In this document: positions 1 through 64,000 of the stretch, in pieces
Position numbering within the stretch: the first letter of the stretch is position 1
How the letters are laid out: each line of letters starts with the position of its first letter
From: Shewanella putrefaciens
Lineage (GTDB): Bacteria; Pseudomonadota; Gammaproteobacteria; Enterobacterales; Shewanellaceae
Direction of reading: 5' to 3'
Assembly: GCF_016406325.1 (NCBI RefSeq)
Contig: NZ_CP066370.1
Span: forward strand, 1,302,001-1,366,000
DNA length: 64,000 nt
Program-made: the position numbers and the translations under genes
Notes under the pieces: model-generated
The model's database searches: none
What the model was told of the DNA's origin: nothing
The model's input: only the letters and a program-made list of their open reading frames with translations

Positions 1-1072
1 TTATACCCTGTGGCCCCATAAGTTTAATAATCGTACTAATGGTGTTACCCCTAGACGATGGTTAGCCTATTGTAATCCTGCACTTGCAAAGCTATTGACG
101 GCCCATTTAGGGCATCAATGGGTGACGGATTTAAGTCAATTGACGGCATTGAATGCCTTAACCCAAGATGCGAGCTTTATTCAAAAATGGCGCGATGTTA
201 AGCAAGCTAATAAGGTGCAGCTTGCGAATATGATATTGAAGGAATGTGCGGTCGAGTTTGATCCGAGCATGTTGTTCGATGTGCAGGTAAAACGTATCCA
301 TGAGTATAAACGTCAACTGCTCAATATCTTACATGTGATCCATCTTTATCATCAGATCCAACAAGGTCGCATCGACAATATGGTACCGCGCTGCGTCTTG
401 ATCGGTGGTAAGGCGGCTCCCGGTTACTTTATGGCAAAACTTGTCATCAAACTCGCCAGTAATGTGGCGCATATGGTCAATTCTGATCCTGTGGTTGCCC
501 CCTATTTACGTTTTGCATTTTTACCCAATTATAACGTCAGTGCCATGGAAAAAATTTGTCCAGGGACCGATCTGTCTGAGCAAATTTCGACGGCGGGTAA
601 AGAGGCTTCAGGTACGGGCAATATGAAATTTATGATGAATGGCGCCCTGACTATAGGCACTTTAGACGGTGCGAATATCGAGATGCTTGAAGAAGTCGGT
701 GAGGACAATTTTTTCCTCTTTGGACTCAATGCCGAGCAAGTCGTACAGATGCGCAGTCATTACCAACCTAAGCAAATTATCGCTAATTCTCCGGCATTAT
801 CTGACGTCATGGCGCTGCTGAAAAGCGGCCATTTCAATTTACTCGAACCTGGGATTTTCGATCCTATTATCGCGTCCATCGAGAGTGAAGATGATCCTTG
901 GATGACGGCGGCGGATTTTGATAGTTATCGCACAGCCCAAGAAGCGGTTGCTCGCGTTTATAAAGATCCCAAGCTGTGGACGCAAATGAGTATTCGTAAT
1001 AGTGCCGCCAGTGGCCGTTTTTCAAGTGATGTCACGATTGCCGGTTATCGCGATGAGATTTGGAAGTTGTAA
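1..1072 (+). CDS. glgP: Glycogen/starch phosphorylase, C-terminal part (partial)
   Basis: The gene enters from the left edge in an open frame beginning at base 2, so this is the C-terminal ~356 residues of an enzyme normally of ~800-840. It releases glucose-1-phosphate from glycogen in the cytoplasm and uses pyridoxal phosphate. The visible sequence carries the family motif NGVTPRRWL near its start and the cofactor-lysine segment GTGNMKFMMNG around base 615-645. The frame ends at TAA 1070-1072, 50 bases before glgC, in the same direction as glgC and glgA. The three very likely form one glycogen operon. Family assignment is certain; the true start lies outside the window. Confidence 0.96.
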   Translation, partial: YTLWPHKFNNRTNGVTPRRWLAYCNPALAKLLTAHLGHQWVTDLSQLTALNALTQDASFIQKWRDVKQANKVQLANMILKECAVEFDPSMLFDVQVKRIHEYKRQLLNILHVIHLYHQIQQGRIDNMVPRCVLIGGKAAPGYFMAKLVIKLASNVAHMVNSDPVVAPYLRFAFLPNYNVSAMEKICPGTDLSEQISTAGKEASGTGNMKFMMNGALTIGTLDGANIEMLEEVGEDNFFLFGLNAEQVVQMRSHYQPKQIIANSPALSDVMALLKSGHFNLLEPGIFDPIIASIESEDDPWMTAADFDSYRTAQEAVARVYKDPKLWTQMSIRNSAASGRFSSDVTIAGYRDEIWKL

Positions 1073-1122
1073 GCATCAAATGAATTTATCGGCAGTAATG
1101 TGCCATATGGGGAGTAAAGCCT

Positions 1123-2385
1123 ATGTCTAATGTACGTTATATCAGTAATTTAACTCGTGAAACCTATGCATTGATTCTGGCTGGCGGGCGGGGCTCGCGT
1201 TTGCATGAATTGACCGATTGGCGCGCTAAGCCGGCGCTCTATTTTGGTGGTAAGTTTCGCATTATTGATTTTCCCCTATCAAATTGCATCAATTCGGGGG
1301 TTCGCCGTGTGGGGGTCGTTACCCAATATAAGTCCCATTCCTTAATCCGCCATGTGATGCGTGGCTGGGGCCATTTTAAGAAAGAACTCGGGGAGTCGGT
1401 GGAGATTTTACCTGCATCACAACGTTTTTCTGAAAACTGGTATCAAGGCACTGCGGATGCTGTCTTTCAAAATATCGATATTATTCGCCATGAGTTGCCT
1501 AAATATGTAATGGTACTGTCCGGTGATCATGTTTATCGCATGGATTACGCAGGGATTTTAGCCGCCCATGCTGAATCTGGTGCGGATATGACGGTCTCTT
1601 GCCTTGAAGTGCCCATCGCCGAAGCTGCAGGCGCCTTTGGGGTGATAGAGGTCGATGACAATATGCGGATATTAGGTTTTGAAGAAAAACCGCAGCGGCC
1701 TAAACCATCCCCCGATAACCCAGAAATGTGTTTAGCATCCATGGGCAACTATGTATTTAACACAGAGTTTTTATTTGAGCAGCTCAAAAAAGACTCTCAA
1801 AACGCAACCTCTGACCGTGACTTTGGCAAAGATATTATTCCTTCGATCATCGAAAAACATAATGTGTTCGCTTATCCCTTTAAGAGTCCATTCCCGAATG
1901 AACAGGCCTATTGGCGGGATGTGGGAACATTAGACTCGTTTTGGCAAGCCAATATGGAATTACTATCGCCTACGCCAGCCTTGAATTTATATGATGCTAA
2001 GTGGCCCATTTGGACATTTCAAGAGCAATTGCCCCCAGCCAAATTTGTTTTTGATGACGATGATAGGCGTGGCATGGCGCTAGACTCTATTGTTTCTAGC
2101 GGCTGCATTATTTCAGGGGCAACAGTGCGTAGGAGCGTGCTTTTTAATGAAGTGCGCGTCTGTTCTTATTCCGTAGTGGAAGATTCGGTCGTATTGCCCG
2201 ATGTGGTTGTGCTGCGCCATTGTAAGATCAAAAACGCCATCATTGACCGAGGTTGTATTATCCCCGAGGGAACGGTAATAGGTTACAACCATGACCACGA
2301 TAGAGCGAAGGGATTTAGGGTCTCGGAAAAAGGCGTCACTTTAGTGACCCGCGATATGTTGGGATTACCAGTGGGTTATGAGTAG
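1123..2385 (+). CDS. glgC: Glucose-1-phosphate adenylyltransferase (ADP-glucose pyrophosphorylase)
   Basis: Makes ADP-glucose from ATP and glucose-1-phosphate, the committed step of bacterial glycogen synthesis. The 420-residue product has the usual family length. It shows the N-terminal nucleotide-binding loop [13 protein letters not shown], the motif [10 protein letters not shown], the substrate-binding EEKP segment, and a C-terminal left-handed beta-helix-like part rich in V/I hexapeptides. The ATG at 1123 is preceded by GGGGAGT, a good ribosome-binding site. The enzyme family is allosterically controlled by sugar phosphates and AMP. It lies 50 bases after glgP and 55 bases before glgA, so it is probably cotranscribed with both. 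Confidence 0.97.
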
Positions 2386-2440
2386 ATACTCAATTTAAAT
2401 CATTAGATGGCATTGTTAACGAGTGGGAGTGTCTATTTAA

Positions 2441-4063
2441 GTGAAACGCATATTAATGGTGGCAGCGGAAAACGGCGCCCTTGAGGGCGCTAAAGTGGGG
2501 GGAATGGCGGATGTTATCCGTGATTTACCCGAAGCCTTAGCTGAGGTTGATATTTGCACTGATGTGATTATGCCAAGTTATGGTTTTTTGGCCTCTCAAT
2601 CAAGCAAGGCGCAAGACTTAGGTGAGTTTGAGGTCCATTTTGGGGGGCGAACTGAAAAAGTCTGCTTGTTTGTGATACCCCATCCTAAAGTTGAAGGGGC
2701 AAATATTTACTTGCTTGAAGATGGGCTTTGGTTGTCTACGCCGGGTAAAATCTATAGCCAAGGTAGTGCTGAGCGGCCCTTTGCGGACGATGCAACTAAG
2801 TTTGCATTTTTATCTGTCTGCGTGGCACAAGCCTTGGTTACCTCAAGGATTCCTATGCCGACTGTGTTGCATTTACATGATTGGCATGCGGGTTTTTTGG
2901 CAATGCTTCGTGCTTTTGTACCTGAGTTTAGCGCCCTTAAATCGATAGCCTGCGTGTACTCTATTCATAATCTTGCCCTGCAAGGTACTCGACCACTTAG
3001 CCATGATTCCTCCTCCTTAGCAGCATGGTTTCCCGAGCTTTTTGCATCACTTCAACCCGAGCAAAAGCAAGCAATTGTTGATCCTCGTTATCCCCATTGC
3101 ATTAACCCGATGCGCATTGGCATAGTGCTCAGTGATAAAGTGCATCTTGTATCGCCCACTTATGCTAAAGAGGTCTTATTGCCTTCGGATCCTAAAGCGG
3201 GCTTTTTTGGCGGTGAAGGGTTAGAACAGGATCTACAGACAAAAGCCGAACAGGGAAAAGTGTTTGGGATCTTAAACGGTTGTACTTACCCTGATATTAA
3301 ACAGGCTAAAGCGATAGCTCAGTCTTTGGCTCGCATACAAGAGGATGACTTTAAAAAACTTCTTATCACTATCGAAGCCGCATTAGTGTTATGGCAAGGA
3401 AATAAAACGCAAGTGAGTGCCGTGGATATGATGGCCTTTGTGCGTATTCAAGCCCATTGGCGTCAAGCGAGTTTAGGAAGAGTACCAGATTTGTTGCTCA
3501 CCTCTGTTGGTCGATTAACGGATCAAAAAGTGCTGATTTTACGCCATTTATTGCCCTCTGGATTATCAGTATTGGAGACGTTATTACAAGCATTACAACA
3601 AGCCCAACCTAATGCATTATTTATATTACTCGGCAGTGGTGATGCGAGTATTGCTGAGTTTTTTCAAACCTTAGCGGCTAAATATACGAATTTCCTCTTT
3701 CTGCAGGGATACCATGAGGCTTTATCCGAATGCCTTTACCAATTCGGTGATTTATTTGTGATGCCAAGTTCTTTTGAACCTTGTGGTATTAGCCAAATGC
3801 TTGCTATGCGAGCAGGCCAGCCCTGTCTTGTGCATGGCGTTGGTGGCTTAAAGGATACTGTGCGGGATGGTATTGATGGTTTTGTGTTTAATGGCAATAG
3901 TTTAACAGCGCAAGGGGAGGCGTTCTTACAACGGTTTACCGAGGCCATGGCCAGTTTTGAACGTGGTGATTGGCCTATTATTCGCGCCGCAGCAATTGCG
4001 CAGCGTTTTGACTGGCATTCTGTTGCTCAAGTTTATCGGGATCAACTCTATAACAATTTGTGA
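2441..4063 (+). CDS. glgA: Glycogen synthase (ADP-glucose type, GT5)
   Basis: Transfers glucose from ADP-glucose to the growing alpha-1,4-glucan. The 540-residue product begins with a GTG codon; GGGAG lies about 10 bases upstream and the next residues, MKRILMVAAENGA, match the family N-terminus. The ADP-glucose-binding loop reads KVGGMADV instead of the common KTGGLADV. The C-terminal GT-B domain has PSSFEPCGISQMLAMRAG (the conserved E-x7-E region) and the following GGLKDTV. It is the last gene of the glgP-glgC-glgA run. The loop variant and a somewhat unusual middle region suggest a divergent Shewanella-type subclade, not a different activity. Confidence 0.94.
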   Translation: MKRILMVAAENGALEGAKVGGMADVIRDLPEALAEVDICTDVIMPSYGFLASQSSKAQDLGEFEVHFGGRTEKVCLFVIPHPKVEGANIYLLEDGLWLSTPGKIYSQGSAERPFADDATKFAFLSVCVAQALVTSRIPMPTVLHLHDWHAGFLAMLRAFVPEFSALKSIACVYSIHNLALQGTRPLSHDSSSLAAWFPELFASLQPEQKQAIVDPRYPHCINPMRIGIVLSDKVHLVSPTYAKEVLLPSDPKAGFFGGEGLEQDLQTKAEQGKVFGILNGCTYPDIKQAKAIAQSLARIQEDDFKKLLITIEAALVLWQGNKTQVSAVDMMAFVRIQAHWRQASLGRVPDLLLTSVGRLTDQKVLILRHLLPSGLSVLETLLQALQQAQPNALFILLGSGDASIAEFFQTLAAKYTNFLFLQGYHEALSECLYQFGDLFVMPSSFEPCGISQMLAMRAGQPCLVHGVGGLKDTVRDGIDGFVFNGNSLTAQGEAFLQRFTEAMASFERGDWPIIRAAAIAQRFDWHSVAQVYRDQLYNNL

Positions 4064-4171
4064 TATCACTCCTGTAATTAGGGCATGATTTGTAAGCAAT
4101 TCTGCTACACTAGTGGGGGAACTTTTTAACCTGTTACCAGTTCCCTCACTTTTGGAGTTGCGCCTTTATCC

Positions 4172-7100
4172 ATGGATAACAGCATTTTTTTTCCGTTAGT
4201 ACAAAATGCGGCATTGTTACTGGCATTAGTTTTTTTGTATGACGCGATCCCTAAAAAACATCAGCGGCAATATTTTCTGCTGTGGCGTGTCATTATTGGG
4301 TTTCTTATAGGTGGTATTGGTATCACTATTATGAGTACCCCTTGGATGTATCAACCCGGCATTATCTTTGACACCCGTTCCGTTCTCCTGTGTATTTCAG
4401 GTCTTTTCTTTGGTGGTTTACCGACATTAATTGCAGTTGCGCTGACTGGATTTTACCGTCTTAGTATCGGTGGTGATGCCATGTGGATTGGTGTTGCCGT
4501 GATAGTGTCATCTGGTTTAATTGGAGTGATATGGCGCCAATATCGTAAGTCTTATCTTGCTAATATTTCGGCGAAGGAAATGCTTTGCTTTGCCTATACA
4601 GTGCATATCGTCATGTTGTTGTGGTTTTTTACACTACCGCTGCCTGCTGCATTGCCCTTACTTGCGAAACTCAGTTTGCCTGTACTGACGGTTTATCCCC
4701 TTGCCACTTGGCTGTTGAGCCGCTTGTTGTCCAGACGCTTTGAGCTTGAGCGTGATGAACAAATTCGCCTTCAGGATGACTTCCTATTTCGTAGTCAATT
4801 TACCGTTGGCAATATCGGTATTGCGATAACGGGTATCGATCAAAAATGGATGAAAGTGAATCCACATTTATGTCAGATGCTCAAATACACTGAGAATGAA
4901 CTGCTAAATATGACATGGAAGCAGCTCACTCACCCTGATGATATTGAAGCTGATATCGTTAAATTTGAGCTAATGCTAGCGGGTAAAATTGATAATTATG
5001 AAATGGATAAACGCTTTATCGCTAAGGATGGCTCAATCGTTTATACCCATATGACGGTCGCTTGTAAACGCGCCAATAATAGGGTGCTCTTAGTGATTGC
5101 GGGCTACTTGGATGTGACTGCACAAACTTTGGCCGATAGAGAAGTGCTTGCCAGTCGCGAGCAACTTGAACTGGTGTTAAGCAGTAGCGATCTTGGGGTA
5201 TGGGATTGGGATATTCGCAATGACCGTATCGAACGCAACGCCCGTAGTGCTGATATTCTGGGCTGTGATATTGATATGCTTAATGCTAATAGCCGCCAAT
5301 GGATGGATGCGATTGTTGCCGAAGATAGGCCTAAAGTGCTGCATTCCATAGAGGCGCATATCCGCGGAGAAACACCACAGCATAAGATGGAATACCGCTT
5401 AAATACGCTCAATCGTCAGGTTCGTTGGATCCTTGATACCGGTAAAGTTGTGAGTCGAGATGCCAACAACAATGCACTGAGGATGTGCGGAACTTACACT
5501 GATATCACTGAGGCTAAACTGATTGAAGAATCATTAAAGCTCTCAGCTCTGGTGTATGACAATAGTTCCGAGGCCATGAGTGTGCTTGATGAAAAGGGCG
5601 TAATCATCACAGTGAATGCCGCTTTTAGTGATATCACAGGCTACAAGGCTAAAGAGGTCTGTGGTCAGCATATTCGTCTCTTGTATTGCGATATTAATGG
5701 CCGCGATTTTTATGACAAGATGAATAATGCCATTAATCAAAAAGGCCAGTGGCAAGGTGAGATGCTACAGCGGCGTAAAAATGGCGAAGAATATGTTATT
5801 TGGTTAACCATCAATACCATCAAAGATAAAGAGGGCATGCCCTATCGCCGAGTCGCCTTATTTTCTGATATTACCGATAAAAAGCAAAACGAACATTTGA
5901 TATGGAAACAGGCAAACTACGATACATTAACGGGCTTACCTAATCGCCGAATGTTACTGGAATACCTCGGGGCAGAGATTAAAAATGCAGACCGAAATCA
6001 AGATCATTTTGCATTATTATTTCTAGACTTAGATTACTTTAAAGAAGTGAACGATACCCTAGGGCATGAAATGGGGGATCTACTGCTGATTGAAACTGCT
6101 AGCCGTTTAAAATCCTGTGTGCGTGACGCTGATGTCGTGGCCCGTCTTGGGGGGGATGAGTTCACTGTTGTACTCAGTGCTATGGCGGATCATAAGGGCA
6201 TTGAACGAGTGGCTGAGCATATTCTCAGACGCATTGCTGAGCCTTATCTTCTGGGGGAGGAAACGGCTTATATCACTGCAAGTATCGGTATTACGCTCTA
6301 TCCAGATGATGCTACAAGTATTGAAGGTTTGCTTAAACATGCGGACCAAGCCATGTATGCCGCGAAGGATCAAGGACGTAATCGATTTAACTATTTCACG
6401 CCGTCGATGCAGGAATATGCTAAATACCGGATGCGACTTATTCAGGATTTACGTCAAGCGGTGAGCAATAAGGAATTTGAACTCCATTATCAACCAATTG
6501 TTTCGCTCACAACGGGAGAGGTGGCTAAAGCGGAGGCATTAATCCGTTGGACCCATGCTGAACGCGGTAGTGTATCGCCCGGTGAATTTATTTCCGTTGC
6601 CGAAGACACGGGCTTGATCGTTGAAATTGGTAACTGGGTATTTGAGCAAGCTGCACGACAAAGTGCAGCATGGCGTGATGAATTAGGTGTTGATATTCAA
6701 ATCAGTGTGAATAAATCACCCATCCAATTTCGCGATGAAGGTGCATTATTACACAACTGGTTGGAGCTTCTTCAGGATTTAAATATTACTGGGGCAGGGG
6801 TCTGTGTCGAAATTACTGAAGGTTTATTGTTGGATGCGAGTATGGGGGTCACTGAAAAACTGCTGGCTTACCGTGATGCAGGGGTTCAAGTCTCGTTAGA
6901 TGATTTTGGCACAGGTTACTCATCGCTCGCTTATTTAAAAAAGTTTGATATTGATTACCTTAAGATTGATCAATCCTTTACTCGGCATATAGATACAGAC
7001 ACCAATGATCAGATACTGTGTGAGGCCATTATTGTCATGGCCCATAAATTGGGGATGAAAGTCATTGCCGAAGGGGTTGAAACCGAGGCTCAGCGCCAAG

Positions 7101-7228
7101 TGCTACTCTCTGCGGGGTGTGATTATGGCCAAGGCTATTTATTTTCTAAACCCATTGCCGCGATTGATTTTGCACAAAAGTATTTAGCCACACCTAAAAA
7201 TCTATCTTCTGAGTTGGCGCCAGCGTAA
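4172..7228 (+). CDS. Membrane GGDEF-EAL cyclic-di-GMP turnover protein with PAS sensors
   Basis: A 1018-residue signalling protein. Residues ~1-190 form a hydrophobic block resembling the 5TM receptor region of LytS-type proteins (RSVLLCISGLFFGG). PAS/PAC repeats follow at roughly 205-320, 325-450 and 455-575, then a GGDEF domain (~575-735) and an EAL domain (~755-1000). The cyclase motif is intact (RLGGDEF) with an RDAD product-inhibition site just before it. The EAL domain keeps EALIRW, DDFGTGYSS and AEGVE, so phosphodiesterase activity is likely; which activity dominates cannot be read from sequence. The gene stands alone 108 bases after glgA and probably has its own promoter. The sensed signal is unknown. 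Confidence 0.93.
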   Translation: MDNSIFFPLVQNAALLLALVFLYDAIPKKHQRQYFLLWRVIIGFLIGGIGITIMSTPWMYQPGIIFDTRSVLLCISGLFFGGLPTLIAVALTGFYRLSIGGDAMWIGVAVIVSSGLIGVIWRQYRKSYLANISAKEMLCFAYTVHIVMLLWFFTLPLPAALPLLAKLSLPVLTVYPLATWLLSRLLSRRFELERDEQIRLQDDFLFRSQFTVGNIGIAITGIDQKWMKVNPHLCQMLKYTENELLNMTWKQLTHPDDIEADIVKFELMLAGKIDNYEMDKRFIAKDGSIVYTHMTVACKRANNRVLLVIAGYLDVTAQTLADREVLASREQLELVLSSSDLGVWDWDIRNDRIERNARSADILGCDIDMLNANSRQWMDAIVAEDRPKVLHSIEAHIRGETPQHKMEYRLNTLNRQVRWILDTGKVVSRDANNNALRMCGTYTDITEAKLIEESLKLSALVYDNSSEAMSVLDEKGVIITVNAAFSDITGYKAKEVCGQHIRLLYCDINGRDFYDKMNNAINQKGQWQGEMLQRRKNGEEYVIWLTINTIKDKEGMPYRRVALFSDITDKKQNEHLIWKQANYDTLTGLPNRRMLLEYLGAEIKNADRNQDHFALLFLDLDYFKEVNDTLGHEMGDLLLIETASRLKSCVRDADVVARLGGDEFTVVLSAMADHKGIERVAEHILRRIAEPYLLGEETAYITASIGITLYPDDATSIEGLLKHADQAMYAAKDQGRNRFNYFTPSMQEYAKYRMRLIQDLRQAVSNKEFELHYQPIVSLTTGEVAKAEALIRWTHAERGSVSPGEFISVAEDTGLIVEIGNWVFEQAARQSAAWRDELGVDIQISVNKSPIQFRDEGALLHNWLELLQDLNITGAGVCVEITEGLLLDASMGVTEKLLAYRDAGVQVSLDDFGTGYSSLAYLKKFDIDYLKIDQSFTRHIDTDTNDQILCEAIIVMAHKLGMKVIAEGVETEAQRQVLLSAGCDYGQGYLFSKPIAAIDFAQKYLATPKNLSSELAPA

Positions 7229-7348
7229 GGCGTTAACTCGAAAATTGCCTATAAAACCGCCGAGAATTTTGGTAGACTCCGCGCCCCGCATTGGGCACAT
7301 TGAGTCTCGTCTTGAATTACTGTTCTGCCACTTATCTAAAGAGTTCCT

Positions 7349-8794
7349 ATGAAATTTGAAACACTCGGTCTATCTTCTCCTATTTTGAATGCGATAACTG
7401 AGTGTGGCTATCAGCAACTCACTCAAGTACAAGAGAAAGTGATCCCACTAGCCTTTGAAGGCAAAGATATTATGGCCTGCGCCCAAACGGGTACGGGTAA
7501 GACGGCAGCCTTTGCTCTGCCCGTACTTGAAAAGTTAGCGGCTGAGATTTTAGTTAGTGATGGCAACGACAAACCGATTTTACGCGCCTTGGTGATGACC
7601 CCCACCCGCGAACTGGCTATTCAAGTTTGTGACAATATCCAGAAATACAGCCAGTTCTTGCCACTGAAAACAATCGCAGTTTACGGCGGCACCAATATGA
7701 ATCCCCAGCGTAAAGGGGTGGAGCAGGGCGTTGATATCCTCGTGGCGACACCGGGTCGACTCTTCGACATTATCGGCCAATTCCAGTTAGATTTGTCGAG
7801 TGTGACAACCTTAGTGATCGATGAAGCCGATCGCATGTTAGATATGGGATTTGTACGCGATATTGAAAAAGTGAAACGCTTAATCGCGCCCGTGCACCAA
7901 ACCATGCTGTTCTCGGCCACATACAGTGATGCAGTCAAACAGCTTGCACAAAAGATGCTAAATGAGCCTCAGTGGGTGAATGTTGCCGACACGACGACCG
8001 CATCTACCGTTGTTCAAGAAGTGTATCGGGTTGATAAGCGCCGTAAAGCCGAGTTGTTGTCAGAACTCGTTGGCCGTAACAATTGGCGCCAAGTCCTCGT
8101 ATTTGCAAGCACTAAGGAAAGCGCCGAGCATTTATTACAAGAATTAAAGCTTGATGGCATAGCCGCTGGTGTATTCCACGGTGATAAAACCCAAGGCGCC
8201 CGTAATCGGGTATTGGAAGACTTTAAGCTAGGTAAGTTGCGTGTATTGGTTGCGACCGATGTTGCCGCCCGCGGCTTAGATATTCAAGCACTACCTTTGG
8301 TTATCAACTTAGAGTTGCCATTTTTTGCCGAAGATTATATCCACCGCATTGGCCGAACAGGGCGTGCGGGATTAGCGGGGCGTGCGATTTCGTTTGTTTC
8401 GCCCTCTGATGATGAGATGCTGACTGAAATTGAAGCTTTAATTGAGCAGAAACTGCCAGTGTCAGTGCAGCCCGGTTATGAGGAAGGTACACCGCTGCCC
8501 GCTCGTTATCGTGATATTCCTGCATCGCCGACCAAACCCGCTAAATGGAGTTATAAAGCGCCAAAGGATCGTGCTATCGGTAAATCCAGCGAAAGCCAAG
8601 CTCGTTCTCGTCAGAACATCGGGCGCGATGCGATGCGAGAAAGCCCGACTCGTGAGGGAAAGTATGCGAAAGATAAGGCGCATGGTGCAGAAGGAAAAGG
8701 ATCTGCGGGCAAACCTTTTAATACGACTAAACCAAAACCTCACTCAGGGAGTCGTTCTGGGTTTGGCGTATCTCGCGGTAAGAAAAACGGCTAG
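7349..8794 (+). CDS. DEAD-box ATP-dependent RNA helicase, RhlE-like
   Basis: A 481-residue superfamily-2 RNA helicase. In order it shows the Q motif region (MKFETLGLSSPILNAI...QVQ), motif I AQTGTGKT, Ia PTRELA, TPGR, motif II VIDEADRMLDMGF (DEAD at ~158-161), motif III SAT, motif V ATDVAARGLDIQ and motif VI HRIGRTGRAG. The final ~100 residues are a low-complexity basic tail rich in K, R, S and G, typical of RNA-binding extensions in RhlE-type proteins. The family acts in rRNA/mRNA remodelling and often in cold adaptation. The gene is monocistronic and followed by a clear intrinsic terminator. RhlE is favoured over DeaD/RhlB by its length and LDMGF context. Confidence 0.93.
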   Translation: MKFETLGLSSPILNAITECGYQQLTQVQEKVIPLAFEGKDIMACAQTGTGKTAAFALPVLEKLAAEILVSDGNDKPILRALVMTPTRELAIQVCDNIQKYSQFLPLKTIAVYGGTNMNPQRKGVEQGVDILVATPGRLFDIIGQFQLDLSSVTTLVIDEADRMLDMGFVRDIEKVKRLIAPVHQTMLFSATYSDAVKQLAQKMLNEPQWVNVADTTTASTVVQEVYRVDKRRKAELLSELVGRNNWRQVLVFASTKESAEHLLQELKLDGIAAGVFHGDKTQGARNRVLEDFKLGKLRVLVATDVAARGLDIQALPLVINLELPFFAEDYIHRIGRTGRAGLAGRAISFVSPSDDEMLTEIEALIEQKLPVSVQPGYEEGTPLPARYRDIPASPTKPAKWSYKAPKDRAIGKSSESQARSRQNIGRDAMRESPTREGKYAKDKAHGAEGKGSAGKPFNTTKPKPHSGSRSGFGVSRGKKNG

Positions 8795-8807
8795 CCTCAC
8801 TTGCCAC

Positions 8808-8836
8808 AAAGCGCACTTTTATCCGTGCGCTTTTTG
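8808..8836 (+). terminator. Intrinsic terminator of the RNA helicase gene
   Basis: The stem AAAGCGCAC / GTGCGCTTT is followed by a short T tract, 14 bases after the helicase stop codon. Confidence 0.85.
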
Positions 8837-8908
8837 TTGAGCTTAAAGGATAATGCCCATACACTCACGCTTTCAACTCTCCCTCGTTAGCGCCAAGTGA
8901 GCTTATCT

Positions 8909-9991
8909 ATGATAGTAAAAGCCATTCCTACCAATATCATTACCGGTTTTTTAGGTGTCGGAAAAACCTCTTTAATCAAGCAGTTATTGGCAACTAAACC
9001 CGAGGGAGAGACTTGGGCTGTGTTGGTGAACGAGTTTGGTGAAGTGGGGATTGATGCAAGCTTACTCAATAATAGTGACTCAGGGATCCAAATTCGTGAA
9101 GTGGCTGGTGGCTGTATGTGCTGTGCGGCAGGGGTGCCGACTCAAGTCGCCATAAATCAATTAATTGCCCGTATTAAACCCGACCGTTTATTGATTGAAC
9201 CCACAGGGCTTGGTCATCCTAATGAGATTATCAAAGTATTGTCCGCACCCCATTATCAGAATGTGATTTCATTGCGTAGCACGTTATGTTTAGTTGATGC
9301 CCGAAAGGTAAGCGATCCACGCTACAGTGAACATGCTAATTTTATTCAGCAGTTACAAGTCGCTGATGTTGTTATTGCCACTAAAGCCGATTTATATCCA
9401 AAGCCCACACTTCCACATATTTCAGATGTGATGACAGAACTTCAAGCTTATCTGCACATGTTATCGAAAACGGATATTCCCATTATTCGCCACAGTTTCG
9501 AACAGGAATTGCCTGCGGCATTATCAACATATTTGAATCGTACTCATCAAGTCCTTAAGGTTAAACCTACTCCAGTCACAAAACCCTCAGGGCTGTTACG
9601 TCCTCTAGCGCAAGCGAGTCTTTTTGCGGAAGGAGCAAGTGAGCAAACATTAGCATTTGATCCGCGTGGCATGTTGAGAAAGCAAAACCAAGGGGAAGGC
9701 TGTTTTAGCTGTGGCTGGGTTTTTGAGCCGAGCCAAGAGTTTGATTTTAACAAGTTAATGGCCTTTATTCAGCGCCAGACACCACTGTCAGGGACTGGGA
9801 GTACATTACTGAGGTTAAAAGCAGTGATGATCACTACCGATGGTATCGCTGGATTTAACTGGGTAGATAAGGAGTTTAATGTCATCGCCTTAGACGATAC
9901 GTTAGATTCAAGATTAGAAATGATTGCTATGGAAGATCTGGATTGGGAACAGATTGAACAGCAGTTAATCGAGTGCTTAGTGATATCCTGA
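8909..9991 (+). CDS. CobW/COG0523 family GTPase, putative metal chaperone
   Basis: A G3E-family GTPase of ~360 residues. It has the P-loop GFLGVGKTS near the N-terminus, the metal-binding CxCC motif within GGCMCCAAG (~residues 66-72), EPTGLGHP (Walker B-like region) and the guanine-specificity motif ATKAD. A C-terminal CobW_C-like domain follows. Members of this family (YjiA, ZigA, YeiR, CobW) deliver or handle zinc or cobalt; which metal is used here cannot be decided. ATG 8909 is preferred over the GTG at 8897 because AAGTGAG lies just before it and the protein then starts MIVKAIPTNIITGF. It stands alone and converges on the solute-binding gene to its right. Confidence 0.88.
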   Translation: MIVKAIPTNIITGFLGVGKTSLIKQLLATKPEGETWAVLVNEFGEVGIDASLLNNSDSGIQIREVAGGCMCCAAGVPTQVAINQLIARIKPDRLLIEPTGLGHPNEIIKVLSAPHYQNVISLRSTLCLVDARKVSDPRYSEHANFIQQLQVADVVIATKADLYPKPTLPHISDVMTELQAYLHMLSKTDIPIIRHSFEQELPAALSTYLNRTHQVLKVKPTPVTKPSGLLRPLAQASLFAEGASEQTLAFDPRGMLRKQNQGEGCFSCGWVFEPSQEFDFNKLMAFIQRQTPLSGTGSTLLRLKAVMITTDGIAGFNWVDKEFNVIALDDTLDSRLEMIAMEDLDWEQIEQQLIECLVIS

Positions 9992-10004
9992 TGATATAAC
10001 AAAC

Positions 10005-10766
10005 CTAAGGAGGAATCGCGACACCATAGGTTTTACTCAGTTGTAGGAGTTCCCCTGTTTTTATCATGTCATTAAAAAAATGATCGAATTGCAGTCGTAA
10101 TGGGATAAATTCGCCCTGTTTAGGGAAAGCCATAAAGCCATCTTGTATATCAATGATGGGAACTATAGGTTCAATCGTATGTGAGATTGTGATTTTTAAT
10201 TGTTCAGCATCAGTATTGCGGCGATTGGTGGCAAGTAAATCGAGATCGCCCCTAGATAAACGTTCAATACCACTCTTAAGATCGACAAATTCATTAATAG
10301 CGAGCATTTGAGTTTGCTCGGTAAATGTGGCGCCATAACTCCAGCCTTGCATTTTACCTATGCGCTGATTTTTAATGCTATCGTACTCACCATTCCAACG
10401 GTTTATCTTATCTTTACGGGCATAAAACACGATTTCATCACGATAGAATGCTTTTTCAGAAAAGGCTAAAAATGCTTCCCTTTCTTTCGTGTGGTAAGGC
10501 CCAATAAGGATATCGGCTTGACCACGCTCGACCATAGATTGCGCGCGGCGCCAAGGCGTAATTTGATAGTGAATGGTCACATTGGCTTGCTCTGCGAAGC
10601 GATTCAAAATATCGACACCTAAACCTGTGTATTCACCATTCGATTTTTGTTCAAAGATTTGGCTAAAGCTAGTACCAACAGCAAGTAGGTCTTTAGCCTG
10701 CGCCGTTAAGCAAAGGCCATGGAGTACCAAAAGAGCAACGAGTGCGTTGACTTTGCTAAATATCAT
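10005..10766 (-). CDS. Periplasmic solute-binding protein, family 3 (amino-acid type)
   Basis: A 253-residue protein with a cleavable signal peptide (hydrophobic core ALVALLVLHGLCLTAQA) and the bilobed family-3 fold. It shows GLGVDILNRFAEQANVTIHY, PWRRAQSMVERGQADILIGPYHT and YGATF. Such proteins usually bind polar amino acids for ABC transporters, but no permease or ATPase gene is adjacent. Shewanella genomes carry many such orphan binding proteins, so this one may act as a sensor or scavenger. The ligand is unknown. The gene ends 13 bases from the end of the CobW gene (convergent) and starts into a 364-base intergenic region. Confidence 0.85.
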   Translation of the reverse strand: MIFSKVNALVALLVLHGLCLTAQAKDLLAVGTSFSQIFEQKSNGEYTGLGVDILNRFAEQANVTIHYQITPWRRAQSMVERGQADILIGPYHTKEREAFLAFSEKAFYRDEIVFYARKDKINRWNGEYDSIKNQRIGKMQGWSYGATFTEQTQMLAINEFVDLKSGIERLSRGDLDLLATNRRNTDAEQLKITISHTIEPIVPIIDIQDGFMAFPKQGEFIPLRLQFDHFFNDMIKTGELLQLSKTYGVAIPP

Positions 10767-11130
10767 GTCATCCCTTGAGTGATTTGAATGCGGAGGGTAA
10801 GAGCACTGTATTGTGTATCAGGTATATAAGGCGACAATTTCGTCTTTAACTTTAGAGTTAAGGTTAGCAAATTTTACGCCTATTTTTGGCGCACTAGCGT
10901 ATTTTTTATATCTTGAGATAAATGAATGGGTTGTTTTCTACCCTTAACTTGAAGGTGTATAAGTAGATGATCTTTAGATTGATTCACCCTATTTACATGA
11001 GCCTATTTGCTTAAACCTATTGGTTTCAATTTGTATCATTGGTTGTGAGTATTCACGCTGTATTTCAGGTATGCTTTGACGCTAAATAATTTATACGCCA
11101 ATGCTGGATGGGCTATTTGAGCGGGATGTT
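10767..11130. other. Intergenic region between divergent genes
   Basis: AT-rich DNA between the solute-binding gene (leftward) and the DUF3087-like gene (rightward). It must contain the promoters of both. No convincing operator, RNA or small gene was recognised. Confidence 0.6.
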
Positions 11131-11652
11131 ATGAAGCTGCAGGAAATAGATAAAACTTTATATCGTAAGAACATGAATTTATTCATTGTTATTCTAGTTG
11201 TAAGCCTAGTTGTTTTGTCGCTGGCTTTTGGTTCTGGATTAATTGCACTCTTTGGTGCGACGCCAGTCCCAGGTGAGCCAACAGGTAATTTTCATTGGAA
11301 TCTCTTAGGGGTGATTTTCAGTCTGGGTCTGTGTAGCGCCGTGATTTATCACCTGAAGGATCGACCCTTTTTCACTGAGATTTACTATGTGTGGCAATTG
11401 AAACAACTTCATAATCGTATCTATCGCAAATTGATAAAGATTAAAGCTGCTGCGGCGCAGAATGATGTGAATGCGTTGATTACGCTGCTTTTTTATTACA
11501 CCAGTCTAAGGCAAGTGTATTTACTGGATAACAATACACTGACGTTGTCCGCGCTGACTCAAGATCTTAATCGGTTGAATACGCAAATCGAGAGCTTAGG
11601 TTTATTGCTCTCGCCTGATCAGTTTACCGCTGAACTGTTACGTGCTTTTTGA
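11131..11652 (+). CDS. DUF3087-like small inner-membrane protein
   Basis: A ~173-residue protein with two strong membrane segments (NLFIVILVVSLVVLSLAFGSGLI region and a second at NLLGVIFSLGLCSAVIY). A charged helical C-terminal half follows, rich in LKQLHNRIYRKLIKIKAAA-type sequence. It resembles the DUF3087 family of marine gammaproteobacteria, which has no assigned function. The start at 11131 (MKLQEIDKT) is preferred over 11101 because GCGGGA precedes it and the extra ten residues of the longer form look non-conserved. It is convergent with the POT-type transporter gene; an imperfect inverted repeat separates the two. Confidence 0.7.
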   Translation: MKLQEIDKTLYRKNMNLFIVILVVSLVVLSLAFGSGLIALFGATPVPGEPTGNFHWNLLGVIFSLGLCSAVIYHLKDRPFFTEIYYVWQLKQLHNRIYRKLIKIKAAAAQNDVNALITLLFYYTSLRQVYLLDNNTLTLSALTQDLNRLNTQIESLGLLLSPDQFTAELLRAF

Positions 11653-11670
11653 TGGTTTTATGATGGGAAG

Positions 11671-11716
11671 ATAAACAGTACAAAATGAGACTGTGGCCTT
11701 ATCTTGTACTGCTTAT
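11671..11716. terminator. Imperfect inverted repeat between convergent genes
   Basis: A 16-base arm (ATAAACAGTACAAAAT) is repeated inverted with two mismatches, spacer 14. It lies between two convergent stop codons and probably serves as a bidirectional transcription end, although no strong T tract follows. Confidence 0.5.
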
Positions 11717-11730
11717 CTTATATTCGGCGG

Positions 11731-13272
11731 TTAGGCGTACTGTTGGGATTTTTGCAGAGTAAGTAACCACTTACCATAGATATAAATGCCCACCGCCGAG
11801 ATAGTCCCAATGGCGGCGATGATGTACCATGCCATGCCAATATTGTGGCTGTGGTACAACAGTTGGGTAAGATCGTGTGCATTTTCACCTGTGTAGCTCA
11901 CCAAAGTGGTAAAGGCTTCACCCTGTGGAATGGCACTGACCTCTGCGCTGTTCATGCCGCGTTCTAGCAATAAATCCCGTGAAAATAGCTCCTTTGATGC
12001 ATAAATCTCATAGAGTTTAGGGCCAAAATAGCCTTCTAATCCCCAGCCAATTCCTTGGGGTAACATAACAAATCCCAAGTACATGGCTTTTTTACCTTCG
12101 GGGGCAATATTCCCCATAAACTCGTTTTTCTTCGGGCTTATCATCATCTCGCCAATGGAAAACATGGCAATGGCCAGTACGATAAACCACGCGGCATGGA
12201 AAGCGCCAATAAACACAAAGGCCAGAATACTCAGTAAACAACCTGCGAACATTGCTGTGGTGATCCGATACTTCGCTGTCAGTGCGGCGACAATAAAGCA
12301 GCAGGTCATAATTAAACCCGCATTGAGGTTAAGCATGCCTTCAGGCATGACCTTAGTACCTTCATTATTAAGGCCAAGCCAGAATTGCAGAATACCGTTG
12401 CGGGTGCCTTCGGTTCCAAACAAGGAGGTCACTATTACACTGGTATCAACCCATTCGGAAATATGGATAGGCAGTACATCAAATAGCGCGTTGAATAGGA
12501 ACCAAAAACCAGAAAATACCAGCATGTAGTAGATCACAATTGGTTTTTTTAGCTCTCGCCAAGCATCGCGCCAGAGCGCTTCTTGCTTAATTTCCCCTGA
12601 TTTAATGTGTTTATTGCGCTCTAGTCGCTCTGCTTTACCTGGTTCTGTATAAGTAAGTAAAAATAAAAAATTGAGCGAGATAATGGCGGCACAGGCAAAA
12701 AAGACATTGTCCCATGACAGTTGACGCATATGTACGGCAACCAAGGGCCCGAGGAAACCACCAATGTTAACTATTTGGTAAAAAATCCCCCAAGCCATAG
12801 AGGTATTGTTACGCTGGGTACTGAGTACTAAGGTGCCTTGAATGCCGGGTTTAAATATCCCGGTGCCTATCGCGAGCAGTAATGCACCAACGAGGAACCC
12901 CCAAAAGCTGGGGAAAAATGCCATAACTAAATAGCCAAAGATTTTAATGATGGTGGAGCCAAAGATGGTTTCTTTGTAACCAACGCGGTCGGAAACGCCC
13001 CCTGTAAATACAGGTACAAAGGTCTGCATAATGGCCCAGAGGGAAATAATAATGCCGTAGTCGCTTAGGCTAATCCCTAATCCACCTGCCGATTCTGGTG
13101 CTTTTGCGTAAAGGCCCGCACTGGCTTTTACGCCGTAATAGGCGATTCGCTCAACCAGTTCCATCCCCCCAACGAGCCAAAAAATATAACTTAAACTCGT
13201 GATGGAAGCCCACATTCCCAGCTGTTTGACTTCACGCAGATCGTTCTCTGCATTTGGGCTATTTTGACTCAT
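11731..13272 (-). CDS. POT-like proton-coupled di/tripeptide transporter (MFS)
   Basis: A 513-residue polytopic inner-membrane protein with about 12-14 membrane segments. Near the N-terminus ELVERIAYYG resembles the proton-coupling ExxER signature of the POT/PTR peptide transporter family. FKPGIQGT and YQIVNIGGFLGPLVA match the next family blocks. The proton-driven uptake of small peptides is therefore the likely role, although residues that bind peptide termini cannot be verified by eye and a divergent MFS substrate is possible. The gene is monocistronic. A perfect inverted repeat lies 48 bases upstream of its start codon. Confidence 0.82.
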   Translation of the reverse strand: MSQNSPNAENDLREVKQLGMWASITSLSYIFWLVGGMELVERIAYYGVKASAGLYAKAPESAGGLGISLSDYGIIISLWAIMQTFVPVFTGGVSDRVGYKETIFGSTIIKIFGYLVMAFFPSFWGFLVGALLLAIGTGIFKPGIQGTLVLSTQRNNTSMAWGIFYQIVNIGGFLGPLVAVHMRQLSWDNVFFACAAIISLNFLFLLTYTEPGKAERLERNKHIKSGEIKQEALWRDAWRELKKPIVIYYMLVFSGFWFLFNALFDVLPIHISEWVDTSVIVTSLFGTEGTRNGILQFWLGLNNEGTKVMPEGMLNLNAGLIMTCCFIVAALTAKYRITTAMFAGCLLSILAFVFIGAFHAAWFIVLAIAMFSIGEMMISPKKNEFMGNIAPEGKKAMYLGFVMLPQGIGWGLEGYFGPKLYEIYASKELFSRDLLLERGMNSAEVSAIPQGEAFTTLVSYTGENAHDLTQLLYHSHNIGMAWYIIAAIGTISAVGIYIYGKWLLTLQKSQQYA

Positions 13273-13671
13273 ATTCTTCCCTTTATTATTGTTATTTGAT
13301 CTATTTTTACATAACTCATTGTTTATAAATACATATAAACATTTTAGTTAAATGCTTTGTGTTCAGCACTAAACTGCTTTGGGTTGATTTAAGCTCCCAC
13401 TTTACCTAATTCAGCTTAAAACGCCAAAAAAGTAGCAAAAAATGATGAGTTAGCCCACAACTGTTGCTTAGTTGTAGGCATAATGTCGTCTGGCTGGAAT
13501 GTAAGTGTTTATGCTTAAGTTGTTGTGATTATTGTTTTTTTAACTTTAAAAATGATGAATATGCATTTTGTATTCTTGTCAAATTTAGGTACAATCCGTT
13601 GCCGCATTTTTGTCCGTTATAGATTTACTTTTCTAATGCGCGCCTTTTCCTAATGATAGTGAGACACGGTA
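13273..13671. other. Divergent intergenic region between POT-like and MATE transporter genes
   Basis: 399 AT-rich bases containing the promoters of two divergently transcribed transporters. Apart from the palindrome at 13320-13341 I see no recognisable element or small gene. Confidence 0.6.
13320..13341. promoter_or_regulatory. Candidate operator palindrome upstream of the POT-like gene
   Basis: The perfect inverted repeat TGTTTATA-N6-TATAAACA starts 48 bases upstream of the start codon. Position and symmetry suggest a repressor or activator site; I do not recognise the regulator. Confidence 0.35.
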
Positions 13672-15021
13672 ATGACAGCAGTATCCCAACCCCAGACGGA
13701 TCAACATTTACTCCAAGAGCCGATTTCTAAGCTTTTTTGGCGTTATACCATACCCACCATTGCTTCCATGTTGGTAACGGGCGTGTATGTGACCATTGAT
13801 GGGATTTTCGTGGGGCACTATTTAGGTGAAGCGGGGCTAGCAGGGATGATGTTAGCTTACCCAGTCGGGGCCATTTTATATGCCATCGGCGCTATGATAG
13901 GCATGGGTAGTGCAGCATTAGTGTCAATCAATCTTGGTCAAGGTAACGTGGTTAAAGCCCGCAAACTCTTGGGTAATGCCTTTAGTTTGTGTTTATTGGC
14001 AGGTGGATTTTTTGCCCTTATGGGCGGATTATTTTCACGGGATATTTTAATTGCCCTTGGTGCACAAGGGGATATCCTCGAAAATGCCAATCAATATTTA
14101 TTCTGGTATTTCGCCCTGTGCCATTTCCCCATCATCTCAATGGCCTTTACCACACTTTTACGTAATGATGGTCGGCCATCTATGGTGACCTTTGTGTTAA
14201 TTTTAGGGGGGGTACTCAACACTTTCTTAGATTGGTTATTTATCGTGGTATTTCCCTTTGGTTTGGCGGGCGCCGCGATTGCGACCATGTTAGCGCAGGC
14301 TGTGACGGGCTTACTGTGTTTACAGCATTTTTTTGGCTCTCGTACCCAGCTTAAAATCAACTTAGAGCAAATGAAGCTTAAGTTTGATAATTGTGTGAAT
14401 ATTGCCCGCGTGGGTTTACCTAGCTTTTTGATGAACCTTTATTTATCAATTGTGCTCACTCTGCACAACACGGCATTTTTATGGGTTGGTGGGCCATTGC
14501 ACGTGGCGGCCTACGGGGTGGTGAGTTACACCGAAGCATTTTTCTATCTGATTTTTGAGGGCATAGCCCTTGGCACTCAACCTATCTATAGCTTCAACGC
14601 GGGTGCAGGGCGTTTTGACAGAGTTAAACAAGCGCGCAATATCGCCTTTACGATGACATTACTTACAGCAGCCTTAGGGCTTGCCTTGATTTACTCTCGC
14701 CCTGAGTGGTTAGTGTATTTATTTGCTGGTGATAACCCGAACCTAACACCTGTAGCCATTGAAGGCATGCGTTGGTATTTCTGGGGCTTACCTATGGAAG
14801 GGTTAATCTTAGTTGGGGCAAGTTTTTTCCAAGCCATTAATTGTTCAAAACAGGCGTCTATCTTGACTGGCACTAAACTTGTCCTGATCGCGGCCATTAT
14901 TTACTGTTTTGCTTGGGCATTTGGGGTTATAGGGGTTTGGATATCGCTCGCGACTTGCAGTTCTTTGCTGACCCTATGGATGTTCTATGCAATGAAGAAG
15001 GTGGATAACCGTTTACCTTAG
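13672..15021 (+). CDS. MATE family efflux transporter
   Basis: A 449-residue multidrug and toxic compound extrusion protein, an inner-membrane Na+ or H+ antiporter with 12 expected helices in two homologous halves. Recognisable segments are LFWRYTIPTIASMLVTGVYVTIDGIFVG, GMGSAALVSINLGQG and the second-half equivalent GIALGTQPIYSFNAGAG. The profile is nearest to the MepA/DinF-like branch. The substrate is unknown. The gene is transcribed away from the POT-like transporter and appears monocistronic; no terminator was clear downstream. Confidence 0.88.
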   Translation: MTAVSQPQTDQHLLQEPISKLFWRYTIPTIASMLVTGVYVTIDGIFVGHYLGEAGLAGMMLAYPVGAILYAIGAMIGMGSAALVSINLGQGNVVKARKLLGNAFSLCLLAGGFFALMGGLFSRDILIALGAQGDILENANQYLFWYFALCHFPIISMAFTTLLRNDGRPSMVTFVLILGGVLNTFLDWLFIVVFPFGLAGAAIATMLAQAVTGLLCLQHFFGSRTQLKINLEQMKLKFDNCVNIARVGLPSFLMNLYLSIVLTLHNTAFLWVGGPLHVAAYGVVSYTEAFFYLIFEGIALGTQPIYSFNAGAGRFDRVKQARNIAFTMTLLTAALGLALIYSRPEWLVYLFAGDNPNLTPVAIEGMRWYFWGLPMEGLILVGASFFQAINCSKQASILTGTKLVLIAAIIYCFAWAFGVIGVWISLATCSSLLTLWMFYAMKKVDNRLP

Positions 15022-15265
15022 TAAGATATCTTTAAAGAGTATATTGACTTAAGACTAGCGTGGGATGATGTGCTCTGATACATTTCGCTGGTTTAATCTA
15101 CTTGCTAAAAAATGGCTCATTAAGTAGTACAGTGAATCCTAGGTCATATTACGAATAAACGACCTTAATGCTGCTATCCTAGGCGTCATTTGGCTGTAGA
15201 TACAACCGGATATTGGGCTGATTGTGCGGCCCGTTGATTTTGTTTTTTTGTTTGATGAGGCTCTT

Positions 15266-16777
15266 ATGCGCACCACTACAGTCATCTTTATGCTGTTGTT
15301 CGGCGTGTTCAATACCGTAAATGCTAGTGCTAAAGACAATGAGTTAGTGTTTGCTAGCGATTTTGAAGGCAACCGCTTAGCGCAACCTTGGTCGTGGATC
15401 ATGGGGTGTCAGTTTGAAGGCGCCGAGCCACACAGCGGTGAAAGTGCTTTGCTGTGTGCCGAAGGTAATAGCAGCATTGTGAGTAAGTACCCTGTCGCGG
15501 AAGCGGGTCTGTTGGAGTTTTGGGTGAAGACTCAAAATATCCAAACTCAGTATCGGATCAATGTATTAACCTCGCCAGTATTAAAACTGGATGCCCAGTG
15601 GCAACATGTTGCCTTGATTGATATCACTCCTGGTACAAAAGAGTATTTAGCCCATCGGGTGTCTATTGATGATCCCAGCCGCCAGTATATTCGCCTCGAT
15701 ATTGAAGCCATTAATGGCCCCATCAGCTTGGATGATCTCAGCTTAGATAAAATTCGCCTCGATATTGCCCTGCAAAAAAATGAGCAAAAAATTATCGGTG
15801 GCATTTTAGATAAGCTAAAAGAAGATAAAAACTACGAAGTTCAAGCAGAGTCCTTTAGAACTTTAGGTAAAAACTACGCCGCCCAACTTGAAAGCCAAAG
15901 ACAATATCTTGAATACTCGAATGCGATTTATTCCAGTATTACCTTTGTGCTTGCAACCTCTGAGCGTAATAAAATGTCTAACCCGCTGGGCTACAATACC
16001 TTTAGGTCGGTATTAAACGATACCAAGCGTGTAGCATCTCCCATACAGCAGGCGCGTCTAGGCTCTATGGTCAAACCCTTTGGTGACTTAGCAACCGCGA
16101 CATTAAACGTAGTGAGCGCAGGTGCCTATTCTGCCTTTGCCGAACCGTTCAAATCATTTTTAGCGGCCACCTTTGACCGTTCTAACTATGACAATAGTGA
16201 CTTAAGCCGCAGTGATAAAAAGTTTGCCGAAGAAAATGGCCTTAGAATTTATCAGCAGGCTGAACGTTTTATGTCTGAAATCGAGAAAGAACTGCAACAG
16301 GTTACCGCCCTCGATAATGATTTAGTCAGTATGCAAAAGAATTTAGATACGTTCCGTCGAGACCTCGACGGACATCTACGCAGTTATTTACAGCATGCCA
16401 GTATTGCCCGCACACCAGAAAACTACAGTCGAGTGATGAGCAAGGATGAGCAGACTCGTGCACTGGTGATTAGCGAGGCGAGCGCCAATATTAGCGCAAA
16501 AGCGGAGGCATTACTGGCATCAAACAGCAATGCTGAGTTAGTGCAATATATGATTAAAACCACTGAAAAAATTGATGAATTCCAAGAGTTCAAAGAGCGT
16601 TTTAATCAAATTACCTCGGCGATGTTGACCTTTTACGATAAGTTTGAACGATCAATTGCCACTGAACAAAACCCCTTTACCGACCCAAGCGACCGCGCTG
16701 TATGGGAGCAACACGCTAAAAGTGCACGTAACTATATTCGCCAGTCGAAGGAAGCGTTTACCAAAGCGTTTATGTAG
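15266..16777 (+). CDS. Uncharacterised secreted protein with lectin-like N-terminus and helical C-terminus
   Basis: About 503 residues from ATG 15266, which follows GATGAGG and opens a typical signal peptide (MRTTTVIFMLLFGVFNTVNA). The 14-residue-longer form beginning at 15224 would bury the signal sequence. Residues ~20-165 look like a beta-sandwich, carbohydrate-binding-type domain (FASDFEGN...GESALLC...ISLDDLSLDKI). The remaining ~330 residues are charged and predicted helical or coiled coil. No catalytic motif is visible. A surface or periplasmic role is likely but the function is unknown. It stands alone, 244 bases after the MATE gene. Confidence 0.75.
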   Translation: MRTTTVIFMLLFGVFNTVNASAKDNELVFASDFEGNRLAQPWSWIMGCQFEGAEPHSGESALLCAEGNSSIVSKYPVAEAGLLEFWVKTQNIQTQYRINVLTSPVLKLDAQWQHVALIDITPGTKEYLAHRVSIDDPSRQYIRLDIEAINGPISLDDLSLDKIRLDIALQKNEQKIIGGILDKLKEDKNYEVQAESFRTLGKNYAAQLESQRQYLEYSNAIYSSITFVLATSERNKMSNPLGYNTFRSVLNDTKRVASPIQQARLGSMVKPFGDLATATLNVVSAGAYSAFAEPFKSFLAATFDRSNYDNSDLSRSDKKFAEENGLRIYQQAERFMSEIEKELQQVTALDNDLVSMQKNLDTFRRDLDGHLRSYLQHASIARTPENYSRVMSKDEQTRALVISEASANISAKAEALLASNSNAELVQYMIKTTEKIDEFQEFKERFNQITSAMLTFYDKFERSIATEQNPFTDPSDRAVWEQHAKSARNYIRQSKEAFTKAFM

Positions 16778-16895
16778 CGGATTGTTGTAAGTAAGTGGTA
16801 GTAACGGCCTAAAATTATGGCGATTTTTCTATTTTGGTTTTGGGTTATCAAGAATAAAGCAGGTAGTCAGAATCATATTCTGTTAGTAGGCAAGG

Positions 16896-17366
16896 ATGAT
16901 GAATCAACCCTATACAACAACTCGGTTTGACACCGATACCGCCACAATGGCGATATTTGATCCCGCAGCATTAACTCATCGCTGCGAAGATGCGGCTGAT
17001 TGGTGGTCTGTGCCGAGTGACGAAATTTTGGAAATCAATCAAGGTCATGTGCTATTTGTGGGACTCGGTGCCGATGGCTGTTATGAGGTTGAAATTTTCC
17101 GCAAGCTAGGTGAGGCTGGACTCAATTCGAATTATCTCTCTGCAAACTTAACAGTATTGTCAGGGTGCCTGTATATTGGCGCCGCCGAGCAGGTTCCTGC
17201 GGGAGATATTGGGCCTGAAACAACCTATGGCGGCGCTTTAATTTATGCTGTGCGAGGGAATATTGAGGTGAGAGTTTATCGGCTGACACCTAATAAACTG
17301 GTGGTGGAATATGAGCCAACCTCAGAAGATGCACTAAACGAGTTTACGTCTAGCCCATCACTTTAA
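16896..17366 (+). CDS. Uncharacterised cytoplasmic protein (possibly DUF6386-like)
   Basis: A 156-residue protein without signal peptide or membrane segment. It opens with RFDTDTATMAIFDPAALTHRCED and DWWSVPSDE, a pattern I associate weakly with small conserved families of the DUF6386 type. The C-terminal half is beta-rich (GALIYAVRGNIEVRVYRL). No function can be proposed. AAGGATG overlaps its start as the ribosome-binding site, and a strong terminator follows the stop codon. It is the last conserved-looking gene before the accessory island. Confidence 0.7.
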   Translation: MMNQPYTTTRFDTDTATMAIFDPAALTHRCEDAADWWSVPSDEILEINQGHVLFVGLGADGCYEVEIFRKLGEAGLNSNYLSANLTVLSGCLYIGAAEQVPAGDIGPETTYGGALIYAVRGNIEVRVYRLTPNKLVVEYEPTSEDALNEFTSSPSL

Positions 17367-17406
17367 GTGGCTTATTTATTTGCAGTCTATTTATCTACCC
17401 CAGTAA

Positions 17407-17436
17407 AAAGCCGCCGACCCTAGGCGGCTTTTGTGT
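17407..17436. terminator. Bidirectional intrinsic terminator, left edge of accessory island
   Basis: AAAGCCGCC / GGCGGCTTTT hairpin with T tract. Almost the same sequence, including the trailing TTTTGTGT, recurs at 21521 at the other edge of the island. Confidence 0.85.
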
Positions 17437-17925
17437 AAATGTCATTTGTTATTATCCCAAAGTGAGCTACTTGTTTACATAACAACACTGAAATGTTGTT
17501 TGGGTACACTAAAATTTTTTATCATTTTGTCGTTTCGAATTCCTCAATGTTTTTTAAAAGGCGCAACTCACGTCCTGCTAATCACTGTATATGTACAGGT
17601 ATAGCAGGAAACTGAAAGTTTTTGGGAAAGACTGAGCTAAACCGTATCGTTTTCTATTTTTTGGGGGTAAGTTTAACTAACTGAAGTTAATTAACTTTTT
17701 CAGCTTTAGGATTAGCATACCGCGGCAAAATACTTCTTGGTAAATAAGATCTCGATTTTCCACATAAAAAATTGTTGGAAACATATCGTGGTGGTGCTAA
17801 GTTTCTGTAAAATTAGTATTGTTTACTCGTTACATATCAATATTCAACTCCTTTTGAATTAGGTTTTATTCGAAGTACGGGTAATACACTGTTAGCTGAG
17901 TTTAACCTTCGCACATTTAAGGAAA
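17437..17925. other. AT-rich intergenic region at the left of the island
   Basis: 489 bases with no credible gene. It contains a short AACAACA/TGTTGTT hairpin at about 17481-17500 and a 14-base CTGTATATGTACAG palindrome at 17585. The promoter of the esterase must lie near its right end. No complete attC or attI could be recognised, so the left boundary of the first cassette is not defined. Confidence 0.5.
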
Positions 17926-18792
17926 ATGATGTTTTTTAAGTTTATTAAGTTGGCTTTTGCTATTGTTGTTTTTTTCTCTATGCCACTAAGTGCCAAGGAA
18001 AGCACTGAATTTAAAATTAGAAATACGCATACCCTGCAAATAAAATCTGAAGTAAGCGGATTGGAGTACGAACTGTATATCCGCCTGCCTAACGATTACT
18101 CAGAAAATAACAAAAAATACCCGTTGGTATTATTAAATGACACAGGTTATTCAGTTGCAGTGGCGAGCGGCATTGTGCATCTGATGGCAGGCCGGGATAT
18201 CGAGGATGTCATTATTGTAGGGATTTCATATTCCAAAGGGCATAACCCTTTGCTTAGTCGCACAAGAGACTACACACCAACATATGCCCCAAATGAAAAA
18301 AGGGGACATTCGCTCGAAGTTCAGAAGTATTCAGGTAAAGCCAGTCAGTACATTAGTTTCATTTCAGACGAGGTTTTACCTCTGATTAGTCAAACATATC
18401 GAATCAGACAGGATAAAAAAATATTTGTTGGCCATTCATATGGCGGATTGCTTGGAGCTCACATCCTAATGACTAATCCCGAGTTATTTGATGACTACAT
18501 CTTAGGTAGCCCATCGTTCTGGTATGACAACAAAGTGATGTTTCGGATGGAAAGTGACTATGCAAAAAGTAATAAGGGTATGAAAGCAAGTGTGTTTATG
18601 TATATTGGCAGTGAAGAGGGTAGTATGGTTGAGCAAATGTTGGCATTTGAGAATCAGCTAAAATCACGAAATTATCAAGGCTTAAGCATTCAATCCAAAG
18701 TATTGCCAGGGTTGACTCATCACAGTGCTTTTGCAGTGTTATTAACGGATGGCCTTCAAAAAGCAATTCCAAGAAAAAGCAAAGGCAGTTAA
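17926..18792 (+). CDS. Secreted alpha/beta-hydrolase, esterase-like
   Basis: A 288-residue protein with a signal peptide (FIKLAFAIVVFFSMPLSAKE). It has an esterase-D / siderophore-esterase-like (COG2819) fold: LEYELYIRLPNDYSENNKKYPLV, then the nucleophile elbow FVGHSYGGLLGAH with Ser in GHSYGG, and a C-terminal GLTHHSAF that probably supplies the catalytic His. Substrate is unknown. Its stop codon overlaps the first bases of an attC-like site, the arrangement of an integron gene cassette. The local DNA is AT-rich compared with the core genes on either side, consistent with acquisition. Confidence 0.82.
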   Translation: MMFFKFIKLAFAIVVFFSMPLSAKESTEFKIRNTHTLQIKSEVSGLEYELYIRLPNDYSENNKKYPLVLLNDTGYSVAVASGIVHLMAGRDIEDVIIVGISYSKGHNPLLSRTRDYTPTYAPNEKRGHSLEVQKYSGKASQYISFISDEVLPLISQTYRIRQDKKIFVGHSYGGLLGAHILMTNPELFDDYILGSPSFWYDNKVMFRMESDYAKSNKGMKASVFMYIGSEEGSMVEQMLAFENQLKSRNYQGLSIQSKVLPGLTHHSAFAVLLTDGLQKAIPRKSKGS

Positions 18793-18875
18793 CAAAAATT
18801 TTATCGCCAGCAAAAAGCGCTGGCTGCGACGTCAATCCACTGCGCGGTTTTTCGCGCTAAATGTGGGCGTTATGC
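18788..18875 (+). repeat. attC-like integron recombination site
   Basis: The 88-base element begins GTTAACAAAA at the esterase stop codon and ends GGGCGTTATGC, the left and right ends usual for marine attC sites. The middle contains arms AAAAAGCGC and GCGCGGTTTTT that pair with a two-base bulge, the kind of extrahelical bases integrases recognise. The next gene starts 23 bases after the GTTATGC core. Confidence 0.7.
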
Positions 18876-18897
18876 ATTTTTTGGGAAAAGAGAAACT

Positions 18898-19395
18898 ATG
18901 GTTGTTGAAGTAAGGCGAGCAGAGCCATCAGATGCTAAAGCGATAAAAGGAATTTATGAGTGTCCAAATGCCTACACTGGCACATTACAACTTCCACTTC
19001 CTTCCTCCGATATGTGGGAAAAACGTTTCCAGAATATTCCTGATCATGTTTATGCGTATGTGGCACTAGTGGACGGTGAAGTCGTCGGTAATTTGGGCTT
19101 TGAGCTATGTACCAATCCGAGACGTCGTCACGTAGGTACATTCGGCATGGGCGTAAAAGACGATGCTCAAGGTCTAGGTGTTGGTAGTGCTTTACTGAAA
19201 ACGGTTATCGATTTGGCAGATAACTGGCTTAATTTGAAACGAATCGAATTGACGGTCTATGTGGATAACGAACGAGCGATCAATTTGTACAAGAAGTTCG
19301 GCTTTGAAATTGAAGGTGAGTCGAAAGCTTATGCGTTCAGAAATGGTAGCTACGTTGATGTTTACCATATGGCTCGCGTTGTGGCACATGCATGA
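18898..19395 (+). CDS. GNAT family N-acetyltransferase (cassette gene)
   Basis: A 165-residue acetyl-CoA-dependent acyltransferase. GMGVKDDAQGLGVGSALLKTVIDLADNW contains the pyrophosphate-binding Q-x-x-G-x-G/A loop, and ELTVYVDNERAINLYKKFGFEIEGE is the C-terminal signature. It resembles PhnO/YhhY/SpeG-type enzymes; the acceptor is unknown. It begins 23 bases after an attC-like site and ends exactly at a VCR-like sequence, so it is almost certainly an integron gene cassette. GNAT genes are common cassette cargo in Vibrio superintegrons. Confidence 0.88.
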   Translation: MVVEVRRAEPSDAKAIKGIYECPNAYTGTLQLPLPSSDMWEKRFQNIPDHVYAYVALVDGEVVGNLGFELCTNPRRRHVGTFGMGVKDDAQGLGVGSALLKTVIDLADNWLNLKRIELTVYVDNERAINLYKKFGFEIEGESKAYAFRNGSYVDVYHMARVVAHA

Positions 19396-19466
19396 CAAAC
19401 GCCTCAAGAGGGACTGTCAACGCGTAGCGTTTCCAGTCCCAAGCCGCGGTGGTTACGGTTGTTGTA
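19393..19466 (+). repeat. VCR-like attC, right half missing
   Basis: From the stop codon of the acetyltransferase the sequence reads ACAAACGCCTCAAGAGGGAC, then an ACTGTCAACGCG / GCGTTTCCAGTC region, then GCCGCGGTGGTTACGGTTGT. As I recall it, this follows the left two thirds of the Vibrio cholerae repeat. After about 19466 the resemblance stops and the expected right end (TTAGGCGGGCGTTA) is absent, so the site looks truncated and probably non-functional. Confidence 0.78.
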
Positions 19467-19864
19467 AGTCTAAATAGACACCCAACCTTAATAGCGCAGT
19501 AGTTAACCTCCGACTATGCTTGGGTTTAGCATTGAACAAGGTGGTTTATATCTCGCCCCCGCAGAATCCAGATAAGTCTTGAACCCCTCTTTAAAATCAC
19601 TCCCTATTATCTGAATTCTGGTCCTTGCTGTCGCAGTGCGTTACTTTTTGAATAAAAAGTGGGTGATGATGCCTATTGGGGTAAAAACGATGAGGTTGGG
19701 TTGAGTCATTATTATTTGAACTTGAAGCGGTTTTTGCTATCGATGTTGCGGTGTAATTAATAGTTAAAGGGTCTGAGGAAGGTTTACTCAGACCCTAATA
19801 AGTACTCGGTTAAAGCAATAGCCAAATAGCGTTGACCGTTGAATGAGTCTATTTCGGAGGAGGG
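19467..19864. other. Intergenic region between cassette remnant and BCS1-like gene
   Basis: About 400 bases with no credible gene. It holds the terminator of the ATPase gene at 19768-19796; nothing else was recognised. Confidence 0.5.
19768..19796 (-). terminator. Intrinsic terminator of the BCS1-like gene
   Basis: A perfect 10-base stem AGGGTCTGAG / CTCAGACCCT, followed on the minus strand by TTTAACT, 69 bases after the ATPase stop codon. Confidence 0.7.
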
Positions 19865-21043
19865 TTACACTGGCTTACAACACACTCCATATCTTAAGCT
19901 CGCTCTGCGATGGAGTTCATAGACTTCACAACCTAACAATGGCTCAGTTCTATTAAGAACTGCGCCAAAACGCTCAAAGTAGTCTTCATTAACTTGTTTT
20001 GCACTGATAAGTGGTACTTCAATATTGACATCTACACGACCTTTACGTATCAACGCGGGGTCAAGATTATCAAGATGATTTGTGGTCATTATGACAAGGC
20101 AATCATCAAGAGGAACGATTCCGTCTAACGCGTTTAGAACGCCACCTAAAGTGAGTGGTGGGTTGTCTACATTGCTTTCAGCAGCACGTGATACCGTAGC
20201 CTTTACACAGTCACAGTCCTCTATTAACAACATAGCTCCGGGTGGCACTTTTCTAATAGCCTTATGAATAGTGGCATCATTGACAGTCGATAGATTCAAT
20301 ATGTAAAGATCGCGATGATACTCAACAGCTAAGGCTCTCGCTATACCCGTCTTACCTGTACCCGTTTTGCCATGTAACAGTATGGTTAGCTTACTTACAA
20401 CCGATTTCCCCCTACTGGCGAAGTTATCAACTTCCCTCATCAACTCCTGCTTAAACCCTTCATTTAGCACTAATTCACTAAAACCCGATGATTTCAATGT
20501 GCCGTAGCGACACCATTCGGTTTCTTCGAAAATATTCACTTTCGGCTCAGTAGAGATGTCTCCACGAGTATCTTCTAAAAAACGATATAGTTTATCTTTT
20601 GCCCACCATGGTGCACTTACCGTAATAGTATCGTATGCCATCGTACTATCGACCTTAGAGCGGGTTGCCAACATAAAACAACCAGCGTATTTAAACAGGT
20701 GCATACCGTAGCCGATAGACTTAACACTGACACGTCCGTCGTAACTCACACTATAGTCAAAGTACACGGCCTCAGAGATAGAGCGTGAAAAAAATGGAAT
20801 AGTAGTATTACTGATCAAAAAGGACAGTTTATTGAATACCTCTGTGCGCGCCTGATGGCTATCGTCTATAGTGAGCCGCACAAACAGCAGACTACTGAGC
20901 CAACTTAACAGCTTTGCGGGGACATCTTTTAGCATGTAGCCTACGAGTCCAATTAACGTAAATGTTAATACTCCAACAATGACAGCCGTCAACAAAGGAT
21001 CACCATTGGTGAGCGCCTTTATTTGTAGTAATACCTCGTTCAT
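19865..21043 (-). CDS. BCS1-like membrane-anchored AAA ATPase
   Basis: A 392-residue protein with one N-terminal membrane segment (~residues 17-38: LTAVIVGVLTFTLIGLVGYM). A BCS1-type intermediate region follows, then an AAA domain. Walker A is HGKTGTGKTGIAR, Walker B MLLIEDCDC, and sensor/second-region block MTTNHLDNLDPALIRKGRVD is the hallmark of the BCS1 subfamily. Mitochondrial BCS1 translocates a folded Rieske protein; bacterial and phage homologues have no settled role and often lie in mobile or defence-rich DNA. No partner gene is adjacent. A defence or stress function is only inferred from the island setting. Confidence 0.85.
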   Translation of the reverse strand: MNEVLLQIKALTNGDPLLTAVIVGVLTFTLIGLVGYMLKDVPAKLLSWLSSLLFVRLTIDDSHQARTEVFNKLSFLISNTTIPFFSRSISEAVYFDYSVSYDGRVSVKSIGYGMHLFKYAGCFMLATRSKVDSTMAYDTITVSAPWWAKDKLYRFLEDTRGDISTEPKVNIFEETEWCRYGTLKSSGFSELVLNEGFKQELMREVDNFASRGKSVVSKLTILLHGKTGTGKTGIARALAVEYHRDLYILNLSTVNDATIHKAIRKVPPGAMLLIEDCDCVKATVSRAAESNVDNPPLTLGGVLNALDGIVPLDDCLVIMTTNHLDNLDPALIRKGRVDVNIEVPLISAKQVNEDYFERFGAVLNRTEPLLGCEVYELHRRASLRYGVCCKPV

Positions 21044-21077
21044 TTACTCACCTTTACTATAAATGCCTCATGGACAT

Positions 21078-21124
21078 AGTCGAGAATACTATCAACCGAG
21101 TCGAGGATACTATCAAGGTATCCT
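21078..21124. promoter_or_regulatory. Direct and inverted repeats in the BCS1-like gene promoter region
   Basis: Two 18-base copies of AGTCGAGRATACTATCAA lie 21 bases apart (21078-21095 and 21099-21116). The second overlaps a perfect AGGATAC-N7-GTATCCT hairpin (21104-21124). They sit 35-80 bases upstream of the ATPase start codon, on one helix face (period 21), which suits an operator. The regulator is unknown. Confidence 0.5.
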
Positions 21125-21520
21125 CAGTATGTGCGCTATCGCACGTGGTTAAAGCGACTTGATAAAGCAGCCTGACGAGCCCCCTATTTATCACTAACTG
21201 TCGCCTTAGGCAGCGGCGATATTGTAGGAAATCAGGCTTTTAACATAAAAAACATTTAAGCATTCATTTTAAAGTACGTTGGTAAATATCAGGGATAGCG
21301 CCCGCTCATCAAAGAGCAGGACGCATCCACAGACTGACTTGAACAACATCCGTATTTAACTGCCAGTTTGCCATATATGGCTCTCGTTCATAAGCGTAGA
21401 ACCCCTCGATTTCTATTCACCGAGTCGGCGAGCGAATGCCATAACAAGTCTGTATCTGTAGGTAACATAACCCGTACAAATCAAATCTCTTAAATATCGT
21501 TATGCTAAAGTTTAAATAAG
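21125..21520. other. Right flank of the island, no gene seen
   Basis: About 400 bases without a credible coding frame, RNA or attachment site. It lies between the repeat cluster upstream of the ATPase and the terminator of lldG. Confidence 0.5.
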
Positions 21521-21545
21521 AAAGCCGCCGATAAAGGCGGCTTTT
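21521..21545. terminator. Bidirectional intrinsic terminator of lldG, right edge of island
   Basis: AAAGCCGCC / GGCGGCTTTT stem, 63 bases beyond the lldG stop on the minus strand. Near-duplicate of the terminator at 17407. Confidence 0.8.
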
Positions 21546-21607
21546 GTGTTTCGATTGTCCCGTAACCTTTGCGTTTTCTAGGTTACTTTACTTCATCATT
21601 CGTGGTT

Positions 21608-22177
21608 CTAGAGCAAATACACGTTCAAGCTGCAGGCACCGTGGGCGCCGACGACGAGAGCTTGTTCGATATCGGCAGTTTTTGATGGACCTGCGATAAA
21701 CACCCCAAACTCACCTGAGGCTAACGTGACTTCTTTAGCTGCCTGATGTAAGTTCGGCACAATCTTATTCGCTGGCAAGGCTAAGATAAGGTTTTCACAG
21801 ATAAAGGGTGTCACTCTGTGGCCTAGATTCTTATTGTTAACCCAAATGGCACCGTTTTCGGCAACGCCAATGTCACCCGGGATCACTGCATAATCTATAT
21901 CCCTAAGCTCGTGGGCGGTGGGTGGCATTTCACGATTGGCTTTTATCCCATCAACTAAGGAGATCACTTGTAACCCTTGGGCGATAAGTTCATCCACTTT
22001 TGCTTGTAGGGCAGCAAGACCACCTTCTTTGTGCAGTGTGCCTGCCACAGTATTGAGGTTAGTCTCAAACTGTCCGACGAGGTTTTCGAGCCTTGGTTCC
22101 ACTTCGATGCTTGGCATTGGGTGATTGATTAAGGCTGACAGTTTGAGCGCATTGAGAATTTCAAGTTTACTAGACAT
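21608..22177 (-). CDS. lldG: L-lactate dehydrogenase complex subunit, LUD domain (LutC/YkgG type)
   Basis: About 189 residues from ATG 22177 (MSSKLEILNALK). AGGAG lies 10-14 bases upstream inside the end of lldF, and the longer frame to 22318 only overlaps lldF. The LUD domain shows GDIGVAENGAIWV and FIAGPSKTADIEQALVVGAHGA. With LldE and LldF it forms the three-part, flavin-free L-lactate oxidation system of Shewanella, equivalent to LutABC. It starts one base after the lldF stop codon, so translation is coupled, and it is the last gene of lldEFG. Confidence 0.93.
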   Translation of the reverse strand: MSSKLEILNALKLSALINHPMPSIEVEPRLENLVGQFETNLNTVAGTLHKEGGLAALQAKVDELIAQGLQVISLVDGIKANREMPPTAHELRDIDYAVIPGDIGVAENGAIWVNNKNLGHRVTPFICENLILALPANKIVPNLHQAAKEVTLASGEFGVFIAGPSKTADIEQALVVGAHGACSLNVYLL

Positions 22178-22178
22178 C

Positions 22179-23573
22179 TTATAGGCTCCTGTGTTTCTTA
22201 AACCAAGCTTCGAAGCTGGAATTGGGGGCGACTGGGAGTTCACGGTATTTGCCCCATGCGCCGCTAAATGGCTTGAGTAGACTACCGGGTAAAATGCGTA
22301 GCGCGGTTCTTGCCACACTCATAGAGCAATTTAGCATGGTTTCACTGGCCATAAATTTACCCACTAATGGCATATAACTATTTTTGCCATAAGGGAGTTG
22401 TCGGACCTCAGCCTTAAGGCGTCTGTGGTGATGAATAATCTTATCGAGCGGTACTTTAGTCGGGCAGATAAAAGTACAGCTACCACACAAGGTACAGGCC
22501 CAAGCAATCGAGTTAGTGTCATCCAATTTAGCGCCAACGGCAATCCCGATAGGGCCGGGAATGGTGTAGTTGTAGCTATAACCACCGGAGCGGCGATACA
22601 CAGGGCAAGTATTGAGACAGCCACCACAACGAATACACTTCAATGATTCTGCGAGGATTTTATCCTTGAGCATCTCAGTGCGGCCATTGTCGACGATAAT
22701 AATGTGCATCTCACCTTCGGGCTGTGGGCCACGGTAAAAGGCGCTATAAGTTGTGACAGGTTGGCCGGTGGCATTGCGCGCCAGTGTTCGCAGTAAAACG
22801 GCAGCACTGTCGATATCAGGGACAATTTTGTCGATCCCCATTGAGTGCAACTGCAACTTAGGCAGGTTAGCGCCCATATCGGCGTTACCTTCGTTCGTGC
22901 AGACAACGACAGTACCTGTATTGGCGATTGCCATGTTCACGCCTGTCATCGCGGCATCGGCGCTAAGGAACTGTTCACGCAGGTGGGCACGGGCGGCGCG
23001 GGTTAAATACAAGGGATCGGCTGCCCCTGCTTTAGTGCCGAGTTTTTCATGGAAGAGATCACCGACTTCTTCCTTTTTCATATGGATAGCGGGCACCACA
23101 ATATGCGATGGTGGCATTTGGGCGAGCTGAATAATGCGCTCACCTAAATCTGTGTCTATGACCTCAATACCCTGTTTTTCGAGGTAGGGATTAAGGTGAC
23201 ATTCTTCGGTGAGCATCGATTTAGATTTCACCAATTTTTTGACTTTGTGGCGGGATAAAATGTCATGGACAATACGATTGTGCTCGGCACCATCTTTTGC
23301 CCAGTGGACTTTTATACCATTAGCAATACAGTTTTGTTCAAAGGTTTCAAGGTATTGGGCAAGATGGGTTAGCGTGTGCAGCTTAATTTCTGAACCAAGC
23401 TGACGCAGTTGTTCCCATTCTGGGATGCTACCCGCAGCGCGGTCGCGTTTTTCTCTGAGCATCCAAAGCGCCTTTGAATGCCAGTCGACACGAGCTTCAT
23501 CGCGACAAAATATATCTGCTTTGTGGGCATGCACTTGGGAGCCATGAGCCCCGTGATTATGTTGGTAAGCCAT
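22179..23573 (-). CDS. lldF: L-lactate dehydrogenase iron-sulfur subunit (LutB type)
   Basis: A 464-residue protein with an N-terminal LUD-like domain (GTVVVCTNEGNADMGANLP) and two ferredoxin-type 4Fe-4S clusters at ~310-370: CIRCGGCLNTCPVYRR and CTLCGSCTFICPTKVP. It carries electrons from L-lactate oxidation to the quinone pool, in complex with LldE and LldG. It lies between lldE (10-base gap) and lldG (1-base gap) and is cotranscribed with both. The length and cluster motifs agree with the LutB/YkgF family. Confidence 0.95.
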   Translation of the reverse strand: MAYQHNHGAHGSQVHAHKADIFCRDEARVDWHSKALWMLREKRDRAAGSIPEWEQLRQLGSEIKLHTLTHLAQYLETFEQNCIANGIKVHWAKDGAEHNRIVHDILSRHKVKKLVKSKSMLTEECHLNPYLEKQGIEVIDTDLGERIIQLAQMPPSHIVVPAIHMKKEEVGDLFHEKLGTKAGAADPLYLTRAARAHLREQFLSADAAMTGVNMAIANTGTVVVCTNEGNADMGANLPKLQLHSMGIDKIVPDIDSAAVLLRTLARNATGQPVTTYSAFYRGPQPEGEMHIIIVDNGRTEMLKDKILAESLKCIRCGGCLNTCPVYRRSGGYSYNYTIPGPIGIAVGAKLDDTNSIAWACTLCGSCTFICPTKVPLDKIIHHHRRLKAEVRQLPYGKNSYMPLVGKFMASETMLNCSMSVARTALRILPGSLLKPFSGAWGKYRELPVAPNSSFEAWFKKHRSL

Positions 23574-23583
23574 GGTGAGTCTC

Positions 23584-24327
23584 CTAAAGCGCCGCGTTGA
23601 TCACTTGCGCTATGTGGCGAATTTCAATCGGCAATTGCTGTCTGCGGATCATGCCATCTAAGTGCAATAGGCATGAGGGATCGAAACCGACCACATAAGC
23701 AGCACCCGTTGCGGCATGGGATTGGGCTTTGTCTTTACCCATTTTTGCTGATACAGCGCCTTCATCAACGGCGAAAGTACCACCAAAGCCACAGCATTCA
23801 TCGCGGCGATCGGGATAAACAATTTCGATGCCTGCAATGTTGGCTAATACGGCTTCAACTTTATTGAATCTTGGCCCCATTTGCTCACTTGGTGTTGCAA
23901 GGCTTAACATCCGGATGCCATGGCAACTGAGTTGTAGGCTAATTTTATGCGCGAAGGGCTTGGTAAAGGCGGGGATCGGCGCAATGTCGTGTAAAAACTC
24001 GGTGAGTTCATAGAGTTTGTTGATCACAGCCTGGGCTTCTGGGCTGCTATCAAACTCATGGAAATTCTCTTTGGCGGCCACTAAGCAAGAAGCGGCGGGG
24101 CAAACAATAGCGTCGCATTCCACACCCTTAAAGGCATTGAGCAATTTAAGGGTAGTACTGCGTGCTTCGTCGAAACAACCCGAGTTTGTCATTGGCTGGC
24201 CACAGCATGTTTGACCCGCGGGTAGAACCACTTGGTGTCCGAGTTTCTCTAATAATTCCAAGGTAGCAATTGCGACATCTGGCATCATTTGATTGACTAG
24301 ACACGGGATGAAAAGTGCGATTTTCAT
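23584..24327 (-). CDS. lldE: L-lactate dehydrogenase complex subunit, CCG-domain protein (LutA type)
   Basis: A 247-residue protein made of two cysteine-rich CCG domains: the first ends CCGQPMTNSG, the second ECCGFGGTFAVDEG. It has GlcF/heterodisulfide-reductase-like iron-sulfur chemistry and is the first subunit of the lldEFG operon. ATG at 24327 gives MKIALFIPCLVNQMMPDVA, the family N-terminus. A 312-base gap with a terminator separates it from dld-II, so lldEFG probably has its own promoter. Confidence 0.94.
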   Translation of the reverse strand: MKIALFIPCLVNQMMPDVAIATLELLEKLGHQVVLPAGQTCCGQPMTNSGCFDEARSTTLKLLNAFKGVECDAIVCPAASCLVAAKENFHEFDSSPEAQAVINKLYELTEFLHDIAPIPAFTKPFAHKISLQLSCHGIRMLSLATPSEQMGPRFNKVEAVLANIAGIEIVYPDRRDECCGFGGTFAVDEGAVSAKMGKDKAQSHAATGAAYVVGFDPSCLLHLDGMIRRQQLPIEIRHIAQVINAAL

Positions 24328-24593
24328 TGTGTTTTCTCTTTCTTGTTAGTGAGCGACATTGCCTTGCACTGTGACCCCAAAGTCCACACAAATGCTAAGG
24401 TAGTTGATCAAATATAGGCCTATCTTAGCGAAATAAGTAGTCCTAATTTAGAAAATGATCTTGTAGATTTTCTCAAAAATGAAAATGTTATATCTGTTTG
24501 ATTTTAAGTGGTTATTTGTGGTTTTTGCGGGCTGTTTTTTTGTAATAAAACAACCAAATAAATAATTAATGAGAAAAGTCTACAGTGCTAAAT
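24328..24593. promoter_or_regulatory. Promoter region of lldEFG
   Basis: A ~265-base AT-rich gap between the dld-II terminator and lldE. The lldEFG promoter must lie here. I found no clear CRP, FNR or LldR palindrome. Confidence 0.5.
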
Positions 24594-24619
24594 AAACGGG
24601 GCTAAAAATCACCCCGTTT
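24594..24619 (-). terminator. Intrinsic terminator of dld-II
   Basis: AAACGGGG / CCCCGTTT stem; on the minus strand the stem is followed by TTTATTT. It starts 20 bases beyond the dld-II stop codon and separates it from lldEFG. Confidence 0.75.
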
Positions 24620-24639
24620 GTAACATATTAACTCATTGA

Positions 24640-27444
24640 CTATCGGCTACATTCTTCCAGTAAATAGGCTAAATGGCGGTAAGAAATACCACTGTGTTGA
24701 GTTAAACCTACCTCACACATGCGGTTAGCGTAATAGCCTTCTTTAATATCCACAGGGATAAGTTTTTTGATATTACGTAAGGCGCTGGCATTAATTTCAG
24801 GTTTATATAACCCTTTTTCACCGGCGTAACCGCAGCATTCAATTCCCGCAGGTTTTAACACTTGAGCAGAGCAGGCATTGGCAATTGCTTGCATCTTAGG
24901 TTCAAGTTTCATCTTACGGGCACTACAGCCTAAATGCAGGGCAACATTGACCTTTTTACTGATGTTAAGTTTGTTAAGTAGGTTGTCATGCATAAATTCG
25001 ACAAGGTCGATAATTTGCACTTTAGGATTACCTGTTAAGGTTCTGTAGGTACAACTTAACGCATCAACCAGTACAGGCAACTTGCCGCCATTGGTCATTT
25101 TACTCACTGCATCGATAAGCTCTTGGCGTTTGGCATCGGCGTTTTTAAAGTCGCCTTTTGATTCCCACATTTGGCCACAGCATAAGTCGCGTGTTTTTTC
25201 TGGCGTGATGACGTTATAGCCAGCGCGTTCCAGTAGCGTCACAACGACTTCTGGTAGAGTGCGGTTATCGGGATCTTTTGGTGTTGGGCCAAAGGTTCTG
25301 CCGCCACATGCAGGGAAGTAAACCACGGTTTCTTGGCCGGCTTTAGCTGGTGATGGTTTTGGCAGTTTGCCGCCTTTCGGGAAATCAGGATTCCAATAGG
25401 GCACTTCTTTTGAAATTAAACGGCCGGTTTTCATCAGCGCACCAGTAATGCCATCGCCGGTGATCTTGTGGATCACGCCAAGCATGTCAAAACCTGTGCT
25501 GATCACTTGGTTAACTGCGCCAAAGTGTTTAGCTTGGAAATCTAATACTTTTTGCTCTGTGGTGGTGATATAAGGCGTGCGCAGTTTACGCACCAGTTGA
25601 CCCATGCTGTTATCAACGGGACAGGCAATAGTACAAAGCTGACAAGCGGCGCAGGTATCTACTACATCATATTTTGCGGCGGCTCGCATTTCGGCTGCAG
25701 CAGCTTTATCACCGGACTGCTCTAAACGCTCAATTTCACGCAGGGTGGCAATACGCTGACGTGGTGAGAAGTTAAGGGCTGATGTCGGGCAGGTTTTTTC
25801 ACAGAAACCACATTCAATACATTTATCGACAAAATCATCGACCACTGGGCAAGGCTTGATGTTTTTAACGTGGACATTGCTATCATCGTTAAGAATAACG
25901 CCAGGGTTTAGAATACCTTGTGGATCAAATATCTGCTTGATGCTCTTCATCAAAGTGTAAGCATCTTGTCCCCATTCCTTTTCAACGAACGGCGCAACAG
26001 CACGGCCAGTGCCATGCTCGGCTTTCATTGAACCGTCGTATTTGTTAATCACCATATCGGCAATATCATCCATAAAGGCATGGAAACGATCGATATCGGC
26101 TTGAGTCGAGAAAGTGGGGGTAATAATAAAGTGGAAGTTACCTGCTAACGCATGGCCATAGATACAGCCTTCAGGGTAACCATGCTTATGGAAAAGCTCT
26201 GTGATATCGTGCGCCGCAGCCGCAAGGTGCTCTAGTTCAAAGGCTACGTCTTCGATAATAACTGAGGTTCCCTTTGGACGTTCACCGCCAACAATCGGGA
26301 ATAATCCTTTGCGCATTGCCCAATATTTGTCATAAACCGCAGGATTAGTACTAAATTCCATCGGGCGAATAAAGTCAAAACCTGCAAGTTTTGCAGTAAC
26401 ATCTTGGGTATAGTTTTCGAGCGTTTGAGCATCATCAGCACGGGATTCAATGAGTAGAATCGCTGATAGGGCAGGGAGTTCAGACAGCCAATCTGGCATG
26501 CCTGGCTTACCCGTTACCGCTTTAATTGATGGCCAATCGAGCAGCTCTGCCGCAGAAACACTTTCACCATTAATCAGTGGAATGGCACGTGCGGCATCTT
26601 CCATATTGTGGAATACGGCCATGGCAGAGGCTTTAAATTTAGCTTCATTAACCGTGTGGTAAGTGACTTCGTTAATAAAAGCTAGCGTACCTTCCATGCC
26701 CACCATTAAGTGGTTAATGATGTCAAATGGGTCGGTAAAATCGAGTAACGAGTTAATACCGTAACCCGTGGTATTTTTAATGGAATACTTCTTACGGATC
26801 CGATCTGCCAATACCGTGTTATGACGAGTCATATGCGACAGTTCTGTCAGTGCTTCCAGTATTTTTCCGTGGGATTGTACGAAGGCCGCTTTTGATTTTT
26901 CACAGCCTGTATCGAGCTCTGTACCATCGGCAAAGAGGAGTTTTGCAGAAGCGATAGTCTGGTAACTGTTTTGCGCAGTACCACAGCACATGCCTGAAGC
27001 ATTGTTTGCCACAATACCACCGATTTTGGCTGAGCCGATGGTGGCAGGATCTGGGCCTATTTTGCGGTTAAGCGGCGCAAGTACTGCGTTAGCATCTGAA
27101 CCAATAACAGCAGCACCTAAGGTGATCTGTTTGGCATCGCTACTGACTTCAATCTTTCTAAATCCATCATGGCCAAGGATTAACAGAATACCTTCACCGA
27201 TAGCCTGACCAGATAAACTGGTACCTGCAGCCCTAAAGGTCACAGGTGCATTATGCTTTCGGGCAACGGCTAAAGTTAATTTTACCTGTTCTAGGGTTTC
27301 TGCATGGACGACGACTTCAGGTACGATTCTGAAGTAGCTCGCATCGGTAGACCAAGCAAAACGGCGGACGGGATCATCCGTTACCGGATGATCGCCTAAT
27401 TGCGTTCTTAGATCATCGATGACCAGTTTATAGTTAATCGACAT
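24640..27444 (-). CDS. dld-II: Quinone-linked FAD/Fe-S D-lactate dehydrogenase
   Basis: A 934-residue fusion of an FAD-linked oxidase (residues ~1-490: PVTFRAAGTSLSGQA, TIGSAKIGGIVANNASGMCCG), a two-cluster ferredoxin domain (~535-625: CIECGFCEKTCP and CAACQLCTIACP) and a CCG-type C-terminal part (CCGQMWES, ECCGYAGEKGL). This architecture is that of Shewanella Dld-II, which oxidises D-lactate to pyruvate at the membrane. It lies downstream of lldP (79-base gap with a hairpin) and is followed by its own terminator. D- and L-lactate catabolism are therefore encoded side by side. Confidence 0.94.
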   Translation of the reverse strand: MSINYKLVIDDLRTQLGDHPVTDDPVRRFAWSTDASYFRIVPEVVVHAETLEQVKLTLAVARKHNAPVTFRAAGTSLSGQAIGEGILLILGHDGFRKIEVSSDAKQITLGAAVIGSDANAVLAPLNRKIGPDPATIGSAKIGGIVANNASGMCCGTAQNSYQTIASAKLLFADGTELDTGCEKSKAAFVQSHGKILEALTELSHMTRHNTVLADRIRKKYSIKNTTGYGINSLLDFTDPFDIINHLMVGMEGTLAFINEVTYHTVNEAKFKASAMAVFHNMEDAARAIPLINGESVSAAELLDWPSIKAVTGKPGMPDWLSELPALSAILLIESRADDAQTLENYTQDVTAKLAGFDFIRPMEFSTNPAVYDKYWAMRKGLFPIVGGERPKGTSVIIEDVAFELEHLAAAAHDITELFHKHGYPEGCIYGHALAGNFHFIITPTFSTQADIDRFHAFMDDIADMVINKYDGSMKAEHGTGRAVAPFVEKEWGQDAYTLMKSIKQIFDPQGILNPGVILNDDSNVHVKNIKPCPVVDDFVDKCIECGFCEKTCPTSALNFSPRQRIATLREIERLEQSGDKAAAAEMRAAAKYDVVDTCAACQLCTIACPVDNSMGQLVRKLRTPYITTTEQKVLDFQAKHFGAVNQVISTGFDMLGVIHKITGDGITGALMKTGRLISKEVPYWNPDFPKGGKLPKPSPAKAGQETVVYFPACGGRTFGPTPKDPDNRTLPEVVVTLLERAGYNVITPEKTRDLCCGQMWESKGDFKNADAKRQELIDAVSKMTNGGKLPVLVDALSCTYRTLTGNPKVQIIDLVEFMHDNLLNKLNISKKVNVALHLGCSARKMKLEPKMQAIANACSAQVLKPAGIECCGYAGEKGLYKPEINASALRNIKKLIPVDIKEGYYANRMCEVGLTQHSGISYRHLAYLLEECSR

Positions 27445-27473
27445 AGCATCACTCTCTTTATTAATAGATTAAA

Positions 27474-27503
27474 GCCGAAGCCACACACTCAGTGGCTTCG
27501 GGC
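27474..27503 (-). terminator. Intercistronic hairpin between lldP and dld-II
   Basis: GAAGCCAC / GTGGCTTC stem extended by GCC/GGC. On the minus strand it is followed by TTTAATCT, so it could act as a partial terminator or mRNA stabiliser that changes the lldP : dld-II ratio. Confidence 0.55.
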
Positions 27504-27523
27504 ACTCAATTAAATAAAACGGC

Positions 27524-29167
27524 TTAGAATCCACCCCATAGGGTAGCTATCGTGCCTGCCAGTAAGGCATAACCAATGGCAACAGGCATTGTTTTACGAA
27601 TAATTTCTGATTCTCTACCTGCCATACCCACGACCGTTGCTGCGGCGACCACGTTCATTACGCACATCATGTTACCGGCGTTTGCACCGATACCTTGCAG
27701 TGCCAATACTAGTGTGTGGTTCATGCCAACATTGTCGGCCACACTGTATTGCAGACTGGAGAACATCATGTTCGAGAAAGTGGCTGAACCTGATAGGAAG
27801 GCACCAAAAATCCCCACAATAGGTGCCATCCATGCCCATACCGCGCCCATGGAGCCAGCCAACATATCCGCTAAAGCGACAGGCATTGAGGCAAGGCCTG
27901 CACCATTAGCGCCTGAGTTTAAGAAGATCTTCACCATAGGCACTGACGCACCTAGTGAAATAATGGTTGGCAACATGGACTTACATGAAACACCGACAGT
28001 TTGCTTAATCGCTGGGCTTTTCATTTTGAACAGGAAGAAACCGAGAATACACACTGCAACAAAGAAGGCACCTGGTGCATATAGCGTCGCGAAGCTCGCT
28101 TTAAGCTCAGTGCCCATTAGGCCTGTCCAGCTAATGTTAAAGCTTGATAACCATGCTTTAAGCGGCATAACTGTACGAGATAACACCAACAGCGCGGCCA
28201 TGATGATATACGGTGTCCAAGCGGCAATTTGTGAAAACTTGGCTTTCGCGTCTATTTTCACACCTTCTTGGTTGTCATTCTCTGCAAAATCATTCCAAGG
28301 TGTTTTAGGGAGTAAGTAGCCTTTACGTGCTACTGGGATCGCTAAAGCCATACCGATCAATGCACCGATAACGGCAGGGAATTCTGGGCCTGCAAGGTAG
28401 TTGATGATCCATGCGGGGACGGTAAAGGCAAGACCCGCAAAAAGGGCAAATTTCCAAATTGCTAAGCCTTCTTTAAAGGATTTATTGCGGCCAAAAAATC
28501 CTGTCAGCATAGTCACCATAACCAACGGAATTAATGAACCCGTGATTAAGTCGATAGTGATCATATGCATGACGATATATCGAGCGTAACCAGCATAGGT
28601 ACCGCCATGGGCAGCAAACTGCTCAGCAGCCATGCTTACACCACCTTGGATCAGACCCTGTTCCATCCCAAAGAGTACGGGTAGACCAATCGCACCGAAG
28701 GATACGCAGGCAGAGTCAGCAATCAAAGCCACAACGGCTGCGGCAACGGGTGGTACACCCAGCAATACCAATAGTGGTGCGCCAATCGCTGCGGGAGTAC
28801 CAAAACCTGCACTACCCTCAATAAAGGCTCCAAATAACCAACAGATGATAATGACCTGCACACGGGCATCGGCACTGATGTTAGTAAAGCCTGCGCGGAT
28901 TGTGTCCATGGCACCTGAGTATTTCAGGGTATTGAGTAGGAACACGGCACCAAAAATGATGGTTAATGGTGTAATGGCTGATAACAGTCCCTCTAGGACC
29001 GATGCTGCCAGTAATGTGGTATCCATCTGCCAAATAAACACGGCGGCGAGCGCCGTGACTACCATAGAGATGGGCATAGCCTTAGATGCTGGCATTCTGA
29101 GTAATACCAAAAAGAGCATTACACTGAGCACTGGCGTCAAGCTAGCGAGGAGTTGAAGTATTGTCAT
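27524..29167 (-). CDS. lldP: Lactate permease
   Basis: A 547-residue polytopic inner-membrane protein of the LctP/LldP family, which takes up L- and D-lactate (and often glycolate) with protons. Diagnostic segments are ALTPLTIIFGAVFLLNTLK-type helix 2-3, GSAGFGTPAAIGAPLLVLLG, and near the C-terminus GIFGAFLSGSATFSNMMF and QGIGANAGNMMCVMNVVAAATVVG. It is the first gene of the leftward lldP - dld-II pair and is preceded by 846 bases rich in CRP-like sites. Confidence 0.96.
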   Translation of the reverse strand: MTILQLLASLTPVLSVMLFLVLLRMPASKAMPISMVVTALAAVFIWQMDTTLLAASVLEGLLSAITPLTIIFGAVFLLNTLKYSGAMDTIRAGFTNISADARVQVIIICWLFGAFIEGSAGFGTPAAIGAPLLVLLGVPPVAAAVVALIADSACVSFGAIGLPVLFGMEQGLIQGGVSMAAEQFAAHGGTYAGYARYIVMHMITIDLITGSLIPLVMVTMLTGFFGRNKSFKEGLAIWKFALFAGLAFTVPAWIINYLAGPEFPAVIGALIGMALAIPVARKGYLLPKTPWNDFAENDNQEGVKIDAKAKFSQIAAWTPYIIMAALLVLSRTVMPLKAWLSSFNISWTGLMGTELKASFATLYAPGAFFVAVCILGFFLFKMKSPAIKQTVGVSCKSMLPTIISLGASVPMVKIFLNSGANGAGLASMPVALADMLAGSMGAVWAWMAPIVGIFGAFLSGSATFSNMMFSSLQYSVADNVGMNHTLVLALQGIGANAGNMMCVMNVVAAATVVGMAGRESEIIRKTMPVAIGYALLAGTIATLWGGF

Positions 29168-29328
29168 GCTTGCCTCTTCATAAAGTGGTCTGACTTATTA
29201 TTTATATTGGATTCTTGCTTTTGCCTTCATGTCGACTCTCAGACCAAGATATCGCAGTATGGACTGTCAATTATCATGGTCACGACATTCTGTGGTGTGT
29301 ACTAGACGCTATTCAGGGTCTGACTAAT

Positions 29329-29342
29329 ATGATCTAGATCAT
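29329..29342. promoter_or_regulatory. CRP-like palindrome 1 upstream of lldP
   Basis: ATGATCTAGATCAT is a perfect 14-base palindrome matching the core of a CRP site (TGATC-N2-GATCA). It lies ~160 bases upstream of the lldP start codon. Confidence 0.5.
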
Positions 29343-29409
29343 CTTGGGTGTTAAATGAAATGCTAATTTACAGGGCTGCGGGGCGCTTCTCTCATAGGAT
29401 TATTCTATC

Positions 29410-29425
29410 TGTGATCTCGATCACT
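29410..29425. promoter_or_regulatory. CRP-like site 2 upstream of lldP
   Basis: TGTGA-TCTCGA-TCACT matches the CRP consensus TGTGA-N6-TCACA in nine of ten positions. Confidence 0.6.
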
Positions 29426-29699
29426 TAGTTTGTGGTGTGGATATCAGTTTTGATTATATATGTTTAATTCAATGATGATTTTGGTTATTAAAAATAGAAC
29501 TATTACTCAGATTAGCTGCCAATATTGCAATTAACTGATCCATTTATTTCATTAATGACCATTGAATGGATTTTTTGAACATTTTTAAGATGTGATTAAG
29601 GTCGCATGTATTGAGGTGAGTGAATTTTTGCACTAATGAGGTTTTTGCTTAACTGATTGTATGTAAGGTTTTTTTAATGGTTTTCTTGTGTTTTTTATT

Positions 29700-29715
29700 A
29701 GTGACTTAGATCACC
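29700..29715. promoter_or_regulatory. CRP-like site 3 upstream of lldP
   Basis: AGTGA-CTTAGA-TCACC, eight of ten consensus positions. Confidence 0.4.
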
Positions 29716-29738
29716 TTTTAAATGATGCGGAAATTTAG

Positions 29739-29754
29739 TGTGATGAATATCACT
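29739..29754. promoter_or_regulatory. CRP/FNR-like site 4 upstream of lldP
   Basis: TGTGA-TGAATA-TCACT. The core TGATGAATATCA also resembles an FNR/EtrA site, so the identity of the regulator is ambiguous. Confidence 0.45.
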
Positions 29755-30013
29755 TAATTAATTATGTTTTATTTTGAAAGTTAATAACTGTTAATAAAGT
29801 TAATTTCACTTAATTTGGGCGAACAATCAACATTATTCAAGAGTGTCGTTTGTGTAATACGTCAATAGCAATGTTAAAAAATGATGAACATCTAATAAGT
29901 TAAAGAATATTATTCAGAGAACAGTCCCCCAAAAGTGCCCTGAAATTCTTAAGTTGACTGGGTAAATTCTGTTTTAACTTTTATCAAACTGGTTAGTTGT
30001 TATTTTTGACTCG

Positions 30014-30892
30014 TTAAAATAACTTACTGCCCCAGCCCAATTTGGTTCTTAATACGTGGAAATAATTATGCCCTTTGGGATGAATTAGCCTTAAACGCTC
30101 AGAACTGCGGCGTATTATGATTTCATCGCCGGGTAACACGGCCAAATGCACATGACCGTCGCAACTCACCTCAAGATTCTCGCCATTTTCAGGTGACACG
30201 ACCATCTTAATCGTGCTGCATGCATCGACTACTATCGGACGGCAAGATAAAGTGTGTGGAAACATGGGAACTAAAATCAATGCCTGCAGATTAGGGGTTA
30301 GAATAGCGCCTCCAGCCGAGAGGGCGTAGGCAGTAGAGCCTGTTGGCGTTGACACTATCATGCCGTCGGCACGCTGGCTGTACATAAACTGATCGTCAAT
30401 ATAGACTTCAAATTCAATCATATGAGCGATTTTACCCGGATGGAGCACCGCTTCGTTGACGGCGGTGTTGCTCGCTTTTAGCATACCGTGGCGATAGACT
30501 TCGGCTTCGAGTAAGAATCTATGCTCGGTATCGAACTCCCCATCAAGTACTCTGGCGAGTGCCTCTTCAAAGGCATCGGGTGGTAAGTCTGTTAAAAAGC
30601 CTAAATTACCGCGGTTAACGCCAATTACGCCCAAATCGAAGCGGGCCAATACTCTTGCTGCGCCAAGCATGTTACCGTCACCACCGACGACTATGGCTAA
30701 ATCGCAGCGTGCACCAATTTCCAATAAATCGACAGCTTCAATGTTGGTGCCTAATTCGGTGGAAACGCGCTCTTCTGCTAAGACTTCATAGCCTTGCATC
30801 GTCAGCCAATGGTGTAGGCGTTTTAAGGTTTGATTTGTCCCTAGGTGATGCGGTTTGCCAATAAGGCCAATGGTATGAAACTTTGTGGTCAT
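30014..30892 (-). CDS. nadK: NAD kinase
   Basis: About 292 residues; phosphorylates NAD to NADP. ATG 30892 ([16 protein letters not shown]) is chosen because the longer open frame to 31264 only runs antisense through grpE. The GGDG motif is present as [16 protein letters not shown], followed by [16 protein letters not shown]. The substrate-binding [21 protein letters not shown] block is also complete. Length agrees with bacterial PpnK. It is divergent from grpE; their start codons are 100 bases apart around a sigma-32 promoter. Confidence 0.95.
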
Positions 30893-30917
30893 ATTTATGC
30901 TAGATCTGGCCTTAGGC

Positions 30918-30946
30918 CTTGAAACGTCAAAATTGATCCCCATAAT
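30918..30946 (+). promoter_or_regulatory. Sigma-32 heat-shock promoter of grpE
   Basis: CTTGAAA, 13 bases, then CCCCATAAT: a full match to the RpoH -35 and -10 consensus. It lies ~47 bases upstream of the grpE start codon. Confidence 0.88.
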
Positions 30947-30992
30947 ATGCCCAGAGTATTTCAGAAACAAAGCATTTTTAGCTGGAGTGAAA

Positions 30993-31613
30993 ATGAGCAA
31001 CGAATCGATTAAAGCAGAACAGGATCTGATCCAAGAGGGTGTAGAGTCTGAAGTATCTACCGCAGAAGCAAGTCTTGTTGATGAGCTTACCCAGGCCAAT
31101 TTCCGTATTGAAGAGTTGGAACAGTTACTCGCTGACGCTTTGGCGAAAGTTGAAGAGCAGAAAGATTCCGTCATCCGCGCCGCCGCCGAGGTCGATAATA
31201 TTCGTCGCCGTGCCGCCATGGATGTGGAAAAGGCCAATAAATTTGCATTGGAAAAGTTCGCCAATGAATTGTTACCAGTGCTTGATAATATGGAGCGCGC
31301 TCTGATGGGGACAAACCCAGAAGATGAAGCGACTAAAGCAATTTATCAGGGCGTTGAGTTAACGCAAAAAAGCTTACTTACTGCAGTGGCTAAATTTGGT
31401 GTTAAACAAATTGATCCACAAGGTGAGTCATTTAACCCTGATCAACATCAAGCCATTGGAATGCAGCCAAGTGCGGATTTTCCTGCAAATACAGTGATGT
31501 TAGTGATGCAAAAGGGCTACGAGCTAAATAGTCGTTTACTGCGTCCTGCTATGGTAATGGTATCGCAGGGCGGCCCTAGCCAAGAAACGGCGACCATTGA
31601 TATTGAGGCGTAA
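30993..31613 (+). CDS. grpE: Nucleotide exchange factor GrpE
   Basis: About 206 residues from ATG 30993 ([16 protein letters not shown]), which has GGAG nine bases upstream; the longer frame from 30885 would include the promoter. GrpE releases ADP from DnaK. It shows the acidic N-terminus, the long coiled-coil helix ([20 protein letters not shown]), [31 protein letters not shown], and the C-terminal beta domain ending in a [17 protein letters not shown] block. Heat-inducible transcription from the RpoH promoter just upstream is expected. dnaK and dnaJ are not in this window. Confidence 0.96.
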
Positions 31614-31650
31614 GCTGAGATCTCGGTAGGCTTATCCAAGAGATAAAACG

Positions 31651-31680
31651 AAAAGGACTGCAACGGCAGTCCTTTTTTAT
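31651..31680. terminator. Bidirectional terminator between grpE and dxs
   Basis: AAAAGGACTGC-AAC-GGCAGTCCTTTTTT hairpin with T6 on the plus strand and an A run on the other side, between convergent grpE and dxs. Confidence 0.85.
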
Positions 31681-31717
31681 TGGGGGAACAATTATCTTAA
31701 TTGAGCTTTAGTTTTAG

Positions 31718-33586
31718 CTACTGTGCTAAATAAGCATTTATTTGGGCCAAAATACCTTCAGCATCCAGTTGCAAGTCATGGGTGACTTCCTCTGGTGAAC
31801 CGTGCTTAATAAACTCATCGGGTAGACCGATTTGCAGCACAGGTTTTGGCATTTTGAGTTTTTGGAGCAATTCAAGTACTCCAGAACCCGCACCGCCCAT
31901 AATGGCATTTTCTTCTACTGTGACTAGGATATCGTGGGTCTGCGCCATTTCCGTCACTAGCTCGACATCGAGTGGTTTGACAAAGCGCATATCGACAACC
32001 GTGGCATCTAAGTTATCGGCCGCAGTTAAAGCTGAGGCGAGTGTTGTACCAAAGTTTAACAGAGCAATACGCTTACCTACACGTTTTATGACACCTTTAC
32101 CAATAGGAAGTGCTGTCATGGCTTCCACTTGAGTAGCCCCCGTTGCACTGCCTCTTGGATAACGCACCGCACTCGGGCCTGCATTGTAACAATAGCCGGT
32201 ATAGAGCATTTGGCGACATTCGTTTTCGTCCGACGGCGCCATAATCACCATATTGGGGATGCAGCGCATAAAGCTTAAATCGAACGCCCCTTGGTGGGTT
32301 GGACCATCGGCACCGACGATACCGCCACGATCAATGGCAAATAACACGGGTAAACGTTGCAGAGCAACATCGTGGATCAGCTGATCATAGCCACGTTGCA
32401 GAAAGGTTGAATAGATTGCTACAACAGGTTTATAGCCTTCACAGGCAAAACCAGCGCCTAAGGTTACTGCATGTTGCTCGGCAATGGCTGCATCAAAATA
32501 TTGCTTAGGGAATCGCTGGGAAAACTCTACCATTCCCGAGCCTTCACGCATGGCGGGCGTAATGCCTAATACTTTGTCATCTTGTTCGGCAATATCACAT
32601 AACCATTTACCAAATACCTGTGAAAAGGTTGGTAAACCAGGGGTTGTACTGGGTTTTTTAAATTGTGTTGGATCGAATTTAGGTACTGCGTGCCAGCCAA
32701 TAGGATCTTTTTCCGCAGGTTCGTAACCGCGACCTTTTTTGGTCATGATGTGAAGTACCTGTGGGCCTTTGAGGTTACGCATATTACGCATAGTTTCAAC
32801 CAATGCGTCTACATCATGGCCATCAATTGGACCTATGTAGTTAAAACCTAACTCTTCAAATAAAGTGCCCGGAACAACCATGCCTTTAAGATGTTCTTCA
32901 GTCCGTTTCGCCATTTCTTTTATGACAGGCATACCCTTGAGCACTTTCTTACCGCCTTCACGTAGTGTGGTATAGAAACGGCCAGACATGAGTTGTGCTA
33001 AGTGATTATTGAGGGCACCGACATTTTCTGAAATCGACATTTCGTTGTCGTTCAGTACCACGAGCATGTCATTGTGCAAGTCGCCCGCGTGGTTCATGGC
33101 TTCAAACACCATGCCGCCAGTCATAGCGCCATCGCCGATCACGGCAACAACTTTACGCCCTGCCTGTTCTTTTTCTGCGGCAACGGCCATGGCAAGGGCA
33201 GCACTGATTGAGGTACCTGAGTGACCGACACTAAAAGTGTCGTATTCACTTTCTTCACGCCAAGGAAAAGGATGTAAACCATTCTTTTGCCTAATAGTGT
33301 GCATTTTATCCCGACGACCAGTCAGGATTTTATGGGGATAAGCCTGATGCCCAACATCCCAAATTAATCGATCAAATGGGGTGTTGTAGACATAGTGCAA
33401 GGCAACCGTAAGCTCTACCGTGCCAAGCCCAGAGGCGAAATGTCCGCTGGACATGCCAACAGACTTAAGTAGAAACTCCCTTAATTCATCGGCCACTTGC
33501 GGTAAAAGGGCCTGAGGAAGTTGGCGGAGTTCATTAGGGGTATTGGCTTGTGCCAACACGGGAAACTGAGAAATGTCCAAACTCAT
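31718..33586 (-). CDS. dxs: 1-deoxy-D-xylulose-5-phosphate synthase
   Basis: 622 residues, the normal length. It condenses pyruvate and glyceraldehyde-3-phosphate with thiamine diphosphate, the first step of the MEP isoprenoid pathway. The ThDP-binding block is [20 protein letters not shown]...NDNEMSIS; other family blocks are [31 protein letters not shown] and [18 protein letters not shown]. It is the last gene of xseB-ispA-dxs, 21 bases after ispA, the usual gammaproteobacterial arrangement linking isoprenoid steps. Confidence 0.97.
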
Positions 33587-33607
33587 AGCGAGATACTTCG
33601 TCTCTTA

Positions 33608-34489
33608 TTATATTCTTCGCTCAATGATATAGCGGGCGAAGTCTGCAATTAACTGGCTATTGTATGGCAATTTAGCCAGCGCTGATAGTGCCTCTTGGAT
33701 CAGTTGTGCTGCTGTGTCTTTCGCTCCCTGTAGTCCAAGCAGTTGTGGAAAAGTGCTCTTATTTGATTCTGTGTCCGAACCTTGTGGTTTGCCCAATTCT
33801 TCTGTAGTCGCAATGATATCCAGAATATCGTCTTGCACTTGGAAGGCAAGTCCTACCGCATGGGCAAATGTCATCATGGTTTGATATTGATCTTTAGGCG
33901 CATTCGCGGCGATCAAGGCTAACTCAACGGCGCAACTGATAAGTGCGCCCGTTTTCATATTATGTAGCTGAGTTAATGCCTTAAGATCAATTTGTTTATC
34001 GGTTGAGGCTAAATCGATTGCTTGACCGCCACACATACCACGGTAACCTGATGCTTTTGCTAGGGCCCTAACCATGGCAATATGCTGCTCGCTGCTTATT
34101 CCTGGAACGGCTTCAGTCACAATCTCAAAGGCTAAGGTTTGCAGCGCATCTCCAGCAAGAATCGCCGTCGCTTCATCAAAAGCGATATGAACGGTAGGCT
34201 GACCACGGCGCAGCGCATCATCGTCCATTGCCGGTAAATCATCATGGATTAAAGAATAGGCATGAATGCACTCAATAGCAGCAGCACAGGCATCTAATTT
34301 TTCTAAAGTAACCCCGAACATTTGCCCCACACTGTAAACAAGGAAGGGGCGAATGCGTTTACCTCCCAGCAAGGCACCATATTGCATTGCCGCTTTCAAT
34401 TGGGGGGCGGTATCTTCAAGCGTATTAAAACGCTGTTTTAATTGGGTATCAACTCGCAGTTGATACTCTTGAATTGTACTGGCTAACAC
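33608..34489 (-). CDS. ispA: Farnesyl diphosphate synthase (geranyltranstransferase)
   Basis: 293 residues. It elongates dimethylallyl diphosphate with isopentenyl diphosphate to farnesyl diphosphate. Both aspartate-rich motifs are present: HDDLPAMDDDALRRG (first, DDxxxxD type) and VQDDILD (second). GKRIRPFLVYSVG and the GDALQTLAFE segment are also typical. It starts two bases before the xseB stop and precedes dxs, so the three genes form one operon. Confidence 0.96.
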   Translation of the reverse strand: MLASTIQEYQLRVDTQLKQRFNTLEDTAPQLKAAMQYGALLGGKRIRPFLVYSVGQMFGVTLEKLDACAAAIECIHAYSLIHDDLPAMDDDALRRGQPTVHIAFDEATAILAGDALQTLAFEIVTEAVPGISSEQHIAMVRALAKASGYRGMCGGQAIDLASTDKQIDLKALTQLHNMKTGALISCAVELALIAANAPKDQYQTMMTFAHAVGLAFQVQDDILDIIATTEELGKPQGSDTESNKSTFPQLLGLQGAKDTAAQLIQEALSALAKLPYNSQLIADFARYIIERRI

Positions 34490-34491
34490 GC

Positions 34492-34731
34492 TTATTCACC
34501 CTCAACGGCATAGGGAGATAGGGGCGCATTTTCATCTTGTTTTAGTAAAATGGCCACTTTTTGTTGGGCTTGTTCGAGCTTAGCTTGGCTATTGCGAACA
34601 AGATTAATACCACGTTCAAATTGCTTTAACGCGTCATCGAGAGAGATATCACCCTGTTCTAACTCTGAGACTATTCGCTCGAGTTCACCAAGGGATTCTT
34701 CAAAACTGAGATTTTCGGGTTTCTTCGCCAC
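34492..34731 (-). CDS. xseB: Exodeoxyribonuclease VII small subunit
   Basis: 79 residues, standard length. The core LSFEESLGELERIVSELEQGDISLDDALKQFERGINLV is the XseB signature, two antiparallel helices that bind the large subunit XseA. XseA is not in the window. It is the first gene of xseB-ispA-dxs, divergent from pomA across 311 bases. Confidence 0.96.
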   Translation of the reverse strand: MAKKPENLSFEESLGELERIVSELEQGDISLDDALKQFERGINLVRNSQAKLEQAQQKVAILLKQDENAPLSPYAVEGE

Positions 34732-35042
34732 GTCTATGCTTCCTTTGGTTTAGCGGACACAAGGTATATCAGGGCGGCTCAAGGGTCAAATTCCAACGAC
34801 GGATATTTGCTCAATAGCACGCTTTGTCGCTGAATTTTTTTCAGAAAATATAAATTACCGCTAAACTTGCTTAGTGCTTGTCCGATAACGGACAATAGGC
34901 CTAGCTAGGTTGTAATCAAGTGATAACATCAACGATAAGTCTCAAGTGAAGATGAAAGTGTTATATTTTTGGGATAACGCGAGTATAACTTTATCAATAG
35001 AGTCAGTATGATGTCGTCGATAACAAATATTGAGGAGCCGTT
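34732..35042. other. Divergent intergenic region between xseB and pomA
   Basis: 311 bases holding promoters for the xseB-ispA-dxs and pomAB operons. It contains one perfect palindrome (34878-34895); nothing else was recognised. Confidence 0.6.
34878..34895. promoter_or_regulatory. Palindrome between xseB and pomA
   Basis: TTGTCCG-ATAA-CGGACAA, a perfect 7-base inverted repeat. It may be an operator or a short hairpin; the regulator is unknown. Confidence 0.35.
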
Positions 35043-35810
35043 GTGGATTTAGCTACATTAATAGGATTAGTGGGGGCCTTTGCTTTTATCCTCGGCGCTA
35101 TGGTGACCAGCGGCGGCCTGATGATTTTTTTTGATGTACCTTCGATTTTTATTGTATTTGGTGGTTCTTTCTTCGTTGTAATGATGAAGTTTAATTTAAA
35201 ACAATTCTTCAGTGCAGTAAAAATTGCGGTTAAAGCTTTCATGTTTAAGATTGATAAACCTGAAGAATTGATTGAACAATCTGTGACTATGGCAGATGCT
35301 GCCCGCAAAGGTGGATTCCTCGCACTAGAGGAAGCGCAAATTAGCAACAGTTTTATGCAAAAAGCCGTGGATATGTTAGTGGATGGTCATGACGGCGAGG
35401 TGGTGCGTGCCGCCCTTGAAAAGGATATTGATTTAACCGAAGAGCGTCATCGTAATGGTATTGCCATTTTCAGAGCATTTGGTGACGTGGGTCCAGCAAT
35501 GGGGATGATAGGGACTTTAGTCGGTCTCGTCGCGATGCTTTCTAATATGTCAGATCCTAAATCCATTGGGCCAGCGATGGCGGTTGCTCTTTTAACTACT
35601 TTATATGGTGCTATGTTAGCTAACATGGTCGCTATTCCTATCGCAGATAAACTTTCCCTACGTATGGGAGAAGAAATGCTGAATCGTAATTTAATTATGG
35701 ATGCGGTGTTAGCAATTCAAGATGGTCAAAATCCTCGTGTCATTGAAGGTTTTCTAAAGAATTATCTTGCTGAAAAACAGCGGAAAATTGATACGACGGA
35801 CGGAGAGTAG
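35043..35810 (+). CDS. pomA: Sodium-driven flagellar motor stator protein PomA
   Basis: 255 residues, an inner-membrane stator subunit with four expected helices. It begins with GTG 35043 after TGAGGAG. MDLATLIGLVGAFAFILGAM, the cytoplasmic loop with charged residues (AALEKDIDLTEERHR) and FRAFGDVGPAMGMIGTLVGLVAML are MotA/PomA blocks. Length, sequence and the neighbouring pomB place it with the sodium-type stator that Shewanella uses together with a separate MotAB. It is followed after three bases by pomB. Confidence 0.94.
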   Translation: MDLATLIGLVGAFAFILGAMVTSGGLMIFFDVPSIFIVFGGSFFVVMMKFNLKQFFSAVKIAVKAFMFKIDKPEELIEQSVTMADAARKGGFLALEEAQISNSFMQKAVDMLVDGHDGEVVRAALEKDIDLTEERHRNGIAIFRAFGDVGPAMGMIGTLVGLVAMLSNMSDPKSIGPAMAVALLTTLYGAMLANMVAIPIADKLSLRMGEEMLNRNLIMDAVLAIQDGQNPRVIEGFLKNYLAEKQRKIDTTDGE

Positions 35811-35813
35811 CTC

Positions 35814-36740
35814 ATGGCGAAGTGCAAGTGTCCACCACCGGGAGCGCCGCTCTGGTTGGCAACATTTGCTGACTTGATGTCCCTATTGATGTGCTTCTTC
35901 GTATTGTTATTATCATTTTCCGAAATGGATGTATTGAAGTTTAAGCAGATCGCAGGGTCAATGAAGTTTGCTTTCGGTGTGCAAAATAAGGTTGAAGTGA
36001 AGGATATCCCTAAGGGGACATCGGTGATTGCGCTGGAATTTCGCCCCGGGCGTCCCGATCCAACGCCGATTGAAATTATTAATCAGCAAACGAATGAAAT
36101 GACTGAGCCTGTGCTCGATTTTCAAGCTGGAGAGGATGACAGTGCTGGTGGGGTTCAACAGCAACAGGGTGAACAGCGTGGTGGAGAGGCAAGCTCTACG
36201 GCTCAGGAAACCGCAGAGGCAGTTAAAGCGGATGCGGCTGCTGCACAGGATAAAATCAATCAGCAAGTGAAGAAGATGGCTCAGGAATTAAATAAAGAGA
36301 TCATCGATGGTGCGATTGAGATTGAATCACTCGGGCAGCAAATCATTATTCGTATTCGTGAAAAAGGCTCTTTTGCTTCGGGATCTGGATTTCTTCAACC
36401 TCGATTTAAACCTGTAGTGCGCTCGGTGGGGGAGCTATTAAAAGATGTACCGGGGGTTATTACCGTTGCAGGTTACACTGATGATATGCAGATAAGTGAT
36501 GAGCTCTATAGCTCTAACTGGGATTTATCCAGTAAACGCGCTGTCGCGGTGGCTCACGAGTTAGTCCAGGTGAAAGGTTTTGACTCTAAACGCATGAAAG
36601 TGGTTGGTATGGCTTCTAACAATCCGATAGTGCCTAATGATTCACCAGAAAATCGTGCCCGTAATCGCCGAGTTGAAATTGCGATCGAACAAGGTAAGGC
36701 AAAAGAGTCTGAAGAAATTCAGCTCAAAAATTCACCTTAA
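35814..36740 (+). CDS. pomB: Sodium-driven flagellar motor stator protein PomB
   Basis: 308 residues. It has an N-terminal CKCPPPGAPLWLATFADLMSLL segment whose Asp (in FADLMS) is the ion-binding residue of MotB/PomB, followed by the single membrane helix. A variable linker rich in Q, E, A and G (~105-150) leads to an OmpA-like peptidoglycan-binding domain with GYTDDMQ, NWDLSSKRAVAVAHEL and NRRVEI. Together with PomA it anchors the stator to the cell wall. A long hairpin terminator ends the operon. Confidence 0.95.
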   Translation: MAKCKCPPPGAPLWLATFADLMSLLMCFFVLLLSFSEMDVLKFKQIAGSMKFAFGVQNKVEVKDIPKGTSVIALEFRPGRPDPTPIEIINQQTNEMTEPVLDFQAGEDDSAGGVQQQQGEQRGGEASSTAQETAEAVKADAAAAQDKINQQVKKMAQELNKEIIDGAIEIESLGQQIIIRIREKGSFASGSGFLQPRFKPVVRSVGELLKDVPGVITVAGYTDDMQISDELYSSNWDLSSKRAVAVAHELVQVKGFDSKRMKVVGMASNNPIVPNDSPENRARNRRVEIAIEQGKAKESEEIQLKNSP

Positions 36741-36752
36741 CACTCGGTGAGC

Positions 36753-36795
36753 AAAGAATAAAAAACCGCGTCTTTCACGCGGTTTTTTATTCTTT
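36753..36795. terminator. Strong intrinsic terminator of pomAB
   Basis: A perfect 18-base inverted repeat with core AAAAAACCGCG / CGCGGTTTTTT and a 7-base loop, just after pomB. Confidence 0.88.
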
Positions 36796-36953
36796 GAGTT
36801 TAGGGCGTGTTGTCACAGTTCGAGTATTTGATGCCAGAGGAGAATATTGGATTGATTGAAATAGGTGCGTCAATAGCAGCGGGTTTGTTATAATCCTCCG
36901 ATTATTCTTTTTAAACCAATTTTGCTGTTTTCAAAATTGCCCGCGGAAATCCC

Positions 36954-38408
36954 ATGAAGTTTATTGTAAAGCTGTATCCAGAAATCATGATGAAGAGCAA
37001 ACCTGTGCGGATGCGCTTCACCAAAATGCTCGAAACTAATATCCGTAATGTGCTTAAAAAAGTTGACGAAGATGCCAAAGTGCAGCGTCAATGGGACCGA
37101 ATTATGGTGATGGTGCCAAAGCATAAGCCTGAATTAGCTCAGGCCTTTGGTGAGCGTCTTGCTTGTATTCCTGGAATTGCTCACGTCGTACAGGTTGATG
37201 AGTATAGCTTTGAATCCGTGGATGATATTTATCAACAAGCTCTACCGGTTTACCGCGATCAAATTGCCGGTAAAACCTTCTGTGTACGGGTTAAGCGGAC
37301 TGGCGATCACGACTTTAATTCCATTGATGTGGAGCGTTATGTGGGGGGCGGTTTAAATCAGTTTACCGATGCGATTGGGGTGCGTTTAAAGAATCCTGAT
37401 GTCACCGTTAATCTGGAAATTGACCGCGACAAACTTTACATGGTGACTAAGCGTATCGAGGGTTTAGGTGGTTTCCCTATGGCAACACAAGAAGATGTGT
37501 TGTCCTTGATATCCGGCGGTTTTGACTCAGGTGTCTCTAGCTATCAATTTATCAAAAAGGGTGCTCGTACCCATTATTGCTTCTTCAATTTAGGTGGCGC
37601 GCAGCACGAAATAGGTGTTAAGCAAGTGGCTTATCACCTTTGGAAAACCTATGGTGAATCCCATAAAGTTAAATTTGTTTCCGTCCCCTTTGAGCCTGTG
37701 GTTGCCGAAATTTTAGAGAAAATCGACAATGGTCAAATGGGCGTTGTATTGAAACGTATGATGATGCGCACCGCGGCAAGAATTGCTGAACGTCTTGGCA
37801 TCCAAGCTTTGGTTACCGGTGAAAGTTTAGGCCAAGTATCGAGTCAAACCTTAACCAACTTGAACGTCATTGATCGTTGTACTGAACTGCTGATCTTGCG
37901 CCCATTAATCGCAATGGATAAACAGGATATCATCAACGAAAGTCGCAGGATCGGTACCGAAGATTTTGCTAAATCAATGCCAGAGTATTGTGGTGTTATC
38001 TCACAAAAACCCACCGTCAAGGCAGTACTCGCCAAGGTTGAAGCGGAAGAGAAGAAGTTCTCTGAAGATTTAATCGACCAAATTGTCGCACAGGCCGTCA
38101 CTATTGATATTAGAGAGATAGCAGAACAAATGGACACTCGAATTACCGAGACTGAAACTGTCATCGCCATTGAGACTAATGAAGTGGTTATCGATATCCG
38201 AGCACCAGAAGAAGAGGAACATAAACCTCTTAATATTGAAGGTGTTGAGGTAAAGCGAATCCCATTTTTTAAATTAGCGACCCAGTTTGCCGATCTCGAC
38301 AAGCAAAAGACCTATTTGCTCTACTGTGAGCGAGGTGTCATGAGTAAGCTGCAGGCGCTATATTTAATTGAACAGGGATATACCAACGTAAAAGTGTATC
38401 GCCCATAA
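36954..38408 (+). CDS. thiI: tRNA 4-thiouridine synthase / thiazole sulfurtransferase
   Basis: 484 residues, full length. In order: N-terminal ferredoxin-like and THUMP domains, the PP-loop [10 protein letters not shown] (~183-192) that adenylates U8 of tRNA, and a C-terminal rhodanese domain with the persulfide cysteine in YCERGVMS. The rhodanese extension marks the E. coli-type enzyme that also serves thiamine thiazole synthesis. It is monocistronic, with its own terminator shared with the small convergent gene. Confidence 0.96.
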
Positions 38409-38418
38409 ATTTAGTACA

Positions 38419-38447
38419 CAAAAAAGCCGCATTTTGATGCGGCTTTT
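38419..38447. terminator. Bidirectional terminator after thiI
   Basis: AAAAGCCGCA / TGCGGCTTTT stem, with T and A runs on both sides, between convergent thiI and the small secreted-protein gene. Confidence 0.85.
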
Positions 38448-38493
38448 CTCTGGGTTCCCTCAATTGATGGACAAATCGAGTGGAATGAGAGGA

Positions 38494-38733
38494 TTATTTG
38501 GTTTTAACAACTTGTTGTGCTGGTGTCGCTTCTTTCTCATCGGCAATGAGCAGAGTGGCTTCTTCTAAAGCTTCTTGGTGCATTTTTTCCATTGTTGTTG
38601 TCAAGTCTGCACTGATACTTGCTTGTAGATCTGCTGTGTCGATGACGATTTCGTCAACAAACGCATTGGCACTCACATGTGCACTGAGTGTTGAAACTAA
38701 CACAAACGCAAACACAGATTTTAAATTGAACAT
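38494..38733 (-). CDS. Small uncharacterised periplasmic protein
   Basis: 79 residues with a clear signal peptide (MFNLKSVFAFVLVSTLSAHVSA, cleavage near SANA). A short acidic helical remainder follows (DLTTTMEKMHQEALEEATLL). AGGCGAC precedes the start. It is convergent with thiI and divergent from the LysR gene. I do not recognise the family; a similar small gene sits here in related Shewanella as far as I recall. Confidence 0.7.
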   Translation of the reverse strand: MFNLKSVFAFVLVSTLSAHVSANAFVDEIVIDTADLQASISADLTTTMEKMHQEALEEATLLIADEKEATPAQQVVKTK

Positions 38734-38910
38734 AGTCGCCTCCGGGCTGACAAAGTAACGCTGTCAGACATTCCCATCATCGTTCTCGAGATTGTCCAAC
38801 CAAGGTGTTTCATTGGCGCAAAATTTAACCAAAATCACTGGCCTTTACAAACGATTAAATGTAACAATACGGATTAGAAAAACTAATTAAAAATTGAGAT
38901 AGAGATCACT

Positions 38911-39822
38911 ATGTCAAGACGATTACCACCGCTTAATGCGGTTAAAGCATTTGAAGCCGCCGCACGGCACTTGAGCTTTACTCGAGCCGCTGAAGAATTG
39001 TTTGTTACTCAAGCTGCGGTGAGTCATCAAATAAAGGCATTAGAAGACTTTCTCGGATTAAAATTATTTCGCCGAAAGAATCGTTCTTTGTTGTTAACTG
39101 AAGAAGGGCAGAGTTACTTCCTCGATATTAAAGATATCTTTATCCAGCTTGCCGATGCGACAGATAGATTATTGGCGCGAAGTGCAATTGGTTCTTTAAC
39201 TGTGAGTATGTCGCCCAGTTTTGCCATCCAATGGCTAGTACCTCGGCTTGCTAAGTTCAGTGAGAAAAATCCTGATATTGACGTACGTATAAAAGCTGTC
39301 GATAGCGAGGCGAGTTCTTTAACGGACGATGTGGATGTCGCTATTTATTACGGTCTTGGTAATTGGCCAGGGCTTCGTGCCGATAAGCTGAGAAATGAAG
39401 TATTAATTCCTGTGTGTTCCCCGCTGCTACTCAACGGTCCTAAACCTCTATCTCAACCTAGTGATTTAAAGTATCACACGCTACTGCATGATATGAGTCG
39501 TCACGATTGGCAGGCATGGTTTAGGCAATGTGGGATTACCGATATTAATGTGAATCAAGGGCCTATTTTTAGTCATTCGTCTTTGGTATTGCAGGCGGCA
39601 GCCCATGGCCAAGGGGTTGCTCTGGGTTACAGCGTGCTGGCACGTCCCGATATCAAAGCTGGGCGGCTTGTGTGCCCATTCCAAGAAGTCTTGGTCAGTA
39701 AAGATGCTTACTACTTAGTTTGCCAACAAAATCATGCTGAGCTAGGTAAAGTGGTGGCGTTTCGCGAATGGATGTTAGATATGTTTGCCGAGGAGTCTCG
39801 CAGTGAGTTGTTGCCCGGATAA
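38911..39822 (+). CDS. gcvA: LysR-type regulator, GcvA-like
   Basis: 303 residues. The N-terminal winged helix-turn-helix MSRRLPPLNAVKAFEAAARH...AAEELFVTQAAVSHQIKALE is very close to GcvA, activator/repressor of the glycine cleavage operon. The C-terminal LysR substrate domain includes DDVDVAIYYGLGNWPG. The context gcvA - (hydrolase) - ygdD - rlmM is the enterobacterial gcvA-ygdD-rlmM order with one insertion, which supports the name. The gcv operon itself is not in the window. The gene overlaps the next one by 20 bases. Confidence 0.88.
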   Translation: MSRRLPPLNAVKAFEAAARHLSFTRAAEELFVTQAAVSHQIKALEDFLGLKLFRRKNRSLLLTEEGQSYFLDIKDIFIQLADATDRLLARSAIGSLTVSMSPSFAIQWLVPRLAKFSEKNPDIDVRIKAVDSEASSLTDDVDVAIYYGLGNWPGLRADKLRNEVLIPVCSPLLLNGPKPLSQPSDLKYHTLLHDMSRHDWQAWFRQCGITDINVNQGPIFSHSSLVLQAAAHGQGVALGYSVLARPDIKAGRLVCPFQEVLVSKDAYYLVCQQNHAELGKVVAFREWMLDMFAEESRSELLPG

Positions 39823-40477
39823 GCCGAGTTATGTATTGGAAGGGGAGCCTGCGAGTACTTTGATTTTATTGGCCCACGGTGCGGGTGCTAACATGGATTC
39901 TGATTTTATGCAGGCCATGTCGGCGGGATTAGCTGCTCAGGGCTTTCGAGTGATGCGCTTTAACTTTCCTTATATGCAGGCGAATGCTGTAGATGGCAAA
40001 CGGCGTCCACCGGACCGTGCGCCTAAATTGCTCGCGTGTTTTACACAGATGCTCGATATCGCCCACTCACAACCACAAGTTGAACGTGTAGTGTTAATGG
40101 GGAAATCCATGGGCGGGCGTATGGCGGCCCTATTAGCCTGCGATCCTGCATTAGCGGCGCGCATCGATAGGGTGATTTGTTTAGGTTATCCTTTTGTGCC
40201 ACTCAAAGGCGGCGAGCCTAGATTGGAACCTTTGAATGAATGCCAAGTCCCAGTTTTAGTCGTACAGGGTGAGCGGGATAAGTTTGGTGGCAAAGCGCAG
40301 ATCCCAAGCTGGCCCTTGAAAGTTGAGATAGGATTGGCTTGGATAACCGACGGCGATCATAGTTTTGTCCCAAGAAAGTCGTCAGGCGCCAGTGAAGCCG
40401 CTAACCTTGCACGTGCTATTGATTTATCAAGTGAATTTATTCGTGAGCTTAATGTTGAGCGAATAAATGTTGAATGA
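39803..40477 (+). CDS. Alpha/beta-hydrolase, KANL3/Tex30-like (COG3571)
   Basis: About 224 residues from GTG 39803; AGGAG eight bases upstream supports this start over the TTG at 39785. It shows LILLAHGAGANMDSDFM (oxyanion-side glycine loop), nucleophile elbow LMGKSMGGRMAA with Ser in GKSMGG, VQGERDKFG (acid) and DGDHSF (His). It is a small cytoplasmic hydrolase of the KAT8-complex-subunit-3-like family; substrate is unknown. It overlaps gcvA and precedes ygdD, so the genes are probably cotranscribed. Confidence 0.86.
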   Translation: MSCCPDKPSYVLEGEPASTLILLAHGAGANMDSDFMQAMSAGLAAQGFRVMRFNFPYMQANAVDGKRRPPDRAPKLLACFTQMLDIAHSQPQVERVVLMGKSMGGRMAALLACDPALAARIDRVICLGYPFVPLKGGEPRLEPLNECQVPVLVVQGERDKFGGKAQIPSWPLKVEIGLAWITDGDHSFVPRKSSGASEAANLARAIDLSSEFIRELNVERINVE

Positions 40478-40505
40478 GTTAATCCCATTCCAGCAGGAGC
40501 ATTAA

Positions 40506-40898
40506 ATGCGTAAAGGTTTATTGTTACTCGCCGCCGTAAGCGGATTCTTAGCCGTCGCCTTAGGGGCTTTTGGTGCCCATGGTTTAAAAGCGGTCGCGCC
40601 ACCAAACTTAATCGAAGTCTTTAACTTAGGTGTGCAATATCATTTCTACCATACCTTTGCCCTCATCATGGTTGCCTTCTCGGGCCAATGGCTAACCTCG
40701 CGTTTACTGGACTGGTCGGCATATCTCTTTGTCGCAGGCATAGTACTGTTTTCGGGTTCACTATATGGGCTAGCCTTGTTTGGGACTAAGTGGTTAGGTC
40801 CTATTACGCCTATGGGTGGTGGTTGTTTTTTACTCGGTTGGTTATTATTTGCCGCCGCGGTATGGCGTCACAAAGTTATCGATGGTCATGAGTCTTAA
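40506..40898 (+). CDS. ygdD: DUF423 / UPF0382 inner-membrane protein YgdD
   Basis: 130 residues with four membrane helices. It opens LLLLAAVSGFLAVALGAFGAHGLK, the DUF423 signature, and continues LGVQYHFYHTFALI and GSLYGLALFGTKWLGPITPMGG. Function is unknown. Its position between gcvA and rlmM is conserved from E. coli to Shewanella. AGCAGGAGC precedes ATG 40506. Confidence 0.92.
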   Translation: MRKGLLLLAAVSGFLAVALGAFGAHGLKAVAPPNLIEVFNLGVQYHFYHTFALIMVAFSGQWLTSRLLDWSAYLFVAGIVLFSGSLYGLALFGTKWLGPITPMGGGCFLLGWLLFAAAVWRHKVIDGHES

Positions 40899-40922
40899 TC
40901 ATTGATGCTTATGTGAGTTAAT

Positions 40923-40951
40923 AGGCTTAGGGCGCACCTAAGCCTTTTTTA
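40923..40951 (+). terminator. Intrinsic terminator after ygdD
   Basis: AGGCTTAGG-GCGCA-CCTAAGCCT followed by T5, 24 bases after the ygdD stop. Confidence 0.88.
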
Positions 40952-41075
40952 TTTCTCTAATCGCAATTCAAGGTTCTGCAGTAGGCAAATAGGGCATTTG
41001 TGGATTGAAATTGGTATACTGGCGCCCAAATCGATAGTCAGCCAATGCTTTGGCTTGGATTTCTCAGGGATCCCC

Positions 41076-42161
41076 ATGAAAAACCTATTTTTATTTTGCC
41101 GCGCAGGTTTTGAAAAAGAATGCGCTGCAGAAATCCAACAGCGAGCCGGTGAGCTCAATGTGGGTGGCTTTGTTAAAGCCAACAATAACGACGCTTATGT
41201 TGTATACCAATGTTTTGAAGAAGACGCTGCCGATACATTAGTCAAACAATTACCTTTAGATTCGCTCATTTTCGCCCGCCAGATGTTTGCTGCTAGCGAC
41301 TTGTTAGTCGACTTGCCTGAAAATGACAGAATAAGCCCAATCGTTGCGGCGCTCAGTGACGTCAGCAAAGCGGGTGAAGTGCGGGTTGAAACACCTGATA
41401 CGAACGAAGCGAAAGAGCTCTCGGCTTTTTGCCGTAAGTTCACTGTGCCGTTACGCCAGCATTTGAAAAAATCAGGTAGTTTGCTTGCGCAGGAAAATCC
41501 CAAACGTCCGATTATCCACGTGTGTTTTATTGGCCCCGGCCGTGCCTATGTGGGTTATTCCTACAGTAATAACAGTTCGCCACATTTTATGGGCATTCCA
41601 CGCCTTAAAATGGCGGCGGATGCACCGAGTCGTTCTAGTTTGAAACTCGACGAAGCCTTTGGCCAATTCGTGCCTAAGGAAGAGCAGGAAGAACGTATTC
41701 GCAGTGGCATGAATGCAGTGGATTTGGGCGCTTGCCCAGGGGGATGGACTTACCAATTGGTTCGCCGTGGTATGTTTGTGTCAGCGGTTGATAATGGCCC
41801 CATGGATGAAAAACTGATGGAAACGGGTCAAGTGAAACATTACCGTGAAGACGGTTTCCGTTTCGAGCCGCAGCGCAAAAATATCTATTGGTTAGTATGT
41901 GATATGGTTGAGAAACCTGCGCGCGTTGCCGAACTGATTGAAGCTTGGGCGATTAACGGTTGGTTTAAGGAAGCGATTTTTAATCTTAAATTACCGATGA
42001 AGAGCCGCTATAAAGAAGTGACTGCCATTCTTGAGACCATGCAGACGATTCTTAAAGAGAATGGTGTGACTGATTTTAAAGTACAGTGTAAGCATCTTTA
42101 TCACGACCGTGATGAAGTAACAGTGCATTTATGGCTACGTCCTAATACCGCGTGGAATTAA
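41076..42161 (+). CDS. rlmM: 23S rRNA 2'-O-methyltransferase (C2498)
   Basis: About 361 residues from ATG 41076 ([20 protein letters not shown]). The frame upstream to 40998 lies in the terminator-proximal leader and lacks a ribosome-binding site, whereas CAGGGA precedes 41076. An N-terminal THUMP-like part leads to an RrmJ-type SAM domain with [14 protein letters not shown] (SAM loop), [14 protein letters not shown] and KxDKxxE-type catalytic residues in the C-terminal half ([13 protein letters not shown]). This is YgdE/RlmM. It has its own promoter region after the ygdD terminator. Confidence 0.95.
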
Positions 42162-42202
42162 CTATGCGGGTGTGAGCTAACACCACTGCTTATTAAAAAA
42201 AC

Positions 42203-42234
42203 AAAAAGCCCCAAAGGAAACCTTGGGGCTTTTT
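42203..42234. terminator. Bidirectional terminator between rlmM and the isocitrate dehydrogenase gene
   Basis: AAAAGCCCCAAAGG / CCTTGGGGCTTTT stem with one bulge; T tracts on both strands. Confidence 0.85.
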
Positions 42235-42258
42235 AGTTTAATGAGTTTCGCTTCAATC

Positions 42259-43269
42259 TTAACTTAGGCGATCGAGTACCGCTTGAGTGAAGTCTGTGGT
42301 GCCGTGGGTGCCGCCTAAATCGCGAGTCGTACGGTCACCTTCTTCGATGACAGCAGATACTGCTTTACGGATTTGTTCCGCTTTATCAGCCATGCCTAAA
42401 TATTCCAGCATTTGAATCGAGGCCAAAATGACGGAGGTTGGATTGGCGAGGTTTTTACCGGCGATATCGGGTGCACTACCATGAACCGCTTCGAAAATCG
42501 CTGCATCACGGCCAATGTTTGCGCCCGGTGCCATACCTAAACCACCGACTAAGCCAGCACACAGGTCAGATAAAATGTCACCGAATAGGTTGGTGGTCAC
42601 GATCACATCGAAGTTCTCTGGGTTCATGACTAACTTCATGCAGGTTGCATCGACGATCATTTCTTCGGTTTTGATGTCTGGGTAGCGTAGGCTCACTTCA
42701 CGGGCCACTTTCAGGAACAAGCCTGAAGTTGACTTCATAATGTTGGCCTTGTGCACGATAGTGACTTTTTTACGGTTTTCTTTACGGGCCAGTTCGTAGG
42801 CGAAAGTGGCGATTTGCTCTGCGCCTTGGCGAGTCACAATACTGGTGGCTTCAGCGGTTAAACCATCGTCTGACACTTTTTGACCGTGGCCAGAATACAT
42901 ACCTTCGGTGTTTTCACGTACTGTGATGATATCAATGTTTTCGTAACGGGCTTGGGTTCCCTTGAAGGACAATACTGGGCGCACGTTTGCGTACAGGCCG
43001 AATTTTTTACGTAATGTCACGTTGATAGAAGTGAAGCCTTCACCTACTGGTGTTGTGAGTGGACCTTTGAGGGTGATGCGATTTTTTTCGATAAGTTCTA
43101 AGGTACGCTGTGGAAGTAACTCGCCTTGTTTTTCGAGTGCTGTTAAACCAGCATCGGCAAATTCATATTCAAAATCACAACCTGCTTTATCAAGAATTTT
43201 TAAGGCTGAATCAATAATACTTGGGCCAATTCCATCACCTGGAATTACGGTTATCGTTCTTTTTGACAT
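42259..43269 (-). CDS. Isocitrate dehydrogenase, NAD-dependent type
   Basis: 336 residues of the isocitrate/isopropylmalate dehydrogenase family. ITVIPGDGIGPSI is at the N-terminus. Also visible are VRENTEGMYSGHGQ (substrate-binding Ser region is replaced as in the short NAD-type enzymes), VTTNLFGDILSDLCAGLVGGLGMAPGANIG and the cofactor segment FEAVHGSAPDIAGKNLANP. The short length resembles NAD-linked homologues (mitochondrial IDH-like), unlike the ~416-residue E. coli Icd. Homoisocitrate or isopropylmalate use is less likely. It is monocistronic. Confidence 0.88.
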   Translation of the reverse strand: MSKRTITVIPGDGIGPSIIDSALKILDKAGCDFEYEFADAGLTALEKQGELLPQRTLELIEKNRITLKGPLTTPVGEGFTSINVTLRKKFGLYANVRPVLSFKGTQARYENIDIITVRENTEGMYSGHGQKVSDDGLTAEATSIVTRQGAEQIATFAYELARKENRKKVTIVHKANIMKSTSGLFLKVAREVSLRYPDIKTEEMIVDATCMKLVMNPENFDVIVTTNLFGDILSDLCAGLVGGLGMAPGANIGRDAAIFEAVHGSAPDIAGKNLANPTSVILASIQMLEYLGMADKAEQIRKAVSAVIEEGDRTTRDLGGTHGTTDFTQAVLDRLS

Positions 43270-43522
43270 GGAGAAGTCCTTCCACGGTTCGTCGTTACTG
43301 CAATTGTCTGCCCCAGTGTTAACTGGATAGCAGGACTATGAATTTGGTATTTTTCTCCCCATTATTTTAACCACCTTTGGTCAAACTTCACAGGAAATAG
43401 TGAGCGATATCACGATTTTTTATGTGCTAAAACTTGTAAAAATACTGGGTTATAACGATGATGGAGGGCCAATAGTTAAAAAAGTCTACTTTAGTCTAAC
43501 AAATACATAAAAGAGGAAGACA

Positions 43523-46348
43523 TTGAAGTTACTCCCTATCACATCTCTGGTTCTGTTATCCCTCGGGGCATTATCTGCGGTGCAGGCCGAAACCCGCACT
43601 AAGCCGCTCACCTTAACGGACATCATGCATTTTGAATCTCTCGGCAAGCCTGTTATTGCCGATAATGGTCGAGTATTTGCGGTGGAGTCAGCTCCTGATC
43701 GGGGCGATAGCCATACGATAATAAAAAATGTACACACTGGCCAAGACTATAATATCGCGGGTGGTTCAGAACCTATGATTAGTCACAATGGTCGTTATGT
43801 GGCTATGGTGGTGAAACCTAGTTTACTTACCGTTGAAACCTCTGATGCTAAGACAAAGAAGCAACTCAAGGCTGACATGGTATTGCTCGATACTCAAACG
43901 GGCACACTGACTCGCTTCGAACGCGTGAAGGAATTTGCGTTTAGTCATGCGGGTAACCATCTCGCAATTTGGTTTGAGGCTGATGAGGAAACGCCAAAAG
44001 ATCCCAAAGAGGCTATTGAAACCGCAGAAATATTAACGGGAGGCCCTGTTAAGGCCGAAAAGTCCAAAGTGGATAAGTTTGATCAAGGCCGACGTTTTAG
44101 TTTGATCAATTTAGAAAACCAAGCACAACGAATTGATGCAGAGCATGTTACGGCCTATGTTCTTGATAAAGATAGCCGCAGACTTGCACTGGCAATCAAT
44201 GATATCGCTAATCAGCGACATCAATTGCGATTAGTGGATTTAACCTCCCAGCAGCAATCTACGGTTTTTGAATCGAATAGTCAGCAGATTGGTGCTTTGG
44301 CATTGGCAAAAAATGGTCGTTGGCTTGCATTTACGCAGGGCAAAGACAGCGAGTTACCTTATGGCCGCAGCTATCAGTTATCGCTGGTTGATCTGCAGTC
44401 GGGCAAACTCAGTAAAGTCCCTGATTCATCCGAGTGGAAACTCAATCGCTACACTAGTTTAAGCTTCTCATTAGACAGTGAGCGACTCTTTTTCGGCCGT
44501 GTCCCTGAGGTTAGTCAGCAGCTAAGCCTGAAGAAAATTACCGAAGAAAAGGATCTGTACGATAAAGAAATTGTCACAGGTCTGCGTGGGCTTAAGGTGT
44601 GGCATGGTGATGACCCGCGAATTAAACCTAATGAAATCAAACAATATGAGAAAGAACAACAACGTACTTATCTTGCCGTTTTACATTTAGGCTCGAATAA
44701 TGTGGTACAGCTTGGCGATCAAACTGTTCCCGATGTGACGATTTCACAACATAAACGCTTTATGTTGGCGAGTTCAGATTTACCCTATCGTAAGATGACA
44801 ACCTGGGCTGGCTTCTATCAAGATTACTATCTTGTTGATATTAATACTGGTCGTAAGGTGTTATTTCTAACGCAGCAGCCAAGTGATGCAGAGCCAACAC
44901 TCTCAGGGAAGGGTAAATATGTGGCTTATTATCAGCAGGGTCACGTTTATCTTTATGATATTGCAGAGGGGCGTCGCACTAATCTGACTCAATCTTTAAA
45001 GGTTAGTTTTGCCGATGAAGATCATGACTATCCCTCTAGCGCACCGGGATATGGTTTTGGCCCTTGGCTAAAAGATGATGCGGGCTTTTTAGTTTATGAC
45101 AAATACGATGTTTGGCAGTTTAATACTGAGTCTAAAGCGGGTTTTGTGTTAACCGCGGGGCAAGGGCGCGCACAAAAAATCCAATATCGGATCGAAGGTT
45201 TAGTGGATAATCCCGATGAGCCGACCGAGCTTTCACATAATGCGACTGTATTACTTCATGGTTACAGCGATAAAACTAAAGCCGATGGGTTCTATCAAGC
45301 AACGCTTGGCACCGCTGGTGTTAACACATTGATGCAAGGTGAGTATAAACTCAGTGTCTTGGGGCGCAGTAAAGACGCCGATACGCTCCTTTTTTCAAAG
45401 GAGCGTTTTGATTTATTCCCCGATTTATATACTGCGAGCTATAACGCACCACAAAATGCAGTGAAACAAACCGAGTTAGATAAACAGCGACAAGCCTTTA
45501 ATTGGAGTCAATCCGAGTTAGTCCACTGGACTAATGGTGATGGTAAACCATTAGATGGTGTATTAATAAAGCCGACCCATTATCAACAAGGTAAGCGCTA
45601 TCCAGTACTGGTTTATTACTACCAAGTGATGACGGATAGATTGCATGCATTTCCATCGATGCACATCAACCATAGGCCCAATTTTGCTTGGTATGCCGAT
45701 AATGGTTATGCCATCTTCTTACCGGATATTCGGTTTGATATTGGTTATCCTGGCGCAAGTTCAGTACAAGCACTTACTTCTGGCGTACAAAAGTTAATCG
45801 ATATCGGGATTGCCGATCCCAATGCCATCGGTTTGCAAGGTCATTCATGGAGTGGTTATCAAACGGTATTTGCTATTACTCAAACTAAGATGTTTAAGGC
45901 TGCTGTGGCGGGAGCACCAGTTGCTAATATGATCAGTGGATATAGCGGTATTCGCCACGGTACAGGGCTTGCACGCCAGTTCCAGTATGAAACTGGGCAG
46001 AGTCGTATTGGTGCCAGTTTGTTTGCTGCACCACAAAAATACATTGAAAACTCACCAGTATTTTATGCTGATCGTATTCAAACGCCTTTAATGATTATGT
46101 TTGGCGATAAGGATGATGCAGTACCTTGGGAGCAAGGTATTGAAATGTATTTAGCGATGCGCCGTGCGGGTAAAGAGGTGGTGTTTTTGCAATATGAAGA
46201 TGAACCGCATCATTTGAAAAAATATCCAAACAAGCTCGATTACAGTATTCGCATGATGGAATATTTCGACCATTATTTGAAGGGTAAACCTGCACCAGAA
46301 TGGCTCAGTAAAGGTGAAGCCTATATAGAATATCAGACTGGTGAATAA
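43523..46348 (+). CDS. Secreted S9-family (prolyl oligopeptidase-like) serine peptidase
   Basis: 941 residues beginning with TTG 43523. AGAGGAAGA lies just upstream and the first residues MKLLPITSLVLLSLGALSAVQA form a signal peptide, so no internal ATG would suit. A long N-terminal beta-propeller (~30-640) is followed by an alpha/beta-hydrolase domain with LQGHSWSGYQ (nucleophile Ser), FGDKDDAVPWEQG (Asp) and EDEPHHLKK (His). Large periplasmic or outer-membrane S9 peptidases like this degrade peptides; specificity is unknown. It has its own terminator. Confidence 0.9.
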   Translation: MKLLPITSLVLLSLGALSAVQAETRTKPLTLTDIMHFESLGKPVIADNGRVFAVESAPDRGDSHTIIKNVHTGQDYNIAGGSEPMISHNGRYVAMVVKPSLLTVETSDAKTKKQLKADMVLLDTQTGTLTRFERVKEFAFSHAGNHLAIWFEADEETPKDPKEAIETAEILTGGPVKAEKSKVDKFDQGRRFSLINLENQAQRIDAEHVTAYVLDKDSRRLALAINDIANQRHQLRLVDLTSQQQSTVFESNSQQIGALALAKNGRWLAFTQGKDSELPYGRSYQLSLVDLQSGKLSKVPDSSEWKLNRYTSLSFSLDSERLFFGRVPEVSQQLSLKKITEEKDLYDKEIVTGLRGLKVWHGDDPRIKPNEIKQYEKEQQRTYLAVLHLGSNNVVQLGDQTVPDVTISQHKRFMLASSDLPYRKMTTWAGFYQDYYLVDINTGRKVLFLTQQPSDAEPTLSGKGKYVAYYQQGHVYLYDIAEGRRTNLTQSLKVSFADEDHDYPSSAPGYGFGPWLKDDAGFLVYDKYDVWQFNTESKAGFVLTAGQGRAQKIQYRIEGLVDNPDEPTELSHNATVLLHGYSDKTKADGFYQATLGTAGVNTLMQGEYKLSVLGRSKDADTLLFSKERFDLFPDLYTASYNAPQNAVKQTELDKQRQAFNWSQSELVHWTNGDGKPLDGVLIKPTHYQQGKRYPVLVYYYQVMTDRLHAFPSMHINHRPNFAWYADNGYAIFLPDIRFDIGYPGASSVQALTSGVQKLIDIGIADPNAIGLQGHSWSGYQTVFAITQTKMFKAAVAGAPVANMISGYSGIRHGTGLARQFQYETGQSRIGASLFAAPQKYIENSPVFYADRIQTPLMIMFGDKDDAVPWEQGIEMYLAMRRAGKEVVFLQYEDEPHHLKKYPNKLDYSIRMMEYFDHYLKGKPAPEWLSKGEAYIEYQTGE

Positions 46349-46379
46349 AGTCTTGCCCTCGGGATATTGAGTATGATCC

Positions 46380-46408
46380 AAAAACGCCACTTATTCAGTG
46401 GCGTTTTT
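46380..46408. terminator. Bidirectional terminator after the S9 peptidase gene
   Basis: AAAAACGCCAC-N7-GTGGCGTTTTT; serves the peptidase and the convergent DUF3192-like gene. Confidence 0.88.
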
Positions 46409-46430
46409 ATTCAATAGATTCAAGCATCTA

Positions 46431-46856
46431 TTACTCATTGGCTAAACGAGCTTCATTACTGGTATTTAAACTGGTATCTGTCCCTGCCTCAAGGTACTGT
46501 TTATAAGTATCAGTCCCCCAAGCGATAAGTTTATTATTTTTAAATATCAGCGGAGTACATTCCCCTTTCGTTGTTATTCCATCTGATTTTTCATGGTGAG
46601 TACGATAAAAAAGCACTTGAAGTTGGTGTGTATCAAGTGTTTTAGCCTCTGAAAAATCAGCCTTGCCTAACATTGCTCTCACTTCGGTAATATCTTGCCC
46701 TAGGGTTAGATCGTTAACTTTTTGGTTCAAGTAGGCTTGTCTATCTTCCCAATTCATCTCATCGGGAGTGGGTTCATATACGAGGACTATCACGGCCACA
46801 AACGCAACATAAGCAGCAAAAATACTACCGATAATTACTGAAGTTTTTGATTTCAT
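46431..46856 (-). CDS. DUF3192-like membrane-anchored protein
   Basis: 141 residues with one N-terminal membrane helix (VIIGSIFAAYVAFVAVIVLVYEP). A small periplasmic domain follows containing YLNQKVNDLTLGQDITEVRAMLGKADFSEA, an SmpA/BamE-like pattern typical of DUF3192. C-terminal FKNNKLIAWGTDTYKQYL agrees. Function is unknown; related folds assist outer-membrane assembly. It lies 110 bases downstream of xni and may be cotranscribed or separate. Confidence 0.78.
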   Translation of the reverse strand: MKSKTSVIIGSIFAAYVAFVAVIVLVYEPTPDEMNWEDRQAYLNQKVNDLTLGQDITEVRAMLGKADFSEAKTLDTHQLQVLFYRTHHEKSDGITTKGECTPLIFKNNKLIAWGTDTYKQYLEAGTDTSLNTSNEARLANE

Positions 46857-46966
46857 TTAAACTAATCCCTTTCCTCATCGAATGAATCGCCCTAGTTCGA
46901 CCATAAAATACGCTTTTGTTACACCAAGGTAAATGTGTTTATTGCAACTTAGTGTTAACAATACAT

Positions 46967-47755
46967 TTATTGCTCTATATTGGGGGCTGGATGAGGTGTG
47001 CTGTTTGCTCGGAAGTCTTTTAAATTGATATTGAGAGGCAAATCCGTTTGCAATTGCGCCAGCTTATAACTGAGACGCGCCATTTCTTTACCCTCGGCCA
47101 GTTTCTTCGCTTGTTTAGCGCCCAAGTTAGGTAATGATGAAAAGAGTGTGCTTAATGTCCTGAAGGTCTTTAAAAGTTCTGCCGCCGATTTTGGACCTAT
47201 GCCTGCAATACCCGGGATCTTGTTACCGCTGTCTCCTGCCAGCGCCATTAAATCGAGAAACTGGCTACGGTCAACGCCCAGTTTTTGTTCTAATGCAGCA
47301 ATATCTAGGTATTGCTGATTAAAATGATCCCACTGAGTAATGCGTGGATGATTGAGCTGGCTAAAGCCTTTATCAGTGGAAACGATTATGGCTTCTCCTT
47401 GTGCTTTAGCCGTTTTCACCGCAAGAGTGGCAATCACATCATCGGCTTCTGCGGCGGCATAGATAGAGGCGATATTAAGTGTGGCTAAATGCTCCTGTAA
47501 TGCTCTGAGTCCCTGTGCAAGTGGCTCAGGCATAGGTTTACGGCCTTTTTTATAGTCGGGGTAAAGTTGTTTACGCCATGAAATTTCATCTCCATCCCAC
47601 ACGATAGCTATATGGGAAGGGTGGTGGACGCGCAGCAATTTAGTGCATGCCGAAGTGACGCGCTCCTTAAGGCTTTCCATATCGTTCTCATCGGGGATCG
47701 CCGCATAAATACGGCGAACCAAGTTGAGACCATCGATGATTAAAAACTTATTCAT
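46967..47755 (-). CDS. xni: Flap endonuclease Xni (exonuclease IX homologue)
   Basis: 262 residues. FLIIDGLNLVRRIYAA, HIAIVWDGDEISWRKQLYPDYKKGRK, AEADDVIATLA and STDKGFSQL give the metal-binding acidic residues of the 5' nuclease fold. LDLMALAGDSGNKIPGIAGIGPKSAAELL is the helix-3-turn DNA-binding block. Length excludes DNA polymerase I; it is the short, stand-alone YgdG/Xni type. It starts 21 bases after the ppnN stop codon, so the two are likely one operon. Confidence 0.93.
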   Translation of the reverse strand: MNKFLIIDGLNLVRRIYAAIPDENDMESLKERVTSACTKLLRVHHPSHIAIVWDGDEISWRKQLYPDYKKGRKPMPEPLAQGLRALQEHLATLNIASIYAAAEADDVIATLAVKTAKAQGEAIIVSTDKGFSQLNHPRITQWDHFNQQYLDIAALEQKLGVDRSQFLDLMALAGDSGNKIPGIAGIGPKSAAELLKTFRTLSTLFSSLPNLGAKQAKKLAEGKEMARLSYKLAQLQTDLPLNINLKDFRANSTPHPAPNIEQ

Positions 47756-47776
47756 TGGCTTGGTTTGCTAACGACC

Positions 47777-49132
47777 TTATTTAACTATCTGATAACATGG
47801 TACATAAGCTGTGCCGGGAAGTTTCATTCTCTGTTGCTGCACAAACGCACTCAACAGGTTATCCATCATATCCATCAGTATTGGATCACCTTTCAATTGG
47901 AAGGGACCCAAATGCTCTATTTGTTTGATTGTATCCGATTTAACATTACCCGCTACTATACCCGAAAAGGCTTTTCGTAGGTTGGCGGCAAGTTTTGCTT
48001 TGTCGATGTTTAAGTGTAAATCCAAGTTGGCCATGACATCATGGCTTGGGATAAAGGGCAGTTGAAACTCCGCTTCAATCTTCAATGCCCATTGGTATTG
48101 ATACGCATCGCCTGTTGCTCTGCGGTAGGCTTTGACTTGTTCCATACCTTGTTTCATTACCCGAGCCACCTCTGCGGGATTATCAATGATAATTTGATAT
48201 TTTTTCTGTGCTTCATCCCCTAAGGTTGCGGCAATAAACTCGTCTATTTTTATGAAATAATCGGCGCTTTCCGTGGGACCTGTGAGGATCAGTGGGAAGG
48301 GCGTTTCCTGATTTTCTTTATTCAGTAAAATGCCCAAAATATAGAGCGGTTCTTCAGCCGTTCCCGCGCCACCCGGGAAAATAATGATACCGTGCCCGAG
48401 GCGTACAAAGGCTTCTAAGCGTTTTTCAATATCGGGTAAAATCACCAGTTCATTGACAATTTGATTAGGGGGCTCGGCAGCGATAATACTAGGCTCTGTC
48501 AAACCAATATAGCGGGCATTCTTTATCCGTTGTTTTGCGTGGCCAATCGCGGCACCTTTCATTGGCCCTTCCATCGCTCCTGGGCCACAACCAGTGCAGA
48601 TATCGAGTTCTCTCAGTCCGAGTTGATAGCCGACCTCACGGGTATATTGATATTCGATGGCATTAATGCTGTGTCCACCCCAACAAACGACCACATTGGG
48701 ATCTTTCATTGGCGCAATGGCTCTCGCATTACGCAGAATATCAAAGACAACGTTAGTAATATGGCTGGCATTGGCAAGATTGATGTATTTTAGGGTTTCA
48801 TATTTGTCGCTAATATAAAGAATATCCCTGAGTACAGAGAACAGATGTTCTTGAATACCCGTGATAATTTGGCCATCGACAAAAGCCTGTTCGGGTGGAT
48901 TGATGAGTTCTAATTTAACTCCGCGTTCCCGTTGTAGGACATTGATATCAAAGTTTTTGTATTGTTCAAATAGGGCTTTAGAATTATCGGTTTTTAAACC
49001 AGCGGCAAGTACAGCGAGTGAGCAGTTACGATACAGTTGATACAATGCGCTTTTTGCGCTTTTTTTGAGGCGATCAACTTCAAGTTGTGAAAGCTGATCC
49101 ATGCTACCTTTAGGGCTAACTTTTACTATCAT
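47777..49132 (-). CDS. ppnN: Nucleotide 5'-monophosphate nucleosidase PpnN (LOG family)
   Basis: 451 residues, the YgdH/PpnN length. It hydrolyses purine and pyrimidine nucleoside monophosphates to base and ribose-5-phosphate, and in E. coli it is regulated by (p)ppGpp. The Rossmann LOG motif is visible as [19 protein letters not shown] and [19 protein letters not shown] (PGGxGTxxE). N- and C-terminal extensions distinguish it from plant-type LOG. Its ribosome-binding site AAGGAG is enclosed in a perfect 11-base hairpin immediately before the start codon. xni follows. Confidence 0.94.
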
Positions 49133-49163
49133 TTATCACTCCTTCGTTTGACAGGAGTGATAA
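49133..49163 (-). promoter_or_regulatory. Hairpin covering the ppnN ribosome-binding site
   Basis: On the minus strand TTATCACTCCT and AGGAGTGATAA pair perfectly around a nine-base loop, and the ATG follows directly. The second arm contains the Shine-Dalgarno AGGAG, so folding would hide it. There is no T tract, which argues against a terminator for the upstream gene. Confidence 0.65.
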
Positions 49164-49187
49164 GAGGAGGCGTATAGTCGGTCTTAA

Positions 49188-50744
49188 CTATACGTCAATC
49201 ACAACCCTGTCTCTGCTTTCATGTTTTGCTTTATAGAGTGCTGCATCGGCGCGTTCGAAGGTCTCATGTATGAGTTCATTCCCCATAACTTGTGCAGCCC
49301 CTATAGATACTGTAACTGTAATTCTCTGATTTTTAAATTTAAATGGAATGTTTTTTACTTTTTCACGCACTCTGTTTAAAAGTTGAACAATATCACCGTT
49401 ACCAACATCGGGTAGTAAGAGGACAAATTCTTCACCGCCGTAGCGTGCAACAAATTCTGTATCTCGTAGGGAGTTCTTAAGTGCCATCGCAATCACCTGC
49501 AATGTTTTATCACCAGTACTGTGGCCAAAACTGTCATTAATGGTTTTAAAATGATCAATATCGGCAACCGCCACCCACAATGGGCTCTTATGACGTTGAT
49601 AGTTACGGTATTCCAACTCCATGCGTTCTTCTAAGGCTGCGCGATTAGGTAATTGCGTTAAGCTATCTAATAAATTGAGTTTTTGTTGCTCGAATAACCG
49701 TTCTTTATAGGTATTTGCTTCGGTACTGAGTTCATTGAGTTCTTTGCGCATTGTTTCCATGGATTTACGCAACAGTGCTTGTTCCCTCTGTTCCAAGGCT
49801 TCTTTACGGGCTAATGCCGAGCGGATCGAGTTTAACTGTTCGGTAAGCTTTGCTTTAAGATCAACCACATCTTCAACATCTAATATGATTGCTCCTGCGT
49901 TATCAACCCGAGTATTGATCTCTCTGTTTAACTGTGTTTTTAGCTGAAAACTGCGTTGGGTGTGGTTGTAGGATTCACTGACCACTTCCCGTACCGCGGC
50001 TAGGGCATCATTTAAGGCGTATAAAAATTCTTGGGATGCCGACTTTTCCCGTGCGATGTTATCAAGCAATAAAGATAAAATGGTTTGATAAGCTTCGAGT
50101 AAATTATCGATTTCTATATCGGAGGCTAGCATTTCCTTTATGACTAACACTTGATCACGTTGATCTTTACGGAATTCAATTTCCGAAATCATATGGGCTA
50201 GTTCATGGGCAAGTTGTCTGTGCTTAGGTAGAATTTCAAGCTTTTCTGATTCGCTAAATTGCTGCTGTAATATGGTTTCGTAAAAGCCAATAATTTGTTT
50301 AACTTTAGGAATATATTCCCAAACTGTATGGAAAGGTTTGGAAAGATCCTGCTTGAAATAGTTAACTTCTTTTTTGAGTTTTTCGGGTGCAGAGTTAACG
50401 CGTTGGATCTGACGAACCACTTGGGCTAATCCCGCTCGACTTTCTTCGAGTTGTACCATCACATGGTGATATTGGCCTTTTAATAGGCGTTCAACATCCA
50501 CTAATTCTGGTAATGCCTCATCGATCCGCTCAAACGTACTTAAGTTATGGCGAAGTTTAGCGAGCTTATTATCCAGTTCAAGGTTTTGCCCTTTACAGGC
50601 TAGGCTTAAATGGCCAATAAATTGGAGTAGTGTTTGTAACTTGGCATTTCTATCTTCATTGACTTCATCTAAGGCGAGTTTGGCCGAGTGAAGTTTTTGT
50701 TGTAATAATGCAAGTTGTGAAACGGTTGCGTTTGAATCCTTCAT
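49188..50744 (-). CDS. Cytoplasmic diguanylate cyclase (GGDEF) with long coiled-coil N-terminus
   Basis: 518 residues without membrane segments. Residues ~1-345 are helical and coiled-coil rich (e.g. RSALARKEALEQREQALLRKSMETMRKEL). The C-terminal GGDEF domain (~350-515) has LLDSLTQLPNRAALEERME, ADIDHFKTINDSFGHSTGD and an intact active site ARYGGEEF. The inhibitory site five residues upstream reads RDTE, not RxxD, so product inhibition may be weak. The protein should make c-di-GMP. It precedes ppnN in the same direction and follows the TPR / degenerate-cyclase gene. Confidence 0.93.
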   Translation of the reverse strand: MKDSNATVSQLALLQQKLHSAKLALDEVNEDRNAKLQTLLQFIGHLSLACKGQNLELDNKLAKLRHNLSTFERIDEALPELVDVERLLKGQYHHVMVQLEESRAGLAQVVRQIQRVNSAPEKLKKEVNYFKQDLSKPFHTVWEYIPKVKQIIGFYETILQQQFSESEKLEILPKHRQLAHELAHMISEIEFRKDQRDQVLVIKEMLASDIEIDNLLEAYQTILSLLLDNIAREKSASQEFLYALNDALAAVREVVSESYNHTQRSFQLKTQLNREINTRVDNAGAIILDVEDVVDLKAKLTEQLNSIRSALARKEALEQREQALLRKSMETMRKELNELSTEANTYKERLFEQQKLNLLDSLTQLPNRAALEERMELEYRNYQRHKSPLWVAVADIDHFKTINDSFGHSTGDKTLQVIAMALKNSLRDTEFVARYGGEEFVLLLPDVGNGDIVQLLNRVREKVKNIPFKFKNQRITVTVSIGAAQVMGNELIHETFERADAALYKAKHESRDRVVIDV

Positions 50745-50896
50745 CCGGAGTATTTTCCTAACTCTGCAAGGCTAAAAAGCATGACGATCCTATGTCCAGA
50801 TTAGCTGTGAAGTCGATATGCTACTAATGTTATAACAATGACAGTAGAGTGCAAATGCGATTTGGCTGTGTCCCCGTGATTAATGACTGATATTGA

Positions 50897-53068
50897 TCAA
50901 ATATTTTCCAGTAATTGTCTATATTGGTTATTTTCCCAGCAAGGCCAATGGATATCGTCTTTATTTGCGTTGGTTTCCACGCGGATCAATCCGCGTTCAA
51001 TGCCCTTCTCGAGATGTAAAAAGAGCGGATTTGCAAAGAGCGTTGGCGGTACAAAATCGAGTGCTCTAAGACTGACATAATGATCGCCTTGAGTCGGTAT
51101 GCTACGCGCGCAGGCGAGGGCCATTTGCGCTGTCTCAAATTGAAGTTGAGGCGCCATTTTCATTTCTGATTTAACCAGCAGAGGTAAGTTAATAAATCCG
51201 AGCTTAAACGTCTGGGTCAATGCTTGTCTATCGAGGTACTGTCGAATTTGGCTGATAATTTGCTCTGGTTCTATCCCATGGTTGAATCGAACGGCAAATA
51301 CTCCTTGACGTATAACATAGACGGGTAGGGATAGTGCATCAGATATTAGGGCCGCCAATTTAGTGTTTATGGTATTGGCAAAGTATTGGCCATAGTGAAG
51401 ATCCGTCGTGACGTGCTCTGGAAATTCAATTAAGCCTAGTGCGGCTGTTGATGGTTGTTTTTGGTTTAAATGTCCAGGGCTTAAATGTGCAAGTAAAGCA
51501 GCATATCCTAGGTGATGGGTAAAAGCTTCCTGCTGACTGAGTTGTGCTAACGCTTTATTTTCGATTTTGATTTGGCGGCGAGATTTGAGTTGTATCAACA
51601 TAATGATAATAAATAATGTCAGAATAAAACCACATAATACCAATAGCTTATAGGTGTTTTGGGTTTCTTGCTGAGCTTCATTAAATTTATTTTGTAACAG
51701 GCTAAGTTCAAGCTTGAGTTGCTGCTCTGCGAGCGTTGATGGTGATACAGATGGGGCTTTATCTGTATTTTGCTCTTGTGAACTTAATTCAATGATCTGC
51801 TTTTGTGTCTCTATGGTTTTACCCTGTTCTCCTAAATTTTCTGCCGCGAGGGCGATGAGTGTTAATGCGGATTTTTGCTCGTCCATCAGTTTTAGTTCGG
51901 TTGCAAGCACCAATGCATTATCGGCATGACTCATCATCAATGGCCAATCCTGATTGGTTTTGGCTACTTCACCAATCAATAATTCGTTATACACTAAATA
52001 ATGATGACTTTGCTTTTCTTGAAAGATTTGATTTGCCATTAATAAATATTTTAAGGCATTCGTGTTGTCACTGATATTTGAATAGGCTTGCCCAAGGTTA
52101 TGGTAGTTTAAACCTTGGGCAATATAGTTACCGCGTTTAGCATCTAATTGCTGGGCATTAAGGTAGTAATCAATAGCTTTATTCCAGTCTCCTTGTTCAC
52201 CGTACACCATGGCGATGACAGTCATACAACTCGATAGATAAGTATCATTGCCCATTTTTTTAAAACCGTCAGCGGCTTCATGGGCATTCTTCAGCGCTTC
52301 ATCCCATTGCTTTAAATCACGATAAACCTTGGCTAACTGCAGCTGTAGGTGGGTTTTCATTGAGGGATAGTTAGAGCGGTTAGAGAGCCGAATGGCTTCA
52401 CTGTAATGTTGTAATGATTTAGTTAGTTGCTGATTTTTATTGTAATAATGGCCAAGTTTTGATTCCGCAGCAGCAATCAGATAATCATTTCGTAGCTTAT
52501 AGGCGATATCACGATAGGTATGAAAGTGCATTAAGGCGGGAACATCTTGGCGTATGACTAAATGTAAACCACCTAAATGCTCGTGAATGGTGTGCTTAAG
52601 CAGCATGGCTTCAATATCAAAGCTGTCATTGATACGGCTGAGCGCCTCGTTATAGAGGGTTATTGCTTCTTGATACTTTTGTTCTGTTCGACCAATATAC
52701 CTCCCCTTCAACATAGCAACAAAGGCTTGTTCATAGGGCGATTCGGCAATACTTGCGAGTAGCGCTATGATGGCATTTGCGTCTTGAACTCCAACTTTAG
52801 ATTTAACATTGGGTTCCATATTAAGTCGTGCCAGTAATTGCAAAAGATGCATAAATTCTGCTGGCTTATAACCTTGCTCTTGGGCTACATGCTCGAATTG
52901 TTCACGATTTTTAAAGACAATAGGGAAAGAGAGCGATTTATGTAGGGTGTCGTACATGTTTTGCGGTGTTTCACGCAGTTCAACTTCTTCAGATTCAAGA
53001 TCACGACTCTGAACACTCCAGGAAACCGACATTAACAGCGTCAATAAAATAACAATAATTTTTTGCAT
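50897..53068 (-). CDS. TPR protein with membrane helix and degenerate GGDEF-like C-terminus
   Basis: 723 residues. A signal peptide (IIVILLTLLMSVSWSVQS) leads to a periplasmic TPR superhelix (~80-430: YNEALSRI, LGHYYNKNQQLTKSLQHYSEAIRL, DWNKAIDYYLNAQQLDAKRGNY, NLGQAYSNISDNTNALKYL). A transmembrane helix (~478-500, LLVLCGFILTLFIIIMLIQLKS) and a cytoplasmic domain (~525-720) follow. That domain looks like a cyclase fold (ALGLIEFPEHVTTDLHYGQYFANTINTKLAAL...VYVIRQGVFAVRF), but RQGVF stands where GGDEF should be, so it is probably catalytically dead. Architecture suggests a sensor or scaffold feeding the neighbouring active cyclase. Confidence 0.78.
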   Translation of the reverse strand: MQKIIVILLTLLMSVSWSVQSRDLESEEVELRETPQNMYDTLHKSLSFPIVFKNREQFEHVAQEQGYKPAEFMHLLQLLARLNMEPNVKSKVGVQDANAIIALLASIAESPYEQAFVAMLKGRYIGRTEQKYQEAITLYNEALSRINDSFDIEAMLLKHTIHEHLGGLHLVIRQDVPALMHFHTYRDIAYKLRNDYLIAAAESKLGHYYNKNQQLTKSLQHYSEAIRLSNRSNYPSMKTHLQLQLAKVYRDLKQWDEALKNAHEAADGFKKMGNDTYLSSCMTVIAMVYGEQGDWNKAIDYYLNAQQLDAKRGNYIAQGLNYHNLGQAYSNISDNTNALKYLLMANQIFQEKQSHHYLVYNELLIGEVAKTNQDWPLMMSHADNALVLATELKLMDEQKSALTLIALAAENLGEQGKTIETQKQIIELSSQEQNTDKAPSVSPSTLAEQQLKLELSLLQNKFNEAQQETQNTYKLLVLCGFILTLFIIIMLIQLKSRRQIKIENKALAQLSQQEAFTHHLGYAALLAHLSPGHLNQKQPSTAALGLIEFPEHVTTDLHYGQYFANTINTKLAALISDALSLPVYVIRQGVFAVRFNHGIEPEQIISQIRQYLDRQALTQTFKLGFINLPLLVKSEMKMAPQLQFETAQMALACARSIPTQGDHYVSLRALDFVPPTLFANPLFLHLEKGIERGLIRVETNANKDDIHWPCWENNQYRQLLENI

Positions 53069-53202
53069 TTTTATACTGATCTCATCTTTCCTAGGGCAAG
53101 GAATATATTTTGTTAGCTTTTGTTAGCGACTAATGAGCTTGCTACATCGACTTGTTATACTTGGGGAAATTATAAGAAGCATAATAACAGAAGGAAGCAA
53201 GA

Positions 53203-55014
53203 GTGAAACCCAACAGATTATCAATCTTGATGCTAAGTGGATTTTTTTCAGCCAGTGTATTTGCTGATGTAAACTATGAAATTGACTTAAGCCAGCCAGA
53301 GCAGCATTTGGCACATGTTAGGGTCATGTTTCCTGAGACGAGTGGTCACAGTTTTACCGTTAATCTTCCTGTGTGGCGTACGGGGAAATATCAAGTATTA
53401 CCTTTAGCCGATGGCGTGCGCCTCTTTAGCGCTCAAGACAGTAAAGGTAATGAACTGCCATGGAAGCGCACGGCGAGCGGTGAATGGCAAGTTACGCTCA
53501 AACAACCGACCCGTGTGACGGTAACTTACCAGTTATATGCTAATGAATTAGATCAACGGGTTCGTCATATTGATGCCAGTCATGCGTTTTTAGATGCCAG
53601 TGGTGTGTTTATGTACAGTCCGCAATTTAGAGCTGAACCCGTTGAAGTGCAGTTAAAAGTGCCTAAAACATGGCAAAGCTATTCGGGAATGGCTTCTGGT
53701 CATTTAGCCCATTCTTTTATTGCGCCCAATTATGACGTGTTAATTGACTCTCCTATTGAAACAGGCATCAGTACTCATAGAAACTTCAGTGCAGATGGGA
53801 AAAAGTATGAGCTTGTTTTTTGGGGAGAAGGAAATTACAACGTCGATAAAATAGTTAAGGATTTAACTGCATTAAGTCGTCAAACAAAAGCCATTTGGGA
53901 CGATTATCCTTTTGAGCGTTATGTTTATATGGTACATGCTACCAGTGGCGCAAGTGGGGCGACTGAACATTTAAACTCCACTATTATTCAGCTACCCCGT
54001 TTTAGTTTTCGGGAACGTAGGGATTATTTACGCTTTATTAGTACGGCATCCCACGAATTTATCCACACTTGGAATGTCAAAGCTTATCGCCCTGATGGAC
54101 TCGTCCCCTATGATTACCAGCATGAAAATATGACGGAATTATTATGGATGGCCGAGGGTTCAACTAGCTATTTCCAAGGACAGTTACTCCTTCGGGCAGG
54201 TGTGATGACACCAAAAGAGTTTCTCGACGATTTAGCCAAACGTATTGAAAAAAACCAACTTAATCCAGGGCGAGAAACTCAATCTGTCGCCGAGGCCAGT
54301 GCAGGGCAATGGGCTAGTACGGGTGGCGATTATGCGATTAATCACAGTGTGAATATTTACTCCGAGGGCTACTTAACCTCTTTAGCCTTAGACTTCTCAC
54401 TTCTCGAAGACTCTAAACTGAAGCATTCTTACCGTGATGTGCACCGTCGTTTATATCAAAATCATCGGGTGCCGAAGGGATATACGATCAATGATGTGCA
54501 GCAAATTCTAAAAGATTTATCAGGTAAAGATTACACTCCTTGGTGGCACGCTAATGTGAATCGTCCTATAAGCCTAGATTACCCAGATCTGTTAGCACAG
54601 GCTGGTTTGGTTATGTCCTATGGAAAGGATTCCAAAGCTGAGGCATTTGCGGGCATGACCTTAAGCAGTAAATATGGATCTTTGGTATTAGATCAAGTAT
54701 TGCGTAATGGTCCCGCATGGCAAGCGGGCATTGTAGCGGGTGATGAAGTCCTCGCGATTAATGGTCTTAAGGTAACAGCTACAGGCTTTAATAAACGGAT
54801 AAAAGATTTTAATGCTGGCGATAGCATTGAAGTAACCTTATTTAGCAACGATAAAATCAAGCAAGTGACTCTGAAACTGGGTGAGCAACAAAGTGGTATG
54901 CTGATGTTAAAGGGCAATGCTAATGCAACTAAGCAGCAAAAGGCGTTCTTTAAGGCATGGTTGGGTATTGAGTGGCCTTTTGATAATCGAGGCGAATTAG
55001 CGGTTAAAATCTAA
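53203..55014 (+). CDS. Secreted M61-family metallopeptidase with PDZ domain
   Basis: 603 residues starting with GTG 53203 after AGAAGGAAG; the opening SILMLSGFFSASVFA is a signal peptide. A beta-sandwich N-terminal domain is followed by a thermolysin-like catalytic domain with the zinc motif SHEFIHTWNVKAYRP (HExxH) and the downstream ligand Glu in MAEGSTSYF. A PDZ domain lies at ~480-560 (GSLVLDQVLRNGPAWQAGIVAGDEVLAINGLKV). This is the glycyl-aminopeptidase-type family M61, periplasmic. It stands alone and has its own terminator. Confidence 0.91.
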   Translation: MKPNRLSILMLSGFFSASVFADVNYEIDLSQPEQHLAHVRVMFPETSGHSFTVNLPVWRTGKYQVLPLADGVRLFSAQDSKGNELPWKRTASGEWQVTLKQPTRVTVTYQLYANELDQRVRHIDASHAFLDASGVFMYSPQFRAEPVEVQLKVPKTWQSYSGMASGHLAHSFIAPNYDVLIDSPIETGISTHRNFSADGKKYELVFWGEGNYNVDKIVKDLTALSRQTKAIWDDYPFERYVYMVHATSGASGATEHLNSTIIQLPRFSFRERRDYLRFISTASHEFIHTWNVKAYRPDGLVPYDYQHENMTELLWMAEGSTSYFQGQLLLRAGVMTPKEFLDDLAKRIEKNQLNPGRETQSVAEASAGQWASTGGDYAINHSVNIYSEGYLTSLALDFSLLEDSKLKHSYRDVHRRLYQNHRVPKGYTINDVQQILKDLSGKDYTPWWHANVNRPISLDYPDLLAQAGLVMSYGKDSKAEAFAGMTLSSKYGSLVLDQVLRNGPAWQAGIVAGDEVLAINGLKVTATGFNKRIKDFNAGDSIEVTLFSNDKIKQVTLKLGEQQSGMLMLKGNANATKQQKAFFKAWLGIEWPFDNRGELAVKI

Positions 55015-55038
55015 CGTATTTATGTTGTTATCTGGATT

Positions 55039-55068
55039 AAAAGCGCGCCTAATTTAGCGCGCTTTTTT
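55039..55068. terminator. Bidirectional terminator between the M61 peptidase gene and rdgC
   Basis: AAAAGCGCGC-N8-GCGCGCTTTTTT, T tract on the plus strand and TTTT on the minus strand. Confidence 0.88.
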
Positions 55069-55095
55069 ATCATGTACTCGTTATTAAGTGAAGAG

Positions 55096-56010
55096 TTAGT
55101 CTTGTGTTTCTTCTAGTCCGCCAAGGGCTGATACAAGTGCGTGCATTAAGGCAACTAACTCGCTACCCATTAATGCAAAATCAGCATCTAAACGTGCCAT
55201 AGGATCATCAGTACCGACTTCATCGTTCCCCGCTCTAAATTCTTCAGAGAATTTAAGACGTTTCACGCTAGCATCCGATTGCAGCAATAGCGCGATAGAT
55301 TGACCAAAGTGCAGGGCTAATTTATGAACTTGTTTGCCCGTCGCTAAGTGAGCGAGCACTTCATCTTCTTTTAGATCCTGTTGCTTAAAACGTACAATGC
55401 CACCTTCATCTGCTTCTGATTTAAGCTCTGCTTCATCTTGCATTTCAAAGGGTAATGGTGCACTGCCATTCTTTAACCATTCGGTTAAATGAGACTCAAC
55501 AGGCGCTTTAAAACTTAAGGGGATCACTGGCAAACTGCCGAGAGATTTACGTAATAACGCTAATAATTCTTCGGCCTTAGTGGCACTTGAACTATCAACG
55601 AGGATCATTTCAAGTTCAGGTAAAATCAGTGCGCGAGTCTGGCTACGGCGTGAAAATGCCCGTGGTAACAAACTGGTGATAATTTCATCTTTAAGAGCAT
55701 CTTTTTCTTTTTTTGCCAGTTTTCGATTTTCTTCATCCTCAATGAGAGCCACTTTTTCTTCAAGTGCTTCCTTGATGACTTGGCCTGGGAGCATTTTTTC
55801 TTCTTTAGTCACACAAATTAAATGGCGATTGTTGGCACTATGCACCAAGGAACTGCCTTTTTTTCCTAAGGCATTGGAAAACCCAAATTTACTGATGTCT
55901 TGGCTTGAGCATGGGGAGAAAGTGAAATCTGCAAGTGCGGTTTCAAGTGCTTCAGTTTCGACGGCAAAAGGTTTATTAAAACGATAAAGAGTAAGATTTT
56001 TAAACCACAT
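55096..56010 (-). CDS. rdgC: Recombination-associated protein RdgC
   Basis: 304 residues, family length. [11 protein letters not shown] is the invariant start, followed by [22 protein letters not shown] and [37 protein letters not shown]. RdgC forms a DNA-encircling dimeric ring on the nucleoid and limits RecA access. It is divergent from the porin gene and convergent with the M61 peptidase gene. Confidence 0.97.
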
Positions 56011-56301
56011 AAGAGGCGCTCATAGGAAAATAAAGTGGCAGTTTACGGCATAGTTGGGGCGGGGTAAACCTACACGCAATAGCTTAATCTAAGGGCTAAT
56101 GCAGAATTCATTAAATTGTAACATTCCGGTTTTTAAGTTATTAATCATTGATATTAATGGTATTTAATTTTTATTGCTGACTTATTTTTCCGTGTATTCA
56201 CCTAAGTTGTCACACTTGAAATAAAACTGAAACAGATTCATTGCACACTTTCGGTCGTTCCAAACCAATAACCAAGACGAACATAACGTCGAAAGGATTA
56301 A

Positions 56302-57267
56302 ATGATGAACGTTTTTTGTAAAACTCTACTTGCTTCTGCGCTAGCTTCTACAACTCTGGCTTCAGCTTATGCCGCTGAACCACTGACTGTTTATGGTAAG
56401 TTGAATGTCACCGCTCAATCAAATGATGAGAAGGGTGATGCTACAACAACTATTCAAAGTAATGCTTCTCGTTTTGGTGTGAAGGGCGATTTTGCGCTGT
56501 CTAGCTCGCTTGAAGCTTTCTATACTGTGGAATATCAAGTTGATACTGGTAATGCATCAAGCGATAACTTTACTGCACGTAACCAATTTGTTGGTTTGAA
56601 AGGTGCTTTTGGTTCGTTCTCTGTGGGTCGTAATGATACCCTGTTGAAAATTTCTCAAGGTGATGTTGACCAATTCAACGATCTTTCTGGTGACTTAGGT
56701 AAACTATTCAAGGGTGAAGTTCGCGCAGCTCAAACGGCGACTTACCTCACGCCTTCAATGGGTGATTTTGTCTTTGGTGTGACCTATGTTGCCGAAGGAA
56801 ATGCTGTAAAAGATCAATTTGCTCAAGACGGCTTTAGTTTAGCGGCCATGTATGGCGATGCAAAGCTGAAGAAAACTCCCGTTTATGCATCTATTGCCTA
56901 TGACTCTGATGTGTCAGGATATGAGATTGTTCGTGCCACATTACAAGCTAAGTTAGCGGGTATTAAATTGGGCGGTATGTTCCAGCAACAAGAACAAACT
57001 TACAAATTAGACTCAACTAACTTACCTGTTGAAGTCTCCACAGATAGTGTTAATGGTTATCTGTTAAGCGCTGCCTATGATATTGATGCTGTGACGTTAA
57101 AAGCACAGTTCCAAGATATGGAAGACCTTGGTGATTCATGGTCAGTAGGTGCGGATTACAGCTTAGGTAAACCAACTAAACTATTCGCTTTCTACACGAA
57201 CCGTTCATTAGAAGCGTCTACAGATGATGACAAATATATAGGTGTTGGCTTAGAACACAAATTCTAA
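56302..57267 (+). CDS. Outer-membrane porin (gram-negative general porin family)
   Basis: 321 residues with a signal peptide (KTLLASALASTTLASAYA, mature start AEPLTVYGKLNVTAQS). The 16-strand porin pattern is visible: NASRFGVKGDFALSSSLEAFYTVEYQV, NQFVGLKGAFGSFSVGRNDTLLK, and the C-terminal strand ending YIGVGLEHKF with the terminal Phe required for BAM recognition. It sits upstream of phoBR and pstS, so it may supply phosphate or other anions, though no good Pho box was found before it. Its translation start region (AAAGGA, four bases, ATGATGAACG at 56292-56311) matches the complement of the three predicted sRNAs at 60.8-63.5 kb. Confidence 0.9.
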   Translation: MMNVFCKTLLASALASTTLASAYAAEPLTVYGKLNVTAQSNDEKGDATTTIQSNASRFGVKGDFALSSSLEAFYTVEYQVDTGNASSDNFTARNQFVGLKGAFGSFSVGRNDTLLKISQGDVDQFNDLSGDLGKLFKGEVRAAQTATYLTPSMGDFVFGVTYVAEGNAVKDQFAQDGFSLAAMYGDAKLKKTPVYASIAYDSDVSGYEIVRATLQAKLAGIKLGGMFQQQEQTYKLDSTNLPVEVSTDSVNGYLLSAAYDIDAVTLKAQFQDMEDLGDSWSVGADYSLGKPTKLFAFYTNRSLEASTDDDKYIGVGLEHKF

Positions 57268-57288
57268 ATTCAACATTAAGACTCAATT

Positions 57289-57314
57289 AAGGAGGCATGT
57301 TGCCTCCTTTTTTA
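57289..57314 (+). terminator. Intrinsic terminator of the porin gene
   Basis: AAGGAGGCA-TGT-TGCCTCCTT followed by T5, 21 bases after the stop codon. Confidence 0.88.
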
Positions 57315-57385
57315 TTGCTATAAACAAACAGTTATATAAACTTATTGTGACAAATATTGTTACTGTATGGCTTAAATAGTGCGCT

Positions 57386-57403
57386 TATTCATAAATCTGT
57401 AAT
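57386..57403 (+). promoter_or_regulatory. Pho box upstream of phoB
   Basis: TATTCAT-AAAT-CTGTAAT resembles the PhoB site (CTGTCAT repeats four bases apart) and is close to the E. coli phoB box as I remember it. It lies ~50 bases before the phoB start codon and implies autoregulation. Confidence 0.6.
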
Positions 57404-57453
57404 AAAAATGACTAATAATAGTCGTGTTGACATTCACTGACAGAAAATCACTT

Positions 57454-58143
57454 ATGACTGCAAGGATATTGATAGTAGAAGACGAGTTAGCTATCCGTGA
57501 GATGCTGACTTTTGTAATGGAACAGCATGGGTTTACCACCTCTGCGGCGGAAGATTTTGATTCGGCCATTGCGCTGCTAAAGGAGCCTTACCCCGATCTG
57601 ATTTTATTAGATTGGATGTTTCCTGGCGGAAGTGGCATTCAATTGGCAAAACGTTTAAAGCAAGATGAATTCACCCGCCAAATTCCGATCATTATGTTAA
57701 CCGCCCGCGGCGAAGAGGAAGATAAAGTCAAAGGCCTTGAAGTTGGCGCCGATGATTACATTACTAAGCCTTTTTCCCCAAAAGAGCTGGTCGCACGTAT
57801 TAAGGCTGTATTGCGTCGCAGTGCACCGACTCGTTTAGAAGAAACCATTGATGTACAAGGCTTATTGCTTGACCCTGTGAGCCATAGGGTGAGTGTGGGT
57901 GATACTGTTCTTGATATGGGGCCGACTGAGTTCCGTTTATTACACTTCTTTATGACACACCCTGAACGCGTCTATAGCCGTGAACAGTTGCTCGACAATG
58001 TATGGGGCACCAATGTGTATGTTGAAGACAGAACCGTTGATGTGCATATCAGACGACTTCGTAAAGCCGTTGAAGAGTCTGGTCATGATCGCTTGATCCA
58101 AACGGTTCGTGGTGCAGGTTATCGTTTTTCAACACGCATATAG
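57454..58143 (+). CDS. phoB: Phosphate regulon response regulator PhoB
   Basis: 229 residues from ATG 57454 ([18 protein letters not shown]); the ten-residue longer reading from 57424 is not family-like. The receiver domain has the acidic pair VEDE, phosphoacceptor Asp in LLDWMFPGG, Thr in MLTARGEE and Lys in [10 protein letters not shown]. The OmpR-type winged-helix domain is in the C-terminal half ([42 protein letters not shown]). Activated by PhoR under phosphate limitation. phoR follows after 79 bases. Confidence 0.97.
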
Positions 58144-58222
58144 TGCTGATGAGTGATAGGCACAAGTAGCCTTTTAGGCTATCTTGTCCTTCTCTTATTT
58201 AGCCTGATGTCTGGGTTTATTT

Positions 58223-59521
58223 ATGTTTAACTCTTATTCAGGGTGCCGGTTGTTTACACGCTTGGCAGTGTATTTACTGCTTTGTTTGCTAATTGGTTTA
58301 TTGGTAGGGAAGCCCCTCTGGATACTCGTTGTTGGTCTGCTCGGTTTACTGTGTTGGCATTACCAGCAATTGACACGTCTCAACTTTTGGCTGTGGCGAG
58401 ACAAAAAACTCACTCCACCTCAAGGGAGCGGTAGTTGGGAGGGCGTGTTTAATGGTATTTATCGCCTACAGGGAAAAAACCGCCGTAGAGTGGGGCAACT
58501 TGCTGCGCTTTTAGCACGATTCCGTCAAGGAGCTGAAGCATTACCCGATGCTGCTGTGGTGCTTGATTCTGAGCATAATATTTTATGGTGTAATAAGTTA
58601 GCGCAACTGATTCTCGGTTTTGTGTGGCCGCAGGATAATGGTCAACGAATCGATAATTTAATCCGCCATCCTGATTTTTCCGCTTATATCAAAAGTGCAC
58701 AATATAAAGAACCGCTGGAGTTACCTTCGCCTGTATCGGATAAGCGTTTACTTGAAATCCGTATCATGGCTTATGGTGACAGACAATTGTTATTAATTGC
58801 GCGGGATATTACTCGTATACGTCAGCTAGAGGGAATGCGTAAAGAGTTTGTCGCTAATGTGTCACACGAACTTAAAACGCCGCTCACTGTGTTACAGGGC
58901 TACCTCGAAATGATGCAAAGTATGGCAGAGCCTGATTCGATGAATGTCAAGCCGCTGGCATTAATGCAGCAGCAGACTCAACGCATGCAATCCATGGTCG
59001 AACAGCTATTAGCGCTCTCGCGAATTGAAGATGCGGCAGATATAAATTTAGAGAACACCGTTAATATGTCGCAATTAATGGAAGTCCTTAAAGAAGAAGC
59101 GAAAGCACTTGCTCAAGATAGGTATGAGTTGAGTTTTTACTGTGAATCAGGACTCGATTCACACGGTAATGAGTTACAACTTAGAAGTGCTTGTTCTAAT
59201 TTAATTTCTAATGCTATTCGCTACACAGAGCCTGGCGGCAAAATTACCGTACAGTGGCGAAGTGTGGCTACGGGCGGGCTTTTTAGTGTGACAGATACGG
59301 GGGAAGGTATTGCACCACAACACATTGCCCGTTTAACGGAGCGTTTTTACCGTGTCGATAGTGCTCGTTCTCGCCAAACCGGCGGCAGTGGCTTAGGGCT
59401 GGCGATTGTTAAACACGCACTTAATCACCACCATAGTGAGTTAACGATTACAAGTGAAGTGGGAAAAGGGAGTACTTTTAGCTTTGTGATCCCGCTGCAT
59501 TTAATCAAACGCAAGAAATAG
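58223..59521 (+). CDS. phoR: Phosphate regulon sensor kinase PhoR
   Basis: 432 residues, the usual length. Two adjacent N-terminal membrane helices (~10-48) with almost no periplasmic loop are followed by a linker and a PAS domain (~95-195). The dimerisation/phosphoacceptor helix FVANVSHELKTPLTVLQGYLEMM (His in SHELKTP) comes next, then a HATPase domain with NLISNAIRYTEPGG, TDTGEGI and GGSGLGLAIV. As in E. coli, phosphate status is probably sensed through Pst/PhoU, not directly. phoU and pstCAB are not in the window. Confidence 0.96.
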   Translation: MFNSYSGCRLFTRLAVYLLLCLLIGLLVGKPLWILVVGLLGLLCWHYQQLTRLNFWLWRDKKLTPPQGSGSWEGVFNGIYRLQGKNRRRVGQLAALLARFRQGAEALPDAAVVLDSEHNILWCNKLAQLILGFVWPQDNGQRIDNLIRHPDFSAYIKSAQYKEPLELPSPVSDKRLLEIRIMAYGDRQLLLIARDITRIRQLEGMRKEFVANVSHELKTPLTVLQGYLEMMQSMAEPDSMNVKPLALMQQQTQRMQSMVEQLLALSRIEDAADINLENTVNMSQLMEVLKEEAKALAQDRYELSFYCESGLDSHGNELQLRSACSNLISNAIRYTEPGGKITVQWRSVATGGLFSVTDTGEGIAPQHIARLTERFYRVDSARSRQTGGSGLGLAIVKHALNHHHSELTITSEVGKGSTFSFVIPLHLIKRKK

Positions 59522-59552
59522 CATATGTAAAATATTGGATTTATTAATAATA

Positions 59553-59580
59553 AAAACAGGCCATTACGGCCTGTTTTATT
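59553..59580 (+). terminator. Intrinsic terminator of phoBR
   Basis: AAAACAGGCC / GGCCTGTTTT stem with five-base loop, then ATTTTG. Confidence 0.85.
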
Positions 59581-59635
59581 TTGTTTATCTCACCTTTGCA
59601 GGACGGTGAACTCAAAAAAATATAAAAATGTGACA

Positions 59636-59653
59636 TTGTCATCTAAGTGTCAC
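59636..59653 (+). promoter_or_regulatory. Pho box upstream of pstS
   Basis: TTGTCAT-CTAA-GTGTCAC: two near-consensus PhoB half sites with the correct four-base spacing, ~95 bases before the pstS start codon. The same stretch is also partly palindromic (GTGACA...TGTCAC). Confidence 0.75.
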
Positions 59654-59747
59654 ATCACAGACATAGAATTGTCATTGTAGCAATTGATACTGGCTGCGTC
59701 TGAAGAAACTTAGTTAGAAATTAGTTAGCTTACTACTGGAGCATATA

Positions 59748-60719
59748 ATGAAACTGAAAAAGCTTGTCGGCGCGATGACTCTTACTGCCGCTGGTGTATT
59801 CTCTGCCACTGCCATGGCATCGATTGATCAATCTCTGCCTACTTATGAGAAAACAAGTGGCGTATCAGGCAATCTATCATCTGCAGGTTCGGATACTTTA
59901 GCCAATATGATGACATTATGGGCTGAAGAATTTAAGCACATGTACCCTAACGTTAATATCCAAATTCAAGCCGCAGGTTCTTCTACAGCGCCACCAGCGT
60001 TGACAGAAGGGACTTCACAGTTCGGTCCTATGAGCCGCAAGATGAAGCCCAACGAAATTGAAGCGTTTGAAAAGCATTATGGTTATAAGCCTACAGAAAT
60101 TCGCGTAGCAATTGATGCTTTAGCTGTGTTTGTACATAAAGACAACCCAATTAAAGGTCTAACTGCAGAGCAAGTTGATGGTATTTTCTCCTCTACGCAC
60201 AAATGTGGTGGCAGTGATATCCAACGTTGGGGTGATTTAGGCCTTGACGGTAACTGGTCAGCAAAAGATGTTCAACTCTACGGCCGTAACTCAGTATCTG
60301 GTACTTATGGTTATTTTAAAGAACATGCTCTTTGTAAAGGTGATTTCAAAGCCAACGTGAATGAGCAACCCGGTTCTGCTTCGGTAGTGCAATCAGTATC
60401 TCAATCACTTAATGCTGTGGGTTATTCTGGAATTGGCTATGTTACAGCAGGTGTAAAAGCTGTGCCTATTGCCAAGAAAGGCAATGAATTTATCGAAGCG
60501 ACACCTGAAAATGCGGCTAACGGTACTTACCCATTATCACGTTACCTATATGTTTACGTGAACAAACAACCAAACAAAGATTTAGCGCCAATGGAAAAAG
60601 AATTCATCCGTTACGTGCTGTCTAAGCAAGGTCAGCAAGTGGTAGAGAAAGACGGTTATGTCACTTTGCCCAAAAGCGTTGTTGCTAAAGATTTAGAGCA
60701 ATTAGGTATTCGCTTGTAA
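59748..60719 (+). CDS. pstS: Periplasmic phosphate-binding protein
   Basis: 323 residues. The signal peptide [20 protein letters not shown] leads to a mature protein with [53 protein letters not shown] and [19 protein letters not shown], the phosphate-contact loops of the PstS family. The rest of the transporter (pstCAB, phoU) is absent; the gene is monocistronic between two terminators. It is directly downstream of phoBR and has a Pho box, so it should be strongly induced by phosphate starvation. Confidence 0.94.
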
Positions 60720-60738
60720 GTTAAGTCGTATCACACTT

Positions 60739-60765
60739 AAGGACCTCTTCGGAGGTCCTTTTTTA
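60739..60765 (+). terminator. Intrinsic terminator of pstS
   Basis: AAGGACCTC-TTC-GGAGGTCCTT followed by T5. Confidence 0.9.
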
Positions 60766-60808
60766 TGGGGATGCTTTGAGAGAAAGATTTAAGTACAAAC
60801 GAAGGTAT

Positions 60809-60930
60809 AAAAAAAAGCAACCTAAGTAGGTTGCTATAAATTCCAAATCGGAATACCGGGATGATCGCGCTAGAAACCATCTAAAGGAGAATGATGATGA
60901 ACGAAGAAACTCATTGCAAAGATTCGGTTC
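60809..60930 (-). ncRNA. Predicted sigma-E-dependent sRNA, unit A
   Basis: A minus-strand transcript of about 120 bases is predicted. It would start ~7 bases after the -10 box at 60937-60941, run through the complement of 60883-60903 (CGTTCATCATCATTCTCCTT), then CTAGCGC (60867-60873) and a small ATTCC/GGAAT hairpin. It ends at a perfect terminator stem AGCAACCTA / TAGGTTGCT (60816-60835) followed by eight T on the minus strand. Units B and C have the same order of elements. The CTCC/CAT stretch is complementary to ribosome-binding sites and can pair with the porin start at 56292-56311. No expression data; RNA ends are estimates. Confidence 0.68.
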
Positions 60931-60936
60931 ATAATA

Positions 60937-60963
60937 TCTGACTCAAGGTTTGAAAATTAGTTC
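60937..60963 (-). promoter_or_regulatory. Sigma-E-type promoter of unit A
   Basis: Minus strand: GAACTA, 16 bases, TCAGA, close to the RpoE consensus GGAACTT-N16-TCNRA. Same spacing as the promoters of units B and C. Confidence 0.6.
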
Positions 60964-61184
60964 ACACAAAGAGCAAAAAAATTTATATAAAAAGATTAAT
61001 ACTGCGTAATAGGTGCTTTCTACAACAGCATTTTATCAACCTCCCCCCCTTAAACGGCAAATGCCTAGAATATGCTTAGTTACAAAAATCCGATGATACA
61101 TCCTGATCATACCATTTGCGTCTGACTAAATTTGCAGTCGATAATGTGTCTTAATTGCTACAGTGAATACAGGTTATCGAGGCG
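60964..61184. other. Intergenic DNA before the M1 peptidase gene
   Basis: The remainder of the pstS to M1 peptidase gap. AT-rich, contains a CCCCCCC run near 61045-61052 and must hold the peptidase promoter; no other element was recognised. Confidence 0.5.
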
Positions 61185-63023
61185 ATGTCGATAGAATCAA
61201 CACACAGTCATTTATTTATCAATACCGATTGGGATCTGACCCGAGATTATCATTCTTTTGCCAATAGCGAACAGGTGCAAGTGACCCATGTCTCTTTGGA
61301 GCTATCGGTGGATTTTTATGCTCAGCGCCTTACGGGTAAAGCGACACTGTCATTGAACTTTGTGCAATCACATGTTGCAGAGCTTTGGCTTGATACTCGA
61401 GATTTAACCATACTTGCCGTGACAACCGTTAGTGCAGAGCCCCTTAATGTAGAGTTCCTTGATTTTGAATTCCAAGAAAACAATCCAATCCTAGGGCAAA
61501 AACTCTGTATTCGTTTACCTCGCACTCCTTGCTATCAGATTTGTATTGAATACCAAACATCCCCCAATGCACAAGGGTTGCAATGGCTAACGCCAGAACA
61601 AACCGCGGGTAAACAACAACCTTACCTCTTTAGTCAATCGCAACCCATTAATGCTCGTAGCTGGATCCCACTGCAAGATAGCCCCAAAGTGCGAATTACC
61701 TTCGACGCTAAGGTACATGTACCACTGGGGATGCGTGCTGTAATGAGTGCCATGAATCATCCAGAAACCCCATTAGAAGGCGCCTTTACATTTGAGATGG
61801 AAAAGCCCATTCCTACTCACCTAATGGCATTAGCTGTAGGAGATATAGCTTTCCAAGCAATAGGTCCAAGATGTGGCGTTTATACTGAACCCAGTATGCT
61901 TAAGGCTGCCGTTGCCGAATTTGATGATACCGAACATATGCTCGAGGTTGCTGAAGCATTACTTGGTCCCTATGTGTGGGATCGCTATGACATCATAGTG
62001 CTGCCACCGAGTTTTCCCTTTGGTGGAATGGAAAATCCAAGATTGGCGTTTTTAACGCCAACCTTGATTGCTGGGGATAAAAGTTTGGTGTCAACCGTTG
62101 CCCATGAGTTAGCCCATTCTTGGACAGGGAATTTAGTGAGCAATGCAACTTGGCGGGATCTTTGGTTAAACGAAGGTTTTACCACCTATTTTACCAATCG
62201 AATTGTCGAAGCCGTTTATGGTAAAGAACAGGCTGAATTAGAGTGGGTGATAGAGTTTGGCCGCCTAAAAGAGGAAATGACCTCGTTACCTAAATACAAA
62301 CAAACCTTACCTGCGAATGTGCAACTGGACGATCCCAATCTTGCGTTTAATCGCTTTACCTATGATAAAGCTTCCATGTTTGTTCACGAGCTAGAACATA
62401 GACTCGGAAGGATTGAGTTCGATAAATTTTTAATCAAATATGTGAGCCATTTTGCTTTTAAAGCCATCACGACCGAGGAGTTTGTCACTTATGCTCAAGC
62501 AACCATATTACAAACATATCCAGATAAAATAAGTGAAGTAGAGCTGCTTGAGTGGGTTTATGGTGAAGGCTTACCAGAATGGTATAGAGGTCCAACTTCG
62601 TCGAGTTTAGATAAAGTGGATGATGCACTGGCGTGTTTTTTACAGGGGACAGCGGCAAGTCATTTAACCGTTAAAGGTTGGCGAGTTCACCACTGGCAAT
62701 ATTTTTTGAGTCAACTACCTGAAGTTTTGACCCAAGTCCAACTGATGGATCTTGATGACACTTTTCATTTCACCCAATCTAAGAATGCAGAAATTGCCTG
62801 TGATTGGTTTAGAGTGGCAATTCGTAATCACTATGATCCAGTTTTGCCAGCTTTAAGTGCTTATTTGATACGCATTGGCCGAGGTAAATTTGTACGACCG
62901 CTTTATGCTGAACTACAAATTGCTGGATATGATACCGAATTAAAAGAAATTTATGCTAAAGCTCGTAAAGGGTATCATCCATCGATTCAAGTACAGTTGG
63001 ATAAGTCGTTAAAATGCCCATAA
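61185..63023 (+). CDS. M1-family aminopeptidase, leukotriene-A4-hydrolase-like
   Basis: 612 residues without a signal peptide, so cytoplasmic. An N-terminal beta-saddle domain is followed by the catalytic domain with the exopeptidase motif GGMENPRLAF and the zinc motif TVAHELAHSWTGNLVSN (HExxH), plus ligand Glu in LWLNEGFTTYF. A helical C-terminal domain of the LTA4H type completes it (YGEGLPEW). It removes N-terminal residues from peptides; epoxide hydrolase activity is uncertain. The gene is flanked on both sides by predicted minus-strand sRNA units and has no plus-strand terminator of its own. Confidence 0.92.
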   Translation: MSIESTHSHLFINTDWDLTRDYHSFANSEQVQVTHVSLELSVDFYAQRLTGKATLSLNFVQSHVAELWLDTRDLTILAVTTVSAEPLNVEFLDFEFQENNPILGQKLCIRLPRTPCYQICIEYQTSPNAQGLQWLTPEQTAGKQQPYLFSQSQPINARSWIPLQDSPKVRITFDAKVHVPLGMRAVMSAMNHPETPLEGAFTFEMEKPIPTHLMALAVGDIAFQAIGPRCGVYTEPSMLKAAVAEFDDTEHMLEVAEALLGPYVWDRYDIIVLPPSFPFGGMENPRLAFLTPTLIAGDKSLVSTVAHELAHSWTGNLVSNATWRDLWLNEGFTTYFTNRIVEAVYGKEQAELEWVIEFGRLKEEMTSLPKYKQTLPANVQLDDPNLAFNRFTYDKASMFVHELEHRLGRIEFDKFLIKYVSHFAFKAITTEEFVTYAQATILQTYPDKISEVELLEWVYGEGLPEWYRGPTSSSLDKVDDALACFLQGTAASHLTVKGWRVHHWQYFLSQLPEVLTQVQLMDLDDTFHFTQSKNAEIACDWFRVAIRNHYDPVLPALSAYLIRIGRGKFVRPLYAELQIAGYDTELKEIYAKARKGYHPSIQVQLDKSLKCP

Positions 63024-63032
63024 ATTTGAGAT

Positions 63033-63255
63033 AAAAAAATGGCAACCAGAGGTTGCCATAAAAAATCAGAGTAGAATACAAAAGAATTCAGTGCGCTAGC
63101 GTGTTTTCCGTTGTATCCCCAAAGGGAGATGATGATGAACGACTAACCAACCTGACTCAATGCGATAAAACAGAAACTGTATCATTTGAATGAAGCTCTT
63201 TATCTAACAAGCCCCACTACCAAGTGTGCATTTAATCTCATTTGCTAATCCTTAC
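63033..63255 (-). ncRNA. Predicted sigma-E-dependent sRNA, unit B
   Basis: Minus-strand unit related to A and C. The terminator stem ATGGCAACC / GGTTGCCAT (63039-63059) is followed by seven T on the minus strand. CTAGCGC lies at 63092-63098 and the shared CGTTCATCATCATCTCCCTT stretch at 63122-63141 in complement. TTGAGTCAGG just before it matches unit A. The best promoter is 120 bases farther out (63262-63288), giving an RNA of ~220 bases; a shorter form from an unseen nearer start, or by processing, is possible. It overlaps no coding sequence and begins ten bases beyond the M1 peptidase stop codon. Confidence 0.62.
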
Positions 63256-63261
63256 GTATAT

Positions 63262-63288
63262 TCAGAGTCATCATTTTTTGTAAAGTTC
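63262..63288 (-). promoter_or_regulatory. Sigma-E-type promoter of unit B
   Basis: Minus strand: TGAACTT, 16 bases, TCTGA. This is the best RpoE consensus match of the three. Confidence 0.65.
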
Positions 63289-63389
63289 ACTCGTTTTAGA
63301 AAAAAAGAGAAAATATTTTTTTGGATATGTTCAAGCAACCTAAATAGCAACATTTTGGGCATAGTAAAAGTGAAGTGAAGAGAAGAGAT

Positions 63390-63494
63390 AAAAAAAGGCA
63401 ACCAAACGGTCGCCTAGTGACCTACTCCTAGGTCAAGGGGCTGCGCTAGAAGCCCTTGGGAGAATGATGAACATGAAAAAGACATTCGCTGCTC
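63390..63494 (-). ncRNA. Predicted sigma-E-dependent sRNA, unit C
   Basis: Predicted minus-strand RNA of ~105 bases. It includes GTTCATCATTCTCCC (complement of 63459-63473), CTAGCGC in the loop of a GGGCT/AGCCCC-type hairpin (~63434-63457), a GACCTA/TAGGTC hairpin (63425-63440 region) and the terminator stem AGGCGACC / GGTTGCCT (63396-63415, one mismatch) followed by seven T. Shared elements and their order make it a paralogue of units A and B. The first ~30 bases differ from A, which may vary target range. Confidence 0.68.
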
Positions 63495-63500
63495 AATACA

Positions 63501-63527
63501 TTTGAGTGGTGCGTACGGTTAAAGTTC
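63501..63527 (-). promoter_or_regulatory. Sigma-E-type promoter of unit C
   Basis: Minus strand: TGAACTT, 16 bases, TCAAA, nearly the full RpoE consensus, placed ~25-30 bases ahead of the conserved pairing stretch. Confidence 0.66.
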
Positions 63528-63592
63528 AATTTTATATTAAAAAAATTAATTTATTTTTTTAACTGAATATTTTCAGATGGATAGACAATAAA

Positions 63593-64000
63593 TTATTTTA
63601 ACAGAGCGTTAATCTTACTGGTTAATGCTTCAGGTTTTGTCGTTGGCGCGAAACGTTCAATGGCTTCACCTTGACGATTAACTAAAAATTTAGTGAAGTT
63701 CCATTTGATCCCTTCAGTGCCTAAAACTCCTGGAGCGGCTTTTTTTAAATACTGATATAGAGGGTGGGTATGCTCGCCGTTCACTTCAATTTTAGAGAAC
63801 AGTGGGAAAGTCACCCCAAAATTCAATTCACAAAAATGTTGGATCCCTTCCTCATTTGCTTTTTCTTGGGCACCAAATTGATTACAAGGAAAACCGAGTA
63901 CCACAAATCCCTCATCTTGAAATTGTTTATACAGTGCTTCTAACCCTTTGTATTGAGGTGTAAATCCACACTCACTAGCGGTATTAACGATCAATAAGAC
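63593..64000 (-). CDS. Glutathione peroxidase (partial, N-terminus beyond window)
   Basis: The open frame runs off the right edge; 136 codons before the stop are present of ~160 expected. VLLIVNTASECGFTPQYKGLEALY contains the peroxidatic Cys (cysteine, not selenocysteine). GFPCNQFGAQE supplies the second Cys and the Gln, and IKWNFTKFLVNRQGEAIERF the Trp and Asn of the catalytic tetrad. It is a BtuE/Gpx-type thiol peroxidase, probably thioredoxin-dependent in practice. The stop codon lies 66 bases from the sigma-E promoter of unit C, which reads in the same direction from beyond the gene. Confidence 0.93.
   Translation of the reverse strand, partial: VLLIVNTASECGFTPQYKGLEALYKQFQDEGFVVLGFPCNQFGAQEKANEEGIQHFCELNFGVTFPLFSKIEVNGEHTHPLYQYLKKAAPGVLGTEGIKWNFTKFLVNRQGEAIERFAPTTKPEALTSKINALLK

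Follow-up and report, generated by a model that had tools for sequence, protein, structure and literature searches.

Conserved sigma-E-type small RNA paralogs around an M1 peptidase gene of Shewanella as probable repressors of porin translation

Three paralogous units on the minus strand around an M1 peptidase gene of Shewanella, here called A, B, and C, are, judged from their sequence, a real family of sRNAs of a known functional kind, undescribed in the literature that we searched and with a strong candidate target. They are likely to be sigma-E-driven, trans-acting RNAs that repress the translation of porins. In the mechanism that we propose, envelope stress would lead RpoE to switch on leftward transcription of all three units. 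Each transcript would consist, in this order, of a 5′ arm, a common anti-start-codon/anti-Shine-Dalgarno (SD) core, a CTAGCGC segment, and an intrinsic terminator. Pairing of the arm and core with porin mRNAs, over the ribosome-binding site and the first codons, would block their translation. Unit C would be assigned to an Omp35-like porin and unit A to a porin encoded nearby, perhaps also to an OprD-type porin; unit B would bring the same core as A and C to bear. Because stretches of the units match porin gene starts, the family probably silences porin synthesis in cells with a damaged envelope.

The units lie in a 64,000-nt stretch of DNA (the window, whose positions are used throughout) from a Shewanella host, as its M1 peptidase matched 51 Shewanella loci with the best match in S. 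profunda. A Porin_4 porin gene (56302..57267, plus strand, from a domain search) is followed on the same strand by two ORFs at 57424 and 58223, which look like a response regulator and a sensor kinase (presumably phoB/phoR). ORF and domain searches place a PBP-like binding protein (presumably PstS) at 59748 and the M1 peptidase at 61185, both on the plus strand, and a glutathione peroxidase at 63593 on the minus strand. Unit A sits between the binding protein and the peptidase, and units B and C sit between the peptidase and the glutathione peroxidase.

A pattern scan of the window recovers in each unit the promoter, core, CTAGCGC, and intrinsic terminator that the sequence-only reading had proposed. 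The promoter form GAACTW-N16-TCNRA has just three minus-strand matches in the window, each preceding a unit, and none on the plus strand, against a chance level of 0.3 per strand (mean of 200 mononucleotide shuffles of the window). The core takes the form GTTCATCAT(CAT)(T)CTCC in all three. In unit A, the promoter (GAACTA-N16-TCAGA, 60937..60963, supported also by spacer conservation) precedes a predicted sRNA at 60809..60930, its start placed about 7 bases past the −10 box, that overlaps an A-type model match at G000:C1:1362809-1362908. The pairing core GTTCATCATCATTCTCC, anti-start codon plus anti-SD, occupies 60886..60902 (pattern match and duplex prediction), the CTAGCGC box 60867..60873 in a hairpin loop, and the terminator 60809..60835, its stem beginning at 60835; covariation supports both the box hairpin and the terminator. 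Unit B has its promoter (GAACTT-N16-TCTGA) at 63262..63288, a predicted sRNA at 63033..63255 (B-type model match G000:C1:1365033-1365144), the core GTTCATCATCATCTCC at 63125..63140, the box at 63093..63099, and a terminator from the terminator scan at 63033..63059, with its stem from 63059. For unit C, the corresponding parts are the promoter (GAACTT-N16-TCAAA) at 63501..63527, the predicted sRNA at 63390..63494 (C-type model match G000:C1:1365390-1365500), a target arm at 63470..63487, the core GTTCATCATTCTCC at 63459..63472, the box in a covarying hairpin loop at 63443..63449, and the terminator at 63390..63415, its stem beginning at 63415 and likewise covarying. One further proposal fell away: TTGAGTCAG had been named as a common element, but it is placed differently in A and B. 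The copy in A (60946-60938) shares bases with the −10 box, the one in B (63160-63152) sits about 95 bases into the predicted transcript and is variable among relatives, and a search of unit C found no exact copy.

The covariance-model search that the sequence-only reading had suggested was carried out, and the family proved to be conserved across the genus. With the C-type model, every one of 129 Shewanella genomes gives a match (E up to 0.001); at most 40 of them may be species in its training set. At the same threshold, the A-type and B-type models each match 112 of the 129; several weak A-model matches fall on B- or C-type units, and because the models cross-match, these two counts measure the family and not the type. 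By hand count, the best E is 1e-6 or lower in 92 genomes for the B model and in 83 for the A model. A search of 394 genomes of the order with the C-type model (E up to 0.01) matched 30 of the same genus and 6 others, where about 3.6 matches would be expected by chance among the 364 genomes of other genera. These six weak matches were rejected as relatives; each has a hairpin with a T tail but lacks TTCATCA and the promoter form in the roughly 500 bases considered.

The alignments point to a conserved RNA fold. In the C-type alignment of 40 sequences, the fold consists of two hairpins, the first of them with CTAGCGC, and the terminator; 98.8 percent of cells pair, 6 of 17 pairs show change on both sides, and 50 cells are changed on both sides versus 15.2 in shuffles. 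The A-type alignment (25 distinct sequences) gives 99.0 percent of cells pairing, both-side change in 5 of 12 pairs, and 22 cells changed on both sides versus 6.3; for both types the structure was derived from the same alignment on which the changes were counted. The number of further pair types is no higher than in shuffles for either (18 versus 16.8 for C-type, 10 versus 10.4 for A-type). The parts common to B-type units are mainly the core, box, and terminator.

Porin repression had earlier been proposed by analogy alone, and complementarity of arm and core to porin starts now supports it directly. The clearest case is unit C, whose arm is perfectly complementary, over 18 nt, to the start of an Omp35-like porin gene (G000:C1:759822). 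In the predicted duplex, 18 contiguous Watson-Crick pairs begin three bases upstream of the start codon and end in codon 5, and CUCCC/GGGAG pairs in addition. At −43.2 kcal/mol (z −5.4), this start ranks first among 361 start regions, the second scoring −33.0; the 361 were picked by a heuristic from the window and fetched pieces, not from the whole genome, ATGATGAAC and TGCGCTAG are overrepresented in those pieces, and the RNAduplex scores leave accessibility out of account. An Omp35 relative is present in 126 of 129 Shewanella genomes (E 1e-40). Among the 30 best-scoring of these, a choice that favors close relatives, the contiguous match between the C arm and its complement in Omp35 reaches 18–19 nt in 10 genomes, 11–12 in 3, and 5–8 in 17, and the shuffle z is −2.4 or weaker in 8, with 0.0 in one of those. 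Arm and porin start nonetheless appear to vary together. Across 13 distinct arms, the pairing of each arm with its own porin averages −24.3, and that of permuted pairs −23.0 (sd 0.56; p 0.0085). For the full set of 30 genomes the values are −28.7 and −26.1, and none of 20000 permutations is as low, with the clade of the window giving the largest share and related arms being non-independent. In S. oneidensis, Omp35 is described as apparently post-transcriptionally regulated (PMC2659441, citing Maier and Myers 2004), and SO_3896 (OmpS38) is described as a major porin (PMC4585640).

For unit A, and for the cores of B and C, the predicted site is at the window porin gene (56292..56311, plus strand), where it takes in the AAAGGA SD and the start AUGAUGAACG. 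The core region of A pairs over the SD and start codon (AAAGGAUUAAAUGAUGAACG) at −24.1 kcal/mol. When short core regions were compared against 60 start regions of the window, this porin came first for A at that energy, first for C (−17.0), and third for B. With long arms and the 361 start regions, it lies outside the 8 best for A and B, other starts score better, and no porin stands out as a target of either; unit B has no convincing specific target in that set. Full-length RNAduplex runs of the units were uninformative for targets. Pairing in silico to the start region of an outer-membrane protein (OMP) is found, then, for A and C, that of C being short in the 17 genomes noted above. The core is complementary to window-porin orthologs in the 18 loci examined, at varying strength, and the S. 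frigidimarina group has the weaker values for unit A (−15.9 to −18.9). All 20 porin starts that were read keep ATGATGAAY. The first porin codons (56302-56328) are nearly identical in DNA even among orthologs that are about 65 percent identical in protein, which suggests a constraint at the RNA level.

Looking beyond the window, the complement of the core, ATGATGAAC, occurs 86 times in the genome. Nine of these occurrences look like starts of genes of 50 codons or more, 7 of the 9 with an SD-like stretch, and they include the window porin and an OprD-type porin. The start of the latter, AAGGAAAAUGAUGAUGAAC (loci L143 and L250, G000:C1:3785226), shows by eye a 19-nt match to unit A with one mismatch, and RNAduplex gives −25.0 for the pair. 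As a genus-wide target the OprD-type porin was rejected, since it is present in 16 of 60 genomes and its start is not always ATGATGAA.

A more elaborate form of the proposal would treat the units as a modular porin-silencing cluster in which the shared core reads OMP SD and start sequences, a 5′ arm particular to each paralog selects the porin, dosage depends on tandem amplification, and the loop with CTAGCGC makes a second contact, with GCGCTAGC. We put this forward only tentatively. The GCGCTAGC codons do occur in porin signal peptides, namely those of the window porin, the Omp35-like porin, and 17 of 30 Omp35 orthologs. A second contact between the loop and these codons stays a conjecture because the order of the sites is ill-suited to one continuous duplex, and as a general second site it stays so because 13 of the 30 orthologs lack GCGCTAGC near the start and TGCGCTAG occurs 133 times in the genome versus 89 for the reversed pattern. 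An alternative accepts real sRNAs with a sigma-E-type promoter but takes the main partners of the conserved core to be other mRNAs or a protein, and supposes that the window's clade acquired the long porin match of C. The 8 or fewer contiguous pairs in 17 of 30 genomes, set beside a C-type unit in every Shewanella genome, would fit such an account, but the joint variation of 13 distinct arms with the Omp35 start and the complementary match, of varying strength, between the core and the window porin in the 18 loci examined speak against it, and we consider it unlikely.

A core regex gave 116 matches in 49 of 51 Shewanella loci, every one on the minus strand, and these are accompanied by a terminator in 111 cases, CTAGCGC in 98, and the promoter in 105. 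All three units are present in the laboratory strain Shewanella sp. ANA-3 (L044). The promoter lies directly upstream with a spacer of 16 bases in 105 of the 116 units and 17 in 3, and spacers of 12–15, 18, or 19 bases do not occur. Of the 199 occurrences of the promoter pattern in these loci, 105 precede a core; another 88 are on the minus strand and the remaining 6 on the plus strand. At least 72 of the 88 have CTAGCGC no more than 260 bases downstream, so that most of the 88 are further units with a core diverging from the regex. The fixed spacing, together with conservation across the genus and covarying helices, favors the earlier description of the units as paralogous sRNAs with a sigma-E-type promoter.

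From this promoter consensus we infer that RpoE controls A, B, and C. A protein search finds rpoE in the genome, and the region upstream of it (L283, G000:C1 near 1188534) contains, read by eye, GAACTT-N16-TCTACA, which the regex, requiring A at its last position, does not match and which looks like an autoregulated sigma-E promoter. A different ECF sigma factor, for example RpoE2, could instead drive the same sRNAs, or RpoE could do so only in part. Both rpoE and rpoE2 are described for Shewanella (PMC7352654), and the genome has further ECF-like matches below the RpoE cut-off, but the region upstream of rpoE bears the same GAACTT-N16-TCT arrangement as the units, and we regard this option as quite improbable. 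The transcripts may also use Hfq, whose gene exists in S. oneidensis (PMC3575234); the one relevant feature in the units is the T tail.

A joint rule of promoter, core-like seed, and CTAGCGC, applied to the 51 loci, yields 161 units on the minus strand and none on the plus strand, and a reversed-sequence control with a slightly narrower seed rule yields none. This strand bias, the presence of promoters and T-tailed terminators on the minus strand with no such promoter on the plus strand of the window, and three plus-strand frames of only 4, 13, and 15 codons that appear unrelated make it scarcely credible that the units are really plus-strand genes for small proteins or leader peptides and that the minus-strand reading is spurious, even though the core read on the plus strand gives an SD and then ATGATGAAC; such ORFs were rejected. 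By the joint rule a locus has up to 6 units, and 5 loci have none. Two loci (L272 of genome G034 and L273 of G088) hold tandem arrays of six near-identical B-type units with one promoter each; each genome has 8 B-model matches, and in the stretches read, the 6 promoters lie 358–400 bases apart beyond the C unit. In those tandem units that were printed, the core continues into CATTCCC. An extra type of unit, with core GGTTCATCACCTCCC and CTAGCGC, is seen downstream of the M1 gene in L009, L011-L014, L016, L032, L045, and L051, and the A-type units of the S. frigidimarina/subflava group retain the core and have no CTAGCGC. A-type units also show a conserved AUGAAC near the 5′ end of the sRNA (e.g. 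window 60930-60900), complementary to GUUCAU in the core. That the core can pair in this way counts against the proposed mechanism, but AUGAAC may act as an internal lock on the core, to be released by a chaperone or a target. Motifs of the forms TGAAC, TGAGC, or GTA[AG]C, which loosely resemble it, are present at the 5′ side in 131 of the 161 units.

MicA and RybB of enterobacteria are sigma-E dependent, and their seeds sit at the 5′ end of the sRNA. The cores of units A, B, and C, unlike those seeds, lie about 22 to 115 bases into the predicted transcripts. In proposed role the units resemble MicA and RybB, which are described as antisense sRNAs regulating outer-membrane proteins (PMC2659441). 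VrrA of Vibrio cholerae works alike (PMC2628432); it is described as one gene, whereas the Shewanella units form a family of neighboring paralogs. At the gathering level, Rfam has no match in the whole window, MicA and RybB families included, and at E up to 5 only five weak matches (E 0.15–4) appear in 60700-63600, with MicA and RybB absent. Titles and abstracts in the literature, with most subscription journals outside the coverage, gave no description of the Shewanella family. For Shewanella piezotolerans WP3, 209 in-silico sRNA candidates from UTRs of orthologous genes have been reported (PMC5471319), and because of that origin the units could be among them. The words “porin,” “sigma,” “copies,” and “peroxidase” do not occur in the main text of that paper; an earlier bare prediction of these units within it is possible.

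The form of this family is unusual: sRNA paralogs of the sigma-E type are clustered on one strand, tandem arrays occur, and a target arm changes together with a porin start. With MicA and RybB described as not found in S. oneidensis, porin sRNAs of the sigma-E type had been reported missing from that well-studied species (PMC2659441). The family now supplies a candidate regulator of Omp35 with a testable 18-bp site.
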